A DNA stretch of 64,000 bases from an uncultured Bdellovibrionales bacterium (lineage in GTDB: Bacteria; Bdellovibrionota; Bdellovibrionia; Bdellovibrionales; Bdellovibrionaceae), in the NCBI GenBank assembly GCA_903926205.1, contig CAIYID010000091.1:1-64000 (forward strand), read 5' to 3'. The notes beneath the pieces are model-generated. The model saw only the letters and a program-made list of their open reading frames with translations. It did not search any database and was not told the DNA's origin. The position numbers and the translations under genes are program-made. Positions 1 to 64,000 of the stretch are shown here, one piece after another. The stretch's first letter is position 1. Each line of letters starts with the position of its first letter.

Positions 1-1
1 A

Positions 2-103
2 ACCGAGGGTTTACATCGAAGAATGGATGAGATACAGAATAGAGCCTATGGAATGCATAACTTTGGAAATTATAGAATCAGAGTGAAAGCATATTGTAGC
101 TAA
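2..103 (+). mobile_element. 3' end of a transposase gene (ISL3-like), cut by the window edge
   Basis: An open frame runs from the left edge to a TAA at 101-103. Its last 33 residues include RAYGMHNFGNYRIRVK. This resembles the end of ISL3-family (DDE) transposases, where an R-x-Y/R-G-F-R-N-F-x-N-Y/F-R-x-R segment closes the protein. Only the tail is visible, so intactness and inverted repeats cannot be judged. The stop codon overlaps the end of the convergent protease gene at 100-471, so any terminal inverted repeat would have to lie inside that neighbour. The family call rests on this short segment alone. Confidence 0.55.
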
Positions 104-471
104 CAGAAACCGTGACTGCCCCTACCTTTGGTGAAGAACCCAATATCTTCAACAGATTTTCTAAATTCATGATCGTATTCCAGCAACTGATCAACCAATT
201 CTATTGCACCTGTTAAGTCGGGATGATTGCTGGAAATAGTAAACTTGTCAGAGATTAACATTTCGCCAACAAATCCAGATAAAGAAATTCTAATTTCTCT
301 CAGTGCCTCTTGCGGATTTGTCACTTCTCGTTCGGGCGGCTCCGTTGACATAACTCCGCGGTATTTGTCGGTTCCTTTAATAGAAACCCTTCCTATCTTT
401 AGACCACAAATGAGAGCCATAACCGCATGACAAGTTTCATGGTATGCGGTTTTCAACTTTTCATGATCCAC
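100..471 (-). CDS. Orphan M41 (FtsH-type) zinc peptidase domain protein
   Basis: This 123-residue protein is essentially only the peptidase half of FtsH. It opens with TAYHETCHAVMAL, where H11-E12-x-x-H15 is the zinc motif (FtsH usually has HEAGH). A later NHPDLTGA near residues 85-92 corresponds to the FtsH stretch that carries the third, acidic zinc ligand. There is no AAA+ ATPase domain, transmembrane segment or signal peptide, so it is probably a soluble cytoplasmic protein. The gene lies 10 nt after the 482-721 gene and probably shares its transcript. Substrates and any partner ATPase are unknown. It ends inside the tail of a convergent transposase frame, which suggests an accessory location. 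Confidence 0.7.
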   Translation of the reverse strand: MDHEKLKTAYHETCHAVMALICGLKIGRVSIKGTDKYRGVMSTEPPEREVTNPQEALREIRISLSGFVGEMLISDKFTISSNHPDLTGAIELVDQLLEYDHEFRKSVEDIGFFTKGRGSHGFC

Positions 472-481
472 GCTGTAACCC

Positions 482-721
482 CTATCCTTCCACTAGCTTA
501 AGTTTATTCTTGCGAATTGAGCGTTTGGAATCAGCCTCAAGTCTTTTGCTACGCTCTTTCACTTCTGGCTTCTCAAGGCATTCATGAATCGGCAAAGCCC
601 ACTTCAAGCCGGCAGGTACGTCAGTATATTCAGGCTTCTCGTAATCGAAGTCCTTCATGAATCTCGGATCATTTTTCCAGCGATGATTAAATTTTTTCTT
701 GAGATCAATAATGTCAGACAT
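482..721 (-). CDS. Small charged hypothetical protein
   Basis: This is a 79-residue, strongly charged protein with no signal peptide or membrane segment. A good ribosome binding site (GGAG, six bases before the ATG) supports it as a real gene. The C-terminal third is rich in Lys, Arg and Glu and is probably helical. It lies between tRNA-Val and the orphan M41 peptidase gene and is likely co-transcribed with the latter, so it could be an adaptor or substrate, but nothing in the sequence proves this. I do not recognise the family. Confidence 0.55.
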   Translation of the reverse strand: MSDIIDLKKKFNHRWKNDPRFMKDFDYEKPEYTDVPAGLKWALPIHECLEKPEVKERSKRLEADSKRSIRKNKLKLVEG

Positions 722-780
722 GAATTACTCCACATCTGACAAATAGCGATTGGTTGAGAGCATTTCTCTCAACCTTTTCA

Positions 781-970
781 ACTCTACCAATTTTCAGATT
801 TTCTAATTTAAAATTTACCTGTGATTTCAGGTATTTGGTAGGGAGTACAGGATTCGAACCTGCGACATCCACCTTGTAAGGGTGGCGCTCTACCAACTGA
901 GCTAACTCCCTATTTGAATTTCTAACTTCTAAACTTGGTTTTATGGTTTCTACCACTCTACCAATTTTCA
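781..970. repeat. 16-nt direct repeat flanking tRNA-Val
   Basis: The sequence actctaccaattttca occurs at 781-796 and again at 955-970, one copy on each side of the tRNA-Val gene. Together with the truncated tRNA copy further right it suggests past duplication or integration here. It could also be a chance match in AT-rich DNA. Confidence 0.4.
836..911 (-). tRNA. tRNA-Val (anticodon UAC)
   Basis: Read on the minus strand, the gene folds as a complete cloverleaf. The acceptor AGGGAGT pairs with ACTCCCT. The D-arm starts GCTCAGTTGGTAGAGC, the anticodon stem CCACC/GGTGG encloses CTTACAA (anticodon TAC), and the T-arm is GCAGG-TTCGAAT-CCTGT. The discriminator base is A and the CCA end is encoded (838-836). 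A 42-nt stretch of its 5' half is repeated exactly at 1066-1107. Confidence 0.95.
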
Positions 971-1065
971 TATCTCCTCTACCATTTTTTCGAATGCAGC
1001 CTGAGATCTACCTGTCATCTCAACGACTTGTCACACTCGAAATTTTTAAACTCAGAAACAACCAT

Positions 1066-1105
1066 CCTTGTAAGGGTGGCGCTCTACCAACTGAGCTAAC
1101 TCCCT
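1066..1105 (-). pseudogene. Truncated copy of tRNA-Val (5' half only)
   Basis: The minus strand from 1105 to 1066 repeats the acceptor 5' strand, D-arm, anticodon 5' stem and anticodon loop of the intact tRNA-Val at 836-911. Identity is exact over 42 nt (872-913 against 1066-1107). To the left of 1066 the sequence diverges within the anticodon 3' stem, and no T-arm or acceptor 3' strand follows, so it cannot make a tRNA. The break in the anticodon stem/loop is compatible with integrase crossover or with decay of a tandem tRNA copy. The rest of 912-1219 holds no gene that I can see. Confidence 0.75.
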
Positions 1106-1219
1106 ATCGTTGGATTTGAGGGACTCTTCTTACCAAGTCGGTTACAGTCTGGCAAGAAAGAATCTATCAATTTCTAGTGGAAATATCAGCCTTCTCAACC
1201 TCTTAATTTTGTTTGATAT

Positions 1220-2080
1220 TTAAAAAAACCACTGATTAAGAACGGGAGTATAGAGGAAAATCAAAAGACTAAAAATTAGCCATAAATAGAAGGATCTCAT
1301 TCTTTGCGTCCCGTTGGATTTTAAAAAAAGTCGAAAATCATGCAGAACTTTTAAGGAAAGAGGAATTAAGAGCACAAGAAAAAACCAACTCACTTGTGTA
1401 AACAAGGGAGAAACGAGTGCGGTGCCGAGATAAAGTAAAATCCAAATACCAATATGATAAATTGTTTTTTTTATGCCCAAAATTGAGGGCAAAACGGGAA
1501 ATCCTCCCTGTTCATAGTCTTGGCAAAATTTGATGGCAAGAATCCAAAAGTGCGGGGCTTGCCAAAAAAACAAAAGTAAAAAAAGATAAATCGAATTTAC
1601 TGAAAAAATTTGGCTCGAATTTGCCGCATAGCCAATTGTGACGGGCAAGGCGCCTGCAAGGGCACCAGGAATTGCTGCAAAAATCCATTTTGGCTTCCAC
1701 CAATAAACATAAAGTCCGTTGTACAAAAAAATTGTCATCAGTCCCAAAATTCCAGAGAGCTGTGAGACGCCAAACAATAAGTGAGTTCCAACCAGCAAAT
1801 AGGAAAAAGCGAAAAGTCCTGCCGTTGTGGGTTTGATTTTTCCTGAGGGAATGGGTCGACTCTTGGTGCGCAACATTCGAAAATCTTTGCGCCACTCTTG
1901 CACTTGATTCAAGGTCAAGCTCCCTGAACTCAAGAAGTACAGTCCGCCGATGAAGCTCAGTAAGTGCAACCAGTCGAATTTACTTTCAAAAGAAAAACTC
2001 ATTAAATAGCCAGCGAGTCCTGCTAACAAAAGGAAAATCACAATGCTGAATTTGGTTAAACTTGAATAAAGACGAAGCAT
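1220..2080 (-). CDS. ctaB: Heme O synthase (protoheme IX farnesyltransferase), UbiA family
   Basis: This 286-residue, very hydrophobic integral membrane protein has about eight to nine membrane segments. It matches the UbiA prenyltransferase fold and specifically CtaB/CyoE, which farnesylates heme B to heme O for cytochrome oxidase. The first Asp-rich region reads NQVQEWRKDFRMLRTKSRP, so the usual first Asp is Glu here while the second Asp and the RTxxRP tail are kept. The second motif is DYEQGGFPVLP. It is the last gene of an SDR-SCO-ctaB run on the minus strand, and the SCO neighbour supports a role in oxidase assembly. Confidence 0.88.
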   Translation of the reverse strand: MLRLYSSLTKFSIVIFLLLAGLAGYLMSFSFESKFDWLHLLSFIGGLYFLSSGSLTLNQVQEWRKDFRMLRTKSRPIPSGKIKPTTAGLFAFSYLLVGTHLLFGVSQLSGILGLMTIFLYNGLYVYWWKPKWIFAAIPGALAGALPVTIGYAANSSQIFSVNSIYLFLLLFFWQAPHFWILAIKFCQDYEQGGFPVLPSILGIKKTIYHIGIWILLYLGTALVSPLFTQVSWFFLVLLIPLSLKVLHDFRLFLKSNGTQRMRSFYLWLIFSLLIFLYTPVLNQWFF

Positions 2081-2121
2081 TTTATAGAGGAGTGACTTTC
2101 AGTACTGATTACTTAAGATTC

Positions 2122-3030
2122 TCATTTGGGGGCCAATTTAGTACGCTGATATTTTGATCGTAAATAAAAAGGAATTAATATCAGGAACAAGAGCATTAAG
2201 AAAAAGCCACCGCCAAATTGCACAAGACGTAAGCTCATCAGCGAGTATTTACTTTTGTGTGGATCATACTGGAAGCAATAGGAAATGAGTTTGTCTCCTA
2301 AGGAGACCGTTTTTCCGTCCATGGCATCGAGCAAAGCCAGTTTCACATCACGAGGATCGAAAATAATTCCATGTAAATAACGAGATATTTTCCCCTCAGG
2401 GCTTAAAATTGTTGCAGCAGAAGCGTGGATCCATTCTTTATTTTTTTCATCCCATTTATATCTAAAGCCGATACTGTTTGTGATTTTTTTAATTACATCC
2501 TCATTTGCAGTAACAAAGTGCCAACCCCTTTCCGTCCCTGCGCGGTCATACAACTTTAAATAAGTTTCCTTTTTTCGAGAGCCAACCTCAGCGGTTTCCT
2601 TAGCGTCGAAACTCAGAGCTATAACTTCAAAATTTTGGCCAGGGCTCCATTCCATTTTTTTTAAACCCGTAGTGAGGCCGTTTAAGTGATAATTGCAAAG
2701 TCCTGGACAAGAAAAATACACCAAACTCAAAATCACGGGTTTCTTGCCATCAAAGAATGATTTTAAAGGAACCAATTTTCCTGATTCATCTGTAACTTGT
2801 AGAGACAAATCAATTCTGTCGCCAAGTTTTTCATCGATACCGATGCCTTCAAGTTCAGGCGATTTTTCTGACAAAGGTTTGTCTGCTTCCGCACTGGATT
2901 GTGATTCTAAAAGAGCAACGGTTTGAGCTTCTGCCCGTTGGCCGAGGGCGAAGATTGTCGCAAATAAGACAAAAAAAATCTCGAGTTTTAATGTTTTTTT
3001 TCTAGTTTGATTAGACAACGAGACCGCCAT
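2122..3030 (-). CDS. SCO1/SenC-family copper chaperone for cytochrome oxidase
   Basis: The protein has an N-terminal hydrophobic export segment, a thioredoxin-like SCO domain and a C-terminal membrane helix ending in basic residues. The copper ligands are visible as SCPGLC (CxxxC) in the first third and the conserved His in SRYLHG later. SCO proteins deliver copper to the CuA site of cytochrome c oxidase in the periplasm. The first ATG is at 3030; a GTG at 3036 and a TTG at 3033 are also possible. Its start overlaps the end of the SDR gene by about 20 nt, and ctaB follows 41 nt downstream, so the three form an operon. Confidence 0.85.
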   Translation of the reverse strand: MAVSLSNQTRKKTLKLEIFFVLFATIFALGQRAEAQTVALLESQSSAEADKPLSEKSPELEGIGIDEKLGDRIDLSLQVTDESGKLVPLKSFFDGKKPVILSLVYFSCPGLCNYHLNGLTTGLKKMEWSPGQNFEVIALSFDAKETAEVGSRKKETYLKLYDRAGTERGWHFVTANEDVIKKITNSIGFRYKWDEKNKEWIHASAATILSPEGKISRYLHGIIFDPRDVKLALLDAMDGKTVSLGDKLISYCFQYDPHKSKYSLMSLRLVQFGGGFFLMLLFLILIPFYLRSKYQRTKLAPK

Positions 3031-3772
3031 CAACACTTATAACGGTGCCATTAATATAAGAAGCTTGTTCAGATGCTAAAAATAAACAGGTGTTCGCAAT
3101 GTCGGTAGGCTCTCCTAGGCGGGCGGCAGGAACTTTTGCGGTCATTTGGTCCAAGACTTCTTTGGGTACAGCTTTGGTCATGGCGGTTTGGATAAAGCCA
3201 GGCGCAATTGCGTTCACTGTCCAACCTTTGCGAGCCAATTCTTTACCCCAGGTTTTTGTCATGCCGATGACGCCAGCTTTTGCGGCAGCATAATTGGTTT
3301 GTCCAAAATTTCCATAGAGTCCAACCACACTAGAAATATTGATGATGCGTTTATGTAAGGAAGTCTGATTAAACTTTTCAAACAAGGCCTTTGTTACATT
3401 GAAAAGGCCAGTGAGGTTTGTTGAAATGACCGCGTCCCAATCCTCGCCTGTCATTTTTGCAAAAGACTTATCACGAGTGATGCCGGCGTTGTTCACCAAG
3501 ATATCCACAGCCCAAGGGAGGCTTGCGACGGCATGAGCGCAGGACTCCCGTTGGCCCACATCAACTTTTGCGAGATGAAGCTGAGAGGTAAATCGGGAAA
3601 GCTCTGTTTTTGCATTGGCTAAGGCTTGTTCAGAATAATCCCAAATAGAAACCTTAGCCCCAGCTTCCAGAAATTGGAGAGCAATTTGAAATCCAATTCC
3701 TTGTGCTCCTCCAGTGATAACTGCGGTTTTATTTTGAAATTGAAATTGTAGATTGCCCTGCATGCCAGCCAT
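3011..3772 (-). CDS. Short-chain dehydrogenase/reductase, FabG-like
   Basis: This 253-residue cytoplasmic NAD(P)H-dependent reductase has the SDR signature in order: TGGAQGIG (Rossmann dinucleotide site), NNAG, the catalytic Ser in INISSVVG, and YAAAK (Tyr and Lys). The closing INGTVISVDGG is typical of 3-oxoacyl-ACP reductases and acetoacetyl-CoA reductases. The start at 3772 is chosen because GGAGG lies seven bases upstream; a longer frame from 3808 lacks such a site. Its link with SCO and ctaB is physical (overlapping genes), not an obvious pathway link. The substrate, a fatty-acid or polyhydroxyalkanoate intermediate, cannot be settled from sequence. Confidence 0.85.
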   Translation of the reverse strand: MAGMQGNLQFQFQNKTAVITGGAQGIGFQIALQFLEAGAKVSIWDYSEQALANAKTELSRFTSQLHLAKVDVGQRESCAHAVASLPWAVDILVNNAGITRDKSFAKMTGEDWDAVISTNLTGLFNVTKALFEKFNQTSLHKRIINISSVVGLYGNFGQTNYAAAKAGVIGMTKTWGKELARKGWTVNAIAPGFIQTAMTKAVPKEVLDQMTAKVPAARLGEPTDIANTCLFLASEQASYINGTVISVDGGLVV

Positions 3773-4039
3773 GATTTGCCTCCAGCAAAAAATGAGTTGA
3801 ACCTTCATTTAAAGGACTGAGTCTTGTTCCTGTCAAACTTATCTGAGTATTGAACAAAACTTCACCGTGAAATTCTTATATATCTGATATCAGTAACGTT
3901 TTTTAGTACAATGGGACAAAAAAGGCCTCGTTCTATTGTGCGAAATCGTATTTATGGCATAATAAGCTCGTCTTAGCGCATTTTAGTCGCGGCCCGATTA
4001 TTGTAACTAGATTGCCAGTCGACCAAACTGGAGGATTTT

Positions 4040-4570
4040 GTGCTTTTGCCAAGATTGTTATTTTTATTCCTTATTGTCTTTGCTGAGACAATCTTTGCTA
4101 ACTCAACCTCAGAGGTTGTGACTTCTAGTGCCGCCAATTCATCAACCTCAACGAATCATGCCTTAGGCGTTTCAGGCACTATTGTTAAGTCTTTTTCCGA
4201 ATGGAAACATGAAAAAGTTCAGGCGGCACGAGAGGAATTAATTGAGTCCAAAGCTAGGGCGGCCTATTCAGTTACTTCAAAAGTAACTGCTTTGCCCGGC
4301 GTTCGAAATACCAACTCAACAGCGGATAGATACAAGGAAGTCACTCAGAAGGAGTTTAATCTAGATGTAGCGGAAGCTTTGTCGACTACTGATTATCTTG
4401 TGCTTTATTTGTCAGCTCAGCCAGGTAATGAAAAATTCAAAGAAGCGGCTTCTCAATTGAGTCATGAAGAAACAGCCAAAATCATAGAGGCTTATCTAAA
4501 AGCTCTACAAATTCACCAAGAGGAAGAAAAGCAAACTTCCCGTCGCTCCTCTACGGCAGACCTCTTATAG
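4040..4570 (+). CDS. Secreted hypothetical protein
   Basis: This 176-residue protein has a clear signal peptide: a hydrophobic run LLFLFLIVFAETIFA with likely cleavage after the final Ala. The mature part is Ser/Thr-rich and then helical, with many Glu, Lys and Ala residues and no Cys. The start codon is GTG, with a GGAGG-type site a few bases upstream. It lies divergently from the SDR gene; the 230-nt gap between them is AT-rich and probably carries both promoters. I do not recognise the family. A periplasmic or exported role is inferred only from the signal peptide. Confidence 0.7.
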   Translation: MLLPRLLFLFLIVFAETIFANSTSEVVTSSAANSSTSTNHALGVSGTIVKSFSEWKHEKVQAAREELIESKARAAYSVTSKVTALPGVRNTNSTADRYKEVTQKEFNLDVAEALSTTDYLVLYLSAQPGNEKFKEAASQLSHEETAKIIEAYLKALQIHQEEEKQTSRRSSTADLL

Positions 4571-4632
4571 TCAATTGCGCGCCGAGCTAACTGCTCGTAT
4601 GCACAATCTTTATTCAATATACCAGTTCTTAC

Positions 4633-4660
4633 CTTGACAAGATTTGGGGGCGCTCCATAT
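4633..4660 (+). promoter_or_regulatory. RpoH (sigma-32)-type promoter of groESL
   Basis: CTTGACA at 4633-4639 and CTCCATAT at 4653-4660 are separated by 13 nt. The sigma-32 consensus is CTTGAAA, 11-16 nt, CCCCATNT, so only one or two bases differ in total. No CIRCE inverted repeat (TTAGCACTC/GAGTGCTAA) is seen upstream of groES. An RpoH-like factor is encoded at 21950-22960. Confidence 0.6.
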
Positions 4661-4723
4661 TGGTGTCGTTGTTTTAAACAATGGCATAGATGGCCTAAAA
4701 TTATAAATAAATAGGAGGATATT

Positions 4724-5026
4724 ATGGCTAAGCACGAAGTGAGTGTTCGCCCCCTGCATGACCGCCTTTTGGTTCGTCGTACAGCGGAAGAAGAAAAAAC
4801 CGCCGGTGGATTGTTCATTCCAGACACGGCAAAAGAAAAACCACAAAAAGGTGAGATTATCGCTTGTGGAAAAGGCCGAGTGACTGAAGATGGAAAAGTT
4901 CTTCCCTTGGAAGTGAAAGTTGGCGACCGTGTTCTTTTCGGAAAATATTCTGGCACTGAGCTTAAAATTGATGGCCAGGAATATTTGATGATGCGCGAAG
5001 AAGATATTTTAGGGATTGTCCAATAA
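4724..5026 (+). CDS. groES: Co-chaperonin GroES
   Basis: At 100 residues it has the normal GroES length. It opens with [12 protein letters not shown], has the mobile loop GGLFIPDTA that contacts GroEL, and ends with the typical EEDILGIV. It caps the GroEL folding chamber in the cytoplasm. It has a strong AGGAGG ribosome site and lies 60 nt before groEL in the same operon. A second GroES-domain protein with a long basic extension is encoded at 34054-34596. Bdellovibrio is known to carry two groES genes and one groEL. Confidence 0.97.
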
Positions 5027-5079
5027 TTAAGTGCAACCCAAATCAGTTCAATAAATTAATTATAAATAATTAGGAGTAA

Positions 5080-6744
<1,665 letters not shown>

Positions 6745-6810
6745 TCATGTCCGAACGTGAGGCCTGGCCTCGCTTTTATCTGAATCATGCCTTGTAATGA
6801 TTCAATGAAG

Positions 6811-6838
6811 AACCCCAGTGGAAACATTGGGGTTTTTT
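6811..6838 (+). terminator. Rho-independent terminator after groEL
   Basis: AACCCCA pairs with TGGGGTT around a short loop, followed by a run of T. It closes the groESL transcript. Confidence 0.85.
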
Positions 6839-6954
6839 ATTTCTGTTTTAACTATCAGATCAAGAGCCGTTGATCAGCAGAAAACTGGCCTTTTGTTCAG
6901 CTCTTAAAAATCCGATTAATAAATGTGATCGAGTTTAAGAATTGAGTGAGGCCA

Positions 6955-8460
6955 ATGGCGACAAAGTGGAAGTCCTTTTCGGCACTAAAAAACATGTTCC
7001 GCAGTCTCATCTTTTTTGGTGTGTGGCTCGGTCCTCTTTTTTTTCTGTATTATTGCAGCTGGGAATTCGCAAAACCATTTCTTAAAAACCTAAATAATTC
7101 TTCCTGGAAATTTGTTTTTTTTGCTGTGGGCTGGTGGTTGCTCAGCTGGATTTCTATGTATTTCCTACAGACAATTTGGCCGGTGTTGCTTTTGATCTTT
7201 TATCGAACGGAGCGAGAACGGTCGCCGAAAAAAATCATTAACATTGGTGAGCGATTTCGAAATATGAAGCTTCCTGCTCCTCAAATATTTATCCTTCAAG
7301 GAAATTCACTTTTGTGGAAAAATAAAGTTTGGGGATTTTTCTTTTTACCAAGTCCGTTGGGTGCCCTAATGTTGATGGCTCCTGAGACTCAACAGTTTTC
7401 GGCCGAGATGTTAGACGCCTGGATTTGTCGAAAGGTTATAGAGTCTGGTTTCAGTCGATTTTCTTCAGCTAGATTTTTATTTTTTTCGTGGGTGCCAACA
7501 CTCACCTTATTGGGAGCCTTTGCGGGCTCGGCCTTTTCAGGTCAGGATGTACAAGTCATTTGCATGAGTACTCTTGGTTTTTTAATTTTTTCCCTATTTA
7601 TCTGGAGAGATTTGCAAATTCAAAGACAGTATGAGATCGATCGAAAAACAGTAAGCCATTTTCAACTTGAGCCAAAGGAATATTATTCTTACCTTGAGCT
7701 TTGTGAAAAACTTGCACCAAGTTTGGGCTTTGTAAGAAAAATACTTGGCTATAATTTTGAGGCTAGCAAAATAGCCATTGAGAAACCAACTTGGTTTCGC
7801 GCATGGATTCCTTGGATTTTGCCTCCGTCAATTTTAGGGATTTTTATTATTAATTTTTTTATTTTAACGCCTTCGAAGGAAGTTGTATCATTTTTATCCG
7901 TGGATTTATCTGTGGAAAAAAATATTTTTTCTTTTGTAGAAAAAATCAAAGTTTCATTTGAAGAGAAAAGTATTGCAGAAAAAACTTCTTCTGAAACGAA
8001 GAGTTCATCAGAGGAGAAAACATTGCCGTTCATTCGGCAGAATGAACTCAGCCAGGCGGTGATTAATGGAGATTTACGTTCTGTCATTCATCAGGTTGGA
8101 TTGGGAAAGAACATTAACAGTGGGGATCTTGCGCTGAATGGCGCAACGCCGCTCATGCTAGCATTGAAAAATGGGGACTTGGAAATGGCATATTTTCTGA
8201 TGGCCATAGGTGCAAACCCTCAAATTGAAACTGATTCCTTAGGACAAACAGCGCTTTTTTACGCCACAGAAGCTATTAACCGACAACAAGTGATAGCTTA
8301 TATGTTAAAGACGAGTGTAGATGTTTATAAAATAAATAATGAGGGCTTGACCGTCTTGGATTACGCCAAGAAGAATGGGCAAAATGATGTTATTGAGCTT
8401 CTGTTGAATCGAAGTATTGCATCCGAGCCTTCATCTGAACCCGTTTCATCAGGAAAATAA
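6955..8460 (+). CDS. Membrane protein: degenerate M48-like region plus ankyrin repeats
   Basis: This protein of about 500 residues has two N-terminal membrane helices, then a cytoplasmic segment laid out like the M48 peptidase HtpX (PAPQIFIL, then LMAPETQQFSAEMLDAWICRKVIE, then two more membrane helices and QRQYEIDRKTV). M48 enzymes have AHELGH where this has DAWICRKVIE, so the zinc motif is absent; QYEID would match the usual EYEAD. A further helix and a Ser/Glu/Lys-rich linker lead to three or four ankyrin repeats (e.g. NGATPLMLALKNGDLEMAYFLMAIGA). It is probably a non-catalytic membrane scaffold, which is inference. ATG 6955 is chosen; GTG at 6946 is possible. It stands alone between two other transcription units. 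Confidence 0.5.
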   Translation: MATKWKSFSALKNMFRSLIFFGVWLGPLFFLYYCSWEFAKPFLKNLNNSSWKFVFFAVGWWLLSWISMYFLQTIWPVLLLIFYRTERERSPKKIINIGERFRNMKLPAPQIFILQGNSLLWKNKVWGFFFLPSPLGALMLMAPETQQFSAEMLDAWICRKVIESGFSRFSSARFLFFSWVPTLTLLGAFAGSAFSGQDVQVICMSTLGFLIFSLFIWRDLQIQRQYEIDRKTVSHFQLEPKEYYSYLELCEKLAPSLGFVRKILGYNFEASKIAIEKPTWFRAWIPWILPPSILGIFIINFFILTPSKEVVSFLSVDLSVEKNIFSFVEKIKVSFEEKSIAEKTSSETKSSSEEKTLPFIRQNELSQAVINGDLRSVIHQVGLGKNINSGDLALNGATPLMLALKNGDLEMAYFLMAIGANPQIETDSLGQTALFYATEAINRQQVIAYMLKTSVDVYKINNEGLTVLDYAKKNGQNDVIELLLNRSIASEPSSEPVSSGK

Positions 8461-8542
8461 TTCAAATCATTATTTTAGAAGTTACTTTTTTATGAAAAGT
8501 TTTAAAACAATTTTTACAATACATTTTTAAGAGGCTAGTTTT

Positions 8543-9031
8543 ATGTCGGATAATTTTTTTTCATTTTCAGTGAAAGATGCTAAGGAAAAAGTTCACGAGC
8601 TATCTGCTTACAAAGGCAAAGTCATATTAGTTGTTAATGTCGCAAGTAAATGCGGCTTTACTCCACAGTATACGGGTCTTGAGGCTCTTTACAAAACCTG
8701 GGAAACAAAAGGTTTAGTTGTTTTGGGATTTCCCTGCAATCAATTTGGTTCTCAGGAGCCTGGCACTGATGCTCAAGTGCAGGAATTCTGCCAAATGAAC
8801 TATGGTGTTACTTTTCCGGTAATGGCAAAGGTCGATGTCAATGGAGGCAATGCTGAGCCAGTATATAAATGGATGAAAGCCGCCGCTCCCGGTTTGTTGG
8901 GTACGGAGGCTATTAAGTGGAATTTCACAAAGTTTCTGGTAGGAAAAGATGGTCAGGTGATTGATCGTTATGCGCCCACAGTTGAGCCAGAATCAATCAC
9001 CCCGTTTATTGAAAAAGCTTTGAAGGCTTAA
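8543..9031 (+). CDS. Glutathione peroxidase family (thiol peroxidase, Cys form)
   Basis: At 162 residues it is a standard-length bacterial GPx/BtuE-type peroxidase. The active-site block VNVASKCGFTPQY carries the peroxidatic Cys (not selenocysteine). GFPCNQFGSQEPG supplies the Gln and KWNFTKFLV the Trp and Asn of the catalytic tetrad. It reduces hydrogen or lipid peroxides, probably with thioredoxin as donor as in most bacterial Cys-type members. It is cytoplasmic, with no signal sequence. It has its own short AT-rich leader, and its end overlaps the convergent SPOR gene by four bases. Confidence 0.93.
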   Translation: MSDNFFSFSVKDAKEKVHELSAYKGKVILVVNVASKCGFTPQYTGLEALYKTWETKGLVVLGFPCNQFGSQEPGTDAQVQEFCQMNYGVTFPVMAKVDVNGGNAEPVYKWMKAAAPGLLGTEAIKWNFTKFLVGKDGQVIDRYAPTVEPESITPFIEKALKA

Positions 9032-9900
9032 TTAGTAATTTTTTGCACAATCGCAGAAGTGACTTTTGCTCGCGCAAGCAAGTCAATCTTATACGCATCA
9101 GCTTCTTTTTGAGTCGAAAATAAACCAACGCTCACTCGGAACCATTCTTTTTCAACATTGGTTTTTTTGTCTTTTACCTTTGCTGTCACGTAAAAAGCAC
9201 TAAAGCCTTTTTCTTTCAATTCATTGGCTAATTTCTTCGCTTCTGTTTCGTCAGGAAAGGCAGCCAATTGCACAGTGTATTTTCCAATCGCAGAAGACGC
9301 TAATTCTTTCGGCAAGCTTTGAGGAATGCGAGATTTTTCTTTTACAGGCTTTTCGATCTCTGATTCTGGCGTTTGTCCGGCAACGACGCGATTCGCGGCA
9401 GGACTGGTCTTCATGTTTGCAGTGTGTTCAGGTTTTGCCGCAGCATCATGAATCCCGGTGACTTCGTGCTGACCTTGGAGTTTAGTTGGTTCTGTGTTTT
9501 TTTCAGCACCTGAGTTTTCTTTTGCATGAGTGGGAGTCACCGCTTGGTGTTCCTCTTTTTTCTCTGCCTTCTCGCCCTCTTTAGTGGGAACTTCATGGCT
9601 GGCTTTTTTGCTTTCATCATCGGCGACGAACTCTTCAGCTAATTTTTTTATTTCTTCATCATTTAAAGCGTCTTTGGGTTTCACTTCAGTAGACTCTGGA
9701 TTCAAAGAAGCGATTTCGCGTTCTTTTCCGGTCTCCTGAGGTTCCAGCTGAGAAATTTTATGTTGATTGTCGCTGAATTTTTTTCCGACGTAGGTGCCTA
9801 CGGTGAAAGAAAGCAGAGAAATAAAAAACACTAAAATTAATTTAACCACAACATCCGTTTTGGATCCGTATCGTTCAACGGTCATTTTGTCCTCCGACAT
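9028..9900 (-). CDS. SPOR-domain membrane protein
   Basis: The 290-residue protein has a short cytoplasmic start, one membrane helix (about residues 17-39), a long Glu/Lys/Pro/Thr-rich disordered periplasmic linker, and a C-terminal SPOR domain (about 205-285: YTVQLAAFPDETEAKKLANELKEK onward in outline). SPOR domains bind denuded glycan strands at the septum, so a role in division or cell-wall remodelling is likely. The layout matches FtsN/DedD-type proteins, but length and linker vary too much to assign a symbol. It is a single gene, divergent from the inositol-phosphatase-family gene. Confidence 0.85.
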   Translation of the reverse strand: MSEDKMTVERYGSKTDVVVKLILVFFISLLSFTVGTYVGKKFSDNQHKISQLEPQETGKEREIASLNPESTEVKPKDALNDEEIKKLAEEFVADDESKKASHEVPTKEGEKAEKKEEHQAVTPTHAKENSGAEKNTEPTKLQGQHEVTGIHDAAAKPEHTANMKTSPAANRVVAGQTPESEIEKPVKEKSRIPQSLPKELASSAIGKYTVQLAAFPDETEAKKLANELKEKGFSAFYVTAKVKDKKTNVEKEWFRVSVGLFSTQKEADAYKIDLLARAKVTSAIVQKITN

Positions 9901-10009
9901 TTTTAAAAGGTGACTTGATCATCACGAGAATCCGTTCTCGATTTTCCCTTTCTCTTATGATAGCTTCTAGCCGATTTTTTGGTCAATAAATCGCAGGAGC
10001 TGAAACAAA

Positions 10010-10867
10010 ATGAATTCAAAAAAAGACGAAAAAGCAGCTAAAATTGAGCCTGACTGGAACGATGCGCTACATAAAGCTATCCTGGCCGCAAGGCTAGGAC
10101 GAGAAGTTCTAATGAAATATATTGGTCGCCTAGAGAAAATTGAACATAAATTTCAGGCAGGTCTTGTTAGCGAAGCCGATAAAGAATCAGAAAATGTGAT
10201 TTTTGATTTTTTGCGAAAAAATTTCCCAGACGATGAATTTTTGGGTGAAGAGTCAGCGGTTGGACAGACGAAGGTCGAGTCTCCGGTCGCTGCTGGCAAG
10301 GGTCGTTGGATTGTCGATCCTTTGGATGGAACTACGAACTACATTCATCAACTCCCGATTTTTTGTGTCAGTATCGGTTATGAATTTTCTGGAAAAACAC
10401 AATTGGCTGTTGTTGATGTGCCGATGTTGGGTGAAGTTTATACCGCGATTCGTGGTCAAGGTGCTTTTGTGAATGGAAAATCTTTAAAAGTGAGTAACAC
10501 GAATAAAATGAAGGATGCATTCCTGGCGACGGGATTTAATCCCGATTTCGAAGATCGTTTGCAAGAGCAATTAAAAATTTTCTCAAAGCTCGTGAGAGAG
10601 TCTCGTGCTGTTCGTCGCGCAGGAGCGGCCGCTTATGATTTGTGTTTGGTGGCTCGTGGTGTTTTCGATGGATACTGGGAGCGAGAAATTCAACCTTGGG
10701 ACGCCTCTGCTGGAATTTTGTTGGTCGAAGAAGCCGGTGGAAAAGTAGTTACCTATCGTGGAAAAGAATACACTCCATACAAAAATTCAATCATCGCAGG
10801 AAATTCACAAGTGACTGACTTGCTTGTTCAGTCGATGCGGGATTTGCTCTCGAAAGAGACGGATTAA
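10010..10867 (+). CDS. Inositol monophosphatase family protein (SuhB-like)
   Basis: The 285-residue enzyme has the family's metal-site motifs: GEES in the first third, DPLDGTTNYIH (the DPxDGT signature) and PWDASAGILLVEEAGG near the C-terminus. These bind the Mg2+ ions that hydrolyse inositol-1-phosphate or related sugar phosphates; the fold is shared by SuhB, CysQ and histidinol phosphatase. It is probably cytoplasmic, with no export signal. It lies between the divergent SPOR gene and the flagellar block with no functional tie to either. Confidence 0.9.
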   Translation: MNSKKDEKAAKIEPDWNDALHKAILAARLGREVLMKYIGRLEKIEHKFQAGLVSEADKESENVIFDFLRKNFPDDEFLGEESAVGQTKVESPVAAGKGRWIVDPLDGTTNYIHQLPIFCVSIGYEFSGKTQLAVVDVPMLGEVYTAIRGQGAFVNGKSLKVSNTNKMKDAFLATGFNPDFEDRLQEQLKIFSKLVRESRAVRRAGAAAYDLCLVARGVFDGYWEREIQPWDASAGILLVEEAGGKVVTYRGKEYTPYKNSIIAGNSQVTDLLVQSMRDLLSKETD

Positions 10868-10872
10868 TTTAT

Positions 10873-10933
10873 TTTTTGGTCAGCTAGATCTTCGTCTTAG
10901 GACAATGGTATAAGTCAAAATCCTGACCAAAAA
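10873..10933. repeat. 11-bp inverted repeat in the suhB-fliL gap
   Basis: TTTTTGGTCAG at 10873-10883 is the exact reverse complement of CTGACCAAAAA at 10923-10933. The 39-nt spacer includes GGTATAAG, a possible -10 element. It may be an operator pair for the flagellar operon or an end-of-transcript hairpin. The roughly 225-nt gap before the fliL start holds no other gene. Confidence 0.4.
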
Positions 10934-11093
10934 GTTGGCTGTGAAGTCAAAATGACGGCGCTTATTGAAGAAGCACGTATTATCAAAACAATTCTGTTCG
11001 ATTTCAGAAGAAAAATTGGAAAAAAGTCTAGTTGGCACCCGTGTTGCTTTAAACGAAGTGGGGGACCTGTGTGTCTTCTTTAAGGAGGTAGAA

Positions 11094-11645
11094 ATGGCTG
11101 AAGAAAAAGCAACGGCGCCGGAAAAAGCTGCATCAGAGGCTAGTCCAGCGGGTGGTGGAACTTCAAAAAAGCAGTCATTAATACTTATTGGTTTGGCCTT
11201 TGTGAATATGCTGGTGATCCTCGGAGTAGGATTAATGGTTTTTCAAGGTCGCAAAAAGGACGCAGCTGAACCCAAGCTAGAACACGTTATTAAGGGAGAA
11301 CACGACACTCAAGAAAAGGAAAAGAAAGAAGAAAAAGAAGTCGCAGCTAAAGTTTTTCCTCTAGAGACTTTTATCGTTAATCTTGCGGCTTCAAAAGGAC
11401 GTCGCGTTGCCAAGGTGAATATTGAATTGGCGGTTGAGGGCGAGGGAATAACTACAGAAATTGATCAGCGAAAAGCTCAAGTTAGAGACATCATCATTAT
11501 TTTGCTCTCAGGAAAATCTTATGAGCAGGTCGCTAATAAAGAGGGAAAAGATAAGCTGAAAGAGCAAATTAAAGATACGGTGAATGCTTTTTTGACTAAA
11601 GGGAAAATCAAAGAAGTTTATTTCACGGAGTTTATTTACAACTGA
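11094..11645 (+). CDS. fliL: Flagellar basal body-associated protein FliL
   Basis: The 183-residue protein has a short Ala/Glu/Lys-rich N-terminus, one membrane helix (LILIGLAFVNMLVILGVGLM) and a periplasmic FliL domain with VFPLETFIVNLA, KVNIELAVEG and the DIIIILLSGKS segment. FliL surrounds the stators at the basal body. The start at 11094 is chosen because a perfect AAGGAGG site lies seven bases upstream and the domain length fits; a frame open from 10965 is longer than any FliL needs. It is the first gene of the flagellar operon. Confidence 0.92.
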   Translation: MAEEKATAPEKAASEASPAGGGTSKKQSLILIGLAFVNMLVILGVGLMVFQGRKKDAAEPKLEHVIKGEHDTQEKEKKEEKEVAAKVFPLETFIVNLAASKGRRVAKVNIELAVEGEGITTEIDQRKAQVRDIIIILLSGKSYEQVANKEGKDKLKEQIKDTVNAFLTKGKIKEVYFTEFIYN

Positions 11646-11686
11646 TGAAAGCGAATCGATCTAGGATCGATTCTTGAGGAGAGGGA

Positions 11687-12715
11687 ATGAATCAAGTACT
11701 TTCACAATCAGAGGTTGATGCGCTCTTAGCGGCAGTCTCCGAAGGAGAAGTCGGCGCTGGTGATGCGACGGCTGCAGCGAGCTCTGGTTCAACAGGAAAT
11801 AAAGGAGCTGGCGGTAAAGACGACAAAGTCGTTGTTACTTATGATTTAACATCTCAGGATCGTATTATTCGTGGCCGTCTTCCTCAGTTAGAAGTTATCT
11901 ATGAAAAATTCATGCGTTCCTTTCGTGTTTCTTTGTCTTCAGCGCTTAGAAAAATTGCCTCTTTGACTTTGGCGTCGACTGACTTTTTAAAATTTGGTGA
12001 ATTTGTTAATACCTTGCCAATGCCAACTTGTATGAGCGTTCTTCGCTTTAATGCTCTTCGCGGTTCTGTTTTGTTGGTGATTGAATCCAAATTAGCTTAC
12101 GCGTTGGTTGATAGTTTTTTTGGAGGCGCCGATCGTCCTTATACAAAAATTGAAGGAAAAGATTTTACTCAAATTGAATTATCCATCGTTCGCAAAGTGG
12201 TTGATCTCGCAATTGACGATATGGAAGCGGCCTGGGAATCTGTTGAGAAAATCGGCTGTTCTTTCGTGCGTACCGAAGTGAATCCTCAGTTTGTTGGTAT
12301 TGTCCCGCCGACAGATGTGGTTATTGCGTCCACTTTTGATGTGGAGTTGGAAAATGCAAACGGTACCATTACCTTTGTTATTCCCTATTCGACTATCGAG
12401 CCAATCAAACAAAAACTTTCAAGCGGTTTTCAAATTGAGTCGGATCAAACTGATAAAAAATTATGGACGGCGATTATTAAAGAACAATTATTGGAAACAG
12501 ATTTGGGTTTAAAAGTAAACCTTGGGGAAACGGCCATCGACTTGGAAGATTTGATGAAATTGAAAGTCGGCGATGTCATTCCTTTGGATCAGGATTCCAC
12601 TGGGGAATTAGAACTTTTGGTTGAAGGAACGAAAAAATTTAAATGTTATAGCGGAGTTCATCATGGCTCTGTGGCTGTACAAGTGACGCGTGTGATTGAA
12701 AAAGGAAGAGGGTAA
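11687..12715 (+). CDS. fliM: Flagellar motor switch protein FliM
   Basis: The 342-residue protein starts with LSQSEVDALLAAV, the CheY-P-binding segment of FliM. A Gly/Ala/Ser linker follows, then the middle domain (TSQDRIIRGRLPQLEVIYEKF) and a C-terminal SpoA/FliN-like domain (LKVGDVIPLDQD). It forms the C-ring with FliN and FliG in the cytoplasm and sets rotation direction. It follows fliL by 41 nt with a GAGGAGAGGG site, and fliN begins 4 nt after its stop. Confidence 0.97.
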   Translation: MNQVLSQSEVDALLAAVSEGEVGAGDATAAASSGSTGNKGAGGKDDKVVVTYDLTSQDRIIRGRLPQLEVIYEKFMRSFRVSLSSALRKIASLTLASTDFLKFGEFVNTLPMPTCMSVLRFNALRGSVLLVIESKLAYALVDSFFGGADRPYTKIEGKDFTQIELSIVRKVVDLAIDDMEAAWESVEKIGCSFVRTEVNPQFVGIVPPTDVVIASTFDVELENANGTITFVIPYSTIEPIKQKLSSGFQIESDQTDKKLWTAIIKEQLLETDLGLKVNLGETAIDLEDLMKLKVGDVIPLDQDSTGELELLVEGTKKFKCYSGVHHGSVAVQVTRVIEKGRG

Positions 12716-12719
12716 ATCA

Positions 12720-13091
12720 ATGGCAGATAATTTAGACAATATTGCAGAACGACTTGAAAGTGAAGCCGCTGCCGCTGCAGCAGACAGTGCTGTGGCTGTC
12801 GATAATGGGCCGAAATTGGATGAAGCATCGGAAAGAAATTTAAAATTGATTTTAGATATTCCCTTGCGAGTCACTGTCGAGTTGGGTCGAACAAAAATGG
12901 CGGTGAGTGATTTGCTGAACTTGGGACAAGGGTCTGTTGTCGAGTTAAGCAAGCTTGCCGGTGAACCGATGGAAGTCTTGGTGAATGACAAATTGATTGC
13001 TCGCGGAGAGGCCGTGGTGGTCAATGAAAAATTTGGTGTGCGTTTAACCGATATTATCTCGACTAAAGAGCGCGTTGAACAATTGAAGTAG
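12720..13091 (+). CDS. fliN: Flagellar motor switch protein FliN
   Basis: The 123-residue protein has an Ala-rich N-terminal region and a SpoA domain (LDIPLRVTVELGRTKMAVSDLLNLGQGSVVELSKLAGEPM in outline). It is the most abundant C-ring component and also docks export substrates. The ATG at 12720 lies just after the fliM stop and gives the expected length. A frame open from 12696 inside fliM would only add eight charged residues. Confidence 0.95.
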   Translation: MADNLDNIAERLESEAAAAAADSAVAVDNGPKLDEASERNLKLILDIPLRVTVELGRTKMAVSDLLNLGQGSVVELSKLAGEPMEVLVNDKLIARGEAVVVNEKFGVRLTDIISTKERVEQLK

Positions 13092-13102
13092 GAGCAAAAA
13101 AG

Positions 13103-13726
13103 ATGAGTCGTTGGATTTTACCAATTCTATTTTTTTTATCACAGGCGGTTTTAGCCACGGAAGTTGATGTTGCGCCAGTGGCATCAGCGGCCGAGGCCGC
13201 GACCGTTGAATCACACGCAAGCCAAGCGCTCAAAGAAACTGAAATTCCAGTTCATCTAGAAGCTGCCAAAAAGGGCGCGGGTAATGAATCGCCCTGGATG
13301 CGAATGTTAGGCGGACTGGCTGTGGTTGGAATCTTGTCCTTGGGTTCTTATCTCTTCATTAAAAAAACCAAGGGAATTAATCGAACCAGCTCCCAAGCAC
13401 CGGAAATTAAAGTTTTGGCTCAGCATTATTTGGGACCAAAGAAATCTTTAGCTATCATTCGCGTTGCCGGTGAATCGATTCTTCTTGGCGTTACAGAAAA
13501 TAATATCAATATGATTAAGTCCTTGAGCTTACTTGATGAAGACATTCCAGAAACGGTCCCATCTAATTTTGAGTCAGTTTTTTCTTCCACAGCAACTGAT
13601 GATGAGCCTGCTGTTTTGCAAAAAAACAAGACAAAAACAAAATTGGATGAAGACGAAGAGTTTTCAATTTCTGGAATTAAGGATGTTGTAACAAGTCGTC
13701 TTAAAAACATGAGGACATTTCAGTGA
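13103..13726 (+). CDS. fliO: Flagellar export apparatus protein FliO
   Basis: The 207-residue protein has a signal-like N-terminus ending near VLAT, an Ala/Glu periplasmic stretch, a membrane helix (MLGGLAVVGILSLGSYLFI) and a cytoplasmic FliO domain (IKVLAQHYLGPKKSLAIIRVAGESILLGVT). FliO helps assemble the FliP ring of the export gate. FliO is poorly conserved, and its position between fliN and fliP (4-nt overlap with fliP) makes the call firm. Confidence 0.88.
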   Translation: MSRWILPILFFLSQAVLATEVDVAPVASAAEAATVESHASQALKETEIPVHLEAAKKGAGNESPWMRMLGGLAVVGILSLGSYLFIKKTKGINRTSSQAPEIKVLAQHYLGPKKSLAIIRVAGESILLGVTENNINMIKSLSLLDEDIPETVPSNFESVFSSTATDDEPAVLQKNKTKTKLDEDEEFSISGIKDVVTSRLKNMRTFQ

Positions 13727-14478
13727 GAAGGCGAAATCTAATTTTGATTATTTTTGGTTTTTTTGCGGTTCAAATGATCAGTGCAATTGCTTTTGCTCAA
13801 ATCACTTTGCCCTCTGTTAACTTGGGTTTTAAGACGACCGATAATCCTCAGGAAGTTGTGAGTGCTATCAAAGTCGTTATGATGATGACGGTTTTGACTT
13901 TAGCGCCGGCAATTTTGATCATGATGACGTCTTTTACTCGACTCATTATCGTTCTTTCTTTTCTTCGCCAAGCGATTGGCGTTCAGCAAATGCCTCCGAA
14001 TCAGTTACTTGTGGGTTTGGCTTTGTTTTTAACTTTTTTTATTATGGGTCCTTCGTTCACTGAAATGAATAAAAATGGAATTCAGCCTTACCTGGCAGGA
14101 AAAATTTCCCAAGAAAAGGCTGTGGATGAAACTTTGGCTCCTTTAAGAAAATTTATGTTCACACAAACGCGGCCAGCTGATCTGTCTTTGTTTGTACGGC
14201 TTTCAAAGATGGGAACGCCTAAAACTTTGGCGGATGTCCCGACCATGGTCCTGGTGCCCTCTTTCGTTATTTCAGAATTAAAAACTTCTTTTCAAATTGG
14301 ATTTATCATTTTCCTCCCTTTCTTGGTCATAGATATGGTGGCGGCAAGTGTTTTAATGGCGATGGGGATGATGATGTTACCCCCAGTCGTTATTTCATTG
14401 CCCTTGAAGGTCATGCTTTTCGTTTTAGTAGATGGTTGGTCATTGATTATCGGATCGATGGTTAACAGTTTTGGTTAA
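13723..14478 (+). CDS. fliP: Flagellar type III export gate protein FliP
   Basis: The 251-residue protein has a signal peptide ending at IAFAQ and four membrane segments. It carries the family blocks MMTSFTRLIIVLSFLRQAIG, PNQLLVGLALFLTFF and the C-terminal DMVAASVLMAMGMMMLPP. FliP forms the core export pore with FliQ and FliR. It starts with GTG overlapping the fliO stop, which indicates translational coupling. Confidence 0.97.
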   Translation: MRRRNLILIIFGFFAVQMISAIAFAQITLPSVNLGFKTTDNPQEVVSAIKVVMMMTVLTLAPAILIMMTSFTRLIIVLSFLRQAIGVQQMPPNQLLVGLALFLTFFIMGPSFTEMNKNGIQPYLAGKISQEKAVDETLAPLRKFMFTQTRPADLSLFVRLSKMGTPKTLADVPTMVLVPSFVISELKTSFQIGFIIFLPFLVIDMVAASVLMAMGMMMLPPVVISLPLKVMLFVLVDGWSLIIGSMVNSFG

Positions 14479-14544
14479 CTTTTTAGACTGAAATGAATCG
14501 CAATTTGAAGGAGCGCGGAGATCGCTCTTTGTTTGGAGGTCAGG

Positions 14545-14817
14545 ATGACAGAGGAACTTATAATTAAGCTTGGGCAAGATGCGATGCGGACGACGGCAAT
14601 GATTGCGGGTCCAATTTTATTAGCAACTTTAGTGATAGGTCTGGCTGTTAGTATTTTCCAGGCGCTAACTCAGATCAACGAGGCCACGCTCACTTTTATT
14701 CCAAAAATTTTGATCGTGGCGGCTGTGATTGTTCTGGCTGGTCCATGGATGTTGGATGTGATGACAAGCTACACTGTTCATTTATTTGAAAACATAGCAA
14801 CGTTTGTGAGGGAGTAA
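14545..14817 (+). CDS. fliQ: Flagellar type III export gate protein FliQ
   Basis: The 90-residue protein has two membrane hairpin helices and typical FliQ blocks (GPILLATLVIGLAVSIFQALTQ, then TLTFIPKILIVAAV). It packs around FliP in the export gate. The ATG at 14545 has a TGGAGG site at the right distance, whereas a frame open from 14533 would start within that site. The 66-nt gap after fliP holds nothing else. Confidence 0.96.
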   Translation: MTEELIIKLGQDAMRTTAMIAGPILLATLVIGLAVSIFQALTQINEATLTFIPKILIVAAVIVLAGPWMLDVMTSYTVHLFENIATFVRE

Positions 14818-14819
14818 TA

Positions 14820-15602
14820 GTGGTACCAGGATTTGGTCATTTTCCAGAAGGACAAATTATCGCATTTGCGCTGGTTTTTCTTCGAGTTATCGCTTTTGTG
14901 GTGGCTTGGCCAATTTTTGGAACTCAGTTATTGCCAGTGCCCGTGAAGGTTTTATTGGCATTGGTTCTTGGTGTAATTCTATTTCCTGTCATAAAAATGC
15001 AAAATTTGGATTTGATAAAAATTGGTGATGAGCTGGTTTTCATCGCATTTCGAGAAATAGTCATAGGTTTGTTTTTAGGTTTTCTTCTTAAGTTTTTCTT
15101 TTTTGCGATTTCTATCACTGGCGAGATGATTGGTATTTCTTCTGGACTGGCTTCCGCCCAGCTTTTTAATCCGGCGATGGGAGCTCAAACAAATGTGATG
15201 GAGCAAGCCCATTTAATTTTAGCGACACTATTTATGTTGGCATTTAACGGCCATCATCTTTTTATTCAGGGCCTGGCGCAAAGCTTCGACTTTGTGCCAA
15301 TTTCTGCCATCGGTATCAAGTATGAAAGTTTTTCCGGCTTGAGCCTCGCCTTTCAAGATGTCTTTTTTATGGGGATAAAAATGGCTTCGCCAGTTGTGGT
15401 TGCTGTTTTTGTATCAAACTTGACTATGGGACTTTTAGGAAGAGCTGTCCCTCAGTTGAATGTGATGATGACGAGTTTTCAGGTGACAATCCTCGTTTCT
15501 GTCGGGGTATTTTTTATTTCAATGCCACTGTTGGTGAGTCAAATGGATGGGTTGCTACAAATGATGGCTGAGAGATTTTTCTCAGTGATGAAGGTGTTAT
15601 AA
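14820..15602 (+). CDS. fliR: Flagellar type III export gate protein FliR
   Basis: The 260-residue integral membrane protein has about six helices. The FliR signatures GEMIGISSGLASAQLFNPAMGAQ (in outline) and the C-terminal LGRAVPQLNVMMTSFQVTILV are present. It completes the FliPQR export gate. It starts with GTG two bases after the fliQ stop and overlaps flhB by one base, so it is mid-operon. Confidence 0.96.
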   Translation: MVPGFGHFPEGQIIAFALVFLRVIAFVVAWPIFGTQLLPVPVKVLLALVLGVILFPVIKMQNLDLIKIGDELVFIAFREIVIGLFLGFLLKFFFFAISITGEMIGISSGLASAQLFNPAMGAQTNVMEQAHLILATLFMLAFNGHHLFIQGLAQSFDFVPISAIGIKYESFSGLSLAFQDVFFMGIKMASPVVVAVFVSNLTMGLLGRAVPQLNVMMTSFQVTILVSVGVFFISMPLLVSQMDGLLQMMAERFFSVMKVL

Positions 15603-16675
15603 TGGCTGAAGATTCAGACCAGGGGGAAAAGTCCGAAGAAGCAACACAGGCGCGGCGGGAAGATTTTCGTAAGCGTGGGCAAGTTGCTCAGACAAAAGAA
15701 TTAGCATCGGCCTTATTTATTTTGGTCAGTCTTGGCTTTATCTATTCTTTAAGCAAATTCTTTTTTAAAGAAATTTCGGAGCTTTTTACTCATTCCTTTG
15801 GACCGGATTTGACAGCCGCCGTGCGGAATGGCGACGTGGTTTCTGGGATTCGTTTTGCTGGTGAAAAAATGGCGATTTTAATCGCACCCGTAGCGGGAGT
15901 CGGATTTATTATTTCTCTGGGCTCCACGCTTATTCAAGTGGGTTTTTTACAAGTGGAAGATGCCCTTACTGCGGATGTTAATCGTCTTAATCCGCTCGAA
16001 GGATTAAAACGAATTTTTTCATTTAAAACCTTGCTTGAAGGTTTTAAAAATATCGCGAAATTATCTTTGATGATTGTCGTTGCCTATTTCACTTTGCGCT
16101 CTGAAATGTGGAAGCTTCAGTGGGTCATGCAATTCGATGCAGCTCAGATGATGGACTATTTAGGCACCTTAGTGAGCAAACTTCTAGGTGGCATTGGTGT
16201 TGCGATGGTGGTTTTGGCAGTTGCAGACTATTTCTTGCAGCGCTGGGATCTTGAAAAGAAAATGATGATGACCAAGCAGGAGATTAAAGAAGAGCATAAA
16301 TCCCGAGAAGGGGATCCCATGATCAAAGCGCGGATCCGTAAGGTTCAGCGTGAAATGGCGAATCGTCGAATGATGGATAAGGTGCCAAAAGCCGATGTGA
16401 TCATCACGAATCCCACTCATATTGCTATTGCTTTAAAGTACGATGCGAATTTACCCGCTCCTCAATTGATTGCAAAAGGCGCTGATTTAATCGCGGAGAA
16501 AATCAAAAGCATCGCCAAAGAACACAATATTCCAATCATTGAAAATAAACCGTTAGCTCGAACAATTTTTAAAACGATGAAATTGGGACAAGTGATTCCA
16601 AAAGAGTTATTTGTCGCGGTCGCTGAGGTCTTATCTTATGTTTACAAACTTAAGAAGAAACGGGTAAGAAAATAA
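15602..16675 (+). CDS. flhB: Flagellar export switch protein FlhB
   Basis: The 357-residue protein has the charged N-terminus EKSEEATQARREDFRKRGQ, four membrane helices and a cytoplasmic domain. That domain contains the autocleavage motif NPTH (in IITNPTHIAIALKY), where cleavage switches export from rod/hook to filament substrates. The length matches the family. It overlaps fliR and flhA by one base on each side. Confidence 0.97.
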   Translation: MAEDSDQGEKSEEATQARREDFRKRGQVAQTKELASALFILVSLGFIYSLSKFFFKEISELFTHSFGPDLTAAVRNGDVVSGIRFAGEKMAILIAPVAGVGFIISLGSTLIQVGFLQVEDALTADVNRLNPLEGLKRIFSFKTLLEGFKNIAKLSLMIVVAYFTLRSEMWKLQWVMQFDAAQMMDYLGTLVSKLLGGIGVAMVVLAVADYFLQRWDLEKKMMMTKQEIKEEHKSREGDPMIKARIRKVQREMANRRMMDKVPKADVIITNPTHIAIALKYDANLPAPQLIAKGADLIAEKIKSIAKEHNIPIIENKPLARTIFKTMKLGQVIPKELFVAVAEVLSYVYKLKKKRVRK

Positions 16676-18774
16676 TGGAACAGCTGTTTCTTTACTTAAA
16701 GAAATTTGAGAAATACTCCAAGAACACCGATCTTTTGATTGCGGTTGGTTTATTGATGGTTTTGGCCGTCATGATTATACCGCTGCCTCCAATCTTGTTG
16801 GACATGGCACTGACGCTGTCATTAGCTATCGGAATTTTAATTCTTTTGATTTCAATTTACATTCAAAAAGCATTGGAATTTAGTGTTTTTCCTAGTTTGT
16901 TATTAATGACCACTTTGTTCCGCTTAGGTTTAAATGTGGCGACGACACGTCTAGTTTTGAGTCACGGGCATGAAGGTCCCAAAGCGGCGGGAGAAGTCAT
17001 TGAGGCCTTTGGCCATTTTGTGGTCGGAAATAACTACGTCATTGGATTGATCGTATTTGTGATCTTGGTGGTTATTAACTTTATCGTTATCACCAAAGGT
17101 TCGGGTCGAGTTGCAGAGGTTGCGGCACGATTTACTTTGGATGCGATGCCAGGGAAGCAAATGTCAATTGATGCGGATTTAAACGCAGGATTGATCAACG
17201 AGCAAGAGGCACGCAAACGTCGAAAAGAAATTGAGTCAGAAGCTGATTTTTACGGATCCATGGATGGTGCGAGTAAATTCGTTCGCGGAGATGCTATCGC
17301 AGGAATTATCATCACGATGGTCAATATCATCGGTGGATTATTAATTGGAGTGATTCAAAAAAACTTGGATTTAGCGACAGCGGCTAAATATTACACCACT
17401 TTGACCATCGGTGATGGCTTAGTGACACAAATTCCTGCACTGATCATTTCAACGGCTGCGGGCATCGTAGTGACTCGTGCAAATAATAATAATAAAGACA
17501 TGGGTCAAGAGATGATTGGACAGTTGTTCGTCAATCCACGACCTCTGTATATTACCTCTGCAGTCTTTGGCTTTTTGGCTCTTATCCCTGATCTTCCAAA
17601 ATTTCCATTTATTCTACTTTCAATGGGTCTTTCTGGTATTGCTTGGATGGTGACTCGTTTTCAAAAAGACGCCAAAGATATCGAAACAAGACGTGTTGAG
17701 GACGAAGCTTCCAGTCCTAAAAAAGAAAACATCGAAAGCCTTTTGCCTCTTGATATGGTGGAGTTGGAAGTTGGTTTCGGATTGATCAACGTCGTTGAAA
17801 GTGATCAAAGTGGGGACTTGCTTGAGCGGATCAAGAGTATACGTAAACAGTTTGCTTTGGATCTTGGGATCGTTGTTCCAAGCATTCATATTAGAGATAA
17901 TTTGCAATTAGGCCCTGGCGAATATCGAGTCATGATTAAAGGAAATAAAGTTGGAGGCGGTATTCTGCGCTCTGACTCCTTGTTGGCGATGGATCCAGGT
18001 AATGTCTCGGATCCGATTAATGGAGTGCCGACAAAAGAGCCCGCCTTTGGCTTGGATGCGCTTTGGATTTCTTCGAGCTTGAAAGAGCAAGCAGAAATTT
18101 CTGGCTACACTGTTGTGGATTTACCAACGGTTATGGCAACTCATTTAACCGAAATCTTGCGTTCGCATGCTTATGAACTTCTCGGTCGTCAGGAAGTGGC
18201 AGGGCTTGTGGAAAATCTCAAGAAAACTCACCCTAAAGTGGTGGAAGATCTTATTCCAGATCATCTATCATTGGGGGGCGTTGTACGCGTCTTGCAATCC
18301 TTGTTAAAAGAACAAGTTTCTATTCGAGATTTGCGTACTATTTTTGAAACCCTGGCTGATGAGTCAATGAAAACAAAAGATATCGAAGTGCTTACAGAAG
18401 CCACTCGGCGTGCTCTTTCTCGCACAATCACTTCAAAATATTTAAATGAAACAGGCTCTGTGAATGTGATGACCTTGCATCCGTTCATTGAAGAGACCAT
18501 TTCCAATGCGTTACTCCAGACAGAGCAAGGGGTGCAATTGGTCATGGATCCTCAGACGGCGCAGAAATTAATCTCAAACATTGCCCACACTGTCGAGGAG
18601 CATCCTGAAATTGCAGCTCAACCAATTCTGCTGACGAGCCCCACCAGTCGTCGTCATCTGTTCAAGTTGACCAGCCGATTTATTCCGCAGCTGGTTGTTT
18701 TGTCACACAATGAAATTACGCCCGATACAAACGTTAAATCTGTCGGAGTTGTGGAGTTAAGCAATGCAGGTTAG
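16675..18774 (+). CDS. flhA: Flagellar export apparatus protein FlhA
   Basis: The 699-residue protein has the standard layout of about eight N-terminal membrane helices, the FHIPEP-type block (LLMTTLFRLGLNVATTRLVL; RFTLDAMPGKQMSIDADLNAG) and a large cytoplasmic C-terminal domain that docks chaperone-substrate complexes. It forms the nonameric ring below the export gate. Its end overlaps the flhF start by 11 nt, a strong sign of co-translation with the polar placement genes. Confidence 0.98.
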   Translation: MEQLFLYLKKFEKYSKNTDLLIAVGLLMVLAVMIIPLPPILLDMALTLSLAIGILILLISIYIQKALEFSVFPSLLLMTTLFRLGLNVATTRLVLSHGHEGPKAAGEVIEAFGHFVVGNNYVIGLIVFVILVVINFIVITKGSGRVAEVAARFTLDAMPGKQMSIDADLNAGLINEQEARKRRKEIESEADFYGSMDGASKFVRGDAIAGIIITMVNIIGGLLIGVIQKNLDLATAAKYYTTLTIGDGLVTQIPALIISTAAGIVVTRANNNNKDMGQEMIGQLFVNPRPLYITSAVFGFLALIPDLPKFPFILLSMGLSGIAWMVTRFQKDAKDIETRRVEDEASSPKKENIESLLPLDMVELEVGFGLINVVESDQSGDLLERIKSIRKQFALDLGIVVPSIHIRDNLQLGPGEYRVMIKGNKVGGGILRSDSLLAMDPGNVSDPINGVPTKEPAFGLDALWISSSLKEQAEISGYTVVDLPTVMATHLTEILRSHAYELLGRQEVAGLVENLKKTHPKVVEDLIPDHLSLGGVVRVLQSLLKEQVSIRDLRTIFETLADESMKTKDIEVLTEATRRALSRTITSKYLNETGSVNVMTLHPFIEETISNALLQTEQGVQLVMDPQTAQKLISNIAHTVEEHPEIAAQPILLTSPTSRRHLFKLTSRFIPQLVVLSHNEITPDTNVKSVGVVELSNAG

Positions 18775-20257
18775 AAAATTCGAAGCGAAATCCATGAAAG
18801 AAGCGTTGGAGATGGTGAAGAGTCAGCTTGGACCTGACGCTATTATTCTGGCAGCAAAGGATAATAGCCGAGGATTTGGGCTTGGCGGGCAAGTGAGCGT
18901 TGAAATTACGGCCGCTGTTTCAGAAGAAACACTGCAAAGAAAAAAATTTGCAGAGTCAAGAATTCGCCCACAGTACAAAGAGCGAATTCAAAAAGCTCCC
19001 GCCCGAGTACAACGCCAATTCATCGACAATATGGTAGATAAATACAATGAAGAGCGCGGACCTCGCAAAGAAATTACTCGCACACGATACATTGAAATTG
19101 ATGATCAAGAATTCGCGCAGCAAATCGCACCGATGCAAGCAGCTCCAGATCGCGCGACAGAGCGAATTAAATCAGCAGCACAGCAAGCTTGGAATGCCAT
19201 GCAGTTAGAAGATTCGTGGGGAATACGTAGTGCCTCATCGGTGGCCAGCGAGGCGGGTACAGAGTCACGTAGAGAAAATCATAAAGAAACACGTGACACA
19301 GAAAATGATAAATCAACAGCAGTTGCAAAGAAGGCTTCAGAAAATACAGAAGAACTTTCAAACCTTCGACAAGAATTAGCTCAGTTAAAAAATGTTTTGC
19401 ATCAGTTTCAAAAAGTACCACAGACGATGGCGGGCCAACATCCTGGTGCGGATTATGGATTGAACTATGAATTCTCTTCCATGTTTGAAAAACTTCAACA
19501 AGCAGGAGTTTCTTCGGAAATCATCGGAGAAATGCTTTTAGAGGCACAAAAGCAGATGCCACCAGTTCGTTATAAAAACAAAGCGCTTATCGAAGGTTGG
19601 GTGGCTCGGCACATTTTAGATACTACTCAAATCGTGGGTGACACACAAAGTACAAAAATTCAGGTTTTTATGGGGCCCCCTGGGAGTGGAAAAACTTCTT
19701 CGATGGTGAAGTTAGCTTCACACTATGTGGTGAACGGACATAAGAAAGTAGCTCTTGTAACTACCGACAGTTTAAAAGTGGGTTCAGCAGACCAACTGCG
19801 AATTTATGCACAAATTTTAAATGTGCCATTTGCAATTGTCAGAAATGCAAACGACTGGGATTACGTGATTCAGCAATTGAGCGGTTACGATTACATTCTT
19901 TGTGATAGTCCGGGCCTTGGGATGAAAAGTATCGAAGAAATTCAGTTTTTAAAGAGTGTAATGCCACGAGATTTAGAAAATGTAACTCGTCACTTGGTGT
20001 TGAATGCCACTTCGAAGGATCAAGATTTAAGTGAAATGGGACGACGTTTTCAATCGGCTCATTTTTCTGATGTGATTTTTACCTCTTTGGATAATTCCGT
20101 TCAACATGGCCCGATATACAATTTTATTCATAATTTTAAAGTACCACTTCATTCTTTTGGAATTGGAACCAGAGTTCCGGAAGATTTTGAGATGGCAACT
20201 CGCGAACGAGTCTTGGATTTGATTTTCAAACTGACTAAAGTGAAAAAGGAAGTTTAA
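18764..20257 (+). CDS. flhF: Flagellar SRP-like GTPase FlhF
   Basis: The 497-residue protein has an N-terminal RKFEAKSMKEALEMVKSQLGPDAIIL module, a long variable linker with Glu/Lys/Gln coiled-coil tendency, a helical N domain and a GTPase G domain. The P-loop is GPPGSGKTSS (about residues 303-312) and a later block reads TTDSLKVGSADQLRIYA. FlhF sets the flagellum at the pole. Two G-domain motifs differ from the family: DTAG is replaced by DSPG, and the base-recognition TKLD reads TSLD. It is followed by flhG after 2 nt. Confidence 0.93.
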   Translation: MQVRKFEAKSMKEALEMVKSQLGPDAIILAAKDNSRGFGLGGQVSVEITAAVSEETLQRKKFAESRIRPQYKERIQKAPARVQRQFIDNMVDKYNEERGPRKEITRTRYIEIDDQEFAQQIAPMQAAPDRATERIKSAAQQAWNAMQLEDSWGIRSASSVASEAGTESRRENHKETRDTENDKSTAVAKKASENTEELSNLRQELAQLKNVLHQFQKVPQTMAGQHPGADYGLNYEFSSMFEKLQQAGVSSEIIGEMLLEAQKQMPPVRYKNKALIEGWVARHILDTTQIVGDTQSTKIQVFMGPPGSGKTSSMVKLASHYVVNGHKKVALVTTDSLKVGSADQLRIYAQILNVPFAIVRNANDWDYVIQQLSGYDYILCDSPGLGMKSIEEIQFLKSVMPRDLENVTRHLVLNATSKDQDLSEMGRRFQSAHFSDVIFTSLDNSVQHGPIYNFIHNFKVPLHSFGIGTRVPEDFEMATRERVLDLIFKLTKVKKEV

Positions 20258-20259
20258 TT

Positions 20260-21084
20260 ATGTCTGCAATTCTTGGGCATCGAAGAACAAAAACAGTGAG
20301 CGTGACATCAGGAAAAGGCGGCGTGGGAAAAACGACCATCGTTTCAAACCTGGCTTTCGCTTTGGCTCGCCAGGGTAAAAGAGTTTTGATTTTGGATGGC
20401 GATCTGGGAATGGCAAATGTCGATATTATGTTTGGAGTTAAAGCCGAAGCTAATATTCATCAAGTGATTAAAGGGGAGGTGGAAATTGCTCAAGCGATAA
20501 CTCCTCTGGGCACTAATATTGATTTGATTGCAGGAGGAAGTGGTATTGTAGAGCTTAATCGGTTGAACAGTTTTGAGCGAAGAGCCATGATGGAGTCTCT
20601 GCAATCCATGGACGGCCTATACGATTACATGTTGATTGATACGGCGCCTGGCATTTCCGATAATGTTTTATATCTGAACTCTGCTGCGCAGGAAACGGCG
20701 ATTGTGATTAATCCTGATCCAGCGTCTTTAACCGATTCTTATGCTCTCATTAAAGTTTTGAATCAAGAGTACAAAGAAAGTCATTTTTCAATTATCTGTA
20801 ATCAGGTGAGAGATGAAACTGATGGAATGGCTTTGTATCATCGATTTAATGAAGTGGTTTCACGTTTTTTATTTGTGGGCTTGGATTATTGGGGCCCGTT
20901 AACTCAAGATCCGCTATTTAGAAAATCTGCACAGAATCAACGTCTCATTTTGAAACACGAACCAACCAGTGAATCGTCCAGACAACTTTTGAATATTTCC
21001 ATGAAGTTAGAGCGTAGTCTAGTTCGTAAAAACGAAAAGAGTGGCCTGCAATTTTTCTGGGACCAGGTCGTCGGTGTAGCTTAA
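20260..21084 (+). CDS. flhG: MinD-like ATPase FlhG (FleN), flagellar number control
   Basis: The 274-residue protein is a deviant-Walker ParA/MinD ATPase with SGKGGVGKTTIVSNLAFALA (including the signature Lys), the Walker A' DGDLGMANVDIMFG and DYMLIDTAPG. FlhG limits flagella to one per pole by acting on FlhF and regulators. The N-terminus begins almost directly at the ATPase core and lacks an obvious DQAxxLR activator helix seen in many FlhG proteins. It is directly downstream of flhF and upstream of fliA. Confidence 0.93.
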   Translation: MSAILGHRRTKTVSVTSGKGGVGKTTIVSNLAFALARQGKRVLILDGDLGMANVDIMFGVKAEANIHQVIKGEVEIAQAITPLGTNIDLIAGGSGIVELNRLNSFERRAMMESLQSMDGLYDYMLIDTAPGISDNVLYLNSAAQETAIVINPDPASLTDSYALIKVLNQEYKESHFSIICNQVRDETDGMALYHRFNEVVSRFLFVGLDYWGPLTQDPLFRKSAQNQRLILKHEPTSESSRQLLNISMKLERSLVRKNEKSGLQFFWDQVVGVA

Positions 21085-21143
21085 TCGGTTTGGACTTTTA
21101 GAGGTCTCACGTATTTGGTATGATTTGAACTAAGGGGAGCGGG

Positions 21144-21929
21144 ATGGCAAAAAATTCGGCACTGATAAAAAAATACAAAGATGAACCAAAAAAAATGACT
21201 CCAGTTGAAAAAAATAGATTGGTTGTCGAGTATTCGCCGCTGATCAAGTTCATTGCACAAAAAATTGCTTCACGTTTGCCAGCCAACATAGAATTGGATG
21301 ATTTAATTTCCAGTGGTGTCATTGGCTTGATGGATGCCATCGATAAATGGGACCCTACTCGTGATAATAAATTTAAAACTTATGCAGAATTTCGAATTCG
21401 AGGAGCAATTCTTGATGAATTGCGGGCGCAGGACTGGGTGCCGCGATCTATTCGTGATAAGGCCAAGGTCCTAGATAAAGCGATTGTGCAATTGGAAGCA
21501 GAGCTTGGTCGTATCGCAACTGACGAAGAAATTTCCAAAGCTCTTAATATTTCTGTGGACGAATATCACGATTTAATAAATCAAGTTCGTCCTGTGAGTT
21601 TGCTCTCAATTGATGAGGCACAAGCTTTCAGCAACACGGATAAGAAATCAATTTTGAATCTGCTCGAAGGAACGAAACTTCATAATCCACATACGCAATA
21701 CAATCTAAAAATCGTAAAAAATTATATCACCACGGCGATTGAAGAATTGCCTGAGCGTCAGCGCTTGGTGCTCTCCTTATATTACTATGAAGACTTGAAT
21801 TTAAAAGAGATCGGCAAAGTTCTGCGAGTCACGGAGAGTCGCGTGTCGCAACTTCATGCCCAAGCAGTGACTCGGCTACGTAATAAGTTGTCGCAATATC
21901 TTTTAAATGATGAAGTCGATGTTGCCTAG
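21144..21929 (+). CDS. fliA: Flagellar sigma factor FliA (sigma-28)
   Basis: The 261-residue sigma factor has region 2 (VEYSPLIKFIAQKIASRLPANIELDDLISSGVIGLMDAIDKWDP in outline, then FKTYAEFRIRGAILDELRAQDWVPRS), region 3 and region 4 (LPERQRLVLSLYYYEDLNLKEIGKVLRVTESRVSQL). The SGVIGLMDAI and LRAQDWVPRS blocks are diagnostic of FliA. It closes the flagellar operon with its own GGGGAG site. A matching sigma-28 site lies at 43875-43900. Confidence 0.97.
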   Translation: MAKNSALIKKYKDEPKKMTPVEKNRLVVEYSPLIKFIAQKIASRLPANIELDDLISSGVIGLMDAIDKWDPTRDNKFKTYAEFRIRGAILDELRAQDWVPRSIRDKAKVLDKAIVQLEAELGRIATDEEISKALNISVDEYHDLINQVRPVSLLSIDEAQAFSNTDKKSILNLLEGTKLHNPHTQYNLKIVKNYITTAIEELPERQRLVLSLYYYEDLNLKEIGKVLRVTESRVSQLHAQAVTRLRNKLSQYLLNDEVDVA

Positions 21930-21946
21930 TTCAAGCTATATCAGTC

Positions 21947-21979
21947 GCTTTACCCTTGCAGGTAAAGCTCTTTAATCTT
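21947..21979 (+). terminator. Terminator between fliA and the convergent rpoH-like gene
   Basis: GCTTTACC (21947-21954) pairs perfectly with GGTAAAGC (21961-21968) around a six-base loop, followed by TCTTTAATCTT. The stem sits over the stop codon of the opposing gene. It would end the flagellar transcript. Confidence 0.55.
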
Positions 21980-22960
21980 ATTCATAAGACGTGTTTCAGC
22001 TTGGCGTACGGCTTCGCGAGTGATGCCGTATTTTTCACCGATTTCTTGGAGCGTGAGTGGATCATCTGCCAGTAAACGTTCTTCGAGAAGAATTTTTTCT
22101 CTCTCGTTGAGCGAGGGTTTTAGAGATTCAATTCGTTTTTTTAAGCGATCGAGCTCTTCCAGTCGCGAGAGTTCTTCATCAGGTCCTGCGACACTCGTCC
22201 TATGAATATCTTTTTTGTTCCAATTAAAATCGGGATCTGAGGGCTGATCAAGACTCACATCGCGACCGGTGAGGCGCTGAGACATCTCATTGACTTCCTC
22301 CTCGGAAACTCCCAAACGAGTAGCAATGAGTTTCATATCTGGGTGAATGCCTAAAGCTTCTAATTCTTTTTTTTGTTTTTGGAGCTGATAAAAAAGTTTT
22401 TTTTGATTGTGGGTGGTTCCGATTTTTACTAAAGAGTATTGCTTCATGAGATATTCTTGGATGTAGCCTCGGATCCACCAAACGGCGTAAGTGATTAAAC
22501 GCACGCCTTTGTTTGGATTAAAATCCCTCACGGCATGCATAAGGCCTAAATTACCTTCTTGAACCAAGTCGATCATGCGTGCACCGAATTTGGAATACTC
22601 CGCAGCCACTTTAACAACTAAACGTAAATTAGCAGTCACTAAGGCTTGAGCTGCAGAAGGGTCTTTTGTCTCGAAATATTTTTTAGCAAGTTCTGTTTCT
22701 TGTTCTTTTGTGAGTAAAGGGTATTTTCGAATTTCTGCCAAGTATTGAGTGAAGGGATTAACAGAAGTGAGTGCCGTTGAGGTTGTTTTAGCAACGACTG
22801 ACCTATTGGCTGGAATTTTTTTTTCTATTTCATTTTCATCAACAATTTCTGCAATCACTTTTTTGGGAGTTTTTTTGGATAAACTCGTCGGTGCAGGTTT
22901 TTTTAAAACCTGCTCGCTTGGTGTTGATTTTTTGGAAGCCTTTTTATTCGAAGACATCAA
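21950..22960 (-). CDS. rpoH: RpoH-like (sigma-32) heat-shock sigma factor
   Basis: The 336-residue sigma-70-family factor has a basic, low-complexity N-terminal extension of about 70 residues (Lys/Ser/Thr/Pro). Region 1.2/2 follows (NPFTQYLAEIRKYPLLTKEQE; NLRLVVKVAAEY; IDLVQEGNLGLMHAVRDFNP; TYAVWWIRGYIQEYL). After it comes NQKKLFYQLQK, matching the RpoH box (QRKLFFNLRK) that separates RpoH from other group 3 factors. Region 4 has LTLQEIGEKYGITREAVRQ. It probably recognises the promoter at groES. Its start overlaps the 22957-23262 gene by four bases. Confidence 0.85.
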   Translation of the reverse strand: MMSSNKKASKKSTPSEQVLKKPAPTSLSKKTPKKVIAEIVDENEIEKKIPANRSVVAKTTSTALTSVNPFTQYLAEIRKYPLLTKEQETELAKKYFETKDPSAAQALVTANLRLVVKVAAEYSKFGARMIDLVQEGNLGLMHAVRDFNPNKGVRLITYAVWWIRGYIQEYLMKQYSLVKIGTTHNQKKLFYQLQKQKKELEALGIHPDMKLIATRLGVSEEEVNEMSQRLTGRDVSLDQPSDPDFNWNKKDIHRTSVAGPDEELSRLEELDRLKKRIESLKPSLNEREKILLEERLLADDPLTLQEIGEKYGITREAVRQAETRLMNKIKELYLQG

Positions 22961-23262
22961 GCCAGATATTTACCTAATTTCTTCTTGATTGTCTCCTCAA
23001 CTTTTCCTTTGAAGGGTGACAGCAGAAGCGGAAGGTCAATCATGACTTTAATCTGACAACCTGGACCATTTGGTTTGACTTCGACGTCTGCTTTAAATTG
23101 ACTGCCAATGACCTTGACCTTTTTGTCAGCGGTACTGATTTGGCACTGAATTTTAGAGTCGATGCGTTGCAGATCCTTATCGGTCTCAAAAAAATTCTTT
23201 ATTGTTGTCAAAGCTTGTTCAGCTGGAATTGAGCTTGTGTGGTCTACTAAAATTTTTGGCAT
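22957..23262 (-). CDS. Polyhydroxyalkanoic acid system (PHA granule-region) family protein
   Basis: This 101-residue, cytoplasmic, single-domain protein follows the small family found near polyhydroxyalkanoate genes. It has an N-terminal helix (PAEQALTTIKNFFE), beta strands in QCQISTADKKVKVIGSQF and KPNGPGCQIKVMIDLP, and a final KVEETIKKKLGKYL helix. Biochemical function is not known for the family. It heads a two-gene operon with the rpoH-like gene (four-base overlap) and is divergent from aspS, with the start codons 46 nt apart. Confidence 0.6.
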   Translation of the reverse strand: MPKILVDHTSSIPAEQALTTIKNFFETDKDLQRIDSKIQCQISTADKKVKVIGSQFKADVEVKPNGPGCQIKVMIDLPLLLSPFKGKVEETIKKKLGKYLA

Positions 23263-23308
23263 GGTTCATTTGACCCTTATGGCTTTTACGTGTCAAGATA
23301 TCAGACCT

Positions 23309-25126
23309 ATGAAATTTGTATCAGAGACAAAACGAACACATTATTGCGGCAATATTAATAAATCACTCGCAGGACAAAAAGTTGTTCTTATGGGTTGGGT
23401 CAACACAAGGCGTGACCATGGAAGTCTTGTCTTTATCGATCTTCGTGACCGTGAAGGAATTATTCAGGTTGTTTTAGATCCAAAAAATTCAGAGACTGCT
23501 GCGGCTAAAGATTTGCGCGGAGAATACGTTTTGGCCGTTGAAGGAATTGTAAAAGTTCGCCCTGATGGAATGATCAATAAAAAAATCAAAACCGGAGAGG
23601 TCGAGATTGAAGCTACCAGTTGCGAAATATTGAACGAATCTCAAACTTTGCCCTTTCAATTGGATGACGAGAATGTTCAAGAATCTTTGCGCTTGAAATA
23701 TAGATATTTAGATTTACGTTCTCCTCGTTTGCAGGGCCAAATTCGAATGCGCCACAAAGTTTTGCAACTAGTGCGTGGATTTTTAGCAGAGAGCGGCTTC
23801 ATTGAGGTTGAAACTCCCATTTTATATAAGAGCACACCCGAAGGTGCCCGAGATTATTTGGTTCCTTCGCGAGTCAATCCAGGAACCTTTTATGCTCTTC
23901 CACAGTCGCCGCAAACATTGAAGCAACTTTTGATGATTGCTGGATATGATCGCTATTTCCAAATTGCGCGATGCTTTCGCGACGAAGATCTGCGTGCAGA
24001 TCGTCAGCCGGAATTCAGCCAGATCGATATGGAAATGTCTTTTATTGATAAGGAAGACATCATTGCTCTAAATGAAAAACTTTTGCGTTTAATTTGGAAA
24101 GAAGTGAAAGGTATCGATGTCGGCACTGTGCCACGCATGACTTTTCAAGAAGCTATGGATCGTTATGGTTCTGACAAACCTGATACAAGATTTGGTTTGG
24201 AAATTCAGGACCTAAAGACAACTATTCAGAACAGCGGATTTAAGGTATTTGATGATGTAGTGGCTCGAGGAGGAATCGTCCGTGGAATTTCGGTTCCCAC
24301 CGGAGGATCTTTTTCTCGAGGACAATTTGACAAATTAACAGAGATCGCGAAAAAAGCTGGAGCCAAAGGTTTGGTATGGATCAAGTCTGAAGGGCAAGGT
24401 CAGTTTTCTTCGCCAGTATCGAAATTTTTTAACAATGAAAAATTATCAGAAATTTTTGCAAAATGCGGTGGGAAAGAGGGCGAAGCGGCCCTTATTGTTG
24501 CTGATGATTTTGATACAGCTTGCGCTGCTCTCAATGCTCTTCGACTCAATCTCGGCAAAGAACTCAAGCTCATCGATACCACAAAAGACAAGTTCTTGTG
24601 GGTCGTCGACTTTCCCTTGCTTGAGTACTCACCCGACGAGAAACGCTGGGTTGCTAGGCACCATCCCTTCACCTCACCAGTGAATGAGCACGCTAATATT
24701 TTATTGAATAATGAAGAGTCAAAATATGGTGGTTTGTTAGCAAAGGCTTATGATCTTGTCTGCAATGGCTACGAAATTGGTGGTGGAAGTATTCGTATTC
24801 ACCGCAATGAAGTACAGCAGGCAATGTTTAAGACACTAGGAATGACTCCAGAAGAGACCAAGCTCAAATTCGGGTTTTTCTTAGAAGCATTAAAATATGG
24901 AACGCCTCCTCATGGAGGCATTGCATGGGGAGTGGATCGTTTGGTCATGATCTTATGCGGAACAGACGCGATTCGTGAAGTGATCGCTTTCCCAAAAACG
25001 GCGAAAGCCACGGATCTGATGGCCGATGCGCCAAGCGAAGTGAATCGTGATCAGTTGGCCGAAGTTGGTTTGAAGTTGAGCCCTCTTGCTGAAAAGCATT
25101 TAGCTGAAATGAAAAACAAAAGCTAA
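23309..25126 (+). CDS. aspS: Aspartyl-tRNA synthetase
   Basis: The 605-residue class II synthetase has an N-terminal OB-fold anticodon domain (VLMGWVNTRRDHGSLVFIDLRDREG), motif 2 (FQIARCFRDEDLRADRQPEFSQID), a bacterial GAD insertion in the middle, and motif 3 (GIAWGVDRLVMILCG). It charges tRNA-Asp, and the bacterial-length form may be discriminating or non-discriminating. The ATG at 23309 is chosen because conserved sequence begins there; upstream in-frame codons belong to the divergent gene's region. Confidence 0.97.
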   Translation: MKFVSETKRTHYCGNINKSLAGQKVVLMGWVNTRRDHGSLVFIDLRDREGIIQVVLDPKNSETAAAKDLRGEYVLAVEGIVKVRPDGMINKKIKTGEVEIEATSCEILNESQTLPFQLDDENVQESLRLKYRYLDLRSPRLQGQIRMRHKVLQLVRGFLAESGFIEVETPILYKSTPEGARDYLVPSRVNPGTFYALPQSPQTLKQLLMIAGYDRYFQIARCFRDEDLRADRQPEFSQIDMEMSFIDKEDIIALNEKLLRLIWKEVKGIDVGTVPRMTFQEAMDRYGSDKPDTRFGLEIQDLKTTIQNSGFKVFDDVVARGGIVRGISVPTGGSFSRGQFDKLTEIAKKAGAKGLVWIKSEGQGQFSSPVSKFFNNEKLSEIFAKCGGKEGEAALIVADDFDTACAALNALRLNLGKELKLIDTTKDKFLWVVDFPLLEYSPDEKRWVARHHPFTSPVNEHANILLNNEESKYGGLLAKAYDLVCNGYEIGGGSIRIHRNEVQQAMFKTLGMTPEETKLKFGFFLEALKYGTPPHGGIAWGVDRLVMILCGTDAIREVIAFPKTAKATDLMADAPSEVNRDQLAEVGLKLSPLAEKHLAEMKNKS

Positions 25127-25272
25127 GTTATCCGGTTTATTCATGGGCCAAGATACACAGAGTAAACCTCGATAGGCCCTTTTGTAATAGGATCTATTCG
25201 TCTCCGCCATTCTTGAAAATATAAATAAAATTAAATACTTAAAATGCCAATATTAAATCACTTTGAAATACG

Positions 25273-25298
25273 TTGTATTTTATAATATTACATTGTAT
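25273..25298. promoter_or_regulatory. Likely operator repeats of the toxin-antitoxin operon
   Basis: TTGTATTTTATAAT and TTGTATTATTTAAT begin 20 bp apart (25273 and 25293), about two helical turns, in a very AT-rich stretch just upstream of the antitoxin. This spacing suits a dimeric ribbon-helix-helix repressor acting on its own promoter. Confidence 0.45.
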
Positions 25299-25330
25299 TA
25301 TTTAATATAGTTTGCGACTGGGAGATAGAT

Positions 25331-25564
25331 ATGTCTGCGGCAATAAATTTTCGTCTTAAAAAACCAGAATTAGATAAAAAAATTAAAGCTCTTGAGGTGT
25401 CTCTAGATAGAGACCGTTCCTGGATCATGAATGAAGCCGTTGAGGCCTATCTAGAGACTCATGAGTGGCAAATCCAACGAATTCAAAATGGCCTTGCTCA
25501 AGCAGACGCAAAAAAGTTTATTGCAAAAAGTAAGGTGGATGACCTCTTAGGCAAGAAAAAATAG
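25331..25564 (+). CDS. Ribbon-helix-helix antitoxin
   Basis: This 77-residue protein starts with a beta strand (AAINFRLKKPELDKKIKALEVSLDRDRSWIMNEAVEAYLETHEW in outline), the CopG/ParD-type DNA-binding ribbon-helix-helix, followed by a charged C-terminal tail that would wrap the toxin. It has a GGGAG site. The one-base overlap with the toxin gene (TAG/GTG) is the usual antitoxin-first coupling. It is expected to repress its own operon through the TTGTAT repeats upstream. Confidence 0.82.
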   Translation: MSAAINFRLKKPELDKKIKALEVSLDRDRSWIMNEAVEAYLETHEWQIQRIQNGLAQADAKKFIAKSKVDDLLGKKK

Positions 25565-25851
25565 TGGCAAAAATTCATTGGACCCAAGAGGCATATAGCA
25601 ATTTAGCTCAAGCAATATCTTTTGTTGAAGCTAACCATCCTACTCATTGGGCTGAAAACTTGAAGTCAACAGTACGAGAGCTGCAAGAAAAAATTGAAAG
25701 AAATGAGATCGTTCCAAGGAGAAAAGGACGAGTTAGCAGAACCGAAGAGATTGACTTCATTCCGCTGCCGTTTTTTTTAGTTATTCGAGTAAATTCAGTG
25801 GGCGAGTATGAAATCATCGCCCTTCTCCATAAGAGTCAGAAATATCCGTAG
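25564..25851 (+). CDS. RelE/ParE-superfamily toxin
   Basis: The 95-residue protein follows the RelE/ParE fold: IHWTQEAYSNLAQAISFVEANHP (two helices after the first strand), a middle RRKGRVSRTEEIDFIPLPFFLVIRV, and the C-terminal EYEIIALLHKSQKYP, where RelE/ParE toxins have a final strand with His and Arg/Lys. It could cut mRNA on the ribosome or inhibit gyrase, and sequence alone does not decide. The start codon is GTG, overlapping the antitoxin stop. The pair sits between aspS and tRNA-Phe. Confidence 0.82.
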   Translation: MAKIHWTQEAYSNLAQAISFVEANHPTHWAENLKSTVRELQEKIERNEIVPRRKGRVSRTEEIDFIPLPFFLVIRVNSVGEYEIIALLHKSQKYP

Positions 25852-25890
25852 AATCTTAGATTATGGCGCTGATTCGAAAACCTTGAAGAA

Positions 25891-25966
25891 TGGTGGCTCG
25901 AGACGGGATTGAACCGCCGACACACGGATTTTCAGTCCGCTGCTCTACCAGCTGAGCTACCGAGCC
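25891..25966 (-). tRNA. tRNA-Phe (anticodon GAA)
   Basis: The minus strand folds as a full cloverleaf. The acceptor GGCTCGG pairs with TCGAGCC (one G-T), and the D-arm is GCTCAGCTGGTAGAGC. The anticodon loop is CTGAAAA (anticodon GAA), the T-arm is GGCGG-TTCAATC-CCGTC, the discriminator is A and the CCA end is encoded. It lies between the toxin gene and the transsulfuration operon. Confidence 0.95.
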
Positions 25967-25994
25967 ATTCGAAACAGGAGCGTATCAATTACAT

Positions 25995-27164
25995 TTATAA
26001 TTGAACTTGGTCAAAGGCATTTTTCAAATCGGCTAAGAGATCTTCAATGTTCTCAACTCCAACACTCAAGCGAATAAGAGAGTCATCAATACCCAGAAGT
26101 TTTCTTTGCTCCACGGGAACACTGGCATGCGTCATAATCGCCGGATGTTCGATGAGGGATTCAACTCCGCCTAAACTTTCCGCCAAAGAGAAAAGACTTA
26201 CTTTTTCAAGAAAAGTCCTCGCCGCAGAAAGGCCTCCTTTTATATAAAAAGTGATCATTCCTCCAGGGCCACTCATTTGTTCCTGCCCCAACTGATATTG
26301 AGGATGCGATTTTAATCCCGGGTAAATGACTTTCTGAATTTTAGGATGTGATTCTAAAAAATCTGCCACTTTTTTAGCATTTTCAGAATGGGCGTTCATT
26401 CGCAGCGGCAAGGTTTTTAAACTTCTTAGGCACAAAAACGCATCGAAAGCACCCATGATTCCACCCATGGAGTTACTCAAGAAAGCTACGCGTTCCGCAA
26501 CGGCGGGAGTGTTCGTGATCGCCACGCCGCCCACCACATCGCTATGACCTCCGATGTACTTCGTCACGGAGTGGACAACGATATCAGCACCAAGGTTAAG
26601 TGGATTTTGAAAATAAGGACTCATAAAAGTATTATCAACAACTGTGAGAATATTTTTCTCTTTCGCAATGGCTGAGATTTTTTTGATGTCGGTCAGTTTC
26701 AGAGTTGGATTTGTTGGAGTTTCAATCCAAACCATTTTGGTATTTGGTTTTATATGTTTTGAAAAATTTTCGACATGTGTGAGGTCTGCGTAGGAAAACT
26801 CGATCCCATTATTTTTTAAAACTTTATCGAACAAGCGGAAGGAGCCACCGTACATATCATCCATGGCAACGACATGATCGCCTTGTTTCAACAGATGTAA
26901 AATCGTGGTCGTTGCGGCACAGCCGGAAGCAAAGGCAAAACCAAATTTTCCGCCTTCAAGATCGGCCACGCAGTTTTCGAAAGCCCTGCGCGTAGGATTA
27001 TGGCTTCGACTGTACTCCCAACCTTTATGGACACCCGGGGACTCTTGCACATAAGTCGAAGTTAAATACACGGGAGTCATAATAGCCCCAGTGGTTGGAT
27101 CCGGAGATTGTCCAGCGTGAATTGCACGAGTGCTAAAACCAAAGTGAGAGTCTGATTTTTTCAT
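25995..27164 (-). CDS. Cystathionine gamma-lyase/synthase (PLP, Cys/Met metabolism family)
   Basis: The 389-residue PLP enzyme has STRAIHAGQSPDP at the N-terminus, the cofactor-contacting YSRSHNPTRRAFE, SGCAATTTIL, and the Schiff-base Lys in HSVTKYIGGHSDVVGG. It acts in transsulfuration: gamma-lyase (cystathionine to cysteine) or gamma-synthase (to cystathionine). The partner gene upstream, a cystathionine beta-synthase/cysteine-synthase homologue overlapping by four bases, favours the lyase direction, as in the Bacillus mccA-mccB pair. The start at 27164 is used because it couples with that stop. Confidence 0.88.
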   Translation of the reverse strand: MKKSDSHFGFSTRAIHAGQSPDPTTGAIMTPVYLTSTYVQESPGVHKGWEYSRSHNPTRRAFENCVADLEGGKFGFAFASGCAATTTILHLLKQGDHVVAMDDMYGGSFRLFDKVLKNNGIEFSYADLTHVENFSKHIKPNTKMVWIETPTNPTLKLTDIKKISAIAKEKNILTVVDNTFMSPYFQNPLNLGADIVVHSVTKYIGGHSDVVGGVAITNTPAVAERVAFLSNSMGGIMGAFDAFLCLRSLKTLPLRMNAHSENAKKVADFLESHPKIQKVIYPGLKSHPQYQLGQEQMSGPGGMITFYIKGGLSAARTFLEKVSLFSLAESLGGVESLIEHPAIMTHASVPVEQRKLLGIDDSLIRLSVGVENIEDLLADLKNAFDQVQL

Positions 27165-28135
27165 AATCCATTTTCCTTTAGCCATTGAGGGTTGAAAGCT
27201 TTGCTCAGATATCCGCGACCATTGTCGGGAAACAAAATTAAAATATTTGAAGGACGAGTCAGCTTTTTAGACCATTCGATGGCGGCGACGACGGCCATTG
27301 CGGAAGAAGGTCCAACGCAAAGACCTTCGTGTCTAATCAGGTCTCGAGTCATTGCAAACGATTGCTGATCAGTCACTTGTACCACTCCATCCATATATTG
27401 AAGCTGCACATTATCTGGCAGCATGTCTTCGCCGACGCCTTCGACTTTATAAGGAGCAGGAGGTGTGACAACTTTTTTGTGGTAGAATAAGTCATAAAGA
27501 ATTGAGCCCACGGGATCTGCCATCACAATTTGTACTGAGGGCTTTTTCTCTTTGAAAAAATGGCCCACTCCAGAAATAGTGCCGCCAGTTCCAGCTCCAG
27601 CAACAAAAACGTCGATTTTATCTCCGAATTGCTCGAAAATTTCTGGCCCGGTACTGCGGTAGTGTTGATTCACGTTATCAGGATTATGATATTGATTGGT
27701 GTGAAAAGAGCCCGGAGTTTCTGCCACCAGCTTTTTACAGACGGACAAAAAACTTCGAGGATCTTCCGGTGCCACGCCGGAAGGAGTGATGATGACTTCC
27801 GCGCCGAAGGCCCTTAAAAGCGCGCGTTTTTCTTCACTAATTTTATCCGGCATCACAAAAATACTTTTATAACCTTTGATCGAGGCCACCATGGCCAGTC
27901 CCACACCAGTATTTCCCGAAGTGGCTTCAATGATCGTTCCGCCAGGTTTCAATAGACCTTTTCTTTCAGCTTCTTGAATCATGTGAACGGCGACACGGTC
28001 TTTCACACTGGAGCCAGGATTAAAATACTCCAATTTTGCGTAAAATTGATGAGGAGACTTTGACGCCACTTTATTCAGTCTGACGATCGGAGTATTGCCG
28101 ATAGTTTCCAGAAGACTACTGTAGACTTTTTTCAT
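27161..28135 (-). CDS. Cystathionine beta-synthase / cysteine synthase family enzyme
   Basis: The 324-residue fold-type II PLP enzyme has IGNTPIVRLNKV, the PLP Lys in NPGSSVKDRVAVHM, EATSGNTGVGLAM and GTGGTISGVGHFF. It has no C-terminal CBS domain. It could make cysteine from O-acetylserine and sulfide, or cystathionine from (O-acetyl)serine and homocysteine. Being coupled to a cystathionine lyase/synthase gene it more likely makes cystathionine in reverse transsulfuration. No SAM or cysteine riboswitch is visible upstream. Confidence 0.88.
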   Translation of the reverse strand: MKKVYSSLLETIGNTPIVRLNKVASKSPHQFYAKLEYFNPGSSVKDRVAVHMIQEAERKGLLKPGGTIIEATSGNTGVGLAMVASIKGYKSIFVMPDKISEEKRALLRAFGAEVIITPSGVAPEDPRSFLSVCKKLVAETPGSFHTNQYHNPDNVNQHYRSTGPEIFEQFGDKIDVFVAGAGTGGTISGVGHFFKEKKPSVQIVMADPVGSILYDLFYHKKVVTPPAPYKVEGVGEDMLPDNVQLQYMDGVVQVTDQQSFAMTRDLIRHEGLCVGPSSAMAVVAAIEWSKKLTRPSNILILFPDNGRGYLSKAFNPQWLKENGL

Positions 28136-28171
28136 AAGGATAGACTCGTTTTCTTTGATGACTTGTGAAAT

Positions 28172-28393
28172 TTACTTACTGTCTTGAATTTGAAGATTTT
28201 TTGAATGAAGACCGAGGTAACCAAGATCGATTTTCTTTAAAACTAAAGTCATTTGTTCAATGGGGTCCGCAGAAAACTCGATATCGAATTTTTTCACCAG
28301 TGATTTTACTTTGGTTTGATTGGGTTTTGATTTGCTAACTTCTGCAATGAGCTCTTTGATCTCTTCTTGATTAAAATTTACACTTGGTTGCAT
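28172..28393 (-). CDS. Small hypothetical protein
   Basis: The 73-residue, Lys/Glu-rich protein is likely helical, with no export signal (core KELIAEVSKSKPNQTKVKSL). A GAGGGGA site precedes the ATG at 28393. The frame stays open further upstream, but that part overlaps the TadC-like gene and has no translation signal. It could be transcribed with the transsulfuration pair 37 nt downstream. The family is not recognised. Confidence 0.6.
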   Translation of the reverse strand: MQPSVNFNQEEIKELIAEVSKSKPNQTKVKSLVKKFDIEFSADPIEQMTLVLKKIDLGYLGLHSKNLQIQDSK

Positions 28394-28467
28394 CGATTTC
28401 CCCTCATAACACTTAATGAGTCTCGAAAGTCGCTCGAAATTACCAAGTGAGCAAGTCCAAAAAAAAA

Positions 28468-28896
28468 TTAAATGAAGTGCATTAACTGACCAAAAAGAGG
28501 AGAAAGAAAAAGAATCGCCAGCGCTGGAAATTGCAATAAGAGCAGCGGAATCAGGGCTTTCATGGGCAGTAGCGTTGTGCGCCGCTCTAGCTCCTCCGTA
28601 CAAGCCTGAATAATTTCGGTTTCCAATGTGCTCAGAATGGGTAAAATCGATTCACCCTTTAATCCTCGGTCAATCACATCTAATAAAACACGACGATATT
28701 GACTGGAGATTGATTTTTTAATCTTTAAGGTGGAGGCGCCTTGATCTCGCAAGGCTAACCATTGTGCAACAAGGACCGTTAGCTCGTCTGATGCACCTGA
28801 AAAGTAGTACTGGAGACCTTGACGAAGAGATTCTCCTCGTTCCAAGGATAATTTCATACACAAAAGTAGTTTTAAAGAGGGGCTTAAACTTTCCAT
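28468..28896 (-). CDS. TadC-like type II/IV secretion platform protein
   Basis: The 142-residue protein is a T2SF (GspF/TadC-type) domain. Amphipathic helices (LLLCMKLSLERGESLRQGLQYY; GLKGESILPILSTLETEI) precede one C-terminal hydrophobic helix pair (LLPMKALIPLLLLQFPALAILFLSP), where the long first segment resembles the TadB/TadC platform that drives Flp-type pili. The start at 28896 is chosen for its AAGGAG site. It overlaps the TadB-like gene by 13 nt. It is shorter than typical TadC. Confidence 0.68.
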   Translation of the reverse strand: MESLSPSLKLLLCMKLSLERGESLRQGLQYYFSGASDELTVLVAQWLALRDQGASTLKIKKSISSQYRRVLLDVIDRGLKGESILPILSTLETEIIQACTEELERRTTLLPMKALIPLLLLQFPALAILFLSPLFGQLMHFI

Positions 28897-29621
28897 TGAT
28901 GGCTCCTTCCTAAGTTCCAAATCCAAAAAGTGCCGAAAATAAATAACAAGAAAGAAATTCCGATGAATTTGAAGTCCAAATTCTTGGAAAAATTCACAAA
29001 ATCAAAAATCAACGCCAAAAAATAGAGGATACCAACAATAATTGATTGAGCACGGGCTTGAAGCGTTGCCATCCTGGACTTTTGACGAAAGTTTTCTTCC
29101 ACTTTGAGTTGATAGCGGAATGATTTGATTCGATCGGCAATTCGATGAGTACTTTGATCGGCCATTTTAAGCTCGAAATACACGCGTTGAATCTTCGGAT
29201 CTGAATTCTTTATCGAAAAAGTCTGTCGAAGTAAAATTAATGAGGCAATTTCTTTTAAATAAAAGCCGTATTGTGCTTCAGCAGTAGAAATTTCACCGAG
29301 AGAGTCTCGAAATGATTTTCCCGATTTCAGCGACAGCAAAATTGCATCCATGGCTGAAACTAAAGACTCATTGAATTCAGACTTTCTCCGAAGTTCCACC
29401 CAAAATGGCACAAGTGATGCTAAAAACATCAGAAAAAGAAAATACAGGCAGCAGAAAACTCGGTTCCATTGAAAAAAAAGGGGTAAAGTAGATAAGGACA
29501 AGATGAAAACATCGATTCCAAAAAAGTTTTCTACTGAAACTATTTTTTTCTCGAACAGTTTTATAAAAATTCGTCGTACGGACATCCATCCGAACATTGA
29601 AATCAGTGTTGACGTCAGCAT
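28884..29621 (-). CDS. TadB-like type II/IV secretion platform protein
   Basis: The 245-residue protein has two N-terminal membrane helices, a cytoplasmic helical T2SF domain (FNESLVSAMDAILLSLKSGKSFRDSLGEIS; FRYQLKVEENFRQKSRMATLQARAQ) and two C-terminal helices. This is the layout of TadB, an inner membrane platform for Tad/Flp pilus assembly. A GAGGTGA site lies four bases before the ATG. Together with the TadC-like gene it forms an isolated pair: no TadA/CpaF ATPase, secretin or pilin gene is nearby. Confidence 0.72.
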   Translation of the reverse strand: MLTSTLISMFGWMSVRRIFIKLFEKKIVSVENFFGIDVFILSLSTLPLFFQWNRVFCCLYFLFLMFLASLVPFWVELRRKSEFNESLVSAMDAILLSLKSGKSFRDSLGEISTAEAQYGFYLKEIASLILLRQTFSIKNSDPKIQRVYFELKMADQSTHRIADRIKSFRYQLKVEENFRQKSRMATLQARAQSIIVGILYFLALIFDFVNFSKNLDFKFIGISFLLFIFGTFWIWNLGRSHQWKV

Positions 29622-29677
29622 TACTCACCTCTTTTGGTATTCAAACGAAGCAAAAATGATGCAAACAAAATTTTCTA

Positions 29678-29706
29678 TTGACGTAGCAACTCAATTTGTG
29701 AAGAAT
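29678..29706 (+). promoter_or_regulatory. Possible sigma-70 promoter for the lysine-rich peptide gene
   Basis: TTGACG at 29678-29683 and AAGAAT at 29701-29706 are 17 bp apart, followed by a leader of about 55 nt that ends in an AGGAGG ribosome site. The -10 box is weak. Confidence 0.35.
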
Positions 29707-29764
29707 TAGCTTAAGAGGACAATAACAAACAACATAAACAGTAACCAAATAACAGGAGGCTACT

Positions 29765-29842
29765 ATGGCTAAGAAAAAAGCTACAAAAAAGAAAACGACT
29801 AAGAAAAAAGCTACAAAAAAGAAAACGACTAAAAAGAAATAG
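29765..29842 (+). CDS. 25-residue lysine-rich (histone-tail-like) peptide
   Basis: The open frame starts MAKKKATKKKTTKKK and repeats the same block, so 17 of 25 residues are Lys and the rest are only Met, Ala and Thr. An AGGAGG site lies just upstream and a strong terminator 37 nt downstream, so it is a complete small transcription unit. The coding part contains a perfect 30-nt tandem duplication (29771-29800 and 29801-29830). The composition matches the basic tails of histone H1-like bacterial proteins, and nucleic-acid binding is the obvious guess, unproven. Confidence 0.7.
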   Translation: MAKKKATKKKTTKKKATKKKTTKKK

Positions 29843-29878
29843 TTTTTATTGTGCTTGAGCTTAGTCAGGTACGTGAAG

Positions 29879-29910
29879 AACCCTCGGGAGACCGGGGGTT
29901 TTTTATTTTG
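29879..29910 (+). terminator. Rho-independent terminator of the lysine-rich peptide gene
   Basis: A nine-pair stem AACCCTCGG/CCGGGGGTT (one G-T) closes a GAGA tetraloop, followed by TTTTATTTT. The rest of 29911-30074 is leader of the next gene with no other feature visible. Confidence 0.9.
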
Positions 29911-30074
29911 AAAATTGATCTAAGAGATTCACATCAACAAGAATCGCTTGCAAGGAAACCGAACTAGACTGGCTTTTTATCACCAAGCAAAGGGTCTAGT
30001 AAAAAAATCAGGACAAAGGATCTAATCAAAAAAAGGTTTTTGCTATTGCGGAATTTTCATTGGAACCTAGTGAC

Positions 30075-31067
30075 ATGTCCATGCGAGTCAAATATTGGGG
30101 AGTTCGTGGTTCCTTGCCATCCTCTCCTCCACCAGAGCAAACGGCAAAAGACGTAGAAGGAATTCTACAACGCTTTTTTCAATCTGGTTTTTCTCTTCCC
30201 TCGCAAATCAGCGAATTTATGGCATCTCAAGAATTGCCTCAGTTAGGCGGTTATGGAACGGCCACCACTTGCGCTGAAGTCATTTCATCCAAGGGCAGTC
30301 AGATCATTATTGATGGAGGAAGCGGAATTCGAAACTTAGCAGAGTCAATGATGAAGGGGCCTGCAAGCAAAGGTAAAGCCAACATACATGTGTTTTTGAC
30401 TCACTTTCATTGGGATCATTTGATTGGCCTGCCTTTTTTTGTTCCCAATTTTATTAATGGAAATCGCATCAATTACTACGCGGTTCAACCAGAATTAGAA
30501 ACAATGGTGCGAGGGCTTTTTAAGCGTCCGTATTTTCCCGTTTCATTTGAGTCGCTAGCCTCAGATATTCGATTTTATCAACTAGAGCCTCGAAGGCCGA
30601 TTAAAATAGATGATTTCACAGTGACCGCTTATCAATTAGATCATCCGGATCCTTGCTGGGGTTTTAAAATCGAAAACGGTGGAAAGGCTTACGCGCACTG
30701 TGTGGATTCTGAGGGAACTCGCTGCTCACAGGAGGCATTGGGGCCGGATCTGCCTCTCTATCAGAATATTGATTTGATGTATTTTGATGCGCAATACACT
30801 TTGCCAGAATTAGCCGAAAAAGCGAACTGGGGTCATAGTGCTGCACAAATAGGTTTGGATCTCGCTTTTAGAGAAAAAATTAAGCAAGTTATTTTTGCTC
30901 ACCATGATCCTGGTGCTCAAACAGGGGATATCAACGAATTACAAAGACAAACTGCCGAGTACCATCGTTGGAGAAATAAACAAGCCGAAACGAATCACGG
31001 AAAACTTCCAGATGTGAAGTGGAGCTTTGCTTATGAAGGTATGGAAGTCGATCTTTCTAAAATCTAA
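30075..31067 (+). CDS. Metallo-beta-lactamase-fold hydrolase
   Basis: The protein of about 330 residues has an MBL core: VKYWGVRGSLP at the N-terminus, IIDGGSGIRNL, then the zinc motif THFHWDHLIG (HxHxDH), a later His in YQLDHPDP, and FAHHDPG near the end. The WGVRGS start and overall order resemble PhnP/cyclic-phosphodiesterase-type members. Substrate is unknown; phosphodiesters are the best guess. Nearby ATGs at 30075 and 30081 are both possible, and the longer TTG frame from 30060 lacks support. It is a single gene in the cytoplasm. Confidence 0.82.
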   Translation: MSMRVKYWGVRGSLPSSPPPEQTAKDVEGILQRFFQSGFSLPSQISEFMASQELPQLGGYGTATTCAEVISSKGSQIIIDGGSGIRNLAESMMKGPASKGKANIHVFLTHFHWDHLIGLPFFVPNFINGNRINYYAVQPELETMVRGLFKRPYFPVSFESLASDIRFYQLEPRRPIKIDDFTVTAYQLDHPDPCWGFKIENGGKAYAHCVDSEGTRCSQEALGPDLPLYQNIDLMYFDAQYTLPELAEKANWGHSAAQIGLDLAFREKIKQVIFAHHDPGAQTGDINELQRQTAEYHRWRNKQAETNHGKLPDVKWSFAYEGMEVDLSKI

Positions 31068-31099
31068 CGAGCTAAAATAGTTTTACAAGCGATTAAAAT

Positions 31100-33385
31100 C
31101 TAGAGTTTTGGTTCGCTGCCTTTGATGAAAAGAAGTTCGGCTTCTTTCGGCTCTTCCTCGGGACGGGGAACTTTCATTTTAATCAAGGATTCGGGCCAAG
31201 CAAAATCGTCCGTTGGATTAATGGCGGTTCGTTCTTTCATAAAAGAAATCCAAACTGGCAGCGCGCCAGAAGCGCCCGTTAATCCATGAGAGGTATTGTC
31301 ATCATATCCGACCCAAACAATAGTGGTGAGGTAGGGAGTAAAACCTGCGAACCAAGAGTCTTTATTTTCTGAAGTGGTACCGGTTTTTCCTGCGGCCGGA
31401 GTTGTGATTCCTTGTAAATAGGCAGAACGAGCTGTGCCACCTAAAATGGTCTGTTTCATCATATCCACTAACTGGGCCGCCGGTTCAGCAGGTACGACTT
31501 GTTCCGATGTGGTAGAGCTGGTGTAAACAGTGTCTTTGGACTCTGAAATAACACTTCTGACCGTGTGTAGATTCTTTTTTACTCCTAAGTTGGCCAAGGT
31601 GGAGTAACCTTGCAAAATTTCCTTTGGCGACAATTCGAAGGACCCTAGCGTGACGGAGGGAACCTCTTCCAGGCGACTTTCGATACCGGTGGCGCGTGCG
31701 GCAGCAATGATTTTGCTGATTCCTACCTCAATGCCCAATGAAGCAGTCGCACAATTTAAGCTATTTTTTAGAGCAAAAAACATCGGAACATCGCCAAAAT
31801 ATTTTTTTCCATAATTTTCTGGCGACCAGCTTTGATTTTGATAATCGTAGGTGAATCTTTTATCGTGCAAAATCGTCATGGGATTATATTTTTGGCCGTC
31901 CGTTCCGGCGTTTTCCAAGGCGGCCAAAAAAACAAAAGGTTTCATCACTGAGCCCACCTGGCGATGGCTGTCGATGGCTCGATTAAATTGAGTGACTCGG
32001 TAACTTCGTCCTCCAACAATGGCTTGAATTAAGCCTGATTTATTGTCCGCAGAAAGCAAAACCGACTCGAGAACTTTTCCCTTTTTTCTGAGCGCGGTGA
32101 TGATTTTGTTTTCAGTTTCCAGTTTATTTAGTTGTTCTTTGACTGATTTTTGGGCCTGCACCTGAGCTGATAAATTGAGGCCTGTAAAAACTTTTTTTCC
32201 AGCATAGGGAATGGAAACGGCGGAAAGCTCTTTTTGAACGACATCAATGTAATAAGGCGCAGTTTCTGAAACATTCACGCTGTTGCGAGCAGGCAAAGGT
32301 TGTGATTTTGCTTGCTCCGCCTCTTCGCTTCGAACAAAAGCATGTTCAACCATTTTATCAAGAACCAGCCCGCGTCGAGACCAAGCTTTCGTAGGTTTGT
32401 TAAAGGGATCATAGACGCCAGGCCCATTCAAGACCGCAGCCAGGAGAGCACATTCGTGAAGTTCTAGGTTTTGAATAGGCTTTCCAAAATAAAATTCTGC
32501 AGCAGCGGGAAAACCAATCACTTGAAAAGGGCCATTTTGCCCAAGATAAATAATATTAAGATAAGTTTCCAAAATTTCATCTTTTGAAGAGTGAACTTCC
32601 AAAATTAAGGACATGAAGAGTTCGATGATCTTGCGTTTAAAAGTCCTTTCAGCACTTAAAAAATAATTTTTCACCAACTGCTGAGTGATAGTACTTCCGC
32701 CTTCCACTCGACCGCGAGTGAGATAGTGGACCGCCGCTCGAGCCACGGCAGTGAGACTCACTCCAGAATGGGTCAAAAACTTTGGATCTTCAATAGCAAG
32801 AACGGAGTTTAAGCAAGTCACAGGGATTTCCCCGAGGGGAGTGTAATTTTGCTGAATGGGTTCTTTGCCCAAATACTGCGCGATCAGAATGGGTTCAAGC
32901 TTCGCTTCCAAAGATTTTTGGAGAGGATTTCCAAATAAGGAAAAGTTGGGCTTAGCATCTTTTCCAAAAACCAACATTTGTAGTCCTAGCTTGTTCATCT
33001 CGGGATCGCTGGTTTCCTTAGCTATAAAAAGAAAACAATTTTCTGAATCTTGCGGCAAGGCTTCTAAAGCCGTCTTTTGGCACTCATCAAGATTTCCCTT
33101 GGAATATTCACCAGGACGAATTTTTTCATTCCAAGGGCGAAAGGAGTACTTTCTTTGAATAAGAAGGTTTTCAAATTCGTTGGAAGATAAATTCATTCTC
33201 GGAAAAATACTTTCGGGTGCCGACCAATATTCAGTGGGTGGTAAAAATTTTCTATTTTTTAAGCTCTCAGAAATTCGTTCGTTGAGTTGGTAAGCCCAAA
33301 AACCACCAAAGATTATGACAAGCATCGTCAGGAAGCTCGCTAATCTTAGTAGTTTTTTAATATTGGATTTTAACCACAATTGCAT
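31100..33385 (-). CDS. Class A penicillin-binding protein (PBP1B-like)
   Basis: The 761-residue bifunctional peptidoglycan synthase has one N-terminal membrane anchor and a periplasmic region with UB2H-like features (ENLLIQRKYSFRPW). The GT51 glycosyltransferase (AIEDPKFLTHSGVSLTAVARA; GGSTITQQLVKNYFL) is followed by the transpeptidase with SVMK (active Ser), SLN and KTGTT. The N-terminal arrangement is closer to PBP1B than PBP1A. It polymerises and cross-links the cell wall. It is a single gene, divergent from the DUF507 genes. Confidence 0.93.
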   Translation of the reverse strand: MQLWLKSNIKKLLRLASFLTMLVIIFGGFWAYQLNERISESLKNRKFLPPTEYWSAPESIFPRMNLSSNEFENLLIQRKYSFRPWNEKIRPGEYSKGNLDECQKTALEALPQDSENCFLFIAKETSDPEMNKLGLQMLVFGKDAKPNFSLFGNPLQKSLEAKLEPILIAQYLGKEPIQQNYTPLGEIPVTCLNSVLAIEDPKFLTHSGVSLTAVARAAVHYLTRGRVEGGSTITQQLVKNYFLSAERTFKRKIIELFMSLILEVHSSKDEILETYLNIIYLGQNGPFQVIGFPAAAEFYFGKPIQNLELHECALLAAVLNGPGVYDPFNKPTKAWSRRGLVLDKMVEHAFVRSEEAEQAKSQPLPARNSVNVSETAPYYIDVVQKELSAVSIPYAGKKVFTGLNLSAQVQAQKSVKEQLNKLETENKIITALRKKGKVLESVLLSADNKSGLIQAIVGGRSYRVTQFNRAIDSHRQVGSVMKPFVFLAALENAGTDGQKYNPMTILHDKRFTYDYQNQSWSPENYGKKYFGDVPMFFALKNSLNCATASLGIEVGISKIIAAARATGIESRLEEVPSVTLGSFELSPKEILQGYSTLANLGVKKNLHTVRSVISESKDTVYTSSTTSEQVVPAEPAAQLVDMMKQTILGGTARSAYLQGITTPAAGKTGTTSENKDSWFAGFTPYLTTIVWVGYDDNTSHGLTGASGALPVWISFMKERTAINPTDDFAWPESLIKMKVPRPEEEPKEAELLFIKGSEPKL

Positions 33386-33391
33386 GATTTC

Positions 33392-33420
33392 TTGACATTA
33401 GGTCTTCGTCTTTAAATAGT
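33392..33420 (+). promoter_or_regulatory. Sigma-70-type promoter for the DUF507-groES2 operon
   Basis: A perfect TTGACA (33392-33397) and AATAGT (33415-33420) lie 17 bp apart, 56 nt before the first gene. No RpoH-type element is seen, in contrast to the groESL promoter. Confidence 0.55.
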
Positions 33421-33475
33421 CAAAAAATAGAACAAAGATAAGAACAGCTTCGAAGACTAATTAAGAGGAGATCAA

Positions 33476-33754
33476 ATGCGCCTCACTCAACGAGAGTTTC
33501 AAAAAATCGCCGAACTAGTTTTAAAAAAATGGAAAAAAGATCAAGTCGTCAATTTTAAAGTTGATGAAAAAGCGGTCTTAGCTAGAGCAGTAAAGGCTCT
33601 GGCAGAAGATTATCAGAAGGAGCTTGATCTTGATAGAGAGGTCAATAGGATGCTTGATGATCTTGAGCGTTCGAATGCAGGACAATTTCAGCGATTTAAA
33701 ATGTATCCAATGTTGAAACAAAAATTAGCTAAAGAAAAGAAGGTGATCCTATGA
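33476..33754 (+). CDS. DUF507 family protein (first copy)
   Basis: The 92-residue helical protein matches DUF507 by its opening MRLTQREFQKIAELVLKKWKK, acidic middle DLDREVNRMLDDLE and closing YPMLKQKLAKEKKVIL. Function is unknown for the family. It has an AGAGGAG site. Its stop overlaps the start of a second DUF507 gene by four bases, and groES2 follows, so the three are likely one operon. Confidence 0.82.
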   Translation: MRLTQREFQKIAELVLKKWKKDQVVNFKVDEKAVLARAVKALAEDYQKELDLDREVNRMLDDLERSNAGQFQRFKMYPMLKQKLAKEKKVIL

Positions 33755-34026
33755 TTTTATCAGAAGATCGACAAAGCCACTGGGCTCATGTGATTACGGA
33801 CGCTGTGTGGAATGATGATTTGGTGGATTTCACTGATGAAGATATGGCGCTGCGTCTGGCTAAGCAAGCCTTGGTGGAGTTTGTAAAAGAAGATTCACAA
33901 ATTGACTCTGCAGCCAGGCAGAAAGTAAGTTCCCTCAAGCGTGGCGTGATGGAGGGAACTCCAGAATGGGACGTGCTCTATCGTAAATATTACGAAGAAG
34001 AGCTAAAGAAAAAAGAACGCCCTTAA
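33751..34026 (+). CDS. DUF507 family protein (second copy)
   Basis: The 91-residue protein is a diverged tandem paralogue of the preceding gene (LSEDRQSHWAHVITDAVWND; LAKQALVEFVKEDSQID; closing DVLYRKYYEEELKKKERP). The pair may form a heterodimer, but this is inference from coupling (four-base overlap). It is followed after 27 nt by the extended groES gene. Confidence 0.75.
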   Translation: MILSEDRQSHWAHVITDAVWNDDLVDFTDEDMALRLAKQALVEFVKEDSQIDSAARQKVSSLKRGVMEGTPEWDVLYRKYYEEELKKKERP

Positions 34027-34053
34027 TTAAGGGCAAAAAAGAGCGAGGCAATC

Positions 34054-34596
34054 ATGGCTAAATCTCAAAAAAAACAAGTAAAGAAAATAGCAAAAGCTGG
34101 AAAAAAAGTGGCTGCAAAAGTAGCAAAAAAAACCGCGAAAAAACCAATGAAGGCTGCGCCAAAAAAAACAAAAATGGCAGCTAAAAAACCAGTGAAAAAA
34201 GCAAGAAAACTTGAGAAGGCCGCGAAGCCTGCAAAGGCTGTTAAAGCAATTGCCAAAAAGTCTGAAAAGAAAGGCGTTAAACCTCAAAAAATTAATTTAA
34301 ATTTATTGATATCACCTTTAGATGATCGTGTTTTGGTTCAAATTCAAGCTGGAGAGCGAGTCACCGCAGGTGGATTAATCATTCCCGACACCGCACAAGT
34401 TTCTGGTAATCAAAGGGGCGTTGTCGTCGCTGTGGGTCGTGGTCATCGTGATAACAAAGGTCGCATCCGTCCTTTGGAGCTGAAAATCGGAGATTTGATC
34501 TTGGTTTCGGAAAATTCTGGCGACAGCATTGAAGTTGTTGGGGAAGATTTAAAAATTCTGCGTGAGAGCGAGATTCTCGGAGTGCTTGATCTGTAG
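34054..34596 (+). CDS. groES2: Second GroES with a lysine/alanine-rich histone H1-like N-terminal extension
   Basis: The 180-residue protein has two parts. Residues 1 to about 83 are a Lys/Ala/Pro tail (repeats such as AKKTAKKPMKAAPKKTK) like bacterial H1-type proteins and AlgP. Residues from about 84 are a complete GroES domain: LLISPLDDRVLVQIQ, mobile loop GGLIIPDTA, ESEILGVLDL at the end. It should still cap GroEL, and the tail could bind nucleic acid, membranes or client proteins. Bdellovibrio is known to have a second groES regulated apart from groESL; the symbol is given in that sense. It sits downstream of two DUF507 genes. Confidence 0.88.
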   Translation: MAKSQKKQVKKIAKAGKKVAAKVAKKTAKKPMKAAPKKTKMAAKKPVKKARKLEKAAKPAKAVKAIAKKSEKKGVKPQKINLNLLISPLDDRVLVQIQAGERVTAGGLIIPDTAQVSGNQRGVVVAVGRGHRDNKGRIRPLELKIGDLILVSENSGDSIEVVGEDLKILRESEILGVLDL

Positions 34597-34717
34597 TTGG
34601 AACAGTCGTCAGATCAGCAAAATTTCCTTGTCTATGGTCGAGTTCTGGGCTCAAATGGCCTCAGATGTTACAGTGGTTTATCAAATTTGTTTTCAACAAA
34701 AACTCTAGGTGCAATTT

Positions 34718-36238
34718 ATGAAAAATTTATTTTGGGGCTCTATTGCTCTTGTGGTGTCTATTGGTTCGGTGAGTGCTTCGGCCATGTCTGTCGATTGGTC
34801 AGGAAATTACCGAGTCGAATATAACGAAATCAATATGTCCTATTTGACGGGAAGTCCTAGTGGTCAAGCGGCAGACAAAGGAAATAAAAGTTATTTTTTA
34901 AATCATCTGAGCTTAAGCCCAAAAATCATCGCGCTAGATGGAGTGAACATCGTTTCAAATTTCGAAGTTTTCTCTTCAGCGCAATATCCGGGCTCGCAAG
35001 TCGGTAGTGATTTTGGTGAAGGTTCTGCGATGAATAGTAGCACTCCAGGGACTATTTACCCAAGTGCCAATCCGAGCGGGGACATTGCTCAAGGCCAAGG
35101 CGCGAACATGCTGGAGGTCAATCAGTTGTACCTCGCTTGGAATCATGAATATGGTGAATTTGTGGCAGGTCGTATGCCGATCCAATTTGGCTTGGGTGTC
35201 ACTCACAATGCAGGCATTGGTTTGTTCGATCATTGGCAAGAGACTCACGATATTGTTGGGTATAAATTCTTGGTGGGAAATCTTTCCTTCATGCCAATGT
35301 ACGGAAGAACTCATCGTGCCTATGGTTTTGGTGGTGGCGGCTACGGCACCGAAGAAATGATCGACGTTAATTACACGAGTCCTGAGACAGAATCCACGAT
35401 TGCTCTTTTTCACCAAGTTCGTTCGGCCGGTCCAGCGGCTAATGATTCGGCACTTTATTTTGCACCAAATGATATTGGTGCAGGTGGGCCGACAATTACG
35501 GGAGGCATGAACACGACGTTGACTAGTCTTTACTTTGCTAAAGGCTGGGAAAAATTTAAATTGAAATTTGAGGCTACTTTTCAAAGTGGCAGCACGGGAG
35601 CACAATATACTAACTACGCTCCAAACAATGCGACATCAGGGGTTGCGGGCTCCGGAACCATTAATTTAGGTGGATTCGGTCTTGCTATTGAGCTCATTTT
35701 TCCGCGACCTGATTCTAAGTGGCAATGGAATTTCCGTGAAGGTATTGCGACCGGTGACAATCCTCAAACACAGAATTTTGAGGGATTTTCTTTCAACAAA
35801 AATTACAATATCGCGATGTTGTTATTCAATCATCCTTTGGGACAAAATAATTACGATGTTTTGACCAATAAATTGAATCGTCAAAGAAATGCTGCCAATC
35901 AAGTTTTGTCTAACGATCGCACTGTGGATGAAGCGTCCCTTAGCAATGCGATTTATTTTTCACCAAAGCTAGATTATCTTATGAGTGACAAATGGGAGTG
36001 GAATAATACTTTTATTTATGCTGTTACACAAACGAACCCTTCAGCGGTACAGACTGGAACAGGCAATGATCTTGGTATTGAGTGGGATACAGCCTTGACT
36101 TACAAGCCCCACGAAAAGTTCCGTTGGATCAATCAGATTGGACTTTTCTCACCAGGCACCGCTTGGAAAGAAGGCGCGGCAGGAAGAGACGCGAACTTCA
36201 CTTATGGATTTGAATCAAAGGCTGCCATCAGCTTCTGA
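34718..36238 (+). CDS. Outer membrane beta-barrel protein
   Basis: The 506-residue protein has a signal peptide (WGSIALVVSIGSVSASA). Its mature sequence alternates aromatic and polar residues, is Gly/Asn/Ser-rich, has few Cys, and ends in AISF with a C-terminal Phe as in barrel proteins. Porin-like channel function is possible; no family motif is recognised. The ATG at 34718 is preferred over a GTG at 34709 because the signal peptide starts there (MKNLFW). A strong terminator follows, so it is probably a monocistronic, well-expressed gene. Confidence 0.75.
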   Translation: MKNLFWGSIALVVSIGSVSASAMSVDWSGNYRVEYNEINMSYLTGSPSGQAADKGNKSYFLNHLSLSPKIIALDGVNIVSNFEVFSSAQYPGSQVGSDFGEGSAMNSSTPGTIYPSANPSGDIAQGQGANMLEVNQLYLAWNHEYGEFVAGRMPIQFGLGVTHNAGIGLFDHWQETHDIVGYKFLVGNLSFMPMYGRTHRAYGFGGGGYGTEEMIDVNYTSPETESTIALFHQVRSAGPAANDSALYFAPNDIGAGGPTITGGMNTTLTSLYFAKGWEKFKLKFEATFQSGSTGAQYTNYAPNNATSGVAGSGTINLGGFGLAIELIFPRPDSKWQWNFREGIATGDNPQTQNFEGFSFNKNYNIAMLLFNHPLGQNNYDVLTNKLNRQRNAANQVLSNDRTVDEASLSNAIYFSPKLDYLMSDKWEWNNTFIYAVTQTNPSAVQTGTGNDLGIEWDTALTYKPHEKFRWINQIGLFSPGTAWKEGAAGRDANFTYGFESKAAISF

Positions 36239-36317
36239 GTCGGCAACACATGAATACAACAAGTACGGCATCCTGATCACAACTTGAATTGCAGCCCAGA
36301 GATGGTGGCGGGCAGAG

Positions 36318-36346
36318 CCCGGGGATTGAAAAATCCCCGGGTTTTT
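36318..36346 (+). terminator. Rho-independent terminator of the beta-barrel gene
   Basis: CCCGGGGATT (36318-36327) pairs with AATCCCCGGG (36332-36341), ten perfect pairs, followed by TTTTT. Confidence 0.92.
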
Positions 36347-36362
36347 ATTTTGTGGGATCTGC

Positions 36363-36393
36363 AAAAAAAACTGGGCTCCGTCATGGAGCCCAG
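36363..36393 (-). terminator. Rho-independent terminator of the 36437-38020 gene
   Basis: CTGGGCTCC (36371-36379) pairs with GGAGCCCAG (36385-36393). On the minus strand the stem is followed by eight T (complement of 36363-36370). Confidence 0.9.
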
Positions 36394-36436
36394 GGAGGAA
36401 CTTCTGTGGATCGGGACTTAATATTACAATTTATGA

Positions 36437-38020
36437 TTATCTGAAAGAGACACCATTTGGAGGGGTCACAATAACACCTGGTTGTACGCCACCTGTCTGT
36501 ACCCCTTGACCTTGAATCGGTGCTCGACCGTTATTATTTATACCTAAGCCTGGAATCGTTCTAAGTGGGTTGCCAGTATTGCTATCAAATTGCGCTCCAT
36601 TGGCTCCAGAGTTTGCAAGATTTTGTAGAACAGAAACAAAGCTTGGGCCGTTTGTACTCATCAGCATATTTTTGGCGTTATTTGCAGACGAGGTGAAGAT
36701 TTGTGCTGCTGCTGGTCCGAAGCCATCAACTCTTAGAGCATTCCAATCTGAATATTGCAGGTTAGAATAGTTCAATCGTCCAGCCATCACTTGAGCCGTT
36801 TGCATGCAATTGCCGTAAGCTTCTTGGCTTGCCATGAAGCCTGTGCATGTTCCTGTGGCTACGAGGTCCTCTTTCAACTGATCGCTTCCAAGAAACTGTA
36901 GAGTTTCACTTGCATCCGCTCGAGAAAGGTCTCGTGCTAATTCATTTTGAATTTGTACGACACCATCAATTTCAGAAAGGATACCGTAATTTCCGAAGAA
37001 ATCTTGAATGGCCTGAATTCCATCGCCATGGCCTTCCATTGTTGCCAAAGAACTTTTGATTCTTGGAACCACAAGTTTTCGCGCATAGGCCATTGCTGCT
37101 TTATCACATATTTTATATTTTTTAAAATCTTCACGATCTTCTCTGTCATGAGATCGAGAATATTTTCTATTACTTTTTGTTAAAGATTTCTGTTTTATTT
37201 CTTTGTCGACTTGGTCTTGACAAGACGCAACTGCGTTTTCTAATTCTTGGCTTTGACATTCAAAGAGACTTCCAAAGTCCACTTCAAGATCATGATCACG
37301 TCGTGAACCAGAAGTAAAATCCTTGACGTTACATTCAGACTTAATATTAAAAGCGGTGCGTTTTTGTTTTGATTCTGAATCGGATTCAGAGTCCGAATCT
37401 GAAACCGTATTGGCTTTGTCTGGCAAATCGGCGATCAGACTGATGGCTTTCTTTTTTATAATGAGTTGAATCAACGGCTTCATGCTGTCATTGATTCCGG
37501 TTTTTTCTAAGTCGAGGGTTTGCAGAGCAAACTTCGAAACGCACTCGATACAGTAAGTGGCACCATCAGTTTTGGCGTCTGCTTTTTTTCGAATTTCCCA
37601 GAGAATTTTTTTATCTGAAGTAAAATAACCATGAGCTTCTGTATAATCATCAATTGGAATAGTAATAGCGCCTCGATCATCAGGATTTTTAGGCGCGTCA
37701 CTTGCTGCGACAGCAATTTCTTTTTTATCAGGTGCTGCGACGGACTTAGCCGCCGGTTTTTCAGCTATTTGCGGAACATCAGAGGTCTCTTGAGGAGTTT
37801 CGGCGGCAAGCTTATCTAATGCTTTCAACTCTTTGCTGGTAAGTCTTTTAGGATCTGGCTTTTTTACAGCCAACGCCATCTCACCGTGGGTTTTAAATTC
37901 ATTGCGAGCAACGAATTTGCTTTCAGGGTTGAAGCTAATACTTCCTCCCAAAGAGGCGAGTAGGGTTCCTGCTAAAGCCCATTTGTAGAGCCCTGCTTTT
38001 GTGTAGTTTACTGGTTTCAT
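36437..38020 (-). CDS. Large exported or membrane-anchored hypothetical protein
   Basis: The 527-residue protein begins with a basic region and one hydrophobic segment (YKWALAGTLLASLGGSISF), so it is exported or anchored with the bulk in the periplasm. The N-terminal third is Lys/Ala/Pro-rich and disordered. The middle holds a SDSDSESDSESK acidic run and several Cys residues (e.g. TYCIECVSK, IKSECNVKD), suggesting disulfides or metal binding. The tail is Gly/Asn/Pro-rich. I do not recognise the family. It is a single gene with its own terminator (36363-36393). Confidence 0.65.
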   Translation of the reverse strand: MKPVNYTKAGLYKWALAGTLLASLGGSISFNPESKFVARNEFKTHGEMALAVKKPDPKRLTSKELKALDKLAAETPQETSDVPQIAEKPAAKSVAAPDKKEIAVAASDAPKNPDDRGAITIPIDDYTEAHGYFTSDKKILWEIRKKADAKTDGATYCIECVSKFALQTLDLEKTGINDSMKPLIQLIIKKKAISLIADLPDKANTVSDSDSESDSESKQKRTAFNIKSECNVKDFTSGSRRDHDLEVDFGSLFECQSQELENAVASCQDQVDKEIKQKSLTKSNRKYSRSHDREDREDFKKYKICDKAAMAYARKLVVPRIKSSLATMEGHGDGIQAIQDFFGNYGILSEIDGVVQIQNELARDLSRADASETLQFLGSDQLKEDLVATGTCTGFMASQEAYGNCMQTAQVMAGRLNYSNLQYSDWNALRVDGFGPAAAQIFTSSANNAKNMLMSTNGPSFVSVLQNLANSGANGAQFDSNTGNPLRTIPGLGINNNGRAPIQGQGVQTGGVQPGVIVTPPNGVSFR

Positions 38021-38235
38021 AAATCCTCCTAGTGTAAGGGCATCCCGCCCAATTTTTTTGTTTCAACACCTAGTGGTACACAAGTCGTGCCAGGCGGCTG
38101 CGAAAAAGCTGAGTCATTTCAGGGGGCTATTGCGTCGCGATCGTTTCAATCTGAAACAGTGCCGTAAAATGGCGCCTAATCTTTTGACAGCTGACTTGAT
38201 TGACGAGTGATTGACGGACGAAAGAGGAGCGCATA

Positions 38236-38264
38236 GGTTCGCGGAGTGATCGCCTCTGTATAAT
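38236..38264 (+). promoter_or_regulatory. Possible promoter of kamA
   Basis: A perfect TATAAT lies at 38259-38264, 25 nt before the start codon; the -35 region is weak. The 38021-38283 gap otherwise shows a short GC hairpin near 38038-38050 followed by T (no gene upstream on that strand) and no lysine riboswitch that I could recognise. Confidence 0.35.
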
Positions 38265-38289
38265 AGAATAATAGAAGGAGTTTTTGCCT

Positions 38290-39582
38290 GTGAAGTTGAA
38301 GTTTGACTCAGTCCTTCGCGTTCCTTTTTATGCTCACGCAAGCGAGGAAGACTGGAATAGTTGGCAGTGGCAACTGCGGGAGAGCTTAAAAACGCAAGAA
38401 GATTTCTCTCAAGTTTTTACGCTCACAGAAGAAGAAAAATCAGGCTTTCAGGCGGCGAAGGAATTATTCAATATTCGTGCAACTCCCTATTATGCGAGTC
38501 TCTGTAACTTCTCATCTCAGGCGTCACTTCGTAAAATTTTAATGCCATCAAATTTAGAATTACATGCTGGCGCACAGGCACAGTTAGATCCCCTTGGGGA
38601 AAGAAAAAATAATCCAGCACCTCGTTTAGTGCATCGTTATCCCGATCGGGCTCTTTTTTTAGTAACGGATATTTGTAGTGTTTATTGTCGCTATTGCACG
38701 CGCAAACATTTTACCGGTCACGCTCAGGCCTTTATTAAAGAGTCTGAATATGAGCAGGCGCTCAGTTATTTGCGCTCGCACCAAGGAATTCGTGAAGTGA
38801 TTTTATCGGGAGGTGACCCCCTGACTCTTTCCGACACTCAACTTTTACGTGTGTTGAAAGATCTTCGCAGCATTGAGCATATCGAGATCATTCGAATTGG
38901 AACTCGCATGCCAGTGGTTTGTCCGATGCGAATCACTTCTGAATTGGTTGAAGCCATGAAGCCCTATGGGCCTATATATGTGATGACTCATTTCAATCAC
39001 CCACGTGAACTCACGGCAGAAGCAAAAAGTACTTTGAATTTGATGGCCAACGCGGGAATGCCCTTGTTCAATCAAATGGTTTTACTGCGCGGAGTGAATA
39101 ATCATCCCGCGATTGTCCAGGCGCTGTCGCGCCGACTTTTGTATTTGCGAGTAAAGCCCTACTATATGTTTCAGTGCGATCCTTCGGAGGGCACAGATCA
39201 TTTGCGAACGAGTCTGGAAGAATCCGAAGAAATTCAGCGCGAGCTTTGGGGAAAGCTGAGTGGCTTAGCAATGCCACATTTATCTGTGGATGTGCCCTCG
39301 GGCGGTGGAAAAATTTCGCTCGTTCCAAATTTTGAGTTGGCGCGTTCCCCTAGCGGACGACTTTACAAAGGTTTTGACGGAGTTTCCGAAGAATATAAAA
39401 ATCCACTCAATTTTAAAGCGGAGCTTCCGAGCGATGTGGCTCAGTATTTACCAGAGTGGGAAGAGCTGAAGAGTGCAAAAAATAAGGATCGTCAAGCTGA
39501 AGGTCAAGTCAGGTATCACGGCAACATTTCTACGACGACTAACATCGCTCCAAACGAGCATACTTTGTCACAAACTTTTTGA
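38290..39582 (+). CDS. kamA: Lysine 2,3-aminomutase (radical SAM, PLP)
   Basis: The 430-residue enzyme has the radical SAM cluster motif in SVYCRYCTRKHF (CxxxCxxC), SGGDPL for SAM, and the PLP-binding Lys in VDVPSGGGK. The Asp in YMFQCD and the Asp in SVDVP correspond to the two residues that hold the substrate amino group in lysine 2,3-aminomutase, so lysine rather than glutamate is the expected substrate. The product is beta-lysine. No downstream beta-lysine pathway genes are near. GTG 38290 has the better spacing to the GAAGGAG site; TTG 38284 is possible. Its 3' end overlaps the convergent helicase gene by 44 nt. Confidence 0.88.
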   Translation: MKLKFDSVLRVPFYAHASEEDWNSWQWQLRESLKTQEDFSQVFTLTEEEKSGFQAAKELFNIRATPYYASLCNFSSQASLRKILMPSNLELHAGAQAQLDPLGERKNNPAPRLVHRYPDRALFLVTDICSVYCRYCTRKHFTGHAQAFIKESEYEQALSYLRSHQGIREVILSGGDPLTLSDTQLLRVLKDLRSIEHIEIIRIGTRMPVVCPMRITSELVEAMKPYGPIYVMTHFNHPRELTAEAKSTLNLMANAGMPLFNQMVLLRGVNNHPAIVQALSRRLLYLRVKPYYMFQCDPSEGTDHLRTSLEESEEIQRELWGKLSGLAMPHLSVDVPSGGGKISLVPNFELARSPSGRLYKGFDGVSEEYKNPLNFKAELPSDVAQYLPEWEELKSAKNKDRQAEGQVRYHGNISTTTNIAPNEHTLSQTF

Positions 39583-41794
39583 TCGTTTGATCTGAAAATA
39601 AAACGCTCACTTTTTGCTGGTCGCCGTTTCCTTCAACCTCGAAAATAGAACCAGCACCAAAAGTCGGATGACGAACTCTCATGCCTTTACTGAAGCCTTC
39701 GTCAGAGCCAGAATTTTCATAATCAGGAAAAACATCATCTGATTTCTTTGAATACCGAGAAGAGGAAGAGCTGGCCGAAAAATCGGCGGCCTCACCAGAG
39801 GACTTCGCTTGAAAGCGACTGACAAAGTTTGAGGCGCTTGAGGCCGTAGTAAAATTCGTGAGCTCTTTTGGGAGTTCTTTTAAAAATCTTGAAGGTGGAT
39901 TGAATTGCTCTTGACCCCAGACTCTTCGGGAGCGCGCGTAGGTCAAATACAATTTCTTGCGAGCGCGAGTCATACCGACGTAGCACAGTCTGCGCTCCTC
40001 TTCCAATTCAGATTTTTCATCATCTTCGGTCGACATGGCTGAAGGAAAAAGATTTTCTTCGAGCCCCACAATAAACACGCAAGGATATTCCAATCCTTTG
40101 GACACATGAAGAGTCATCATGGTCACTCCGGCCAATTCACCGTTCATGGAGTCCACATCGGAGACCAAAGCCATCTCCTCAAGAAAACTTAAGAGAGTGG
40201 CATCTTCGCGTTCTTTCATGAACTCGTCCATGGCATTACTGAACTCTTCCAAGTTTTCGATGCGGGAGTCAGACTCGGAGCTTTCCTCAATTTTTAATTT
40301 TGCTAGGTAGTTAGTTTTTTCGAGCACCAAGTGATAAAAATCGAGTAAGTTGTGTTCTTTGGCCTGCATTTGCAGGTCTTCCATGAGACTTAAAAATCCA
40401 CGAAGTTTAGAGGTGGTGCCTGCATTGAATTCACGTTCATTGATCACTTTGTTGATAGTTTCAAGCAGGTTCAATTTGTATTGAACCGAAAGCTCTTCGA
40501 GGCGATCCACAGTCGTTTTTCCAATCCCGCGAGCGGGTACATTAATGACTCGTTTCAGGGCCATATCATCGGAGGGATTGATTGATAATTTGAGATAGCC
40601 CAAAATATCTTTAATTTCCATACGTTCGTAAAAGCGAACACCACCCACAATTTGGTAGGGAATAGAATTCGTACGCAACTGTTCTTCCAAAACGCGTGAC
40701 TGAGCATTGGTGCGATAAAAAATCGAAAAGTCAGAAAGGCTCGCTTCACCCTCATTAACCATCGCTTGAATCGAGCGAGCAACAAAGCGGGCTTCATCAT
40801 ACTCAGATTGTTCTTCGCGAATTTGAATCAAATCACCTGGAGGATTGTTGGTAAAAAGAGTTTTATCTTTTCGTTCACTATTTTTCTTAATCACCATCGT
40901 AGCGGCGTGAACAATATTGTGAGAAGAGCGGTAATTCTCTTCTAGTTTAACAGTAACGGCTTCTGGAAAATCTTTTTCAAAATCCAAAATATTACGAATG
41001 TCCGCGCCCCGCCAAGAATAGATGCTTTGATCTTCATCCCCCACCACGCATAAATTGCGGTGTTTTTTGGCTAGCATTTGCACGAGTAAATATTGAATGT
41101 GGTTCGTATCTTGATACTCATCAACCATGATGTATTTAAACTGGTCTTGGTATTGCTCCAAAATTGCAGGGTAGCTTCGAAAAAGATCAAACGTTTTCAT
41201 TAACAAGTCACCAAAGTCCAAGGCATTGGCTTTTTTCATTTCCTGTTCATAAAGCGCGTAAACCTCGATTGATTTTTTATCTAAAAAAATCTTGGTGGAT
41301 TTTTCGATATCTTGCGGGGAAAGACCAAGCATCTTAGCTGAATTGATTCGATGCCGAAAAGATTTAGCGGGAGTCACTTTATCGCTGATATTGAGACTCG
41401 CCATAACTTTTTTAATTTGTGAAAGCTGATCGCTATCGTCGTAAATGCTGAAAAACGATTTGTACTCTAAAAGATCAATATGACGTCGAAGAACTCTTGT
41501 GCAGAAGCTGTGGAAAGTACTAATCCACATAGGCTCTCGAATGGGATAGCCAATTTCAGAGAGCACTTTGAAGATTCTTGATTCCATTTCCTTTGCCGCT
41601 TTATTGGTAAAAGTGACGGCTAAAATTTCTGAAGGCGAAGCCTTGCCAGTGGCGATGAGCATTGCGGTTCGTTGAGTGAGCACTCGGGTTTTTCCAGAGC
41701 CCGCTCCGGCCAAAATTAAAAGTGGACCGTCTAAAGTTTGTACAGCTACATTTTGAGCAGGGTTCAGTTTTGCGGTAATTTTTTCATGATCCAT
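39539..41794 (-). CDS. uvrD: UvrD/PcrA-family DNA helicase
   Basis: The 751-residue SF1A 3'-5' helicase has Walker A GAGSGKTRVLTQR, the AVTFTNKAAKEM motif Ia, VDEYQDTN (Walker B), GDEDQSIYSWRGA (motif III), LEENYRSS (IV), VHVSKGLE-type motif V and YVGMTRA (VI). It unwinds DNA in excision and mismatch repair and displaces recombinase. The tail contains a low-complexity Ser-rich stretch and a C-terminal Tudor-like segment (GMRVRHPTFGAGSIFEVEG), as in PcrA/UvrD. Naming as uvrD or pcrA is equally fair. Confidence 0.95.
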   Translation of the reverse strand: MDHEKITAKLNPAQNVAVQTLDGPLLILAGAGSGKTRVLTQRTAMLIATGKASPSEILAVTFTNKAAKEMESRIFKVLSEIGYPIREPMWISTFHSFCTRVLRRHIDLLEYKSFFSIYDDSDQLSQIKKVMASLNISDKVTPAKSFRHRINSAKMLGLSPQDIEKSTKIFLDKKSIEVYALYEQEMKKANALDFGDLLMKTFDLFRSYPAILEQYQDQFKYIMVDEYQDTNHIQYLLVQMLAKKHRNLCVVGDEDQSIYSWRGADIRNILDFEKDFPEAVTVKLEENYRSSHNIVHAATMVIKKNSERKDKTLFTNNPPGDLIQIREEQSEYDEARFVARSIQAMVNEGEASLSDFSIFYRTNAQSRVLEEQLRTNSIPYQIVGGVRFYERMEIKDILGYLKLSINPSDDMALKRVINVPARGIGKTTVDRLEELSVQYKLNLLETINKVINEREFNAGTTSKLRGFLSLMEDLQMQAKEHNLLDFYHLVLEKTNYLAKLKIEESSESDSRIENLEEFSNAMDEFMKEREDATLLSFLEEMALVSDVDSMNGELAGVTMMTLHVSKGLEYPCVFIVGLEENLFPSAMSTEDDEKSELEEERRLCYVGMTRARKKLYLTYARSRRVWGQEQFNPPSRFLKELPKELTNFTTASSASNFVSRFQAKSSGEAADFSASSSSSRYSKKSDDVFPDYENSGSDEGFSKGMRVRHPTFGAGSIFEVEGNGDQQKVSVLFSDQTIKKFVTKYARLERC

Positions 41795-41920
41795 TTTTGT
41801 TTCCTTAAATTCGCCGATTTAGCAGCCTGAATATAGATAAAACCTCCGATTTTTGATAAGGTTCCGGAGATTTGAGCAGGTGCTAAAAAAAGCCGTCTTT
41901 TTTGTATGCGAGGAGAGCAA

Positions 41921-43198
41921 GTGAAGCAAGGATTTCATCATTTGATTTTGCAGTCACTGATCAAGCCGATATTCACCATTTTGATATTCTTATTGCCGCT
42001 CGCACTTTTTGTGGGTTGCTCGGCGGAAACTCATGATAAAAACCCCGACACAGTGCAGGTGCAAATTCCTTGGTACAGCAATGGTACCTACAGCTTACAA
42101 AATGTAACGTTAAAAACCATAAAAAACATGGTGACGCTTCAAGGAGAAGCCGCGCGCTTTTTGATGGAGCCTGGAACTGCGAATGGACAATTAATAGGGA
42201 CTCAGCCCAAAATTCGAACGATGAGAACTAATGATGGAACTTATATTCCGGAAGATTATTTAAGTTCTCAGCTTTTGACTCTTTATGCTCATTTTGAAAA
42301 ATTAGCCGATTTGGATAAAGAGCTTGGCGTTGATAAAAACATCGCTCATTGGCCTCGTCAGCAGACCGTTGCGGTGGACGTTCAGGAAAAAGAGTCGACC
42401 GGCCAAGTCGGATCAGACAATGCAATGTACACGGGTGAATACGATGCCTATTTGTTTTTGCCCTACACACTTTCAGATCTACCATTTTCTGTGAACGCCG
42501 GGGTGATAGCTCATGAACATTTTCACAGTTTGTTTTTTCAAACATTTATTAAACCTAGCGGGTCAGTCTATCCGTTCTCCGAGGCCAATATTCATCCTGT
42601 GACAAAAATTTTGCAAGCCATGGGTTTGCCTGTTTTGTTGCGAACAGAAAGTCAAAACTCTTTAACTTCAGTGACTCTTGCACCAGCAAAAGACGCCGGA
42701 GCGACAGCAACGGCGCTGGTTCGCGACCAATATCACGCTTATGTTTTGAGGGCCTTGAACGAGGGACTGGCTGATGTATGGGGTTGGATTTATTCAGGTG
42801 ATGATAATTTTGTGCAGCGATCAGCCGCTGAATACACGACTCGAAATTTGAATTATGTTTGGACTGATTTTTTCTTATCCACAAACCAATTGCAGAAGCT
42901 AGCAGCGAAGACTCAGCGAAGCTCGAACTCAATGAATTTTGATGCCTCCGTTTATCAAATTGGCACAATTTACGCCAATCGACTCTGGCAAGCGGTTCAG
43001 AATCAGGTAACAACTCACGGGGTTTCAGAAAACACTGCGCGAAAAAAATTAGCTCAAGGAATTTTTCGTGCTGTGGGAAAATTTCAAAAAGAATTTATCG
43101 CATCGAAGTCGACAGAATATTTAAACCCTGTTCGACCCTTGCAATTGATTCAGGATGAATTGCCCGAATTAAAAATTAACACCAATGTGACTCAATGA
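41921..43198 (+). CDS. Lipoprotein with gluzincin-like metalloprotease motifs
   Basis: The protein of about 425 residues has a hydrophobic signal with a lipobox-type LFVGC and so is likely a lipoprotein. It contains IAHEHFHSLFF (HExxH zinc motif near residue 198) and, some 80-90 residues later, LNEGLADVWGW, matching the downstream Glu/Asp ligand block of thermolysin-type gluzincins. It is thus likely an envelope zinc peptidase, and substrate is unknown. GTG 41921 is preferred over ATG 41906 because GAGGAG then lies at the right distance. The next gene overlaps it by four bases. Confidence 0.62.
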   Translation: MKQGFHHLILQSLIKPIFTILIFLLPLALFVGCSAETHDKNPDTVQVQIPWYSNGTYSLQNVTLKTIKNMVTLQGEAARFLMEPGTANGQLIGTQPKIRTMRTNDGTYIPEDYLSSQLLTLYAHFEKLADLDKELGVDKNIAHWPRQQTVAVDVQEKESTGQVGSDNAMYTGEYDAYLFLPYTLSDLPFSVNAGVIAHEHFHSLFFQTFIKPSGSVYPFSEANIHPVTKILQAMGLPVLLRTESQNSLTSVTLAPAKDAGATATALVRDQYHAYVLRALNEGLADVWGWIYSGDDNFVQRSAAEYTTRNLNYVWTDFFLSTNQLQKLAAKTQRSSNSMNFDASVYQIGTIYANRLWQAVQNQVTTHGVSENTARKKLAQGIFRAVGKFQKEFIASKSTEYLNPVRPLQLIQDELPELKINTNVTQ

Positions 43199-43761
43199 AT
43201 TTTTTAAAAGTCAGTTCTCTCTTTTTGCTATGTTCAATATTTTTTTCGCTGCAATTGGTTGTTTCGACGGCAGACGCTGAAGTACTCATATCAGGGGCCG
43301 CGGAAGAACGGTTGGAGCAGGGGATGGATCAGAGTGTTGCTCCTCAAATCTATATGGATATTTCTTGTGAATATCACTGGCAGAGTTTTCTCAGCGGTCT
43401 TGAGTATTTTCAATCTCCCGCAGAGACTACCGGACAAGCGTCGTTAAGCTTGAGTCGATTGCGCCAGGGCGTTTGGGTGACGGGAGCCTGGCAAGCAGGT
43501 GAATGGTTTATAGGTGCTCCTTATTTGCGAATGGGCCTGGGTGGCTATGAAGAGAGTGTGACAACAACCTTGCTAGGATTGAGTTCTTCAGCCAGCAGTC
43601 GTGTTTATATGACTGGGTTTGGTGGTTTTGGATTGCGCTTTAATATAGCAAAATCTCTTTTTACTGCGGTCGAGGGTCGAATGATCTTTGGAGAAAATCT
43701 TAATCCGCTGCCCTCAATGTCCTTCATGGCAAGGCTTGGTTGGGAATTCAATGTTTTCTAA
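43195..43761 (+). CDS. Outer membrane or exported hypothetical protein
   Basis: The 188-residue protein has a signal peptide (LFLLCSIFFSLQLVVSTADA). The mature part shows alternating short beta-strand-like segments and ends in WEFNVF with a terminal Phe, typical of a small beta-barrel or OmpA-type outer membrane protein. It is translationally coupled to the metalloprotease-like lipoprotein gene upstream, which suggests the two act together in the envelope. No family is recognised. Confidence 0.62.
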   Translation: MNFLKVSSLFLLCSIFFSLQLVVSTADAEVLISGAAEERLEQGMDQSVAPQIYMDISCEYHWQSFLSGLEYFQSPAETTGQASLSLSRLRQGVWVTGAWQAGEWFIGAPYLRMGLGGYEESVTTTLLGLSSSASSRVYMTGFGGFGLRFNIAKSLFTAVEGRMIFGENLNPLPSMSFMARLGWEFNVF

Positions 43762-43874
43762 AAAAAATAGTCTCAACTTTTGTTCAGGAGAGTTTTACCG
43801 CATAAGCGCAGTCATTTAGTCTCTTGCAGAGACAGCGTCTCACAATGAAGCCTTTTATACTTAAGTAAGCCCTT

Positions 43875-43900
43875 TAAAATTTTCGAAGATCATCCGATAA
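43875..43900 (+). promoter_or_regulatory. FliA (sigma-28)-type promoter upstream of bacteriohemerythrin
   Basis: TAAAATTT (43875-43882), a 10-nt spacer and TCCGATAA (43893-43900). The sigma-28 consensus is TAAAGTTT, 11 nt, GCCGATAA, so each box differs by one base and the spacing by one. The site lies 46 nt before the ATG. Confidence 0.55.
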
Positions 43901-43945
43901 TTACTAGCAGTTGATAAACAATTTAAAATTTGGGAGACATCATTT

Positions 43946-44356
43946 ATGGGACTAATGACTTGGTCAAAAGAGTTGAGCGTAGGACACGAGGGAATTGATT
44001 CTCAACATCAGGAATTGATAAATTATATCAATGAACTTCATGATGCGATGAAGGCAGGCAAGGGCGACGCGATAATGGCGCCAATTCTTGATTGTTTGTT
44101 AGACTACACCGTAAATCATTTTGGTTTTGAAGAAAAATTGATGAAAGCCTCTGCGTATCCTGGTGCGACAGCACACTTAGAAGAACATCGAAAATTAAAA
44201 AAAGAGGTTTTTGCTTTCCAAGAAAATTTTAAAGCCAAAAAAATGATGATAACTATGGACCTGATGAAGTTTCTCAAAGATTGGCTATTGAGTCATATTT
44301 TGAAAGTTGATAAAGAATTTGCCAAGCATCTAGCTTCAAAAGGAATGGCCGCCTGA
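43946..44356 (+). CDS. Bacteriohemerythrin
   Basis: The 136-residue protein is a single hemerythrin domain, a four-helix bundle with a di-iron site. Its ligands are visible as the His in VGHEGIDSQHQELI (two His), HFGFEEKLM (His and Glu), HLEEHRKL (two His) and HILKVDKEF (His and Asp). It binds O2 reversibly and may serve oxygen storage or sensing for energy taxis. A GGGAGAC site precedes the ATG. A sigma-28-type promoter upstream suggests expression with motility. Confidence 0.93.
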   Translation: MGLMTWSKELSVGHEGIDSQHQELINYINELHDAMKAGKGDAIMAPILDCLLDYTVNHFGFEEKLMKASAYPGATAHLEEHRKLKKEVFAFQENFKAKKMMITMDLMKFLKDWLLSHILKVDKEFAKHLASKGMAA

Positions 44357-44367
44357 ACCATTATTTG

Positions 44368-44414
44368 AACATGGGACAATCTGAAATAACTAACGGATGG
44401 CCCCATGTTTTCTT
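44368..44414 (+). terminator. Probable terminator after bacteriohemerythrin
   Basis: AACATGGG (44368-44375) pairs with CCCATGTT (44402-44409), followed by TTCTT. The loop of 26 nt is long. Confidence 0.5.
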
Positions 44415-44434
44415 AAATAAATAATCAGTTAGAA

Positions 44435-44536
44435 CTATTTATTTTTAGATTTTTCTTTTTTCTTTTCTTGTTTTTCTTTTGTTGTTAATTTTGGTTTCCC
44501 TTTTCCTTCTTTAGTCTTTTTATCGCCTTTGGCCAT
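44435..44536 (-). CDS. 33-residue lysine-rich small protein
   Basis: The open frame begins MAKGDKKTKEGKGKPK and continues with Lys, Glu, Gln, Ser and Asn only. AAAAAGGAG lies six to seven bases before the ATG, a good ribosome site. It is the second tiny lysine-rich gene in the window but, unlike the 25-residue one, it has Glu residues and no internal repeat. It lies between bacteriohemerythrin and a DEAD-box helicase gene. Function is unknown; RNA or DNA binding is a guess. Confidence 0.6.
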   Translation of the reverse strand: MAKGDKKTKEGKGKPKLTTKEKQEKKKEKSKNK

Positions 44537-44593
44537 TTTAAACTCCTTTTTAGTTTGTGAATGATTTTTAGAATATCAGAGATTTCTTTAAAA

Positions 44594-45796
44594 TTAAAAG
44601 GACTTCGTTTTCGGTTTTGATTTTTTAAAGCGATTTTTTGAACTCAATGGTGCTTTTTGAGCCTGAGCCGGTTTTTTTTCACTTGTTTTAGGCTTATTTC
44701 CTTGAAGTTGAGCCATCAAGCGCTGATCTCTCTCGGTGACAAGGTTCACGACTAGGCCCTTGCGACCGGCACGAGCGGTTCGACCGACACGATGCAGGTA
44801 ATTCTCCATTTGTTTTGGTAAATGATAATTGATGACTCTGCCGACAATCTCTAAATCAAGACCCCGGCCAGCTAAATCTGTTGCAATTAATAAATCAATT
44901 TTTCCTTCGCGGAATTTTTTTAAATTTACACGACGCTCATTTTTTTCCATTTCGCCTCGGTAAATGACACATTGAAAGCCCTTATCAAGTAGTTCTTTGG
45001 CTAATTTATCACATTGTTCGCGGGTGTTGGTGAAAACCATTGTTCCCCCTTCCACTCGTTGAGAAAGAACTTTTTCAAAAAGTGGCCATCTTTTACCGTC
45101 TTCAACGATCAGATTTTTTGTTACAAGACTAGAAACGATTTTGCCACTTCCTTGGCTCCTGACCACTTCTGCTGAAGAAAATAGATTGTTTAATAATTCT
45201 TGAACGGTGGTCGAAACTGTTGCCGAAAAGAGCGCCATTTGCATATCCTTTGGGCAGGCCTCAACAACAAAATTTGAATCAGGTAAAAACCCTTGATCCA
45301 TCATTTGGTCGGCTTCATCAAAGATAAAAATTCGAACATCTGAGAGGTCAATTAGATTTCGTTTCATCAATTCCACTAGGCGTCCGGGTGTCGCAAGTAA
45401 AATTTCAAAGGCTCCGGCTGTATTTCTTCGAGCTTGTTCAAAAGTCATACCTCCCAGGGCGGGGCGAACTCTCAATCGAGTATCATGAGTGAAAGTTTTA
45501 AAAACCTTTGAGACTTGTTCGCCAAGCTCCCGTGTCGGGACCATCACTACGGCTCGAGGGCTGTTTTCGTTCTTAACGGGATCGCCTTCGATTTCAAGAG
45601 ATTTTAATAAATGAAGTACTGGCAAGGCATAGGCCAGAGTCTTCCCACTTCCTGTTTCAGAAACGCCGACGACGGATTGTCCACTCATCATCAACGGAAT
45701 CGTCTGGCATTGGATCTCCGTGGGCTTGAAGTGGCGTTTTTCTTTAAGGGTTTTAAGAAGAGTCTCTAGAAGACCAAAATCAGAAAATGAATTCAT
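44594..45796 (-). CDS. DEAD-box RNA helicase (RhlE-like)
   Basis: The 400-residue protein has motif Q (FKPTEIQCQTIPLM), GVSETGSGKT (I), PTRELGEQ (Ia), FDEADQMMD (DEAD box), SATV, YRGEMEKNERRVNLKKFREG and HRVGRTARAG (VI). A basic Lys/Ser/Thr tail ends the protein, as in RhlE types. It remodels RNA structures, for example in ribosome maturation or cold adaptation. The start at 45796 (MNSFSDFG) has an AAGGAC site; the longer frame to 45862 is in a repeat-containing leader (GAAATCTCAA twice at 45864-45889). Confidence 0.93.
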   Translation of the reverse strand: MNSFSDFGLLETLLKTLKEKRHFKPTEIQCQTIPLMMSGQSVVGVSETGSGKTLAYALPVLHLLKSLEIEGDPVKNENSPRAVVMVPTRELGEQVSKVFKTFTHDTRLRVRPALGGMTFEQARRNTAGAFEILLATPGRLVELMKRNLIDLSDVRIFIFDEADQMMDQGFLPDSNFVVEACPKDMQMALFSATVSTTVQELLNNLFSSAEVVRSQGSGKIVSSLVTKNLIVEDGKRWPLFEKVLSQRVEGGTMVFTNTREQCDKLAKELLDKGFQCVIYRGEMEKNERRVNLKKFREGKIDLLIATDLAGRGLDLEIVGRVINYHLPKQMENYLHRVGRTARAGRKGLVVNLVTERDQRLMAQLQGNKPKTSEKKPAQAQKAPLSSKNRFKKSKPKTKSF

Positions 45797-45927
45797 AAAT
45801 GAAGTCCTTATTCGAAGAGTGGGTGAACTGAAGCATCTTAGCTCTTTTCGGGAGATCTCCATAGAGAAATCTCAACTGTGAAATCTCAAAAGAGAAATCG
45901 CTGGTGGTCTGCGGCGGTTTGTGTTCC

Positions 45928-45956
45928 TTGACCAATAGTTACCTGCCGAATATTCT
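45928..45956 (+). promoter_or_regulatory. Sigma-70-type promoter for the radical SAM/YaeQ operon
   Basis: TTGACC (45928-45933) and TATTCT (45951-45956) are 17 bp apart, 61 nt before the start of the radical SAM gene. Confidence 0.45.
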
Positions 45957-46017
45957 ATTGTTGCAGGTTCACAGGGCTCGATAAAAAAGGCCATCTTTCG
46001 CGTCCGGGAGTATTGAA

Positions 46018-46788
46018 ATGATTGTAGAAAGTCCTCAGCATGGAGTTCTAATGCTCCAACCCCGTTGTAATATGACCTGTTCCTTCTGTGTCACAGAGGA
46101 TTCAATGGGCACGATGACTTTTGAAGTTGCTCAGGGGCTTTTGCGTGACTTGAAACGCCGAAATTTCGCGAGTGCGATTTTTGGTGGCGGTGAGCCTTTT
46201 TTTTGGCCCTATGATTTAAAGAAAATTTTGCAATATGCAAGTGAGTTGGGATTGCGTACACAAGTGGGAACTAATGCCATTAAATTTCCGGCTGATTTTG
46301 ATCAATGGGACTTTGTGGATCGCTGGGTGATTCCAGTGGATGGTGTGACGAGTGAGGTACATAACAAGCTTCGTTCCTTTCAAAATCGGCATTTGCAAAT
46401 TGTCACGAAAACCTTGAGTCAACTTAAAGACGCTGGGAGATCCGTCACGATTTCAACAGTCATCACTAAAAATAATCAGCAAGAAGTCATGAAAATAGGC
46501 GAATACTTGCGAACCTTACAAGAAGGGGAGAAAAAAATTATACATGCTTGGCATCTGTATAAGTTTCTTCCCTTTGGCCGAGGCGGAAAATTACATCAAG
46601 CGGAGTTGGAAATTTCCGATGAATTGTATGAGCAAATTGTGCGGGAAGTCCGTCAGCAAAAGTTACCATTTCAGGTCTTTAAAAGAAAAGACATGCTTCT
46701 TTCGAAAACGGTGGAATTTTATTGGATAGAGCAAGGAAAACTGATGCTTCAATCAAAATCTAAAGGTATTCAACCCGCTGCCATTTAA
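46018..46788 (+). CDS. Radical SAM protein without SPASM domain
   Basis: The 256-residue enzyme has CNMTCSFC (CxxxCxxC, cluster motif) near residue 20, FGGGEPFFW for SAM binding and the usual partial TIM-barrel order (VGTNAIKF; DRWVIPVDG). There is no second-cluster Cys-rich tail, so a radical SAM core enzyme of MoaA/NirJ-like shape. Substrate is unknown. It is the first gene of a run with YaeQ (31 nt downstream) and a methyltransferase, so it may modify a metabolite or RNA in that context. It is not closely similar by eye to the second radical SAM protein at 58905-60272. Confidence 0.82.
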   Translation: MIVESPQHGVLMLQPRCNMTCSFCVTEDSMGTMTFEVAQGLLRDLKRRNFASAIFGGGEPFFWPYDLKKILQYASELGLRTQVGTNAIKFPADFDQWDFVDRWVIPVDGVTSEVHNKLRSFQNRHLQIVTKTLSQLKDAGRSVTISTVITKNNQQEVMKIGEYLRTLQEGEKKIIHAWHLYKFLPFGRGGKLHQAELEISDELYEQIVREVRQQKLPFQVFKRKDMLLSKTVEFYWIEQGKLMLQSKSKGIQPAAI

Positions 46789-46819
46789 GAGCTCAACATA
46801 TTGGTCGAGGAGTGTTTCC

Positions 46820-47350
46820 ATGCTTTATCATTTTCAACTGGAACTATCGGATGTCGACCGGGGAATTTATCAAACATTGGACTTCCGAGTCGCCCAACAT
46901 CCCTCAGAAGCGATCCCTTATTTGTTGAGTCGAACTTTAGCCTTTGCTCTCAGTTATCGCGAAGATCTTGAATTCTCACCGGTGGGACTGGGCGATCCCG
47001 AAAGCCCTGCATTGAGAGCCTTCGGCCTTCATGGTGCTATCGATTTATGGATTGAAATTGGAAATCCTTCTGCGCGCAAACTTCATAAAGCAAGCAAGGC
47101 GGCTCGACAAGTAGTGGTGTATACTTACAAAAGTGCGGAAGTGCTAGTCGAAGAAATTCGTGCCAATAACGTGCATCGAGCAAGTGAAATTCAAATTTAC
47201 GCTTTGGACTTAAAATTTTTACAAAGCATGGAACGCCAGTTAGTAAAAAATAATCGTTGGTCAGTCTTGCACCAACAAGGACAATTGGATATCGATACAG
47301 GCGGGCAGTTATTTTCGACCGAAGTTCGGCGCTACCTTTGTGAGGTCTAA
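46820..47350 (+). CDS. yaeQ: YaeQ family protein
   Basis: The 176-residue cytoplasmic protein matches YaeQ: YHFQLELSDVDRGIYQTLDFRVAQHPSE at the start, RTLAFALSYREDLEF, GDPESPALRAFGLHG and DLWIEIGNPSARKLHKASKAA. The fold is PD-(D/E)xK nuclease-like, and the DLWIEIGNP and KASKAA blocks hold the core residues. The function is uncertain, as an early link to transcription elongation was not upheld. It overlaps the methyltransferase gene by one base. Confidence 0.9.
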   Translation: MLYHFQLELSDVDRGIYQTLDFRVAQHPSEAIPYLLSRTLAFALSYREDLEFSPVGLGDPESPALRAFGLHGAIDLWIEIGNPSARKLHKASKAARQVVVYTYKSAEVLVEEIRANNVHRASEIQIYALDLKFLQSMERQLVKNNRWSVLHQQGQLDIDTGGQLFSTEVRRYLCEV

Positions 47351-48021
47351 TGAAGACAAATTCTATCGAACAAATTCTGCAGGAATTAAAAATTGTACCT
47401 GTGGATTATGCGGCGGCGAAAAAACAAGCGAAAGTTTTGGATGATTTGTTAGGCTATGAGTGTGATCCTATTGAAGATGTTTTATTTGAAGCGAATCATG
47501 AAACGCTTTTTTCTAGTCCCCGTCAATTTTGGTATGGCCTCGATTTGCAAACTCTGCAAACTCCCTATTCTGAAATTGTCGAAATGGTCCAACACCTAAA
47601 ACCTCAGCCAGAGGAATTATGGCTAGATCTAGGAGCTGGATATGGACGAATGGGAATTGTACTAGCAAGTCTGTGCTCTCAGATAAAGTTTGTGGGTTAT
47701 GAGTACGTTCAAAAAAGAGTGGATGAAGGAAATCGAATTTTCAAAAAATGGAATTTTTTCTTTGCACGAATGAAGCAAGCGGATCTGGCTGCGCCAGATT
47801 TTGAATTAGAGCCCGCCGATCTTTATTTTCTTTATGATTTTGGCTCGAAAGACGATGTTTATAAAATCATCAAAAAACTCCAAGACCTAGCTCTTAAAAA
47901 ACCAATTCGAGTGGTCGCCCGTGGTCGTGGAGTTAGAAATTGGATTTTAATGGATTTTCCTTGGCTGTACGACATCAATCCACCGGAGCATTTCGCTAAT
48001 TGGACCGTGTTTCGTTCATAG
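47350..48021 (+). CDS. SAM-dependent methyltransferase
   Basis: The 223-residue protein has a Rossmann-type methyltransferase domain: LWLDLGAGYGRMGIVLA (motif I), FVGYEYVQKRVDEGNRI (motif II acidic) and DLYFLYDFG (motif IV). About 75 residues precede the domain and may recognise the substrate, which is unknown. It is coupled to yaeQ by a one-base overlap, with the radical SAM gene further upstream. Confidence 0.8.
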   Translation: MKTNSIEQILQELKIVPVDYAAAKKQAKVLDDLLGYECDPIEDVLFEANHETLFSSPRQFWYGLDLQTLQTPYSEIVEMVQHLKPQPEELWLDLGAGYGRMGIVLASLCSQIKFVGYEYVQKRVDEGNRIFKKWNFFFARMKQADLAAPDFELEPADLYFLYDFGSKDDVYKIIKKLQDLALKKPIRVVARGRGVRNWILMDFPWLYDINPPEHFANWTVFRS

Positions 48022-48097
48022 CTTGACGAGTCTTCAATCTCGTTTGTAGCTTAAGAAAATAGGACTCTTGTCATTTCAAGGGCGGACGAGATTAAAA

Positions 48098-48445
48098 ATG
48101 AACTACCTGTATCCCATTTTACTACTCAGTATTTCAAATGTGTTTATGACTTTTGCTTGGTATGGTCACCTCAAGCATTTGGGCTCCAAACCCTTGTGGA
48201 TTGTGATTCTTGTCAGTTGGGGAATTGCTTTTTTTGAATATTGTTTTCAGGTTCCCGGGAATCGTCTAGGCTCCAATTTATTTACCTTGCCGCAATTAAA
48301 AATTATTCAAGAGGTTATAACTCTCATAGTTTTTTGTGGTTTTGCTGTTTTTTACATGGGAGTCAAACCCACCTGGAATTTTCTTTGGGCAGGTTTTTGT
48401 ATTTTAGGGGCGATATTTTTTATTTTTAGAGAGGGAACAGTTTGA
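48098..48445 (+). CDS. DUF486 family membrane protein (DMT superfamily)
   Basis: The 115-residue protein has four membrane helices and the family blocks ISNVFMTFAWYGHLKH, SWGIAFFEYCFQVPGNRLG and VFCGFAVFYMGVKPTWNFLWAG. It belongs to the small DMT-like DUF486 family with unknown transport role. The ATG at 48098 is used; a TTG at 48068 would add ten polar residues. The next gene overlaps by four bases. Confidence 0.85.
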   Translation: MNYLYPILLLSISNVFMTFAWYGHLKHLGSKPLWIVILVSWGIAFFEYCFQVPGNRLGSNLFTLPQLKIIQEVITLIVFCGFAVFYMGVKPTWNFLWAGFCILGAIFFIFREGTV

Positions 48446-48849
48446 TTGAAAGATTCAAAAGGTCTCAGATTCTTCTAGCTATCTTAAGTTCAAATCTGGA
48501 TAAAAAAGTTGAATTTTCAGTAGACATAAAGACGTTGTCTTCGACGGAGCGATTACAGAAAGCATTGAAAAAATGGGCTTTCTTTTTTTTCTTGATGGTG
48601 ATTTCAGTACCAATTCCTGCCGCTCATCTTCTTTTGGTGCCGAGCTTTTTTTGCTTAGCAGTTTATTCTTTTTTTTCTACCTTAAAGAAACCATATTTAA
48701 TTTTGGTGGGAGAGATCCCTTGTCCTAACTGTCAAACAAAGCAAAAGGCACCAAAGGTTTCCTTCAATTGGCCGCTCAAGGTGATTTGCCCACAATGCCA
48801 GTTGCAAATTCGCGTTGAACCTAGATTTCGTGAACAACCAAGTTCGTAG
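48442..48849 (+). CDS. Small membrane protein with a zinc-ribbon-like tail
   Basis: The 135-residue protein has a cytoplasmic N-terminus, two membrane helices (FFFLMVISVPIPAAHLLLVPSFFCLAVYSFF in outline) and a C-terminal CPNCQTKQKAP...CPQCQLQIRV, two CxxC pairs that would form a zinc ribbon. The start is TTG overlapping the DUF486 stop, with a GAGAGGG site. Its end overlaps the convergent nitroreductase gene by 29 nt. The role is unknown; membrane-tethered binding through the ribbon is inference. Confidence 0.62.
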   Translation: MIERFKRSQILLAILSSNLDKKVEFSVDIKTLSSTERLQKALKKWAFFFFLMVISVPIPAAHLLLVPSFFCLAVYSFFSTLKKPYLILVGEIPCPNCQTKQKAPKVSFNWPLKVICPQCQLQIRVEPRFREQPSS

Positions 48850-49516
48850 GTAGGCGAAATCTTGGCCCCATTGTTCCATCGGGAGCTTCTTCCCCGACAG
48901 AAATCACCATCACTATTCGTGCGGACCAAGAGGTTTTTAAAATTTTTAGCACTCGACATTCATCAAAGCCCTCCATCATGCAGGTGGCAAAGCCTTGCGC
49001 TGAAATTGCTAAAGCAAAATTCTCAGCAGCCAAGGCGGCTGACTTGATGCAGACGGTTTGAATATCTTTACTGGTATTCGGGCCACGAGGCATCGGTCGG
49101 AAAAGACCTCCAATGTTAGCAATCATCCATTTCAATGGAGCAAGAACATTGAGAATTCCCGCACTGTAAATGAAAGGTATTAATTTTTTGTAGTAAATCT
49201 TCATCGACGGAGGAGCTTTGATTTCGTCAGTGTATTGAAGAAGAGCTTCATTGGATCTTTTCCAAAGAGTTGGATCTGCGACGATGACAATCAACTCTTG
49301 TGCTGTTCGTGCAGCACGCTGACTCAAACAAGCTTTAATCAAAGCTTTCTTTTTCTCGGCAGTTTTGACCCAATAAAAATCCCAGGTTTGCGTGTTAGAA
49401 GAGTTAGGTGCTAAGGTCGCCGCTTCCAAAGCTTTGGAAATGACTTCCTTTGGAACAGGTTTAGAAGTGTAGTTGCGTACACTGCGACGTTTATTGATAA
49501 CTTCAAAAAATTCCAT
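48821..49516 (-). CDS. Nitroreductase family protein (FMN)
   Basis: The 231-residue protein begins FFEVINKRRSVRNYTSKPVPKE, the RRSxRxY FMN-binding start of nitroreductases, and continues with APNSSNTQTWDFYWV and a later AALAAENFALAISAQGFATCMMEGF. It reduces nitro compounds or quinones using NAD(P)H, as a homodimer. It has no export signal. It overlaps the zinc-ribbon gene on the other strand and is divergent from the nucleosidase gene. Confidence 0.9.
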   Translation of the reverse strand: MEFFEVINKRRSVRNYTSKPVPKEVISKALEAATLAPNSSNTQTWDFYWVKTAEKKKALIKACLSQRAARTAQELIVIVADPTLWKRSNEALLQYTDEIKAPPSMKIYYKKLIPFIYSAGILNVLAPLKWMIANIGGLFRPMPRGPNTSKDIQTVCIKSAALAAENFALAISAQGFATCMMEGFDECRVLKILKTSWSARIVMVISVGEEAPDGTMGPRFRLPTNLVVHEI

Positions 49517-49604
49517 TGAAATGATTTCCTTACTGATCTTGAGCTCTATTGTTCTACCCTGGTTTATATGATACTAGTCCAAATAATCAAGAGAGGATAA
49601 TAAT

Positions 49605-50192
49605 TTGAACACTCCATTTTTAGTGGTCATGGCGATGAAAGAAGAGTCCCAAGGCCTTTTTGAAGCCAAAGGAATTTCAGTCGTTTACACGGGACTCGGG
49701 AAAGTGAATGCTTCCTATCATTTGACAAAGAATATGACCTTGCGAAAAGCCGGAGGTTTTCCGATCAAGGCAGTTTTTAACTTTGGGACCGCCGGAAGTT
49801 TTACTTTGCCCACTCATTCGACTGTGGAGTGTCGCGCATTTGTGCAGAAAGACATGGATGTATCAGCCTTGGGGGTTCCACATGGAGAGACTCCCTTCGA
49901 AAATACTCCATTGATGCTAGAGGTGCCGCGATTTTTATCACATTTGCCTACAGGTATTTGTGGCACAGGCGATAAATTTGAAACGCAAGCCTCCGTGGTG
50001 CCCTGTGATGTTGTAGATATGGAAGCCTATGCTTTGGCAAAAATTTGCTGGTTTGAAAAAATCCCTTTTGTTTCTGTGAAGTACATCACTGATGGCTCTG
50101 ATGATAATGCTCATAAAGATTGGCAAGAAAATTTGCCAGCCGCAGCTCAATCCTTTGTGAAAGTTTATGAAGATCTCATCAAGCTTTTTTAA
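49605..50192 (+). CDS. Nucleoside phosphorylase / MTA-SAH nucleosidase family
   Basis: The 195-residue protein has VVMAMKEESQGLF, TGLGKVNASYHLTK, NFGTAGS and VDMEAYALAKICW, with a Ser/Asp pair in ITDGSDDNA. These are the substrate-pocket motifs of the PNP/UDP family, most like MTA/SAH nucleosidase (MtnN), which releases adenine from methylthioadenosine or S-adenosylhomocysteine. It is shorter than typical MtnN. The start is TTG with a GAGAGGA site. It may recycle SAM by-products, including those of radical SAM enzymes. Confidence 0.8.
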   Translation: MNTPFLVVMAMKEESQGLFEAKGISVVYTGLGKVNASYHLTKNMTLRKAGGFPIKAVFNFGTAGSFTLPTHSTVECRAFVQKDMDVSALGVPHGETPFENTPLMLEVPRFLSHLPTGICGTGDKFETQASVVPCDVVDMEAYALAKICWFEKIPFVSVKYITDGSDDNAHKDWQENLPAAAQSFVKVYEDLIKLF

Positions 50193-51403
50193 CCAGATTT
50201 AAGCTCTTGATGAACACTCACTCGAACCAATTGCAAAATAGAAGATGCCGATCCTATTAATGAGAAGGCAATTCCTTGAATAAAAAGAATTAGGATCCAG
50301 AAACTTCCCGAGCTTTGGTGAGCAGGAATAAGCCAGGTAGAGCTCAGCATATTTTTAAGAATGGCGAAGCTAATGAACTCAAGCACCACGGCCAGAGTGG
50401 ATGAGAATAAGCCGATAATAACGGATTCTAATATCATCCAAGTAAAAATAAAACGATGCTGAAAGCCAATGGCTTCTAACGTTGCAGCTGATACCCTGAG
50501 TCCTTCAGAACGAATCGACATCATGCCAAAAATCGAAAAACCTGCCAGACACAAAATAACGACAATAATGGCAAGGCCCAAGTTCCCGGCCGAGCCAGAC
50601 AATTCTTCCAAGTTTTTTTTCTCTTCATTGACCCAAATGATTTGGGCCACTGAGCGATCATTGATTAATGACTTCAGCGGCAAAAAACCTTTTTCCTGCA
50701 TCTGAATCAAAAAGAAACTTAATATTTTATTATGCCAAATAGGATGGTCATACCCGCTTTGACGAAGGAGATCCCAGCCACTTTCCATTCGAAGAAAGAA
50801 GCCATAGTCCCAACCTGAAGATTGCTCCGGTAGGATTCCAGCAACTTTAAGAGAAACTTTTTTGTTATTATTGCGCAATTCAATTTCAACGTTCTCATTG
50901 GTATGCAAATGATAAAGCTCGGCGGCTTTGGCGCCTATAAGTAGGCCGTTATCCGAGGGGAAGTTCATTATTGCTGAACTTTCCAGTTTCAAAATTCGAA
51001 AAAAACTTTCGTCCGTTGCGATCACCTTTGAAGACTGAAAATGTCCTACTTGCAACATGGGGATTACATTTTTCGTGATTTGAGCTGAGGAAATCACTGC
51101 GCCATCTTCAAAACGCAGATCGGTTCCGTTTTTGAGTGTTTCAAACAAATTGAGCGGTAGCGCAAACTGGCAGCGATCTTCCAAGTTAAGCGCTCCTAAT
51201 AAAATTTCAATCCCTCCGCATTTGGGACCAACTACGATTTGAATATTCGTGGCCATATTATTAAAGCGACTTTCGCTGATTTGATAAAGTCGTAACAAGA
51301 GCCCAGAGCCTGTGAGTGCCATGGCTAAAGACATAATCATCACGATACTTTGGAGTTTCTTTCTTGTTAAGTGCAACCAAGCCATCTTTATTGGGTTGAT
51401 CAT
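50189..51403 (-). CDS. ABC transporter permease, FtsX/MacB-like
   Basis: The 404-residue protein has one N-terminal helix, a large periplasmic domain and three C-terminal helices. The FtsX signature is visible (AIIVVILCLAGFSIFGMMSIRSEGLRVSAATLEAIGFQHRFIF in outline). Such permeases, with a LolD-type ATPase, extrude lipoproteins or drive cell-envelope mechanotransmission. It overlaps the ATPase gene by four bases. Confidence 0.85.
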   Translation of the reverse strand: MINPIKMAWLHLTRKKLQSIVMIMSLAMALTGSGLLLRLYQISESRFNNMATNIQIVVGPKCGGIEILLGALNLEDRCQFALPLNLFETLKNGTDLRFEDGAVISSAQITKNVIPMLQVGHFQSSKVIATDESFFRILKLESSAIMNFPSDNGLLIGAKAAELYHLHTNENVEIELRNNNKKVSLKVAGILPEQSSGWDYGFFLRMESGWDLLRQSGYDHPIWHNKILSFFLIQMQEKGFLPLKSLINDRSVAQIIWVNEEKKNLEELSGSAGNLGLAIIVVILCLAGFSIFGMMSIRSEGLRVSAATLEAIGFQHRFIFTWMILESVIIGLFSSTLAVVLEFISFAILKNMLSSTWLIPAHQSSGSFWILILFIQGIAFSLIGSASSILQLVRVSVHQELKSG

Positions 51404-52026
51404 TTAAGAATCTCCCGAAAATCGATTTTTTGTTCAAAAAATTTTCTTACTCTCGCATCATGAGATACGACAATCAGAGATTTGTTTCTAGCAGAACTCA
51501 CTAAGAGTTGCATCACTCGCTCGGCATTAGCGTCATCTAAACCAGAGGTAGGTTCATCAGCTAAAAGCAGAGAGGGCTCGGAAATTAAAGCTCTGGCGAC
51601 GGCGGCTCTTTGTGTTTCACCGAGACTTAGGGTTGAAGGCAAATGATTCAATCGATGGGTGAGCTGTAAATTTTCTGTCAATTTGTCGATTTGTTTAGCT
51701 TGGTGGGCGTTTTGACATCCAAGAAGAATATTCTCTATAAGAGTTAAATGCGGTAGCAGATGAATCTTTTGAAAAATAATTCCGCAATTTTTTCGGCGAA
51801 ATTGAATAAGATCGTGCCCGCTCAGGTTTTTGATGCTGACCCCACTAATTTTAATCTCGCCATTTTGAAAGGGAAGAAGTCCTGCTAACAAATGCAGGAA
51901 AGTCGTTTTGCCGGAGCCACTAGGCCCCTCAAACAATAAATGACTGTTGCTCGGCAAGCTCCATTGAGGAACTTGAAGACTGAAATCTCCCATTGAGATA
52001 TTAAGTTGACTCACTTCAATATGCAT
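51400..52026 (-). CDS. ABC transporter ATP-binding protein, LolD/MacB-like
   Basis: The 208-residue ATPase has Walker A GPSGSGKTT, Q-loop IIFQKIHLLPHL, signature LSLGETQRAAVARAL (LSLGE for the usual LSGGQ), Walker B LLLADEPTSGLDD and the switch His in VVSHDARV. It energises the FtsX-like permease it overlaps. The start at 52026 (MHIEVSQLN) gives normal family length; a longer frame to 52140 overlaps the divergent DoxX-like gene. The substrate may be a lipoprotein or peptide. Confidence 0.88.
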   Translation of the reverse strand: MHIEVSQLNISMGDFSLQVPQWSLPSNSHLLFEGPSGSGKTTFLHLLAGLLPFQNGEIKISGVSIKNLSGHDLIQFRRKNCGIIFQKIHLLPHLTLIENILLGCQNAHQAKQIDKLTENLQLTHRLNHLPSTLSLGETQRAAVARALISEPSLLLADEPTSGLDDANAERVMQLLVSSARNKSLIVVSHDARVRKFFEQKIDFREILK

Positions 52027-52119
52027 AGTTTTAGATGATCTCAGCGGAGTACTGAGTGGGCAAATAAAATCAGCAAAAAATAGGTGACGAACCAAAGAAA
52101 TCAGAGCTATTGAGACCTT

Positions 52120-52509
52120 ATGAATGAAACAGTCTTGCAAATTTCCCGATTTTTGGTTGCCGCCAATTTTTTATTTTTTGGACTTGATGGGTTTTTTCAT
52201 TTTTTACCTCCACCAGCTCAAAGTGCTGAAATGAAAAAGTTTGTGGAAGCTATTCTTGCTACTCGCATAATTTTTCCAACGGTCAAAACGATTGAAGTGA
52301 TTTGTGGTCTTCTTTTGTTTGCAAATTTATGGACCCGCTTGGCGCTGTTTCTTTTGGTACCCATTGTTTTTGGAATATTATGTTCTCAGATTTTATTTAA
52401 TTTAAAAAAAGGATACTGGATCACTATTCTAACGGTGGTCCCGTACCTAATTCTTTTAGTCCATGACTGGACGAATCTAATTCAATTCCTTACAGATCAT
52501 TCATTGTAA
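52120..52509 (+). CDS. DoxX-like membrane protein
   Basis: The 129-residue protein has four membrane helices (ISRFLVAANFLFFGLDGFFHFLPPP; FPTVKTIEVICGLLLFANLW; LALFLLVPIVFGILCSQIL; WITILTVVPYLILLVHDW). The layout and the GLDGFFHFLP and EVICGLLL blocks match DoxX/DoxD-like quinone-interacting families. Function in redox balance is family-level inference. It is divergent from the ABC ATPase gene, and its end overlaps the next minus-strand gene by nine bases. Confidence 0.7.
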   Translation: MNETVLQISRFLVAANFLFFGLDGFFHFLPPPAQSAEMKKFVEAILATRIIFPTVKTIEVICGLLLFANLWTRLALFLLVPIVFGILCSQILFNLKKGYWITILTVVPYLILLVHDWTNLIQFLTDHSL

Positions 52510-53007
52510 ACGATCATTCGGCGGAAAATGCTCGCGCATAATATTTCGAATATACTTTCCTGCCTCAGGATTTTTGCCAATAATTTTTTGCACATCCTCA
52601 AGTGAATTGAGCATAATAGCTAAACGCTTGTTGTCCAAATCGACAATTTTATTTTTTATTTTTTTAATTTTAGCATTGTCCAACTTTTCTTCAGTGATGG
52701 AAGCAAAAAAATCGACCTTTTGAGCAGCGATTTCCATTTTAATTTTTCCAGCTTCCCTCATTGTGCTTTTTAAAATTTCAGATAATTTCCCTCTTTGTTT
52801 TTCACTAAGGCCAGGGGTTTTTAAGAAAGCATCATGAGCTGTTTTTTCAATACTCAGTCCCATTGCGTTGGTGCAATTTTGAGTGATAGCACCTCCTGCA
52901 GGCTCTTGACCGAGCTTTTTTTCTGAGTCATTAGAACTTTCTATCTGTGCGGCTTTTCCAAAAAAGGAAATTAACAAGCACCCGAATATTAACTTGAGCT
53001 GTCCCAT
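52501..53007 (-). CDS. Exported helical protein, CpxP/Spy-like
   Basis: The 168-residue protein has a signal peptide (LKLIFGCLLISFFGKAAQ) and a helical mature part. SEKQRGKLSEILKSTMREAGKIKMEIAAQKVDFF resembles the LTxxQ-repeat architecture of periplasmic CpxP/Spy/CnrX metal- or folding-stress proteins. The AAGGAGAG site supports the ATG at 53007; the frame to 53160 has no such site. Two Cys residues occur (one before, one after cleavage). Function is inferred only from architecture. Confidence 0.5.
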   Translation of the reverse strand: MGQLKLIFGCLLISFFGKAAQIESSNDSEKKLGQEPAGGAITQNCTNAMGLSIEKTAHDAFLKTPGLSEKQRGKLSEILKSTMREAGKIKMEIAAQKVDFFASITEEKLDNAKIKKIKNKIVDLDNKRLAIMLNSLEDVQKIIGKNPEAGKYIRNIMREHFPPNDRLQ

Positions 53008-53335
53008 AACACTCTCCTTGTTAAATTTAATATCTCCCCGGTTTAATTTACTGTCAAAATGGAGAAGTTTATCTGGATCCAGTAACGCAAAACAAAATAA
53101 TTTTTGAGACATATTGGCTCGACAAAGAAAATCTTCACAATTGATTTGAAATATCTTCATCGCATTATCAAGTCGATTAAGTGACTTAACTCAGCCTAAA
53201 CTTAAGCCTAAATGAATCATTAATATCTTTAATAGCTAAAATTCATCAAATCAATAAGCCAACTTCAAACAAGAGGAGTAGCATTTATTCAAGAAACTTT
53301 CTTGGAGTTAACAGGAAAGTCGAAGGAGGAAAAAA

Positions 53336-53737
53336 ATGGTAAAAGTCGTTTTTAAAAATCTCAAAAAATCTGAATTAGTAAGGGAAGTAACTACTGAGAG
53401 AATTGAAAAGACGATTAGCAAGTTTTCTGAACTTGCTAGGATGGCGGCAACAGTCATAGTGAGTCGTGAACACTCCAATGAACATTCTGGAGCAAGTCTC
53501 TTCTCAGCGAAATTGATGCTTGCAGGAAATGGACATAAACCTTTGATTCTTGAAAAACGAGCTGAATCACTTTATCAAGCATTAGCCTTAGTAACAGATC
53601 GGGCGGCAGAAATATTTCAAAGAGCGCTATCCAAAGACCGTGAAACAGGAAGACATAGAAAACGTCGTTGGAAATCCTTTCAAAAGTGGAAAAACGATTT
53701 TACCTCTTGGGAAGAGGGGGCTGAATCAGCGAGCTGA
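53336..53737 (+). CDS. Ribosome hibernation promoting factor / RaiA family
   Basis: The 133-residue protein has the beta-alpha-beta-beta-beta-alpha hibernation-factor fold: VKVVFKNLKKSELVREVTTERIEKTISKF, SLFSAKLMLAGNGHKPLILEKRAESLYQALALVTDRAAEIF (in outline). A basic tail (RHRKRRWKSFQKWK) is suited to rRNA. It is a short type without the C-terminal dimerisation domain. It inactivates ribosomes in stationary or starved cells. A strong AAGGAGG site lies upstream. A role in the non-growing attack phase of a predator would fit, but is inference. Confidence 0.78.
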   Translation: MVKVVFKNLKKSELVREVTTERIEKTISKFSELARMAATVIVSREHSNEHSGASLFSAKLMLAGNGHKPLILEKRAESLYQALALVTDRAAEIFQRALSKDRETGRHRKRRWKSFQKWKNDFTSWEEGAESAS

Positions 53738-53790
53738 AGAAAAGATAAGGGAAGTTTCAAAGAGAATTAAAAATGAAAGGTGAATAAAAG

Positions 53791-53812
53791 AAAGGCGTCT
53801 AAGAACGCCTTT
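53791..53812. terminator. Bidirectional terminator
   Basis: AAAGGCGT (53791-53798) and ACGCCTTT (53805-53812) pair perfectly around six bases. CTTATTT follows on the plus strand and CTTTTATT on the minus strand. It serves the hibernation factor gene and the convergent methyltransferase gene. Confidence 0.8.
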
Positions 53813-53813
53813 C

Positions 53814-54728
53814 TTATTTCCAACGAAACTCATAACATTGATGAATTTTTTGATCGTGAAAATCTCGCGGGATAGTTTCTTTTGTTATATCTCTGATCTG
53901 GAAGTCGTTAAGTATTTTAGGGTCTAATTTAAATTTCCGTTTATTGTTTGAAAAATAAAGAATTCCGCTTGAATCGAGTTTTTTCATTGTAGTCCTGAGT
54001 AAAAAGTCCTGGTCTCTTTCAACTTCGAAAGTTTGTTCCATTCTTTTGGAATTTGAAAACGTGGGCGGATCTAAAAAAATACAATCATACTTCGTCGAGC
54101 CGATGTCTTCACTCAGCCAAGACAAGACATCTGCCCGAATAAGTTCATGCTCATTTAAATTAATCTGATTTTGCTCGAAATTTGTTTTTGCCCATTCAAG
54201 ATAAGTAGCGGACATGTCGACACTGGTCGTTTTGGCACCGCCCAGCGCTGCGCATACACTAATGGAGCCCGTGTAGCAAAAAAGATTTAATAACTTTTTT
54301 CCTTGAATTTGTTTAAAGATTTTTTGTCTTATAGGCCGATGATCTAAAAAAAGACCGGTGTCCAAATAATCCCAAAGATTCACTCTGAAATAAGCAGGAC
54401 CTTCACGAACTATAAAATTTTTATTTGTCTCTGCGAGGCGTTCATATTGCTGTAATCCCGATTGTCGTTCACGAGACTTCCAAATGAGAAGATCTGGTGA
54501 GACCTGAAACAGTTCCACTAAAGCTTTGGAGGTGAGTGATTTAATATCTTTTCCCTGATCTATGTAGAAATCAGTTTTATCGTAGATGACAAAGTGATCT
54601 TTGTAGCGATCAACAATGACTTGAAACTCAGGGATGTCTCGATCGTAAAGTCTAAAGGCTTCGATATTTTGCTGCTGAGTCCAGGCTTTGATTTTTTTCC
54701 AATTTTTTTCAATACGATTTTTTAGCAT
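53814..54728 (-). CDS. RlmK/RlmI-like rRNA methyltransferase
   Basis: The 304-residue protein is a class I methyltransferase like the C-terminal (RlmK) half of the E. coli YcbY/RlmKL enzyme. It has an N-terminal FRLYDRDIPEFQVIVDRY block, then LLNLFCYTGSISVCAALGGAKTTSVDMSATYLEWA (motifs I and II in outline), and FLDPPTFSNSKRM (motif IV, DPP) with the catalytic neighbourhood. The predicted target is 23S rRNA guanine N7, by family. It is a stand-alone domain, not fused to RlmL. Confidence 0.85.
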   Translation of the reverse strand: MLKNRIEKNWKKIKAWTQQQNIEAFRLYDRDIPEFQVIVDRYKDHFVIYDKTDFYIDQGKDIKSLTSKALVELFQVSPDLLIWKSRERQSGLQQYERLAETNKNFIVREGPAYFRVNLWDYLDTGLFLDHRPIRQKIFKQIQGKKLLNLFCYTGSISVCAALGGAKTTSVDMSATYLEWAKTNFEQNQINLNEHELIRADVLSWLSEDIGSTKYDCIFLDPPTFSNSKRMEQTFEVERDQDFLLRTTMKKLDSSGILYFSNNKRKFKLDPKILNDFQIRDITKETIPRDFHDQKIHQCYEFRWK

Positions 54729-54744
54729 ATCTCCGCTTTTAACT

Positions 54745-55989
54745 TTATTTTGTTTCTTTAGTCACGGACGAATCTGCAGCACCATCGTTAGTTGTTATGG
54801 CCGCGGCTGGCGCCACGGGAGGAACGGAGGCGGTGGTTGGCACCTCTGCCGAAGACGGAGCCACAGATTGGGTTGCGGGAAGCCCCTGAGAGGGGTTGTC
54901 GATCAGTGATTTTTTAGATTTTAAAATATTCATTAAACGATCACTCGAGAGCGCTCCGCTTCCTGAGTTTAAGATAAGAAAAGAGCCATTTTTTTGTGAA
55001 TCTTTACCACTTTTGAAAATAATGCCAAATTGAGGCATTATTGTTTTAGGATCAACATCAGGGGCGAATAAAGTCACGGCCATATAATATTCAGAAGGAG
55101 ACGTTGGATCAATGTATCCTTCCATGTGCATTTTGTATTTCAGTGAGCTTGAGATTAAAGGAATATCTATTAATACATTTGTATGAGCATTCAATAAGTG
55201 GTTTGTGTCGATGAAGGCTGTTTGAGCCACATCATTAATATTGAGCGTGAGTGAAGCTGTTATCTTACCGCCAGAAACGTCTGACAAATTCACTTCCTTC
55301 ATATTGATTTTAAGTTTGTCTGTTGTTCCGATTTGTAAAGTTACTTCTTTTGCGGGCTTCCAAATATCGCTCGTCGTTGTTAATATTGAAGGTGAAAATT
55401 GAAGATCTTTTAAGAAAATAAAAAAGTCTTTTGTGGTGCGATTTTGATCATCCAAAGATAAAGCACCTTGCTGAACTTTGGCGTCGGAGCCAATCACGAT
55501 GGCGAATTTTTTAGACGCGTTCGGGTCAGATTCTTTTCCATTTTTTGAGAGTGTTAAAATTAAATAATAATTTTGAGAATCAAAAAAACCTTTAGAACTC
55601 AACTGATAATCTTTTAGATCCGGGACAGCCACGACTTGATCAGGATCAGTCATGGCAACGGCATCACTAACAGAAATAGGTTTTTCATTATCTTTACTGA
55701 TTGAAATAGGTATATCATTAATTGTAAAATCGAACTTCACCGAGGTTGAGCCATCCGCACTATCTGTTTTCGTGGCCTTGCTGAGTCGTATCTTCATATT
55801 ATCTTGAAGAATTGTTAGATCAAGCAATTGAGTATCAATTCCTGGAGTCTTTCCTTGCTGACCTGCGCGGGCTGCATTCGGGTTGGCGGCTGTATTTTTT
55901 GGTTTTCCACAGGCTTGGAGCAACATGCCGAAAGCGGCAATAATACAAACCGTACGCGCGAAATAGGTGAATGATCTTGCTTGTGACAT
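54745..55989 (-). CDS. Lipoprotein of unknown function
   Basis: The 414-residue protein has a signal peptide with lipobox LLQAC. The mature part has long beta-rich, Asp/Thr/Lys-rich regions (VKFDFTINDIPISISKDN) and a low-complexity Pro/Ala/Thr/Val tail. A GGAGG site eight bases before ATG 55989 sets the start. It is probably an envelope lipoprotein. I do not recognise a domain. It lies 16 nt downstream of no other gene on its strand except, in reading order, before the rRNA methyltransferase gene. Confidence 0.65.
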   Translation of the reverse strand: MSQARSFTYFARTVCIIAAFGMLLQACGKPKNTAANPNAARAGQQGKTPGIDTQLLDLTILQDNMKIRLSKATKTDSADGSTSVKFDFTINDIPISISKDNEKPISVSDAVAMTDPDQVVAVPDLKDYQLSSKGFFDSQNYYLILTLSKNGKESDPNASKKFAIVIGSDAKVQQGALSLDDQNRTTKDFFIFLKDLQFSPSILTTTSDIWKPAKEVTLQIGTTDKLKINMKEVNLSDVSGGKITASLTLNINDVAQTAFIDTNHLLNAHTNVLIDIPLISSSLKYKMHMEGYIDPTSPSEYYMAVTLFAPDVDPKTIMPQFGIIFKSGKDSQKNGSFLILNSGSGALSSDRLMNILKSKKSLIDNPSQGLPATQSVAPSSAEVPTTASVPPVAPAAAITTNDGAADSSVTKETK

Positions 55990-56115
55990 AAAAAATACCT
56001 CCACTGAACTTTACAAGTCAGCAAGGTCGATGCCACAAATATTAGTTCTAACGAGGCAGAAAAAGCAGAGTTCGTTATTGCTAATAATAATTTTGCCAAT
56101 TATTTGAATTCAACT

Positions 56116-56130
56116 GTCTAAAGTTTAGAC
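56116..56130. repeat. Perfect 15-bp palindrome
   Basis: GTCTAAAGTTTAGAC is two exact 7-bp arms around a central G. It sits 127 nt upstream of the lipoprotein start (minus strand) and may be an operator. Confidence 0.45.
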
Positions 56131-56137
56131 ATGGAAG

Positions 56138-56190
56138 AGCTACCGGGATTTTTCATAAGCTGCCTTCGGCGCTTGAAAAATCCCGGAGCT
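56138..56190. other. Long hairpin with UUCG-type loop
   Basis: AGCT-a-CCGGGATTTTTCA on the left pairs with TGAAAAATCCCGG-AGCT on the right. The inner part AAGC-T-GC/GC-GCTT closes on a CTTCG loop. The whole is about 53 nt. There is no clean T-run on either side, so it may be a transcript-stabilising or processing hairpin rather than a simple terminator. Confidence 0.65.
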
Positions 56191-56222
56191 ATTCCCGCGC
56201 GGCATATAGATAAAGTTTAAAA

Positions 56223-56303
56223 TTATAAGTAGGTGGCGTTTTGATACAACATGAGTAGAGATGCAATCACTAAAATAGTCAGAAAAAATATTTGTCTCGC
56301 CAT
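56223..56303 (-). CDS. Possible 26-residue hydrophobic membrane peptide
   Basis: The open frame reads MARQIFFLTILVIASLLML and then YQNATYL, a single short membrane helix with a basic N-terminus. GGTGGAGAG lies six bases before the ATG. The long hairpin at 56138-56190 follows its stop by 33 nt, so gene and hairpin may form a small transcript. Type I toxin-like peptides have this shape, but no antisense RNA is apparent. The 56004-56558 gap holds this, the hairpin and the palindrome, and no other gene that I can see. Confidence 0.4.
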   Translation of the reverse strand: MARQIFFLTILVIASLLMLYQNATYL

Positions 56304-56557
56304 TTTTCTCTCCACCAATATTAATGTCTATATATAGCCTCAAGCTTATCGGGGAAAACGAACTAGACTTTAGTCGGTTTGTATTAAAATAGCGTAAAAT
56401 AATTGAACGACTGTCGCCAATAAACGTTTGTATGTCTCAAGTTAAAACAAAGTCATTCTCTAAACCCAATACATTAGCTCCAAATGTCTCAAAACCGGGT
56501 ATGTACCTTGCTCAGCACTTATATATATGAATTCGTGTATTAACAGATGGAGAGGCT

Positions 56558-58705
56558 ATGACAATAAAATTCGCTACAATTTTAATTCCTTTAACTTTCA
56601 CGGCAGCGACACCGATTTTACTTTTTGCCGAAAACAGTCATGGTATTGAAAACTCATCTGTTGAAAGTCGTCCTATAATTGAAGTGTCAGGGCCGAAGAA
56701 AAAAAATTCTTCATTAGCGGGTAAAGTTTTCTCTAGTGTCGGCAGTCTTTTTTCAATGAATGAAGATAGTCCACTTTTTAAAGCTTGGCAGCAGGCTCAA
56801 ATTGGCACAGGCCTTAATCTACTGGATAAAACAATTTCCATTTCTGACAAAGCTTCGACCTCACTGGATGTTAAATATCATTACACAGTTCAACCAGCTT
56901 TCGTGAAGAATTATCATCAGCGTTTAGATCAATACAGTATTGATTTTTGTTTGGCAGACACCGTTGCTAATTATGTGGGTGCAAATGCTAACATGAGTGC
57001 TCAGCTTTCATTCTCACGAGTCTTTGATAATAAACTCAACGCAGTGGAGGCTTTGCCCTATTTACCAAACAGAATTCCTTGGAAGGCTGATACAGCTCTT
57101 AATCAACTTAAACCGGGCGAAATGGTTCGTTTTGAAGTTGGCACAGGTCTTTCAGCTGGTCCCGTCTCATCAATTGCTTTAACGAGCAATATCCCTCTGA
57201 ATGCCTCGGCCAACGTCAATCGTAATTCACAAATGGTGATTGATATCTATCGGATGAAATTTAAATTGGTTCGGATGAGAATGGTGACGATTCGGCATCT
57301 TCTTGATCTTGGAGGTTCGATTAACACGGACCCGCTCGGGGCTTTCAATTTTGGCCAGTCACTGATCGAAAATACTCTTGGAAAGTTGTTTAAAATAAAT
57401 CCATTGTCTTTCGGCGGGGCCACAAATATGAGTAAAAAGAAACCTGTAAGTACTTTTATGGTTGATTACATTTTTAATCTTGAAAAACCAGAAGCCGCTC
57501 AGGCTTTCGAAGAGACCATGAGCCAACTTCACCATCTTAAAGCTATCAATTTTTTTGATTTTAAAATTAGTCATTCAAGTATAGATGACCGAATTTTGAG
57601 TTTGGTTCAGGCTCCTGAATCTTTAGTAAAAAGAGATGAAACGCTTCCTGCAGGGGAGCGTAGTGTGAATCGCATTTTCAAAGGGACGACTGAGGCGACT
57701 TACCACTCATCCTTTTTGGAGAGTAAATTGAAAATATTGATTCCGATTTGGTATAAACGAATCGATAACAGTAATTCAATCGCGCAGGTGCGAGGCTTTG
57801 ATGCAAAAAACAATCCTATCGATATGTTGTATCTAGCACGCTCAAGCATTAGCAATTTCAAAGGGGTGGCTGGTCTCTGGCAGAAATTATTGACAAATGA
57901 AACCGATGCTCTTTTTCGAGCGAATTTTAAAGATGACAAAGTTATTCCCACCCTTTTAAGCGATATTGTTCTGCAAAAAAATTTGAGTGATAAAAATTTA
58001 ACTAAAAGCAAATATATTCGAGCAACTAGTTTTATTGATCTCACGGTACCAACGGCTTCCGCTTTGATCCCTGAAGTGAATTTTAAAGAAGTAAATAAAT
58101 TGGTAAACGGTTATTTTCGTTTAAAATTAGTTATTCATCCTGAGGCCATTGGAGTCATGGAAAAACTTTCAAAAAATCAGATTCATGATCGCTTGGTGGA
58201 TCTTCTTAGACGTGATCCATTTGCAAGTGAAATTAATTCTGAGCATACACAGACCAGTATCGGCGAAAGTTCTGAATCTTCGACAACGGAAGAAAAACTG
58301 CAAGAAGACATTAACGACGTAACAAATCTATTTGCTGTGTTTTTGGATGATCATTCGACGATGATTGAGAAGTATCAAGCGTATTTGAAGGCTCGTGAAT
58401 TCGAATTGTTTGAAGCGATTGGTCCAGCACTGATGGTTTCCTTAATTCCTAAAGACAAAATCGAAGACATGATTTTCTTAAAAGTGAGTATCGGTGGAGA
58501 TAAATTAGCAGCAACCAGTATTACTTATGGAAAGAAAGATGTTTCAGACTTTTTCTCTTCTTTTCAATATATGCAGGCGACATTGAATAGCCGTGATTTT
58601 GATATGCGTCTTGATACTAACGTATCTTCACAGGATATTCGGGCTCAATTGAATAGCAGCGCAGATGTAATTGATGATATTACTGGAAGAGCAACGTTCC
58701 GATAA
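56558..58705 (+). CDS. Large exported hypothetical protein
   Basis: The 715-residue protein has an N-terminal signal (IKFATILIPLTFTAATPILLFAE). The mature chain is rich in Asn, Ser, Leu and Lys with a single Cys, and contains no transmembrane helix. The middle (about residues 95-430) alternates beta-like segments and the C-terminal part is more helical with an Glu/Ser-rich break (SESSTTEEKLQEDIND). I recognise no family. It is a single gene, with a 166-nt gap to the maturase gene. It ends in a region with a weak hairpin only at 58822-58848. Confidence 0.62.
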   Translation: MTIKFATILIPLTFTAATPILLFAENSHGIENSSVESRPIIEVSGPKKKNSSLAGKVFSSVGSLFSMNEDSPLFKAWQQAQIGTGLNLLDKTISISDKASTSLDVKYHYTVQPAFVKNYHQRLDQYSIDFCLADTVANYVGANANMSAQLSFSRVFDNKLNAVEALPYLPNRIPWKADTALNQLKPGEMVRFEVGTGLSAGPVSSIALTSNIPLNASANVNRNSQMVIDIYRMKFKLVRMRMVTIRHLLDLGGSINTDPLGAFNFGQSLIENTLGKLFKINPLSFGGATNMSKKKPVSTFMVDYIFNLEKPEAAQAFEETMSQLHHLKAINFFDFKISHSSIDDRILSLVQAPESLVKRDETLPAGERSVNRIFKGTTEATYHSSFLESKLKILIPIWYKRIDNSNSIAQVRGFDAKNNPIDMLYLARSSISNFKGVAGLWQKLLTNETDALFRANFKDDKVIPTLLSDIVLQKNLSDKNLTKSKYIRATSFIDLTVPTASALIPEVNFKEVNKLVNGYFRLKLVIHPEAIGVMEKLSKNQIHDRLVDLLRRDPFASEINSEHTQTSIGESSESSTTEEKLQEDINDVTNLFAVFLDDHSTMIEKYQAYLKAREFELFEAIGPALMVSLIPKDKIEDMIFLKVSIGGDKLAATSITYGKKDVSDFFSSFQYMQATLNSRDFDMRLDTNVSSQDIRAQLNSSADVIDDITGRATFR

Positions 58706-58821
58706 GTTAAGTTAGGATAGCATTAAGACGACAGTGAAATAAATTCGAAAAAACGGTAATAAAATCACTTTGGCTCAATATGTCAAAATAGCAACCTACT
58801 GAAATTAAAAGATTTTTTTAT

Positions 58822-58848
58822 ATGGGGTCAAAATAATTTTGGCCTCAT
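58822..58848. repeat. Imperfect inverted repeat overlapping the -24 region
   Basis: ATGGGGTCAAAAT and ATTTTGGCCTCAT are near-perfect complements (two wobble pairs). The right arm contains the TGGC of the sigma-54 promoter. It could be a regulator site or the end of the upstream transcript; no T-run follows. Confidence 0.45.
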
Positions 58849-58855
58849 ATTTGCA
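58839..58855 (+). promoter_or_regulatory. Sigma-54 (-24/-12) promoter of the radical SAM maturase operon
   Basis: TTGGC at 58839-58843 and TTGCA at 58851-58855 give exactly GG-N10-GC, as required for RpoN, and fit YTGGCACGRNNNTTGCW at the -24 TTGGC and -12 TTGCA elements. The predicted transcription start near 58866 would favour translation starts downstream of 58872. The last gene of the operon encodes an NtrC-type sigma-54 activator. Confidence 0.65.
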
Positions 58856-58904
58856 GTTTTAGCCCTCGGCTTTGCCTGAGGTGCATTTGGATACCGTATT
58901 TTCG

Positions 58905-60272
58905 ATGAAACAATTTGATGACCTGATTGCGATTCGCTCTTCTAAGGGACGAGTCGTTGGTTTTCATACAAAAAACCTCGAGATCGCGCGTTTGTCCGAG
59001 CAAGCCTGGGAGCAAGGCCTTAAGCTGAATGAGGTTCGCGCGTGGAATTCTCAGCAGAAATCGAAAGAACTCTCGTCATTTGAAACAGATGACAACTGCG
59101 AAGAGAGTGCTGATGAAACTCAGAAGCAGAGCCATAAGCCGTTGAATTATCAAGTTCGGGCACTGTCGATCAATGTGACTCAGATCTGCAATCTTCACTG
59201 TACTTACTGCGCGGCTGGCGGCGATGGGAGCTATGGCGATCCCGTGAAAAAAATTGCCGTGGACAAAACTCTGCCTCAAATTCAGTTTTTTATGGGAAAA
59301 TTATCACCAGGAGATGAGTTCCGGCTGACTTTTTTGGGTGGAGAACCCTTGTTGTATCCGGAAGCGATTTTGCTTTTAGCTGAGTACGCGCAAGAGTTCG
59401 CGGCCGTTCGGCAAATTAAAACTCAGTTCGTGGTTGTGACAAATGGCACTCAATTTACTGAGAGAAATATTGAAATTCTCGATAAGATCAAAGCAAATAT
59501 TACGATTAGCCTAGATGGCCCGCCAGAGGTGAATGATCTGCTTCGACCGAATCGGGCTGGTTTTGGGGTTACTCATTCCATCATTGCGGGACTGCGAAGC
59601 CTTTTGGATCAAAAAAAACAGAGCAAGAAAAACATCGGCTCTGTGGGAATTTCAGGGGTTTTTGGCTCGAAAAACATGAATTTGGAAAAGGCCTATCGAT
59701 TTTACAGTGAATTTCCAGTCCAATGGTTCGACTTTACTTACGATCATTTGGAAACTCGTGAACAGGTCAATTGGGAGTTCACGCAGGAATTGCTCCATGT
59801 CGGTGCTCTTGCGTTTGCCAAGGGTGGAGAACAAGAGCTTCGTCGAATCAAAATTTTTGATCAGTACTTCCAAGTTTTTGATTCTCAGAAGATAAATAAC
59901 AATTATTGTGGTGCTGGGAAGACTTTTTTAATGGTGGATGCGCGCAACCAGATCTACACCTGTCCCTGGGTTGTTGGCGATAGCAAAGAGGTCGTTGGTC
60001 AAGGAACCACTCTTTTTCAGGAAAAATTGAGTGGTTATTCCCAAGATCTTATTGTGCAAAATAATTGTCAAAATTGTTGGGCCAGCGCCATTTGTGGCGG
60101 TGGCTGTATGTATATTCATAAAAACAAAACTGGTGATAAGCACCAGGTAGACCCTAATTTTTGTTCTCGAACTCGTGAGTTGATTGCAACTTCTCTTCTG
60201 TATTATGAAGAGAGTCGAGGTTTGTCCACTCAAGTTCAAGAGGTCATCGAAGGCGAACAGATCTTAGGCTGA
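58905..60272 (+). CDS. Radical SAM/SPASM peptide maturase
   Basis: The enzyme of about 455 residues has an N-terminal region of some 85 residues (IRSSKGRVVGFHTKN then a helical, charged linker) that resembles peptide-recognition (RRE-like) modules. The radical SAM core has CNLHCTYC (CxxxCxxC, near residue 95), LGGEP and a VVTNGT strand. The C-terminal SPASM domain has NYC, TCPW, then CQNCWASAICGGGC (exactly CX2CX5CX3C) and a last Cys in FCSR for two auxiliary clusters. Such enzymes crosslink precursor peptides. ATG 58905 is preferred given the predicted transcript start; TTG at 58872 or 58887 is possible. A 55-residue peptide gene follows by 32 nt. Confidence 0.88.
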   Translation: MKQFDDLIAIRSSKGRVVGFHTKNLEIARLSEQAWEQGLKLNEVRAWNSQQKSKELSSFETDDNCEESADETQKQSHKPLNYQVRALSINVTQICNLHCTYCAAGGDGSYGDPVKKIAVDKTLPQIQFFMGKLSPGDEFRLTFLGGEPLLYPEAILLLAEYAQEFAAVRQIKTQFVVVTNGTQFTERNIEILDKIKANITISLDGPPEVNDLLRPNRAGFGVTHSIIAGLRSLLDQKKQSKKNIGSVGISGVFGSKNMNLEKAYRFYSEFPVQWFDFTYDHLETREQVNWEFTQELLHVGALAFAKGGEQELRRIKIFDQYFQVFDSQKINNNYCGAGKTFLMVDARNQIYTCPWVVGDSKEVVGQGTTLFQEKLSGYSQDLIVQNNCQNCWASAICGGGCMYIHKNKTGDKHQVDPNFCSRTRELIATSLLYYEESRGLSTQVQEVIEGEQILG

Positions 60273-60304
60273 TATTTAGACTAAAAACAAAAAAAGGTGG
60301 AATT

Positions 60305-60472
60305 ATGAAACAAAATTCGGAAGCATTAAAACAGGAGCCTGAAATGGAAAATGTGAAAGCAGAAGAAAAAAACTTAAAAGAGGCCGCTCAGGTGCATGTG
60401 CAAAAAATTAAGCCTTTGAAAACAACAACACAAACTCCGGCGGATCCCGGCTGTCGCCCAACAGGGACTTAA
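60305..60472 (+). CDS. Putative RiPP precursor peptide
   Basis: The 55-residue peptide has an AGGTGG site four to five bases before its ATG. Residues 1-38 are charged (Glu/Lys/Gln) and helical, like a leader. The tail reads TTTQTPADPGCRPTGT, with one Cys (position 50), no aromatic residues and many Thr/Pro/Gly, like a modifiable core. It lies directly after the maturase gene, and its stop overlaps the kinase start (TAATG). No signal peptide or double-Gly cleavage site is clear. The assignment rests on position and composition. Confidence 0.72.
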   Translation: MKQNSEALKQEPEMENVKAEEKNLKEAAQVHVQKIKPLKTTTQTPADPGCRPTGT

Positions 60473-62382
60473 TGGCAACGCCTCCTCCCTTGTTAAAAGA
60501 GGGTGAACCAAAGAAATCCCGCAGTTTTCGCCGAAAAGCGATTCTTAGTGCTGTGCAAGTCATTGTGGCGTTGCTCATCACCCTGGTGCTGACGGGAATT
60601 TCTTTTGATTATATTGAAAGTTATTTTTTTGATTTTAGAGTTCGGAATCGATATCAGCCAAAACCTTCAGGTCATGTTGAAATCGTTCTGATCGATTCGG
60701 CAACAGTTCAAAGATTTAAAGCCGTTCCTGGATTCAAAGAACACGCCGTACTTCTTGAAAAACTACAAACACAAAATCCAGCTTCTGTCGTGTATGTTCG
60801 CCCTTTTGCTCCTCTCAAAGAAGAAGTGTCGAATGGTGATCTTCAGCATGCACTTTTGACCGGTACGGAGCTGGAGCAACGAGAGTTCGCAAAAGTGGCC
60901 TCGTCAGTCCATAATTTTTATTTACTTACCGACTCAATGCATATGGTCGCAGAGCAAAAAAATCTCACGCTGATTCCACCTTTTAGTGAACTTAATGTGG
61001 GCTCTGGCCCTAAAACTTCGGATCGAAATATCTTAGCTAGAGACGGAGTCAGTCGGCGTATTTTGATTTCTTACCAAGGGCAACTTCTGCTGCATCCTCA
61101 GTTGGCTGGGCTTTTTAATCAGGAGATTCATAAGCCTGAAAATATCAGAGGATCCATTGAGCTTTTTGACTCACAACAAGTGTACATTGACTATGTTGCT
61201 CCAGGACGTTTTAGCACGACTAAATTTGAAGATATCTTGGATGGGAAAGTTGATTTGACCAAGTTTAACAATAAATTGGTTTTAATCGGTGATGATATTG
61301 GTGCCAGTGCGCGAGACTATGTTTCCACTCCATTCAGTCGGGAAGCGACGATGACGGCCACTGAGCTCCACGCAAATATGTTTGATACACTCATTCGAAA
61401 CTCAGCGGCTCGGCCATTGCCAAAATGGTTTGACAGTCTTGTGACTTTTTTAATTGGTGCACTCACCTTGTCGATTTCTCTTTCTCTGCGGCCTACGAAA
61501 GGGATTTTGATTCTACTCAGCACAGGTCTCGGGTTTGCTATTTTAGCTTGGTTTTCATTCTGGATTTTGGGAATTTGGATTGAAATGGCCCACCCGATAT
61601 TGGCCATTTTTACCTGCTATTACTTTTTTATTCCCTACCGATTGATTATCGAAAATCGTCGAAGCTGGGAATACTATCAAAAGCATAAGCTGCTTCAGCA
61701 GGTCGAAGAGATGAAAACGAATTTTATTTCGATGATTTCCCATGATCTAAAAACCCCAATTGCTCGTATCCAAGGAATGACCGAAATAATTGCTCGTGAC
61801 AAAGTGATCATTAGTTCGACTCAACAGGAGGCCGTCGATACGATTCGTTCTTCTTCTGTTGATTTGCTGGGAACAATTAATTCCATTTTGAATTATGCCA
61901 AAATTGAAAATCAAGGCGTAGAGCTCCACTTGGAGGCAAAGGACATCAATGAACTGGTGAATGAGGTGGTTCTTCGTCACGAGTTTTTGGCTAAACTCAA
62001 ACACATCAGAATAACGACGGATTTAGAGCCACTATTCAGCAGTTCTGTTGATCCAGAACTCATGAAACAAGTGTTTTCCAACTTACTTGAGAATGCGATC
62101 AAGTACAGTCCTGATAGTTCTTCCGTAAAAATTCGAACTCGTGAAGTCGATGGATTCGTTAACATCGAATTTATTGATAATGGTCATGGGATTCCTGAGA
62201 ATGAACTTCCTCTGGTTTTTATGAAATTTTTTCGCAGTAAAAATGCAAAAAGCTCTCCGATTAAGGGATCGGGCCTTGGGCTCTATTTGGCGAAGTATTT
62301 AATTGAATTACATCGCGGTTTTATTTTTGCTGAAAGCTCCACTGGAAAAGGCACGACTTTTACGGTAAAACTACCTCTGTAA
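60472..62382 (+). CDS. CHASE2-domain sensor histidine kinase
   Basis: The 636-residue kinase has a cytoplasmic N-terminus, one membrane helix (about 25-47), a large extracytoplasmic CHASE2 domain (FDYIESYFFDFRVRNRYQ; VEIVLIDSAT; later VYIDYVAPG and KLVLIGDDIGAS), then three membrane helices (about 318-395). HisKA has the phospho-acceptor SHDLKTP (His about 424), and HATPase_c has NLLENAIKYSPD, DNGHGIP and GSGLGLYLAK. CHASE2 senses extracellular signals. It is translationally coupled to the peptide gene (TAATG), with the response regulator 47 nt downstream. Confidence 0.93.
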   Translation: MATPPPLLKEGEPKKSRSFRRKAILSAVQVIVALLITLVLTGISFDYIESYFFDFRVRNRYQPKPSGHVEIVLIDSATVQRFKAVPGFKEHAVLLEKLQTQNPASVVYVRPFAPLKEEVSNGDLQHALLTGTELEQREFAKVASSVHNFYLLTDSMHMVAEQKNLTLIPPFSELNVGSGPKTSDRNILARDGVSRRILISYQGQLLLHPQLAGLFNQEIHKPENIRGSIELFDSQQVYIDYVAPGRFSTTKFEDILDGKVDLTKFNNKLVLIGDDIGASARDYVSTPFSREATMTATELHANMFDTLIRNSAARPLPKWFDSLVTFLIGALTLSISLSLRPTKGILILLSTGLGFAILAWFSFWILGIWIEMAHPILAIFTCYYFFIPYRLIIENRRSWEYYQKHKLLQQVEEMKTNFISMISHDLKTPIARIQGMTEIIARDKVIISSTQQEAVDTIRSSSVDLLGTINSILNYAKIENQGVELHLEAKDINELVNEVVLRHEFLAKLKHIRITTDLEPLFSSSVDPELMKQVFSNLLENAIKYSPDSSSVKIRTREVDGFVNIEFIDNGHGIPENELPLVFMKFFRSKNAKSSPIKGSGLGLYLAKYLIELHRGFIFAESSTGKGTTFTVKLPL

Positions 62383-62429
62383 AAAAAATGAATTCAGAAT
62401 TGGTCAAAAATTGTCAGGTGGGGAGTTTT

Positions 62430-63989
62430 ATGATTCGAGTACTTGTCGTCGATGATGATCAGGGGTTACGGCTCTCAGTAAAAGGTGCGCTTCAAGTTTC
62501 TCGCCAATTTTTAATTGAGGAAGCGCAAGATGGCCAAGATGGCGTAGACAAGATGAAAAAAAACAATTTCGATGTTGTTCTTCTTGATGTCGATATGCCG
62601 CGCCTTAATGGCCTCGAGGCACTTAAACAAATTAAAGAATTAAATCCTGGCACAATTGTGATTATGATGACTGCTTTTGCGGCGATCAATCAAGCTGTGC
62701 AGGCAGTGAAAGACGGTGCTTATAATTATTTGCAAAAACCTGTGGAATCCGAACACTTAATCGCCTTGATTGACCGTGCGATTGCCGCTAATAAATTGAT
62801 TTCCAATGTTGCGAACTCTGCGCCAATCATGATGGATAACGGCCGCAAAATTATTGGTAACAATCAGCAGATGGTTCGTGTCTTTAATATGATTAATAAA
62901 CTCAGCAAAGTGGACACTCCCGTATTAATTCGCGGGGCTTCAGGAACTGGTAAAGAATTGGTGGCGCGTGCGATCCACTTCAACTCTTCGCGCAAAGATG
63001 GAAAATTTGTTGGAATTAACTGCTCAGCAATTCCTGAAAATCTTTTTGAGAGCGAACTTTTTGGGCATGAAAAAGGAAGCTTTACAGGGGCGGATCAGCG
63101 CAAAATAGGAAAATTTCAATATGCGGAGGGCGGTACTTTATTTTTGGATGAAGTGGGCGATATGCCAGCATTGATGCAAGTGAAATTACTTCGTGTGTTG
63201 CAAGAAAAAGTATTCACTCCAGTTGGTTCTAATCGCGAAGTGCCAACGAATGTTCGAATCATTGCAGCGACCAATCGTCCGCTGGAAGAAATGATGAAAA
63301 CCGGCTTATTCAGAGAAGATTTATTTTATCGTTTGAATGTGATTCCTATACTTTTGCCTTCTCTTGTTGAACGCAAAGATGACTTAGATTCTATGGTTAT
63401 GATGTTCATTCGTAAATTCAATGATGCCCAAAGCAAGCGTATTACAGGAATCACTTCAGATGCCTTGGCGGTCTTGAAGAAGCACGATTGGCCAGGAAAT
63501 ATTCGTGAACTTGAAAACGTTATAGAGCACATGTTTGTCATGGAAAGCACTAGCCGGCTAACCTTAGCCTCTTTACCAAATTCAGTTCTGTCGGCCACGG
63601 GAACTGAGATTTGTGAAGTTGAGTTACAAAATGCTGCCGCTGTCCAAGAAAAAACAGAAAAACAAGGAAAAACGTTTTCCATCTCTGCTCAAGCAAATCA
63701 AAGTGTTGCATTGAATGATGATGATGACTTGGACTCTGATTTTTCCGAAAATGACAGCGACGAGGGAGCGCTTGAGGGCGCCGTGAGTTTTACTGTTTCC
63801 GCGTCTGCAGATGGGGTACTAGATTTTAACGCGCAAAAGGAAGCCTTCGAAAAAGAGTTTATCATTAAAGCTTTAAAAACTTTTGGTGGTCGAATTAACC
63901 AGACGGCTTTGCACGCAAATATCCCCAAAAAAACTCTGCTGAGAAAAATTGAAAAATATGGCATCATCGCTAAAGATTTTTCAGAATAA
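62430..63989 (+). CDS. NtrC-type sigma-54-dependent response regulator
   Basis: The 519-residue protein has a receiver domain (VLVVDDDQG; phospho-acceptor Asp about 53 in LLDVDMP; MTAFA Thr; LQKP Lys). The AAA+ domain has GASGTGKELVARAIH, the sigma-54 contact loop reading GSFTGA (usual GAFTGA), FLDEVGDMP and ATNRP. A long acidic linker and a C-terminal Fis-type HTH (GGRINQTALHANIPKKTLLRKIEKYGI) complete it. ATG 62430 is chosen for its GGGGAG site and because the receiver begins there. It probably activates the sigma-54 promoter at 58839-58855. Confidence 0.95.
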   Translation: MIRVLVVDDDQGLRLSVKGALQVSRQFLIEEAQDGQDGVDKMKKNNFDVVLLDVDMPRLNGLEALKQIKELNPGTIVIMMTAFAAINQAVQAVKDGAYNYLQKPVESEHLIALIDRAIAANKLISNVANSAPIMMDNGRKIIGNNQQMVRVFNMINKLSKVDTPVLIRGASGTGKELVARAIHFNSSRKDGKFVGINCSAIPENLFESELFGHEKGSFTGADQRKIGKFQYAEGGTLFLDEVGDMPALMQVKLLRVLQEKVFTPVGSNREVPTNVRIIAATNRPLEEMMKTGLFREDLFYRLNVIPILLPSLVERKDDLDSMVMMFIRKFNDAQSKRITGITSDALAVLKKHDWPGNIRELENVIEHMFVMESTSRLTLASLPNSVLSATGTEICEVELQNAAAVQEKTEKQGKTFSISAQANQSVALNDDDDLDSDFSENDSDEGALEGAVSFTVSASADGVLDFNAQKEAFEKEFIIKALKTFGGRINQTALHANIPKKTLLRKIEKYGIIAKDFSE

Positions 63990-64000
63990 TTGGTAATTTT

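Follow-up and report, generated by a model that had tools for sequence, protein, structure and literature searches.

A putative single-cysteine precursor peptide in a radical SAM/SPASM and CHASE2 kinase operon of the Bdellovibrionales

In CteB, the maturase of the SCIFF precursor CteA (thermocellin), the open site of auxiliary cluster I (Aux I) bound the substrate cysteine (PMC8326336), and both this Cys-Aux I contact and the binding of the leader by the RRE have been published (PMC8326336, PMC6231123), as has the ligation of Aux I in CteB and in the anaerobic sulfatase maturase anSME, where Cys261 is one of the ligands (PMC6231123). PapB, the freyrasin maturase, forms S-C-beta thioethers. For clostridia, a link between ranthipeptides and quorum sensing has been described (Chen 2020, cited after PMC8326336); in general, little is settled about what ranthipeptides do, nor is much known of the signals by which predatory bacteria time their growth and division. 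The Bdellovibrio kinase genes Bd3359/Bd3360 have been reported as induced during predation (PMC2797640), by which we imply no correspondence with the locus described here. We analysed a window of 64,000 nucleotides from an uncultured bacterium of the Bdellovibrionaceae (GenBank assembly GCA_903926205.1, contig CAIYID010000091.1, positions 1 to 64,000), in which a short gene lies between a radical SAM (rSAM)/SPASM enzyme and a CHASE2 histidine kinase. With a probability of about 60%, we read this gene as encoding the precursor of a radical-SAM-modified peptide within a self-regulated two-component signalling operon (Table 1).

An earlier note on this DNA had claimed a short single-Cys peptide gene at 60305-60472, between a maturase and a kinase, and each element of that claim was found again: the open reading frame (ORF), a ribosome site of the AGGTGG type 5' of the ATG at 60305, a highly charged stretch of residues 1-38, a sole Cys at residue 50, and a TAA stop that overlaps the ATG of the kinase gene (60472) by one base. 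The 55-residue translation of the plus strand is MKQNSEALKQEPEMENVKAEEKNLKEAAQVHVQKIKPLKTTTQTPADPGCRPTGT. An alternative start, the ATG at 60344 with GGAG upstream of it, would yield 42 residues and retain all the conserved ones. The peptide matched no family in Pfam or NCBIfam.

Table 1. Features of the operon, in window coordinates
Feature	Position	Strand	Basis and remarks
Sigma-54 -24/-12 promoter element TGGCCTCATATTTGCA	58840..58855	+	TGG[CA]-N7-[TC]TGC pattern
Radical SAM/SPASM peptide maturase	58905..60272	+	Pfam Radical_SAM 4e-13; CX3CX2C and seven invariant SPASM Cys
Precursor peptide gene	60305..60472	+	55 aa, single Cys50; kept in 78/78 checkable relatives
Leader motif HVQKIKP (HIKK[IVL]KP in the family consensus), presumably the strand that the maturase recognises	60395..60415	+	25-peptide alignment, H and C invariant
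Core tail P-G-C-R-P-T-G-T	60446..60469	+	Residue counts around the last Cys; C-x-P in 72/79 peptides
CHASE2 membrane histidine kinase	60472..62382	+	Pfam and hydropathy: TM ~21-49, CHASE2 33-329, TM ~319-393, HisKA, HATPase
NtrC-type response regulator/sigma-54 activator	62388..63989	+	Pfam: receiver, AAA+ with GSFTGA, Fis-type HTH; conserved in the wide loci compared

Between the rSAM and CHASE2 kinase genes, all 78 loci whose contig reaches the kinase contain a short ORF that carries a Cys close to its C-terminus. Under a strict motif, 71 of these 78 gaps were positive, against a mean of 0.09 and a maximum of 2 in shuffled gaps; the ORFs in the remaining seven were picked by eye. Exactly one Cys is present in 77/79 of the resulting peptides, Pro stands at Cys+2 in 72/79 (C-x-P), and Gly, Ala or Ser directly precedes the Cys in 63/79. 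The C-terminus is reached four residues past the Cys in 36/79 peptides, and Cys+4 is R or K in 28/79 (the tail of many Bdellovibrio peptides reads CIPVR) and Asp in a single one of the 79. Of the seven peptides without C-x-P, six have C-P-E instead; in family f9 (L064, L067, L068, L071, L078) this C-P-E tail goes together with a longer charged linker, and the tail of L076 is C-E-I-V-Y-T, without Pro. Most peptides carry the leader (K)HIKK[IVL]KP or a near variant of it. Leader and single-Cys tail ([GAS]-C-x-P) are both conserved and are joined by a linker that differs in length, the leader-to-Cys distance being ~16 to 67 residues across the family and the linker reaching about 65 residues in the f7 genomes. 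No constant acceptor residue is visible at any one spacing from the Cys. The earlier expectation of a variable leader and a conserved tail was wrong in detail: conservation is found at either end of the peptide, and the part between them is variable.

The peptide is under purifying selection, with pN 0.136 and pS 0.475 summed over related pairs, values that are descriptive since the pairs overlap. Its reading frame is intact in close strains, the B. bacteriovorus-type genomes L031, L032 and L036 being nearly identical. In one locus, the only such case seen, two tandem precursor ORFs lie between the rSAM and kinase genes (L014 of genome G048, oriented positions 2825-2918 and 2943-3060). Random divergence of the tail across relatives and loss of the frame in close strains had been named beforehand as grounds for giving up precursor status; both were examined, and neither occurred. 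Precursor status is instead backed by the conserved leader motif, the conserved Cys tail, the frame kept in close strains, the purifying selection and the tandem copies. A RiPP precursor is generally recognised as a short gene next to a peptide-modifying enzyme, with a conserved recognition sequence and a conserved core, and this is what we find here; the ORF very probably encodes the precursor of a modified peptide. A nearly complete genome without the rSAM gene (L092, G039) has at the same place a Cys-less ORF of 42 residues (oriented 4646-4774), NGNGKPPF-rich and ending exactly at the kinase start, which is perhaps a decayed or repurposed precursor.

The rSAM gene more likely starts at the ATG at 58905 than at the alternative TTG at 58872, because the relatives start there and the sigma-54 promoter would put the transcription start almost at the TTG. 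The best NCBIfam match of the enzyme was PapB (NF047865; 4e-45), with 154 bits against a cut-off of 340, and the models of the SCIFF maturase (TIGR03974; 119.6 bits, cut-off 425) and of anSME (TIGR03942; 66 bits, cut-off 349) were likewise matched below their cut-offs. When a profile of 36 orthologues was compared with the PDB, CteB (5wgg) came first (1.7e-49) and anSME next (9e-23), followed by TigE, ChlB and SkfB. The three radical SAM Cys and the seven SPASM Cys are invariant in 53 orthologues, none of which has a Cys between SPASM ligands 1 and 2, the position of anSME Cys261, so that the fourth Aux I Cys is absent. In 53/53 the second SPASM ligand is followed by P, N, Q or V, where anSME has the Asp after Cys276, which we take to have a functional role. 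Because of this SPASM ligand pattern, with neither the fourth Aux I Cys nor the anSME Asp, we consider the enzyme CteB-like; judged on sequence, a SPASM domain whose Aux I, like that of CteB, is left with an open site places it among ranthipeptide maturases in the broad sense.

The leaders point the same way. The CteA leader co-crystallised with CteB (5wgg chain B), MKHIKILNGSTLKDSLKKGGC, follows the pattern MKHIKILN, and leaders of the present family (MKHIKKLN..., MKHIKKIRA..., HIKKIKP) are strikingly CteA-like. Since the leader resembles CteA and the enzyme resembles CteB, we infer a shared mode of recognition, in which the enzyme would bind its leader as CteB binds CteA. The N-terminal ~55 residues of the enzyme did not align to CteB at the sequence level, and an AlphaFold model of the enzyme from a two-row input had a pLDDT of 51, too low for an N-terminal recognition domain or RRE fold to be made out; a fold search with this weak model returned anSME and CteB alike.

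The operon, which runs from the sigma-54 promoter through the rSAM/SPASM, peptide and CHASE2 kinase genes to the sigma-54 regulator, occupies one chromosomal place across the order, and in every locus with enough contig the rSAM/peptide module lies directly 5' of the kinase and adjoins it. The regulatory side of the locus, that is, the conserved sigma-54 promoter and the kinase and activator partners, had been overlooked in the first reading. The sigma-54 pattern occurs within 200 bases upstream of the rSAM gene in 39/57 loci versus 1.4% of control 200-nt windows, and its strict form in 24/57 upstream regions versus 0.3% of controls; 18 of the 57 upstream regions contain no recognisable element. 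Transcription is predicted to start ~12 nt downstream of the element. Since the last gene of the operon encodes a regulator with the GSFTGA loop and an intact receiver, the simple reading is that the operon would be autoregulated by its own sigma-54 activator. Three kinase loci that lack the rSAM gene (L104, L105, L118) have sigma-54 elements 19-59 bases upstream of the kinase itself, and autoregulation may thus predate the peptide or have arisen independently of it. A small hairpin, CCTCGGC-TTT-GCC-T-GAGG, lies in the leader of the rSAM transcript (58861-58880), just 3' of the predicted start. In locus L127 (G030) the regulator gene is not 3' of the kinase; it stands divergently, directly upstream of the rSAM gene (oriented 7120-8661). 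Downstream of the regulator are a gene for a ~188-aa protein without a known family, then ileS, lspA and lgt. The ~188-aa protein (MTMNPLPPQAYT..., 64141-64707 in window-relative numbering, L120:14141-14707), which has no Pfam family, lies between the regulator and ileS in most loci compared. A 715-aa protein encoded upstream was considered as a member of the unit and rejected, being present in 2 of 10 other wide loci at ~20% identity.

Orthologues of the rSAM/SPASM enzyme were found in 81 of the 141 genomes of the order, usually in single copy, and were absent from the other sampled members of the class. A scan of GTDB contigs returned one close relative, from Bdellovibrio sp. UBA4095. The wider phylum holds one distant relative (genome G301; L145, 1510-2971, minus strand), whose gene overlaps an ORF, MKHVKKVKKLKK...KACSWMSDG, with a similar leader style and a single Cys, and which has no adjoining kinase on its short contig. 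The kinase is more widely distributed than the module, with a match in 120/141 genomes; about a third of the kinase-bearing genomes lack both rSAM and peptide, and the peptide is therefore not essential to every such kinase. On the kinase tree the module requires at least seven gains or losses, so that a single gain, or a single clade bearing the module, was rejected. The divergence of the rSAM enzyme correlates with that of the sensor half of the kinase (r = 0.87; at most 0.30 in permutations). Because the module keeps a fixed position upstream of the kinase and its enzyme co-diverges with it, the distribution fits an old inherited module that was repeatedly lost, gain being also possible.

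We propose the following mechanism. The leader would add a strand to the N-terminal recognition domain of the enzyme, as CteA does in CteB, and the lone Cys would bind the open iron of Aux I and form one non-alpha thioether with a residue close by. Whether trimmed or left whole, the finished product would act on the adjoining CHASE2 kinase, and the activated regulator would turn on the operon's own sigma-54 promoter, closing a feedback loop. The parts of this proposal differ in strength. The modification is likely centred on the Cys, and is probably a thioether rather than some other Cys chemistry. A single ranthipeptide-like thioether appears to be the likeliest product, because the seven SPASM Cys are invariant and both the fourth Aux I ligand and the anSME Asp are missing; one crosslink is plausible, unlike in sactipeptides with their several Cys. 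We lean slightly towards the peptide being a signal for, or modulator of, the adjoining kinase. A more tentative extension is a lineage-wide autoinducing or self-monitoring circuit in Bdellovibrio-type bacteria, in which the single-thioether peptide would be the dedicated ligand of CHASE2 and the sigma-54 regulator would drive the whole operon. CHASE2, lying between the TM segments, is expected to face the periplasm, and the peptide has neither a signal sequence nor a linked exporter; a role as direct CHASE2 ligand would thus need an unlinked exporter. The alternative is action of the peptide from within the cell.

Several other readings have to be weighed against this proposal. That the ORF is a chance frame or a non-coding spacer might be supposed from its shortness, its low-complexity charged N-terminus and its lack of a Pfam or NCBIfam family, but with the motif in 71/78 gaps where 0.09 would be expected from shuffles, and with purifying selection on the peptide, this has a negligible probability and was rejected. 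A more substantial alternative concerns the chemistry. The Cys could be oxidised to C-alpha-formylglycine, giving an aldehyde-bearing peptide, as the tail C-x-P-x-R is the motif by which anaerobic sulfatase maturases recognise sulfatases; the frequencies of C-x-P (72/79) and of R or K at +4 (28/79) agree with this, and anSME was both the second-best PDB sequence match and a top fold match of the weak model. However, the tail in the window, CRPTGT, has no R at +4, C-P-E replaces C-x-P in six of its seven exceptions, and to our knowledge anSME-type enzymes use no CteA-like leader. Moreover, the fully ligated Aux I and the following Asp that mark anSME are lacking here, since all 53 orthologues are without both the Aux I ligand Cys261 (for its role, see PMC6231123) and the Asp after Cys276. 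Attractive as the tail motif is, the enzyme ligands speak against formylglycine, which we consider quite improbable.

Radical SAM RiPPs are often exported antimicrobials, and the peptide might be an antimicrobial or prey-directed product that is exported, with the two-component system merely regulating it. The window does hold export-type genes, contrary to what the earlier note had stated: an ABC ATPase/FtsX-type permease pair at 50189-52140 on the minus strand, about 7 kb upstream, is the nearest. The statement holds to the extent that this pair has no conserved place beside the operon in the relatives compared, and that no conserved exporter was found near the operon among the wide loci compared. 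The peptidase-containing transporter that was to be looked for to the right of 64000 is absent up to about 69000 (window-relative), where the ~188-aa protein, ileS, lspA and lgt are found instead, and a search of the whole genome for C39 peptidases gave a single match, a 193-aa frame on another contig, and no recognisable exporter. Because the locus is fixed (one conserved chromosomal site beside ileS-lspA-lgt in the wide loci compared), has no immunity gene or conserved exporter, and encodes a tail that does not diversify but stays conserved from family to family, we consider an exported antimicrobial unlikely, and the vertical co-divergence with the kinase also argues against it. Alternatively, the peptide might stay in the cytoplasm or membrane, neither cleaved nor exported, and serve the kinase as a cofactor or third component that senses redox state or metals, with the Cys or a Cys-derived group as its reactive part. 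The lack of a signal peptide and of an exporter would suit such a role, as would the overlap of its stop with the kinase start in the window and the close spacing in most relatives, but linkers that are long and variable, with up to about 65 residues in f7, suggest that the leader is a mere handle, and we regard an intracellular sensor as rather unlikely. We read the locus as a putative self-regulated signalling unit, not as the source of an exported antibiotic.

The peptide gene seems to have been overlooked and is apparently undescribed: a literature search on CHASE2 with radical SAM enzymes, on ranthipeptides of Bdellovibrio and on single-Cys ranthipeptides returned nothing relevant, subscription papers and antiSMASH tables lying outside its scope. 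As precursor, enzyme, receptor kinase and sigma-54 regulator occur together in most sequenced Bdellovibrionaceae, the link from peptide to kinase is directly testable, and a one-Cys substrate would offer a simple system for the study of thioether formation by SPASM enzymes.

Among described systems, SCIFF (thermocellin CteA/CteB, TIGR03973/TIGR03974) is like the present one in several respects: the leader strand is of the form MKHIK[IK]L, CteB is the solved enzyme closest to ours (1.7e-49) and shares with it a seven-Cys SPASM domain in which the first ligand is of the CGxG type and the fourth Aux I Cys is missing, and SCIFF is likewise kept within one bacterial lineage rather than variable, with a signalling role proposed for it. 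However, the SCIFF precursor has six Cys in about 45 residues versus one Cys here, and the genes here share their operon with those of a CHASE2 kinase and sigma-54 regulator. The SCIFF precursor model TIGR03973 gave noise matches only, at other places, in 20 relatives, and no match to 10 precursors in hmmscan, where a SCIFF-like control sequence scored 71.7 bits. Freyrasin (PapA/PapB, NF047865) provides the best curated maturase match (154 bits), but PapB requires Cys-X3-Asp repeats and PapA has six Cys, whereas the repeats are absent here and the enzyme falls below the 340-bit cut-off. The streptococcal ranthipeptide NxxcA is similar in forming a single thioether from one Cys (PMC8326336), but its Cys23-Asn20 pairing, in which the Asn stands three positions N-terminal of the Cys, is not conserved here, and its context differs. 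Judged by its one Cys and the lack of a linked exporter, the peptide also falls outside the sactipeptides, which have several Cys, alpha-thioethers and a linked exporter or peptidase. With anSME the enzyme shares the radical SAM/SPASM fold, and the anSME substrate motif C-x-P-x-R resembles the tail; unlike anSME, it lacks the fourth Aux I Cys and the Asp, it carries an additional N-terminal region, and its system includes a leader peptide. The partner genes have the ordinary domain make-up of CHASE2 kinase/NtrC two-component systems, from which the locus differs in that a radical SAM enzyme and a peptide open the operon. The earlier suggestion of a new class is thus too strong, as the leader motif and the enzyme indicate a SCIFF- or ranthipeptide-like system with one Cys; what would be new is ranthipeptide-like biosynthesis with a minimal, one-Cys substrate inside a two-component operon.
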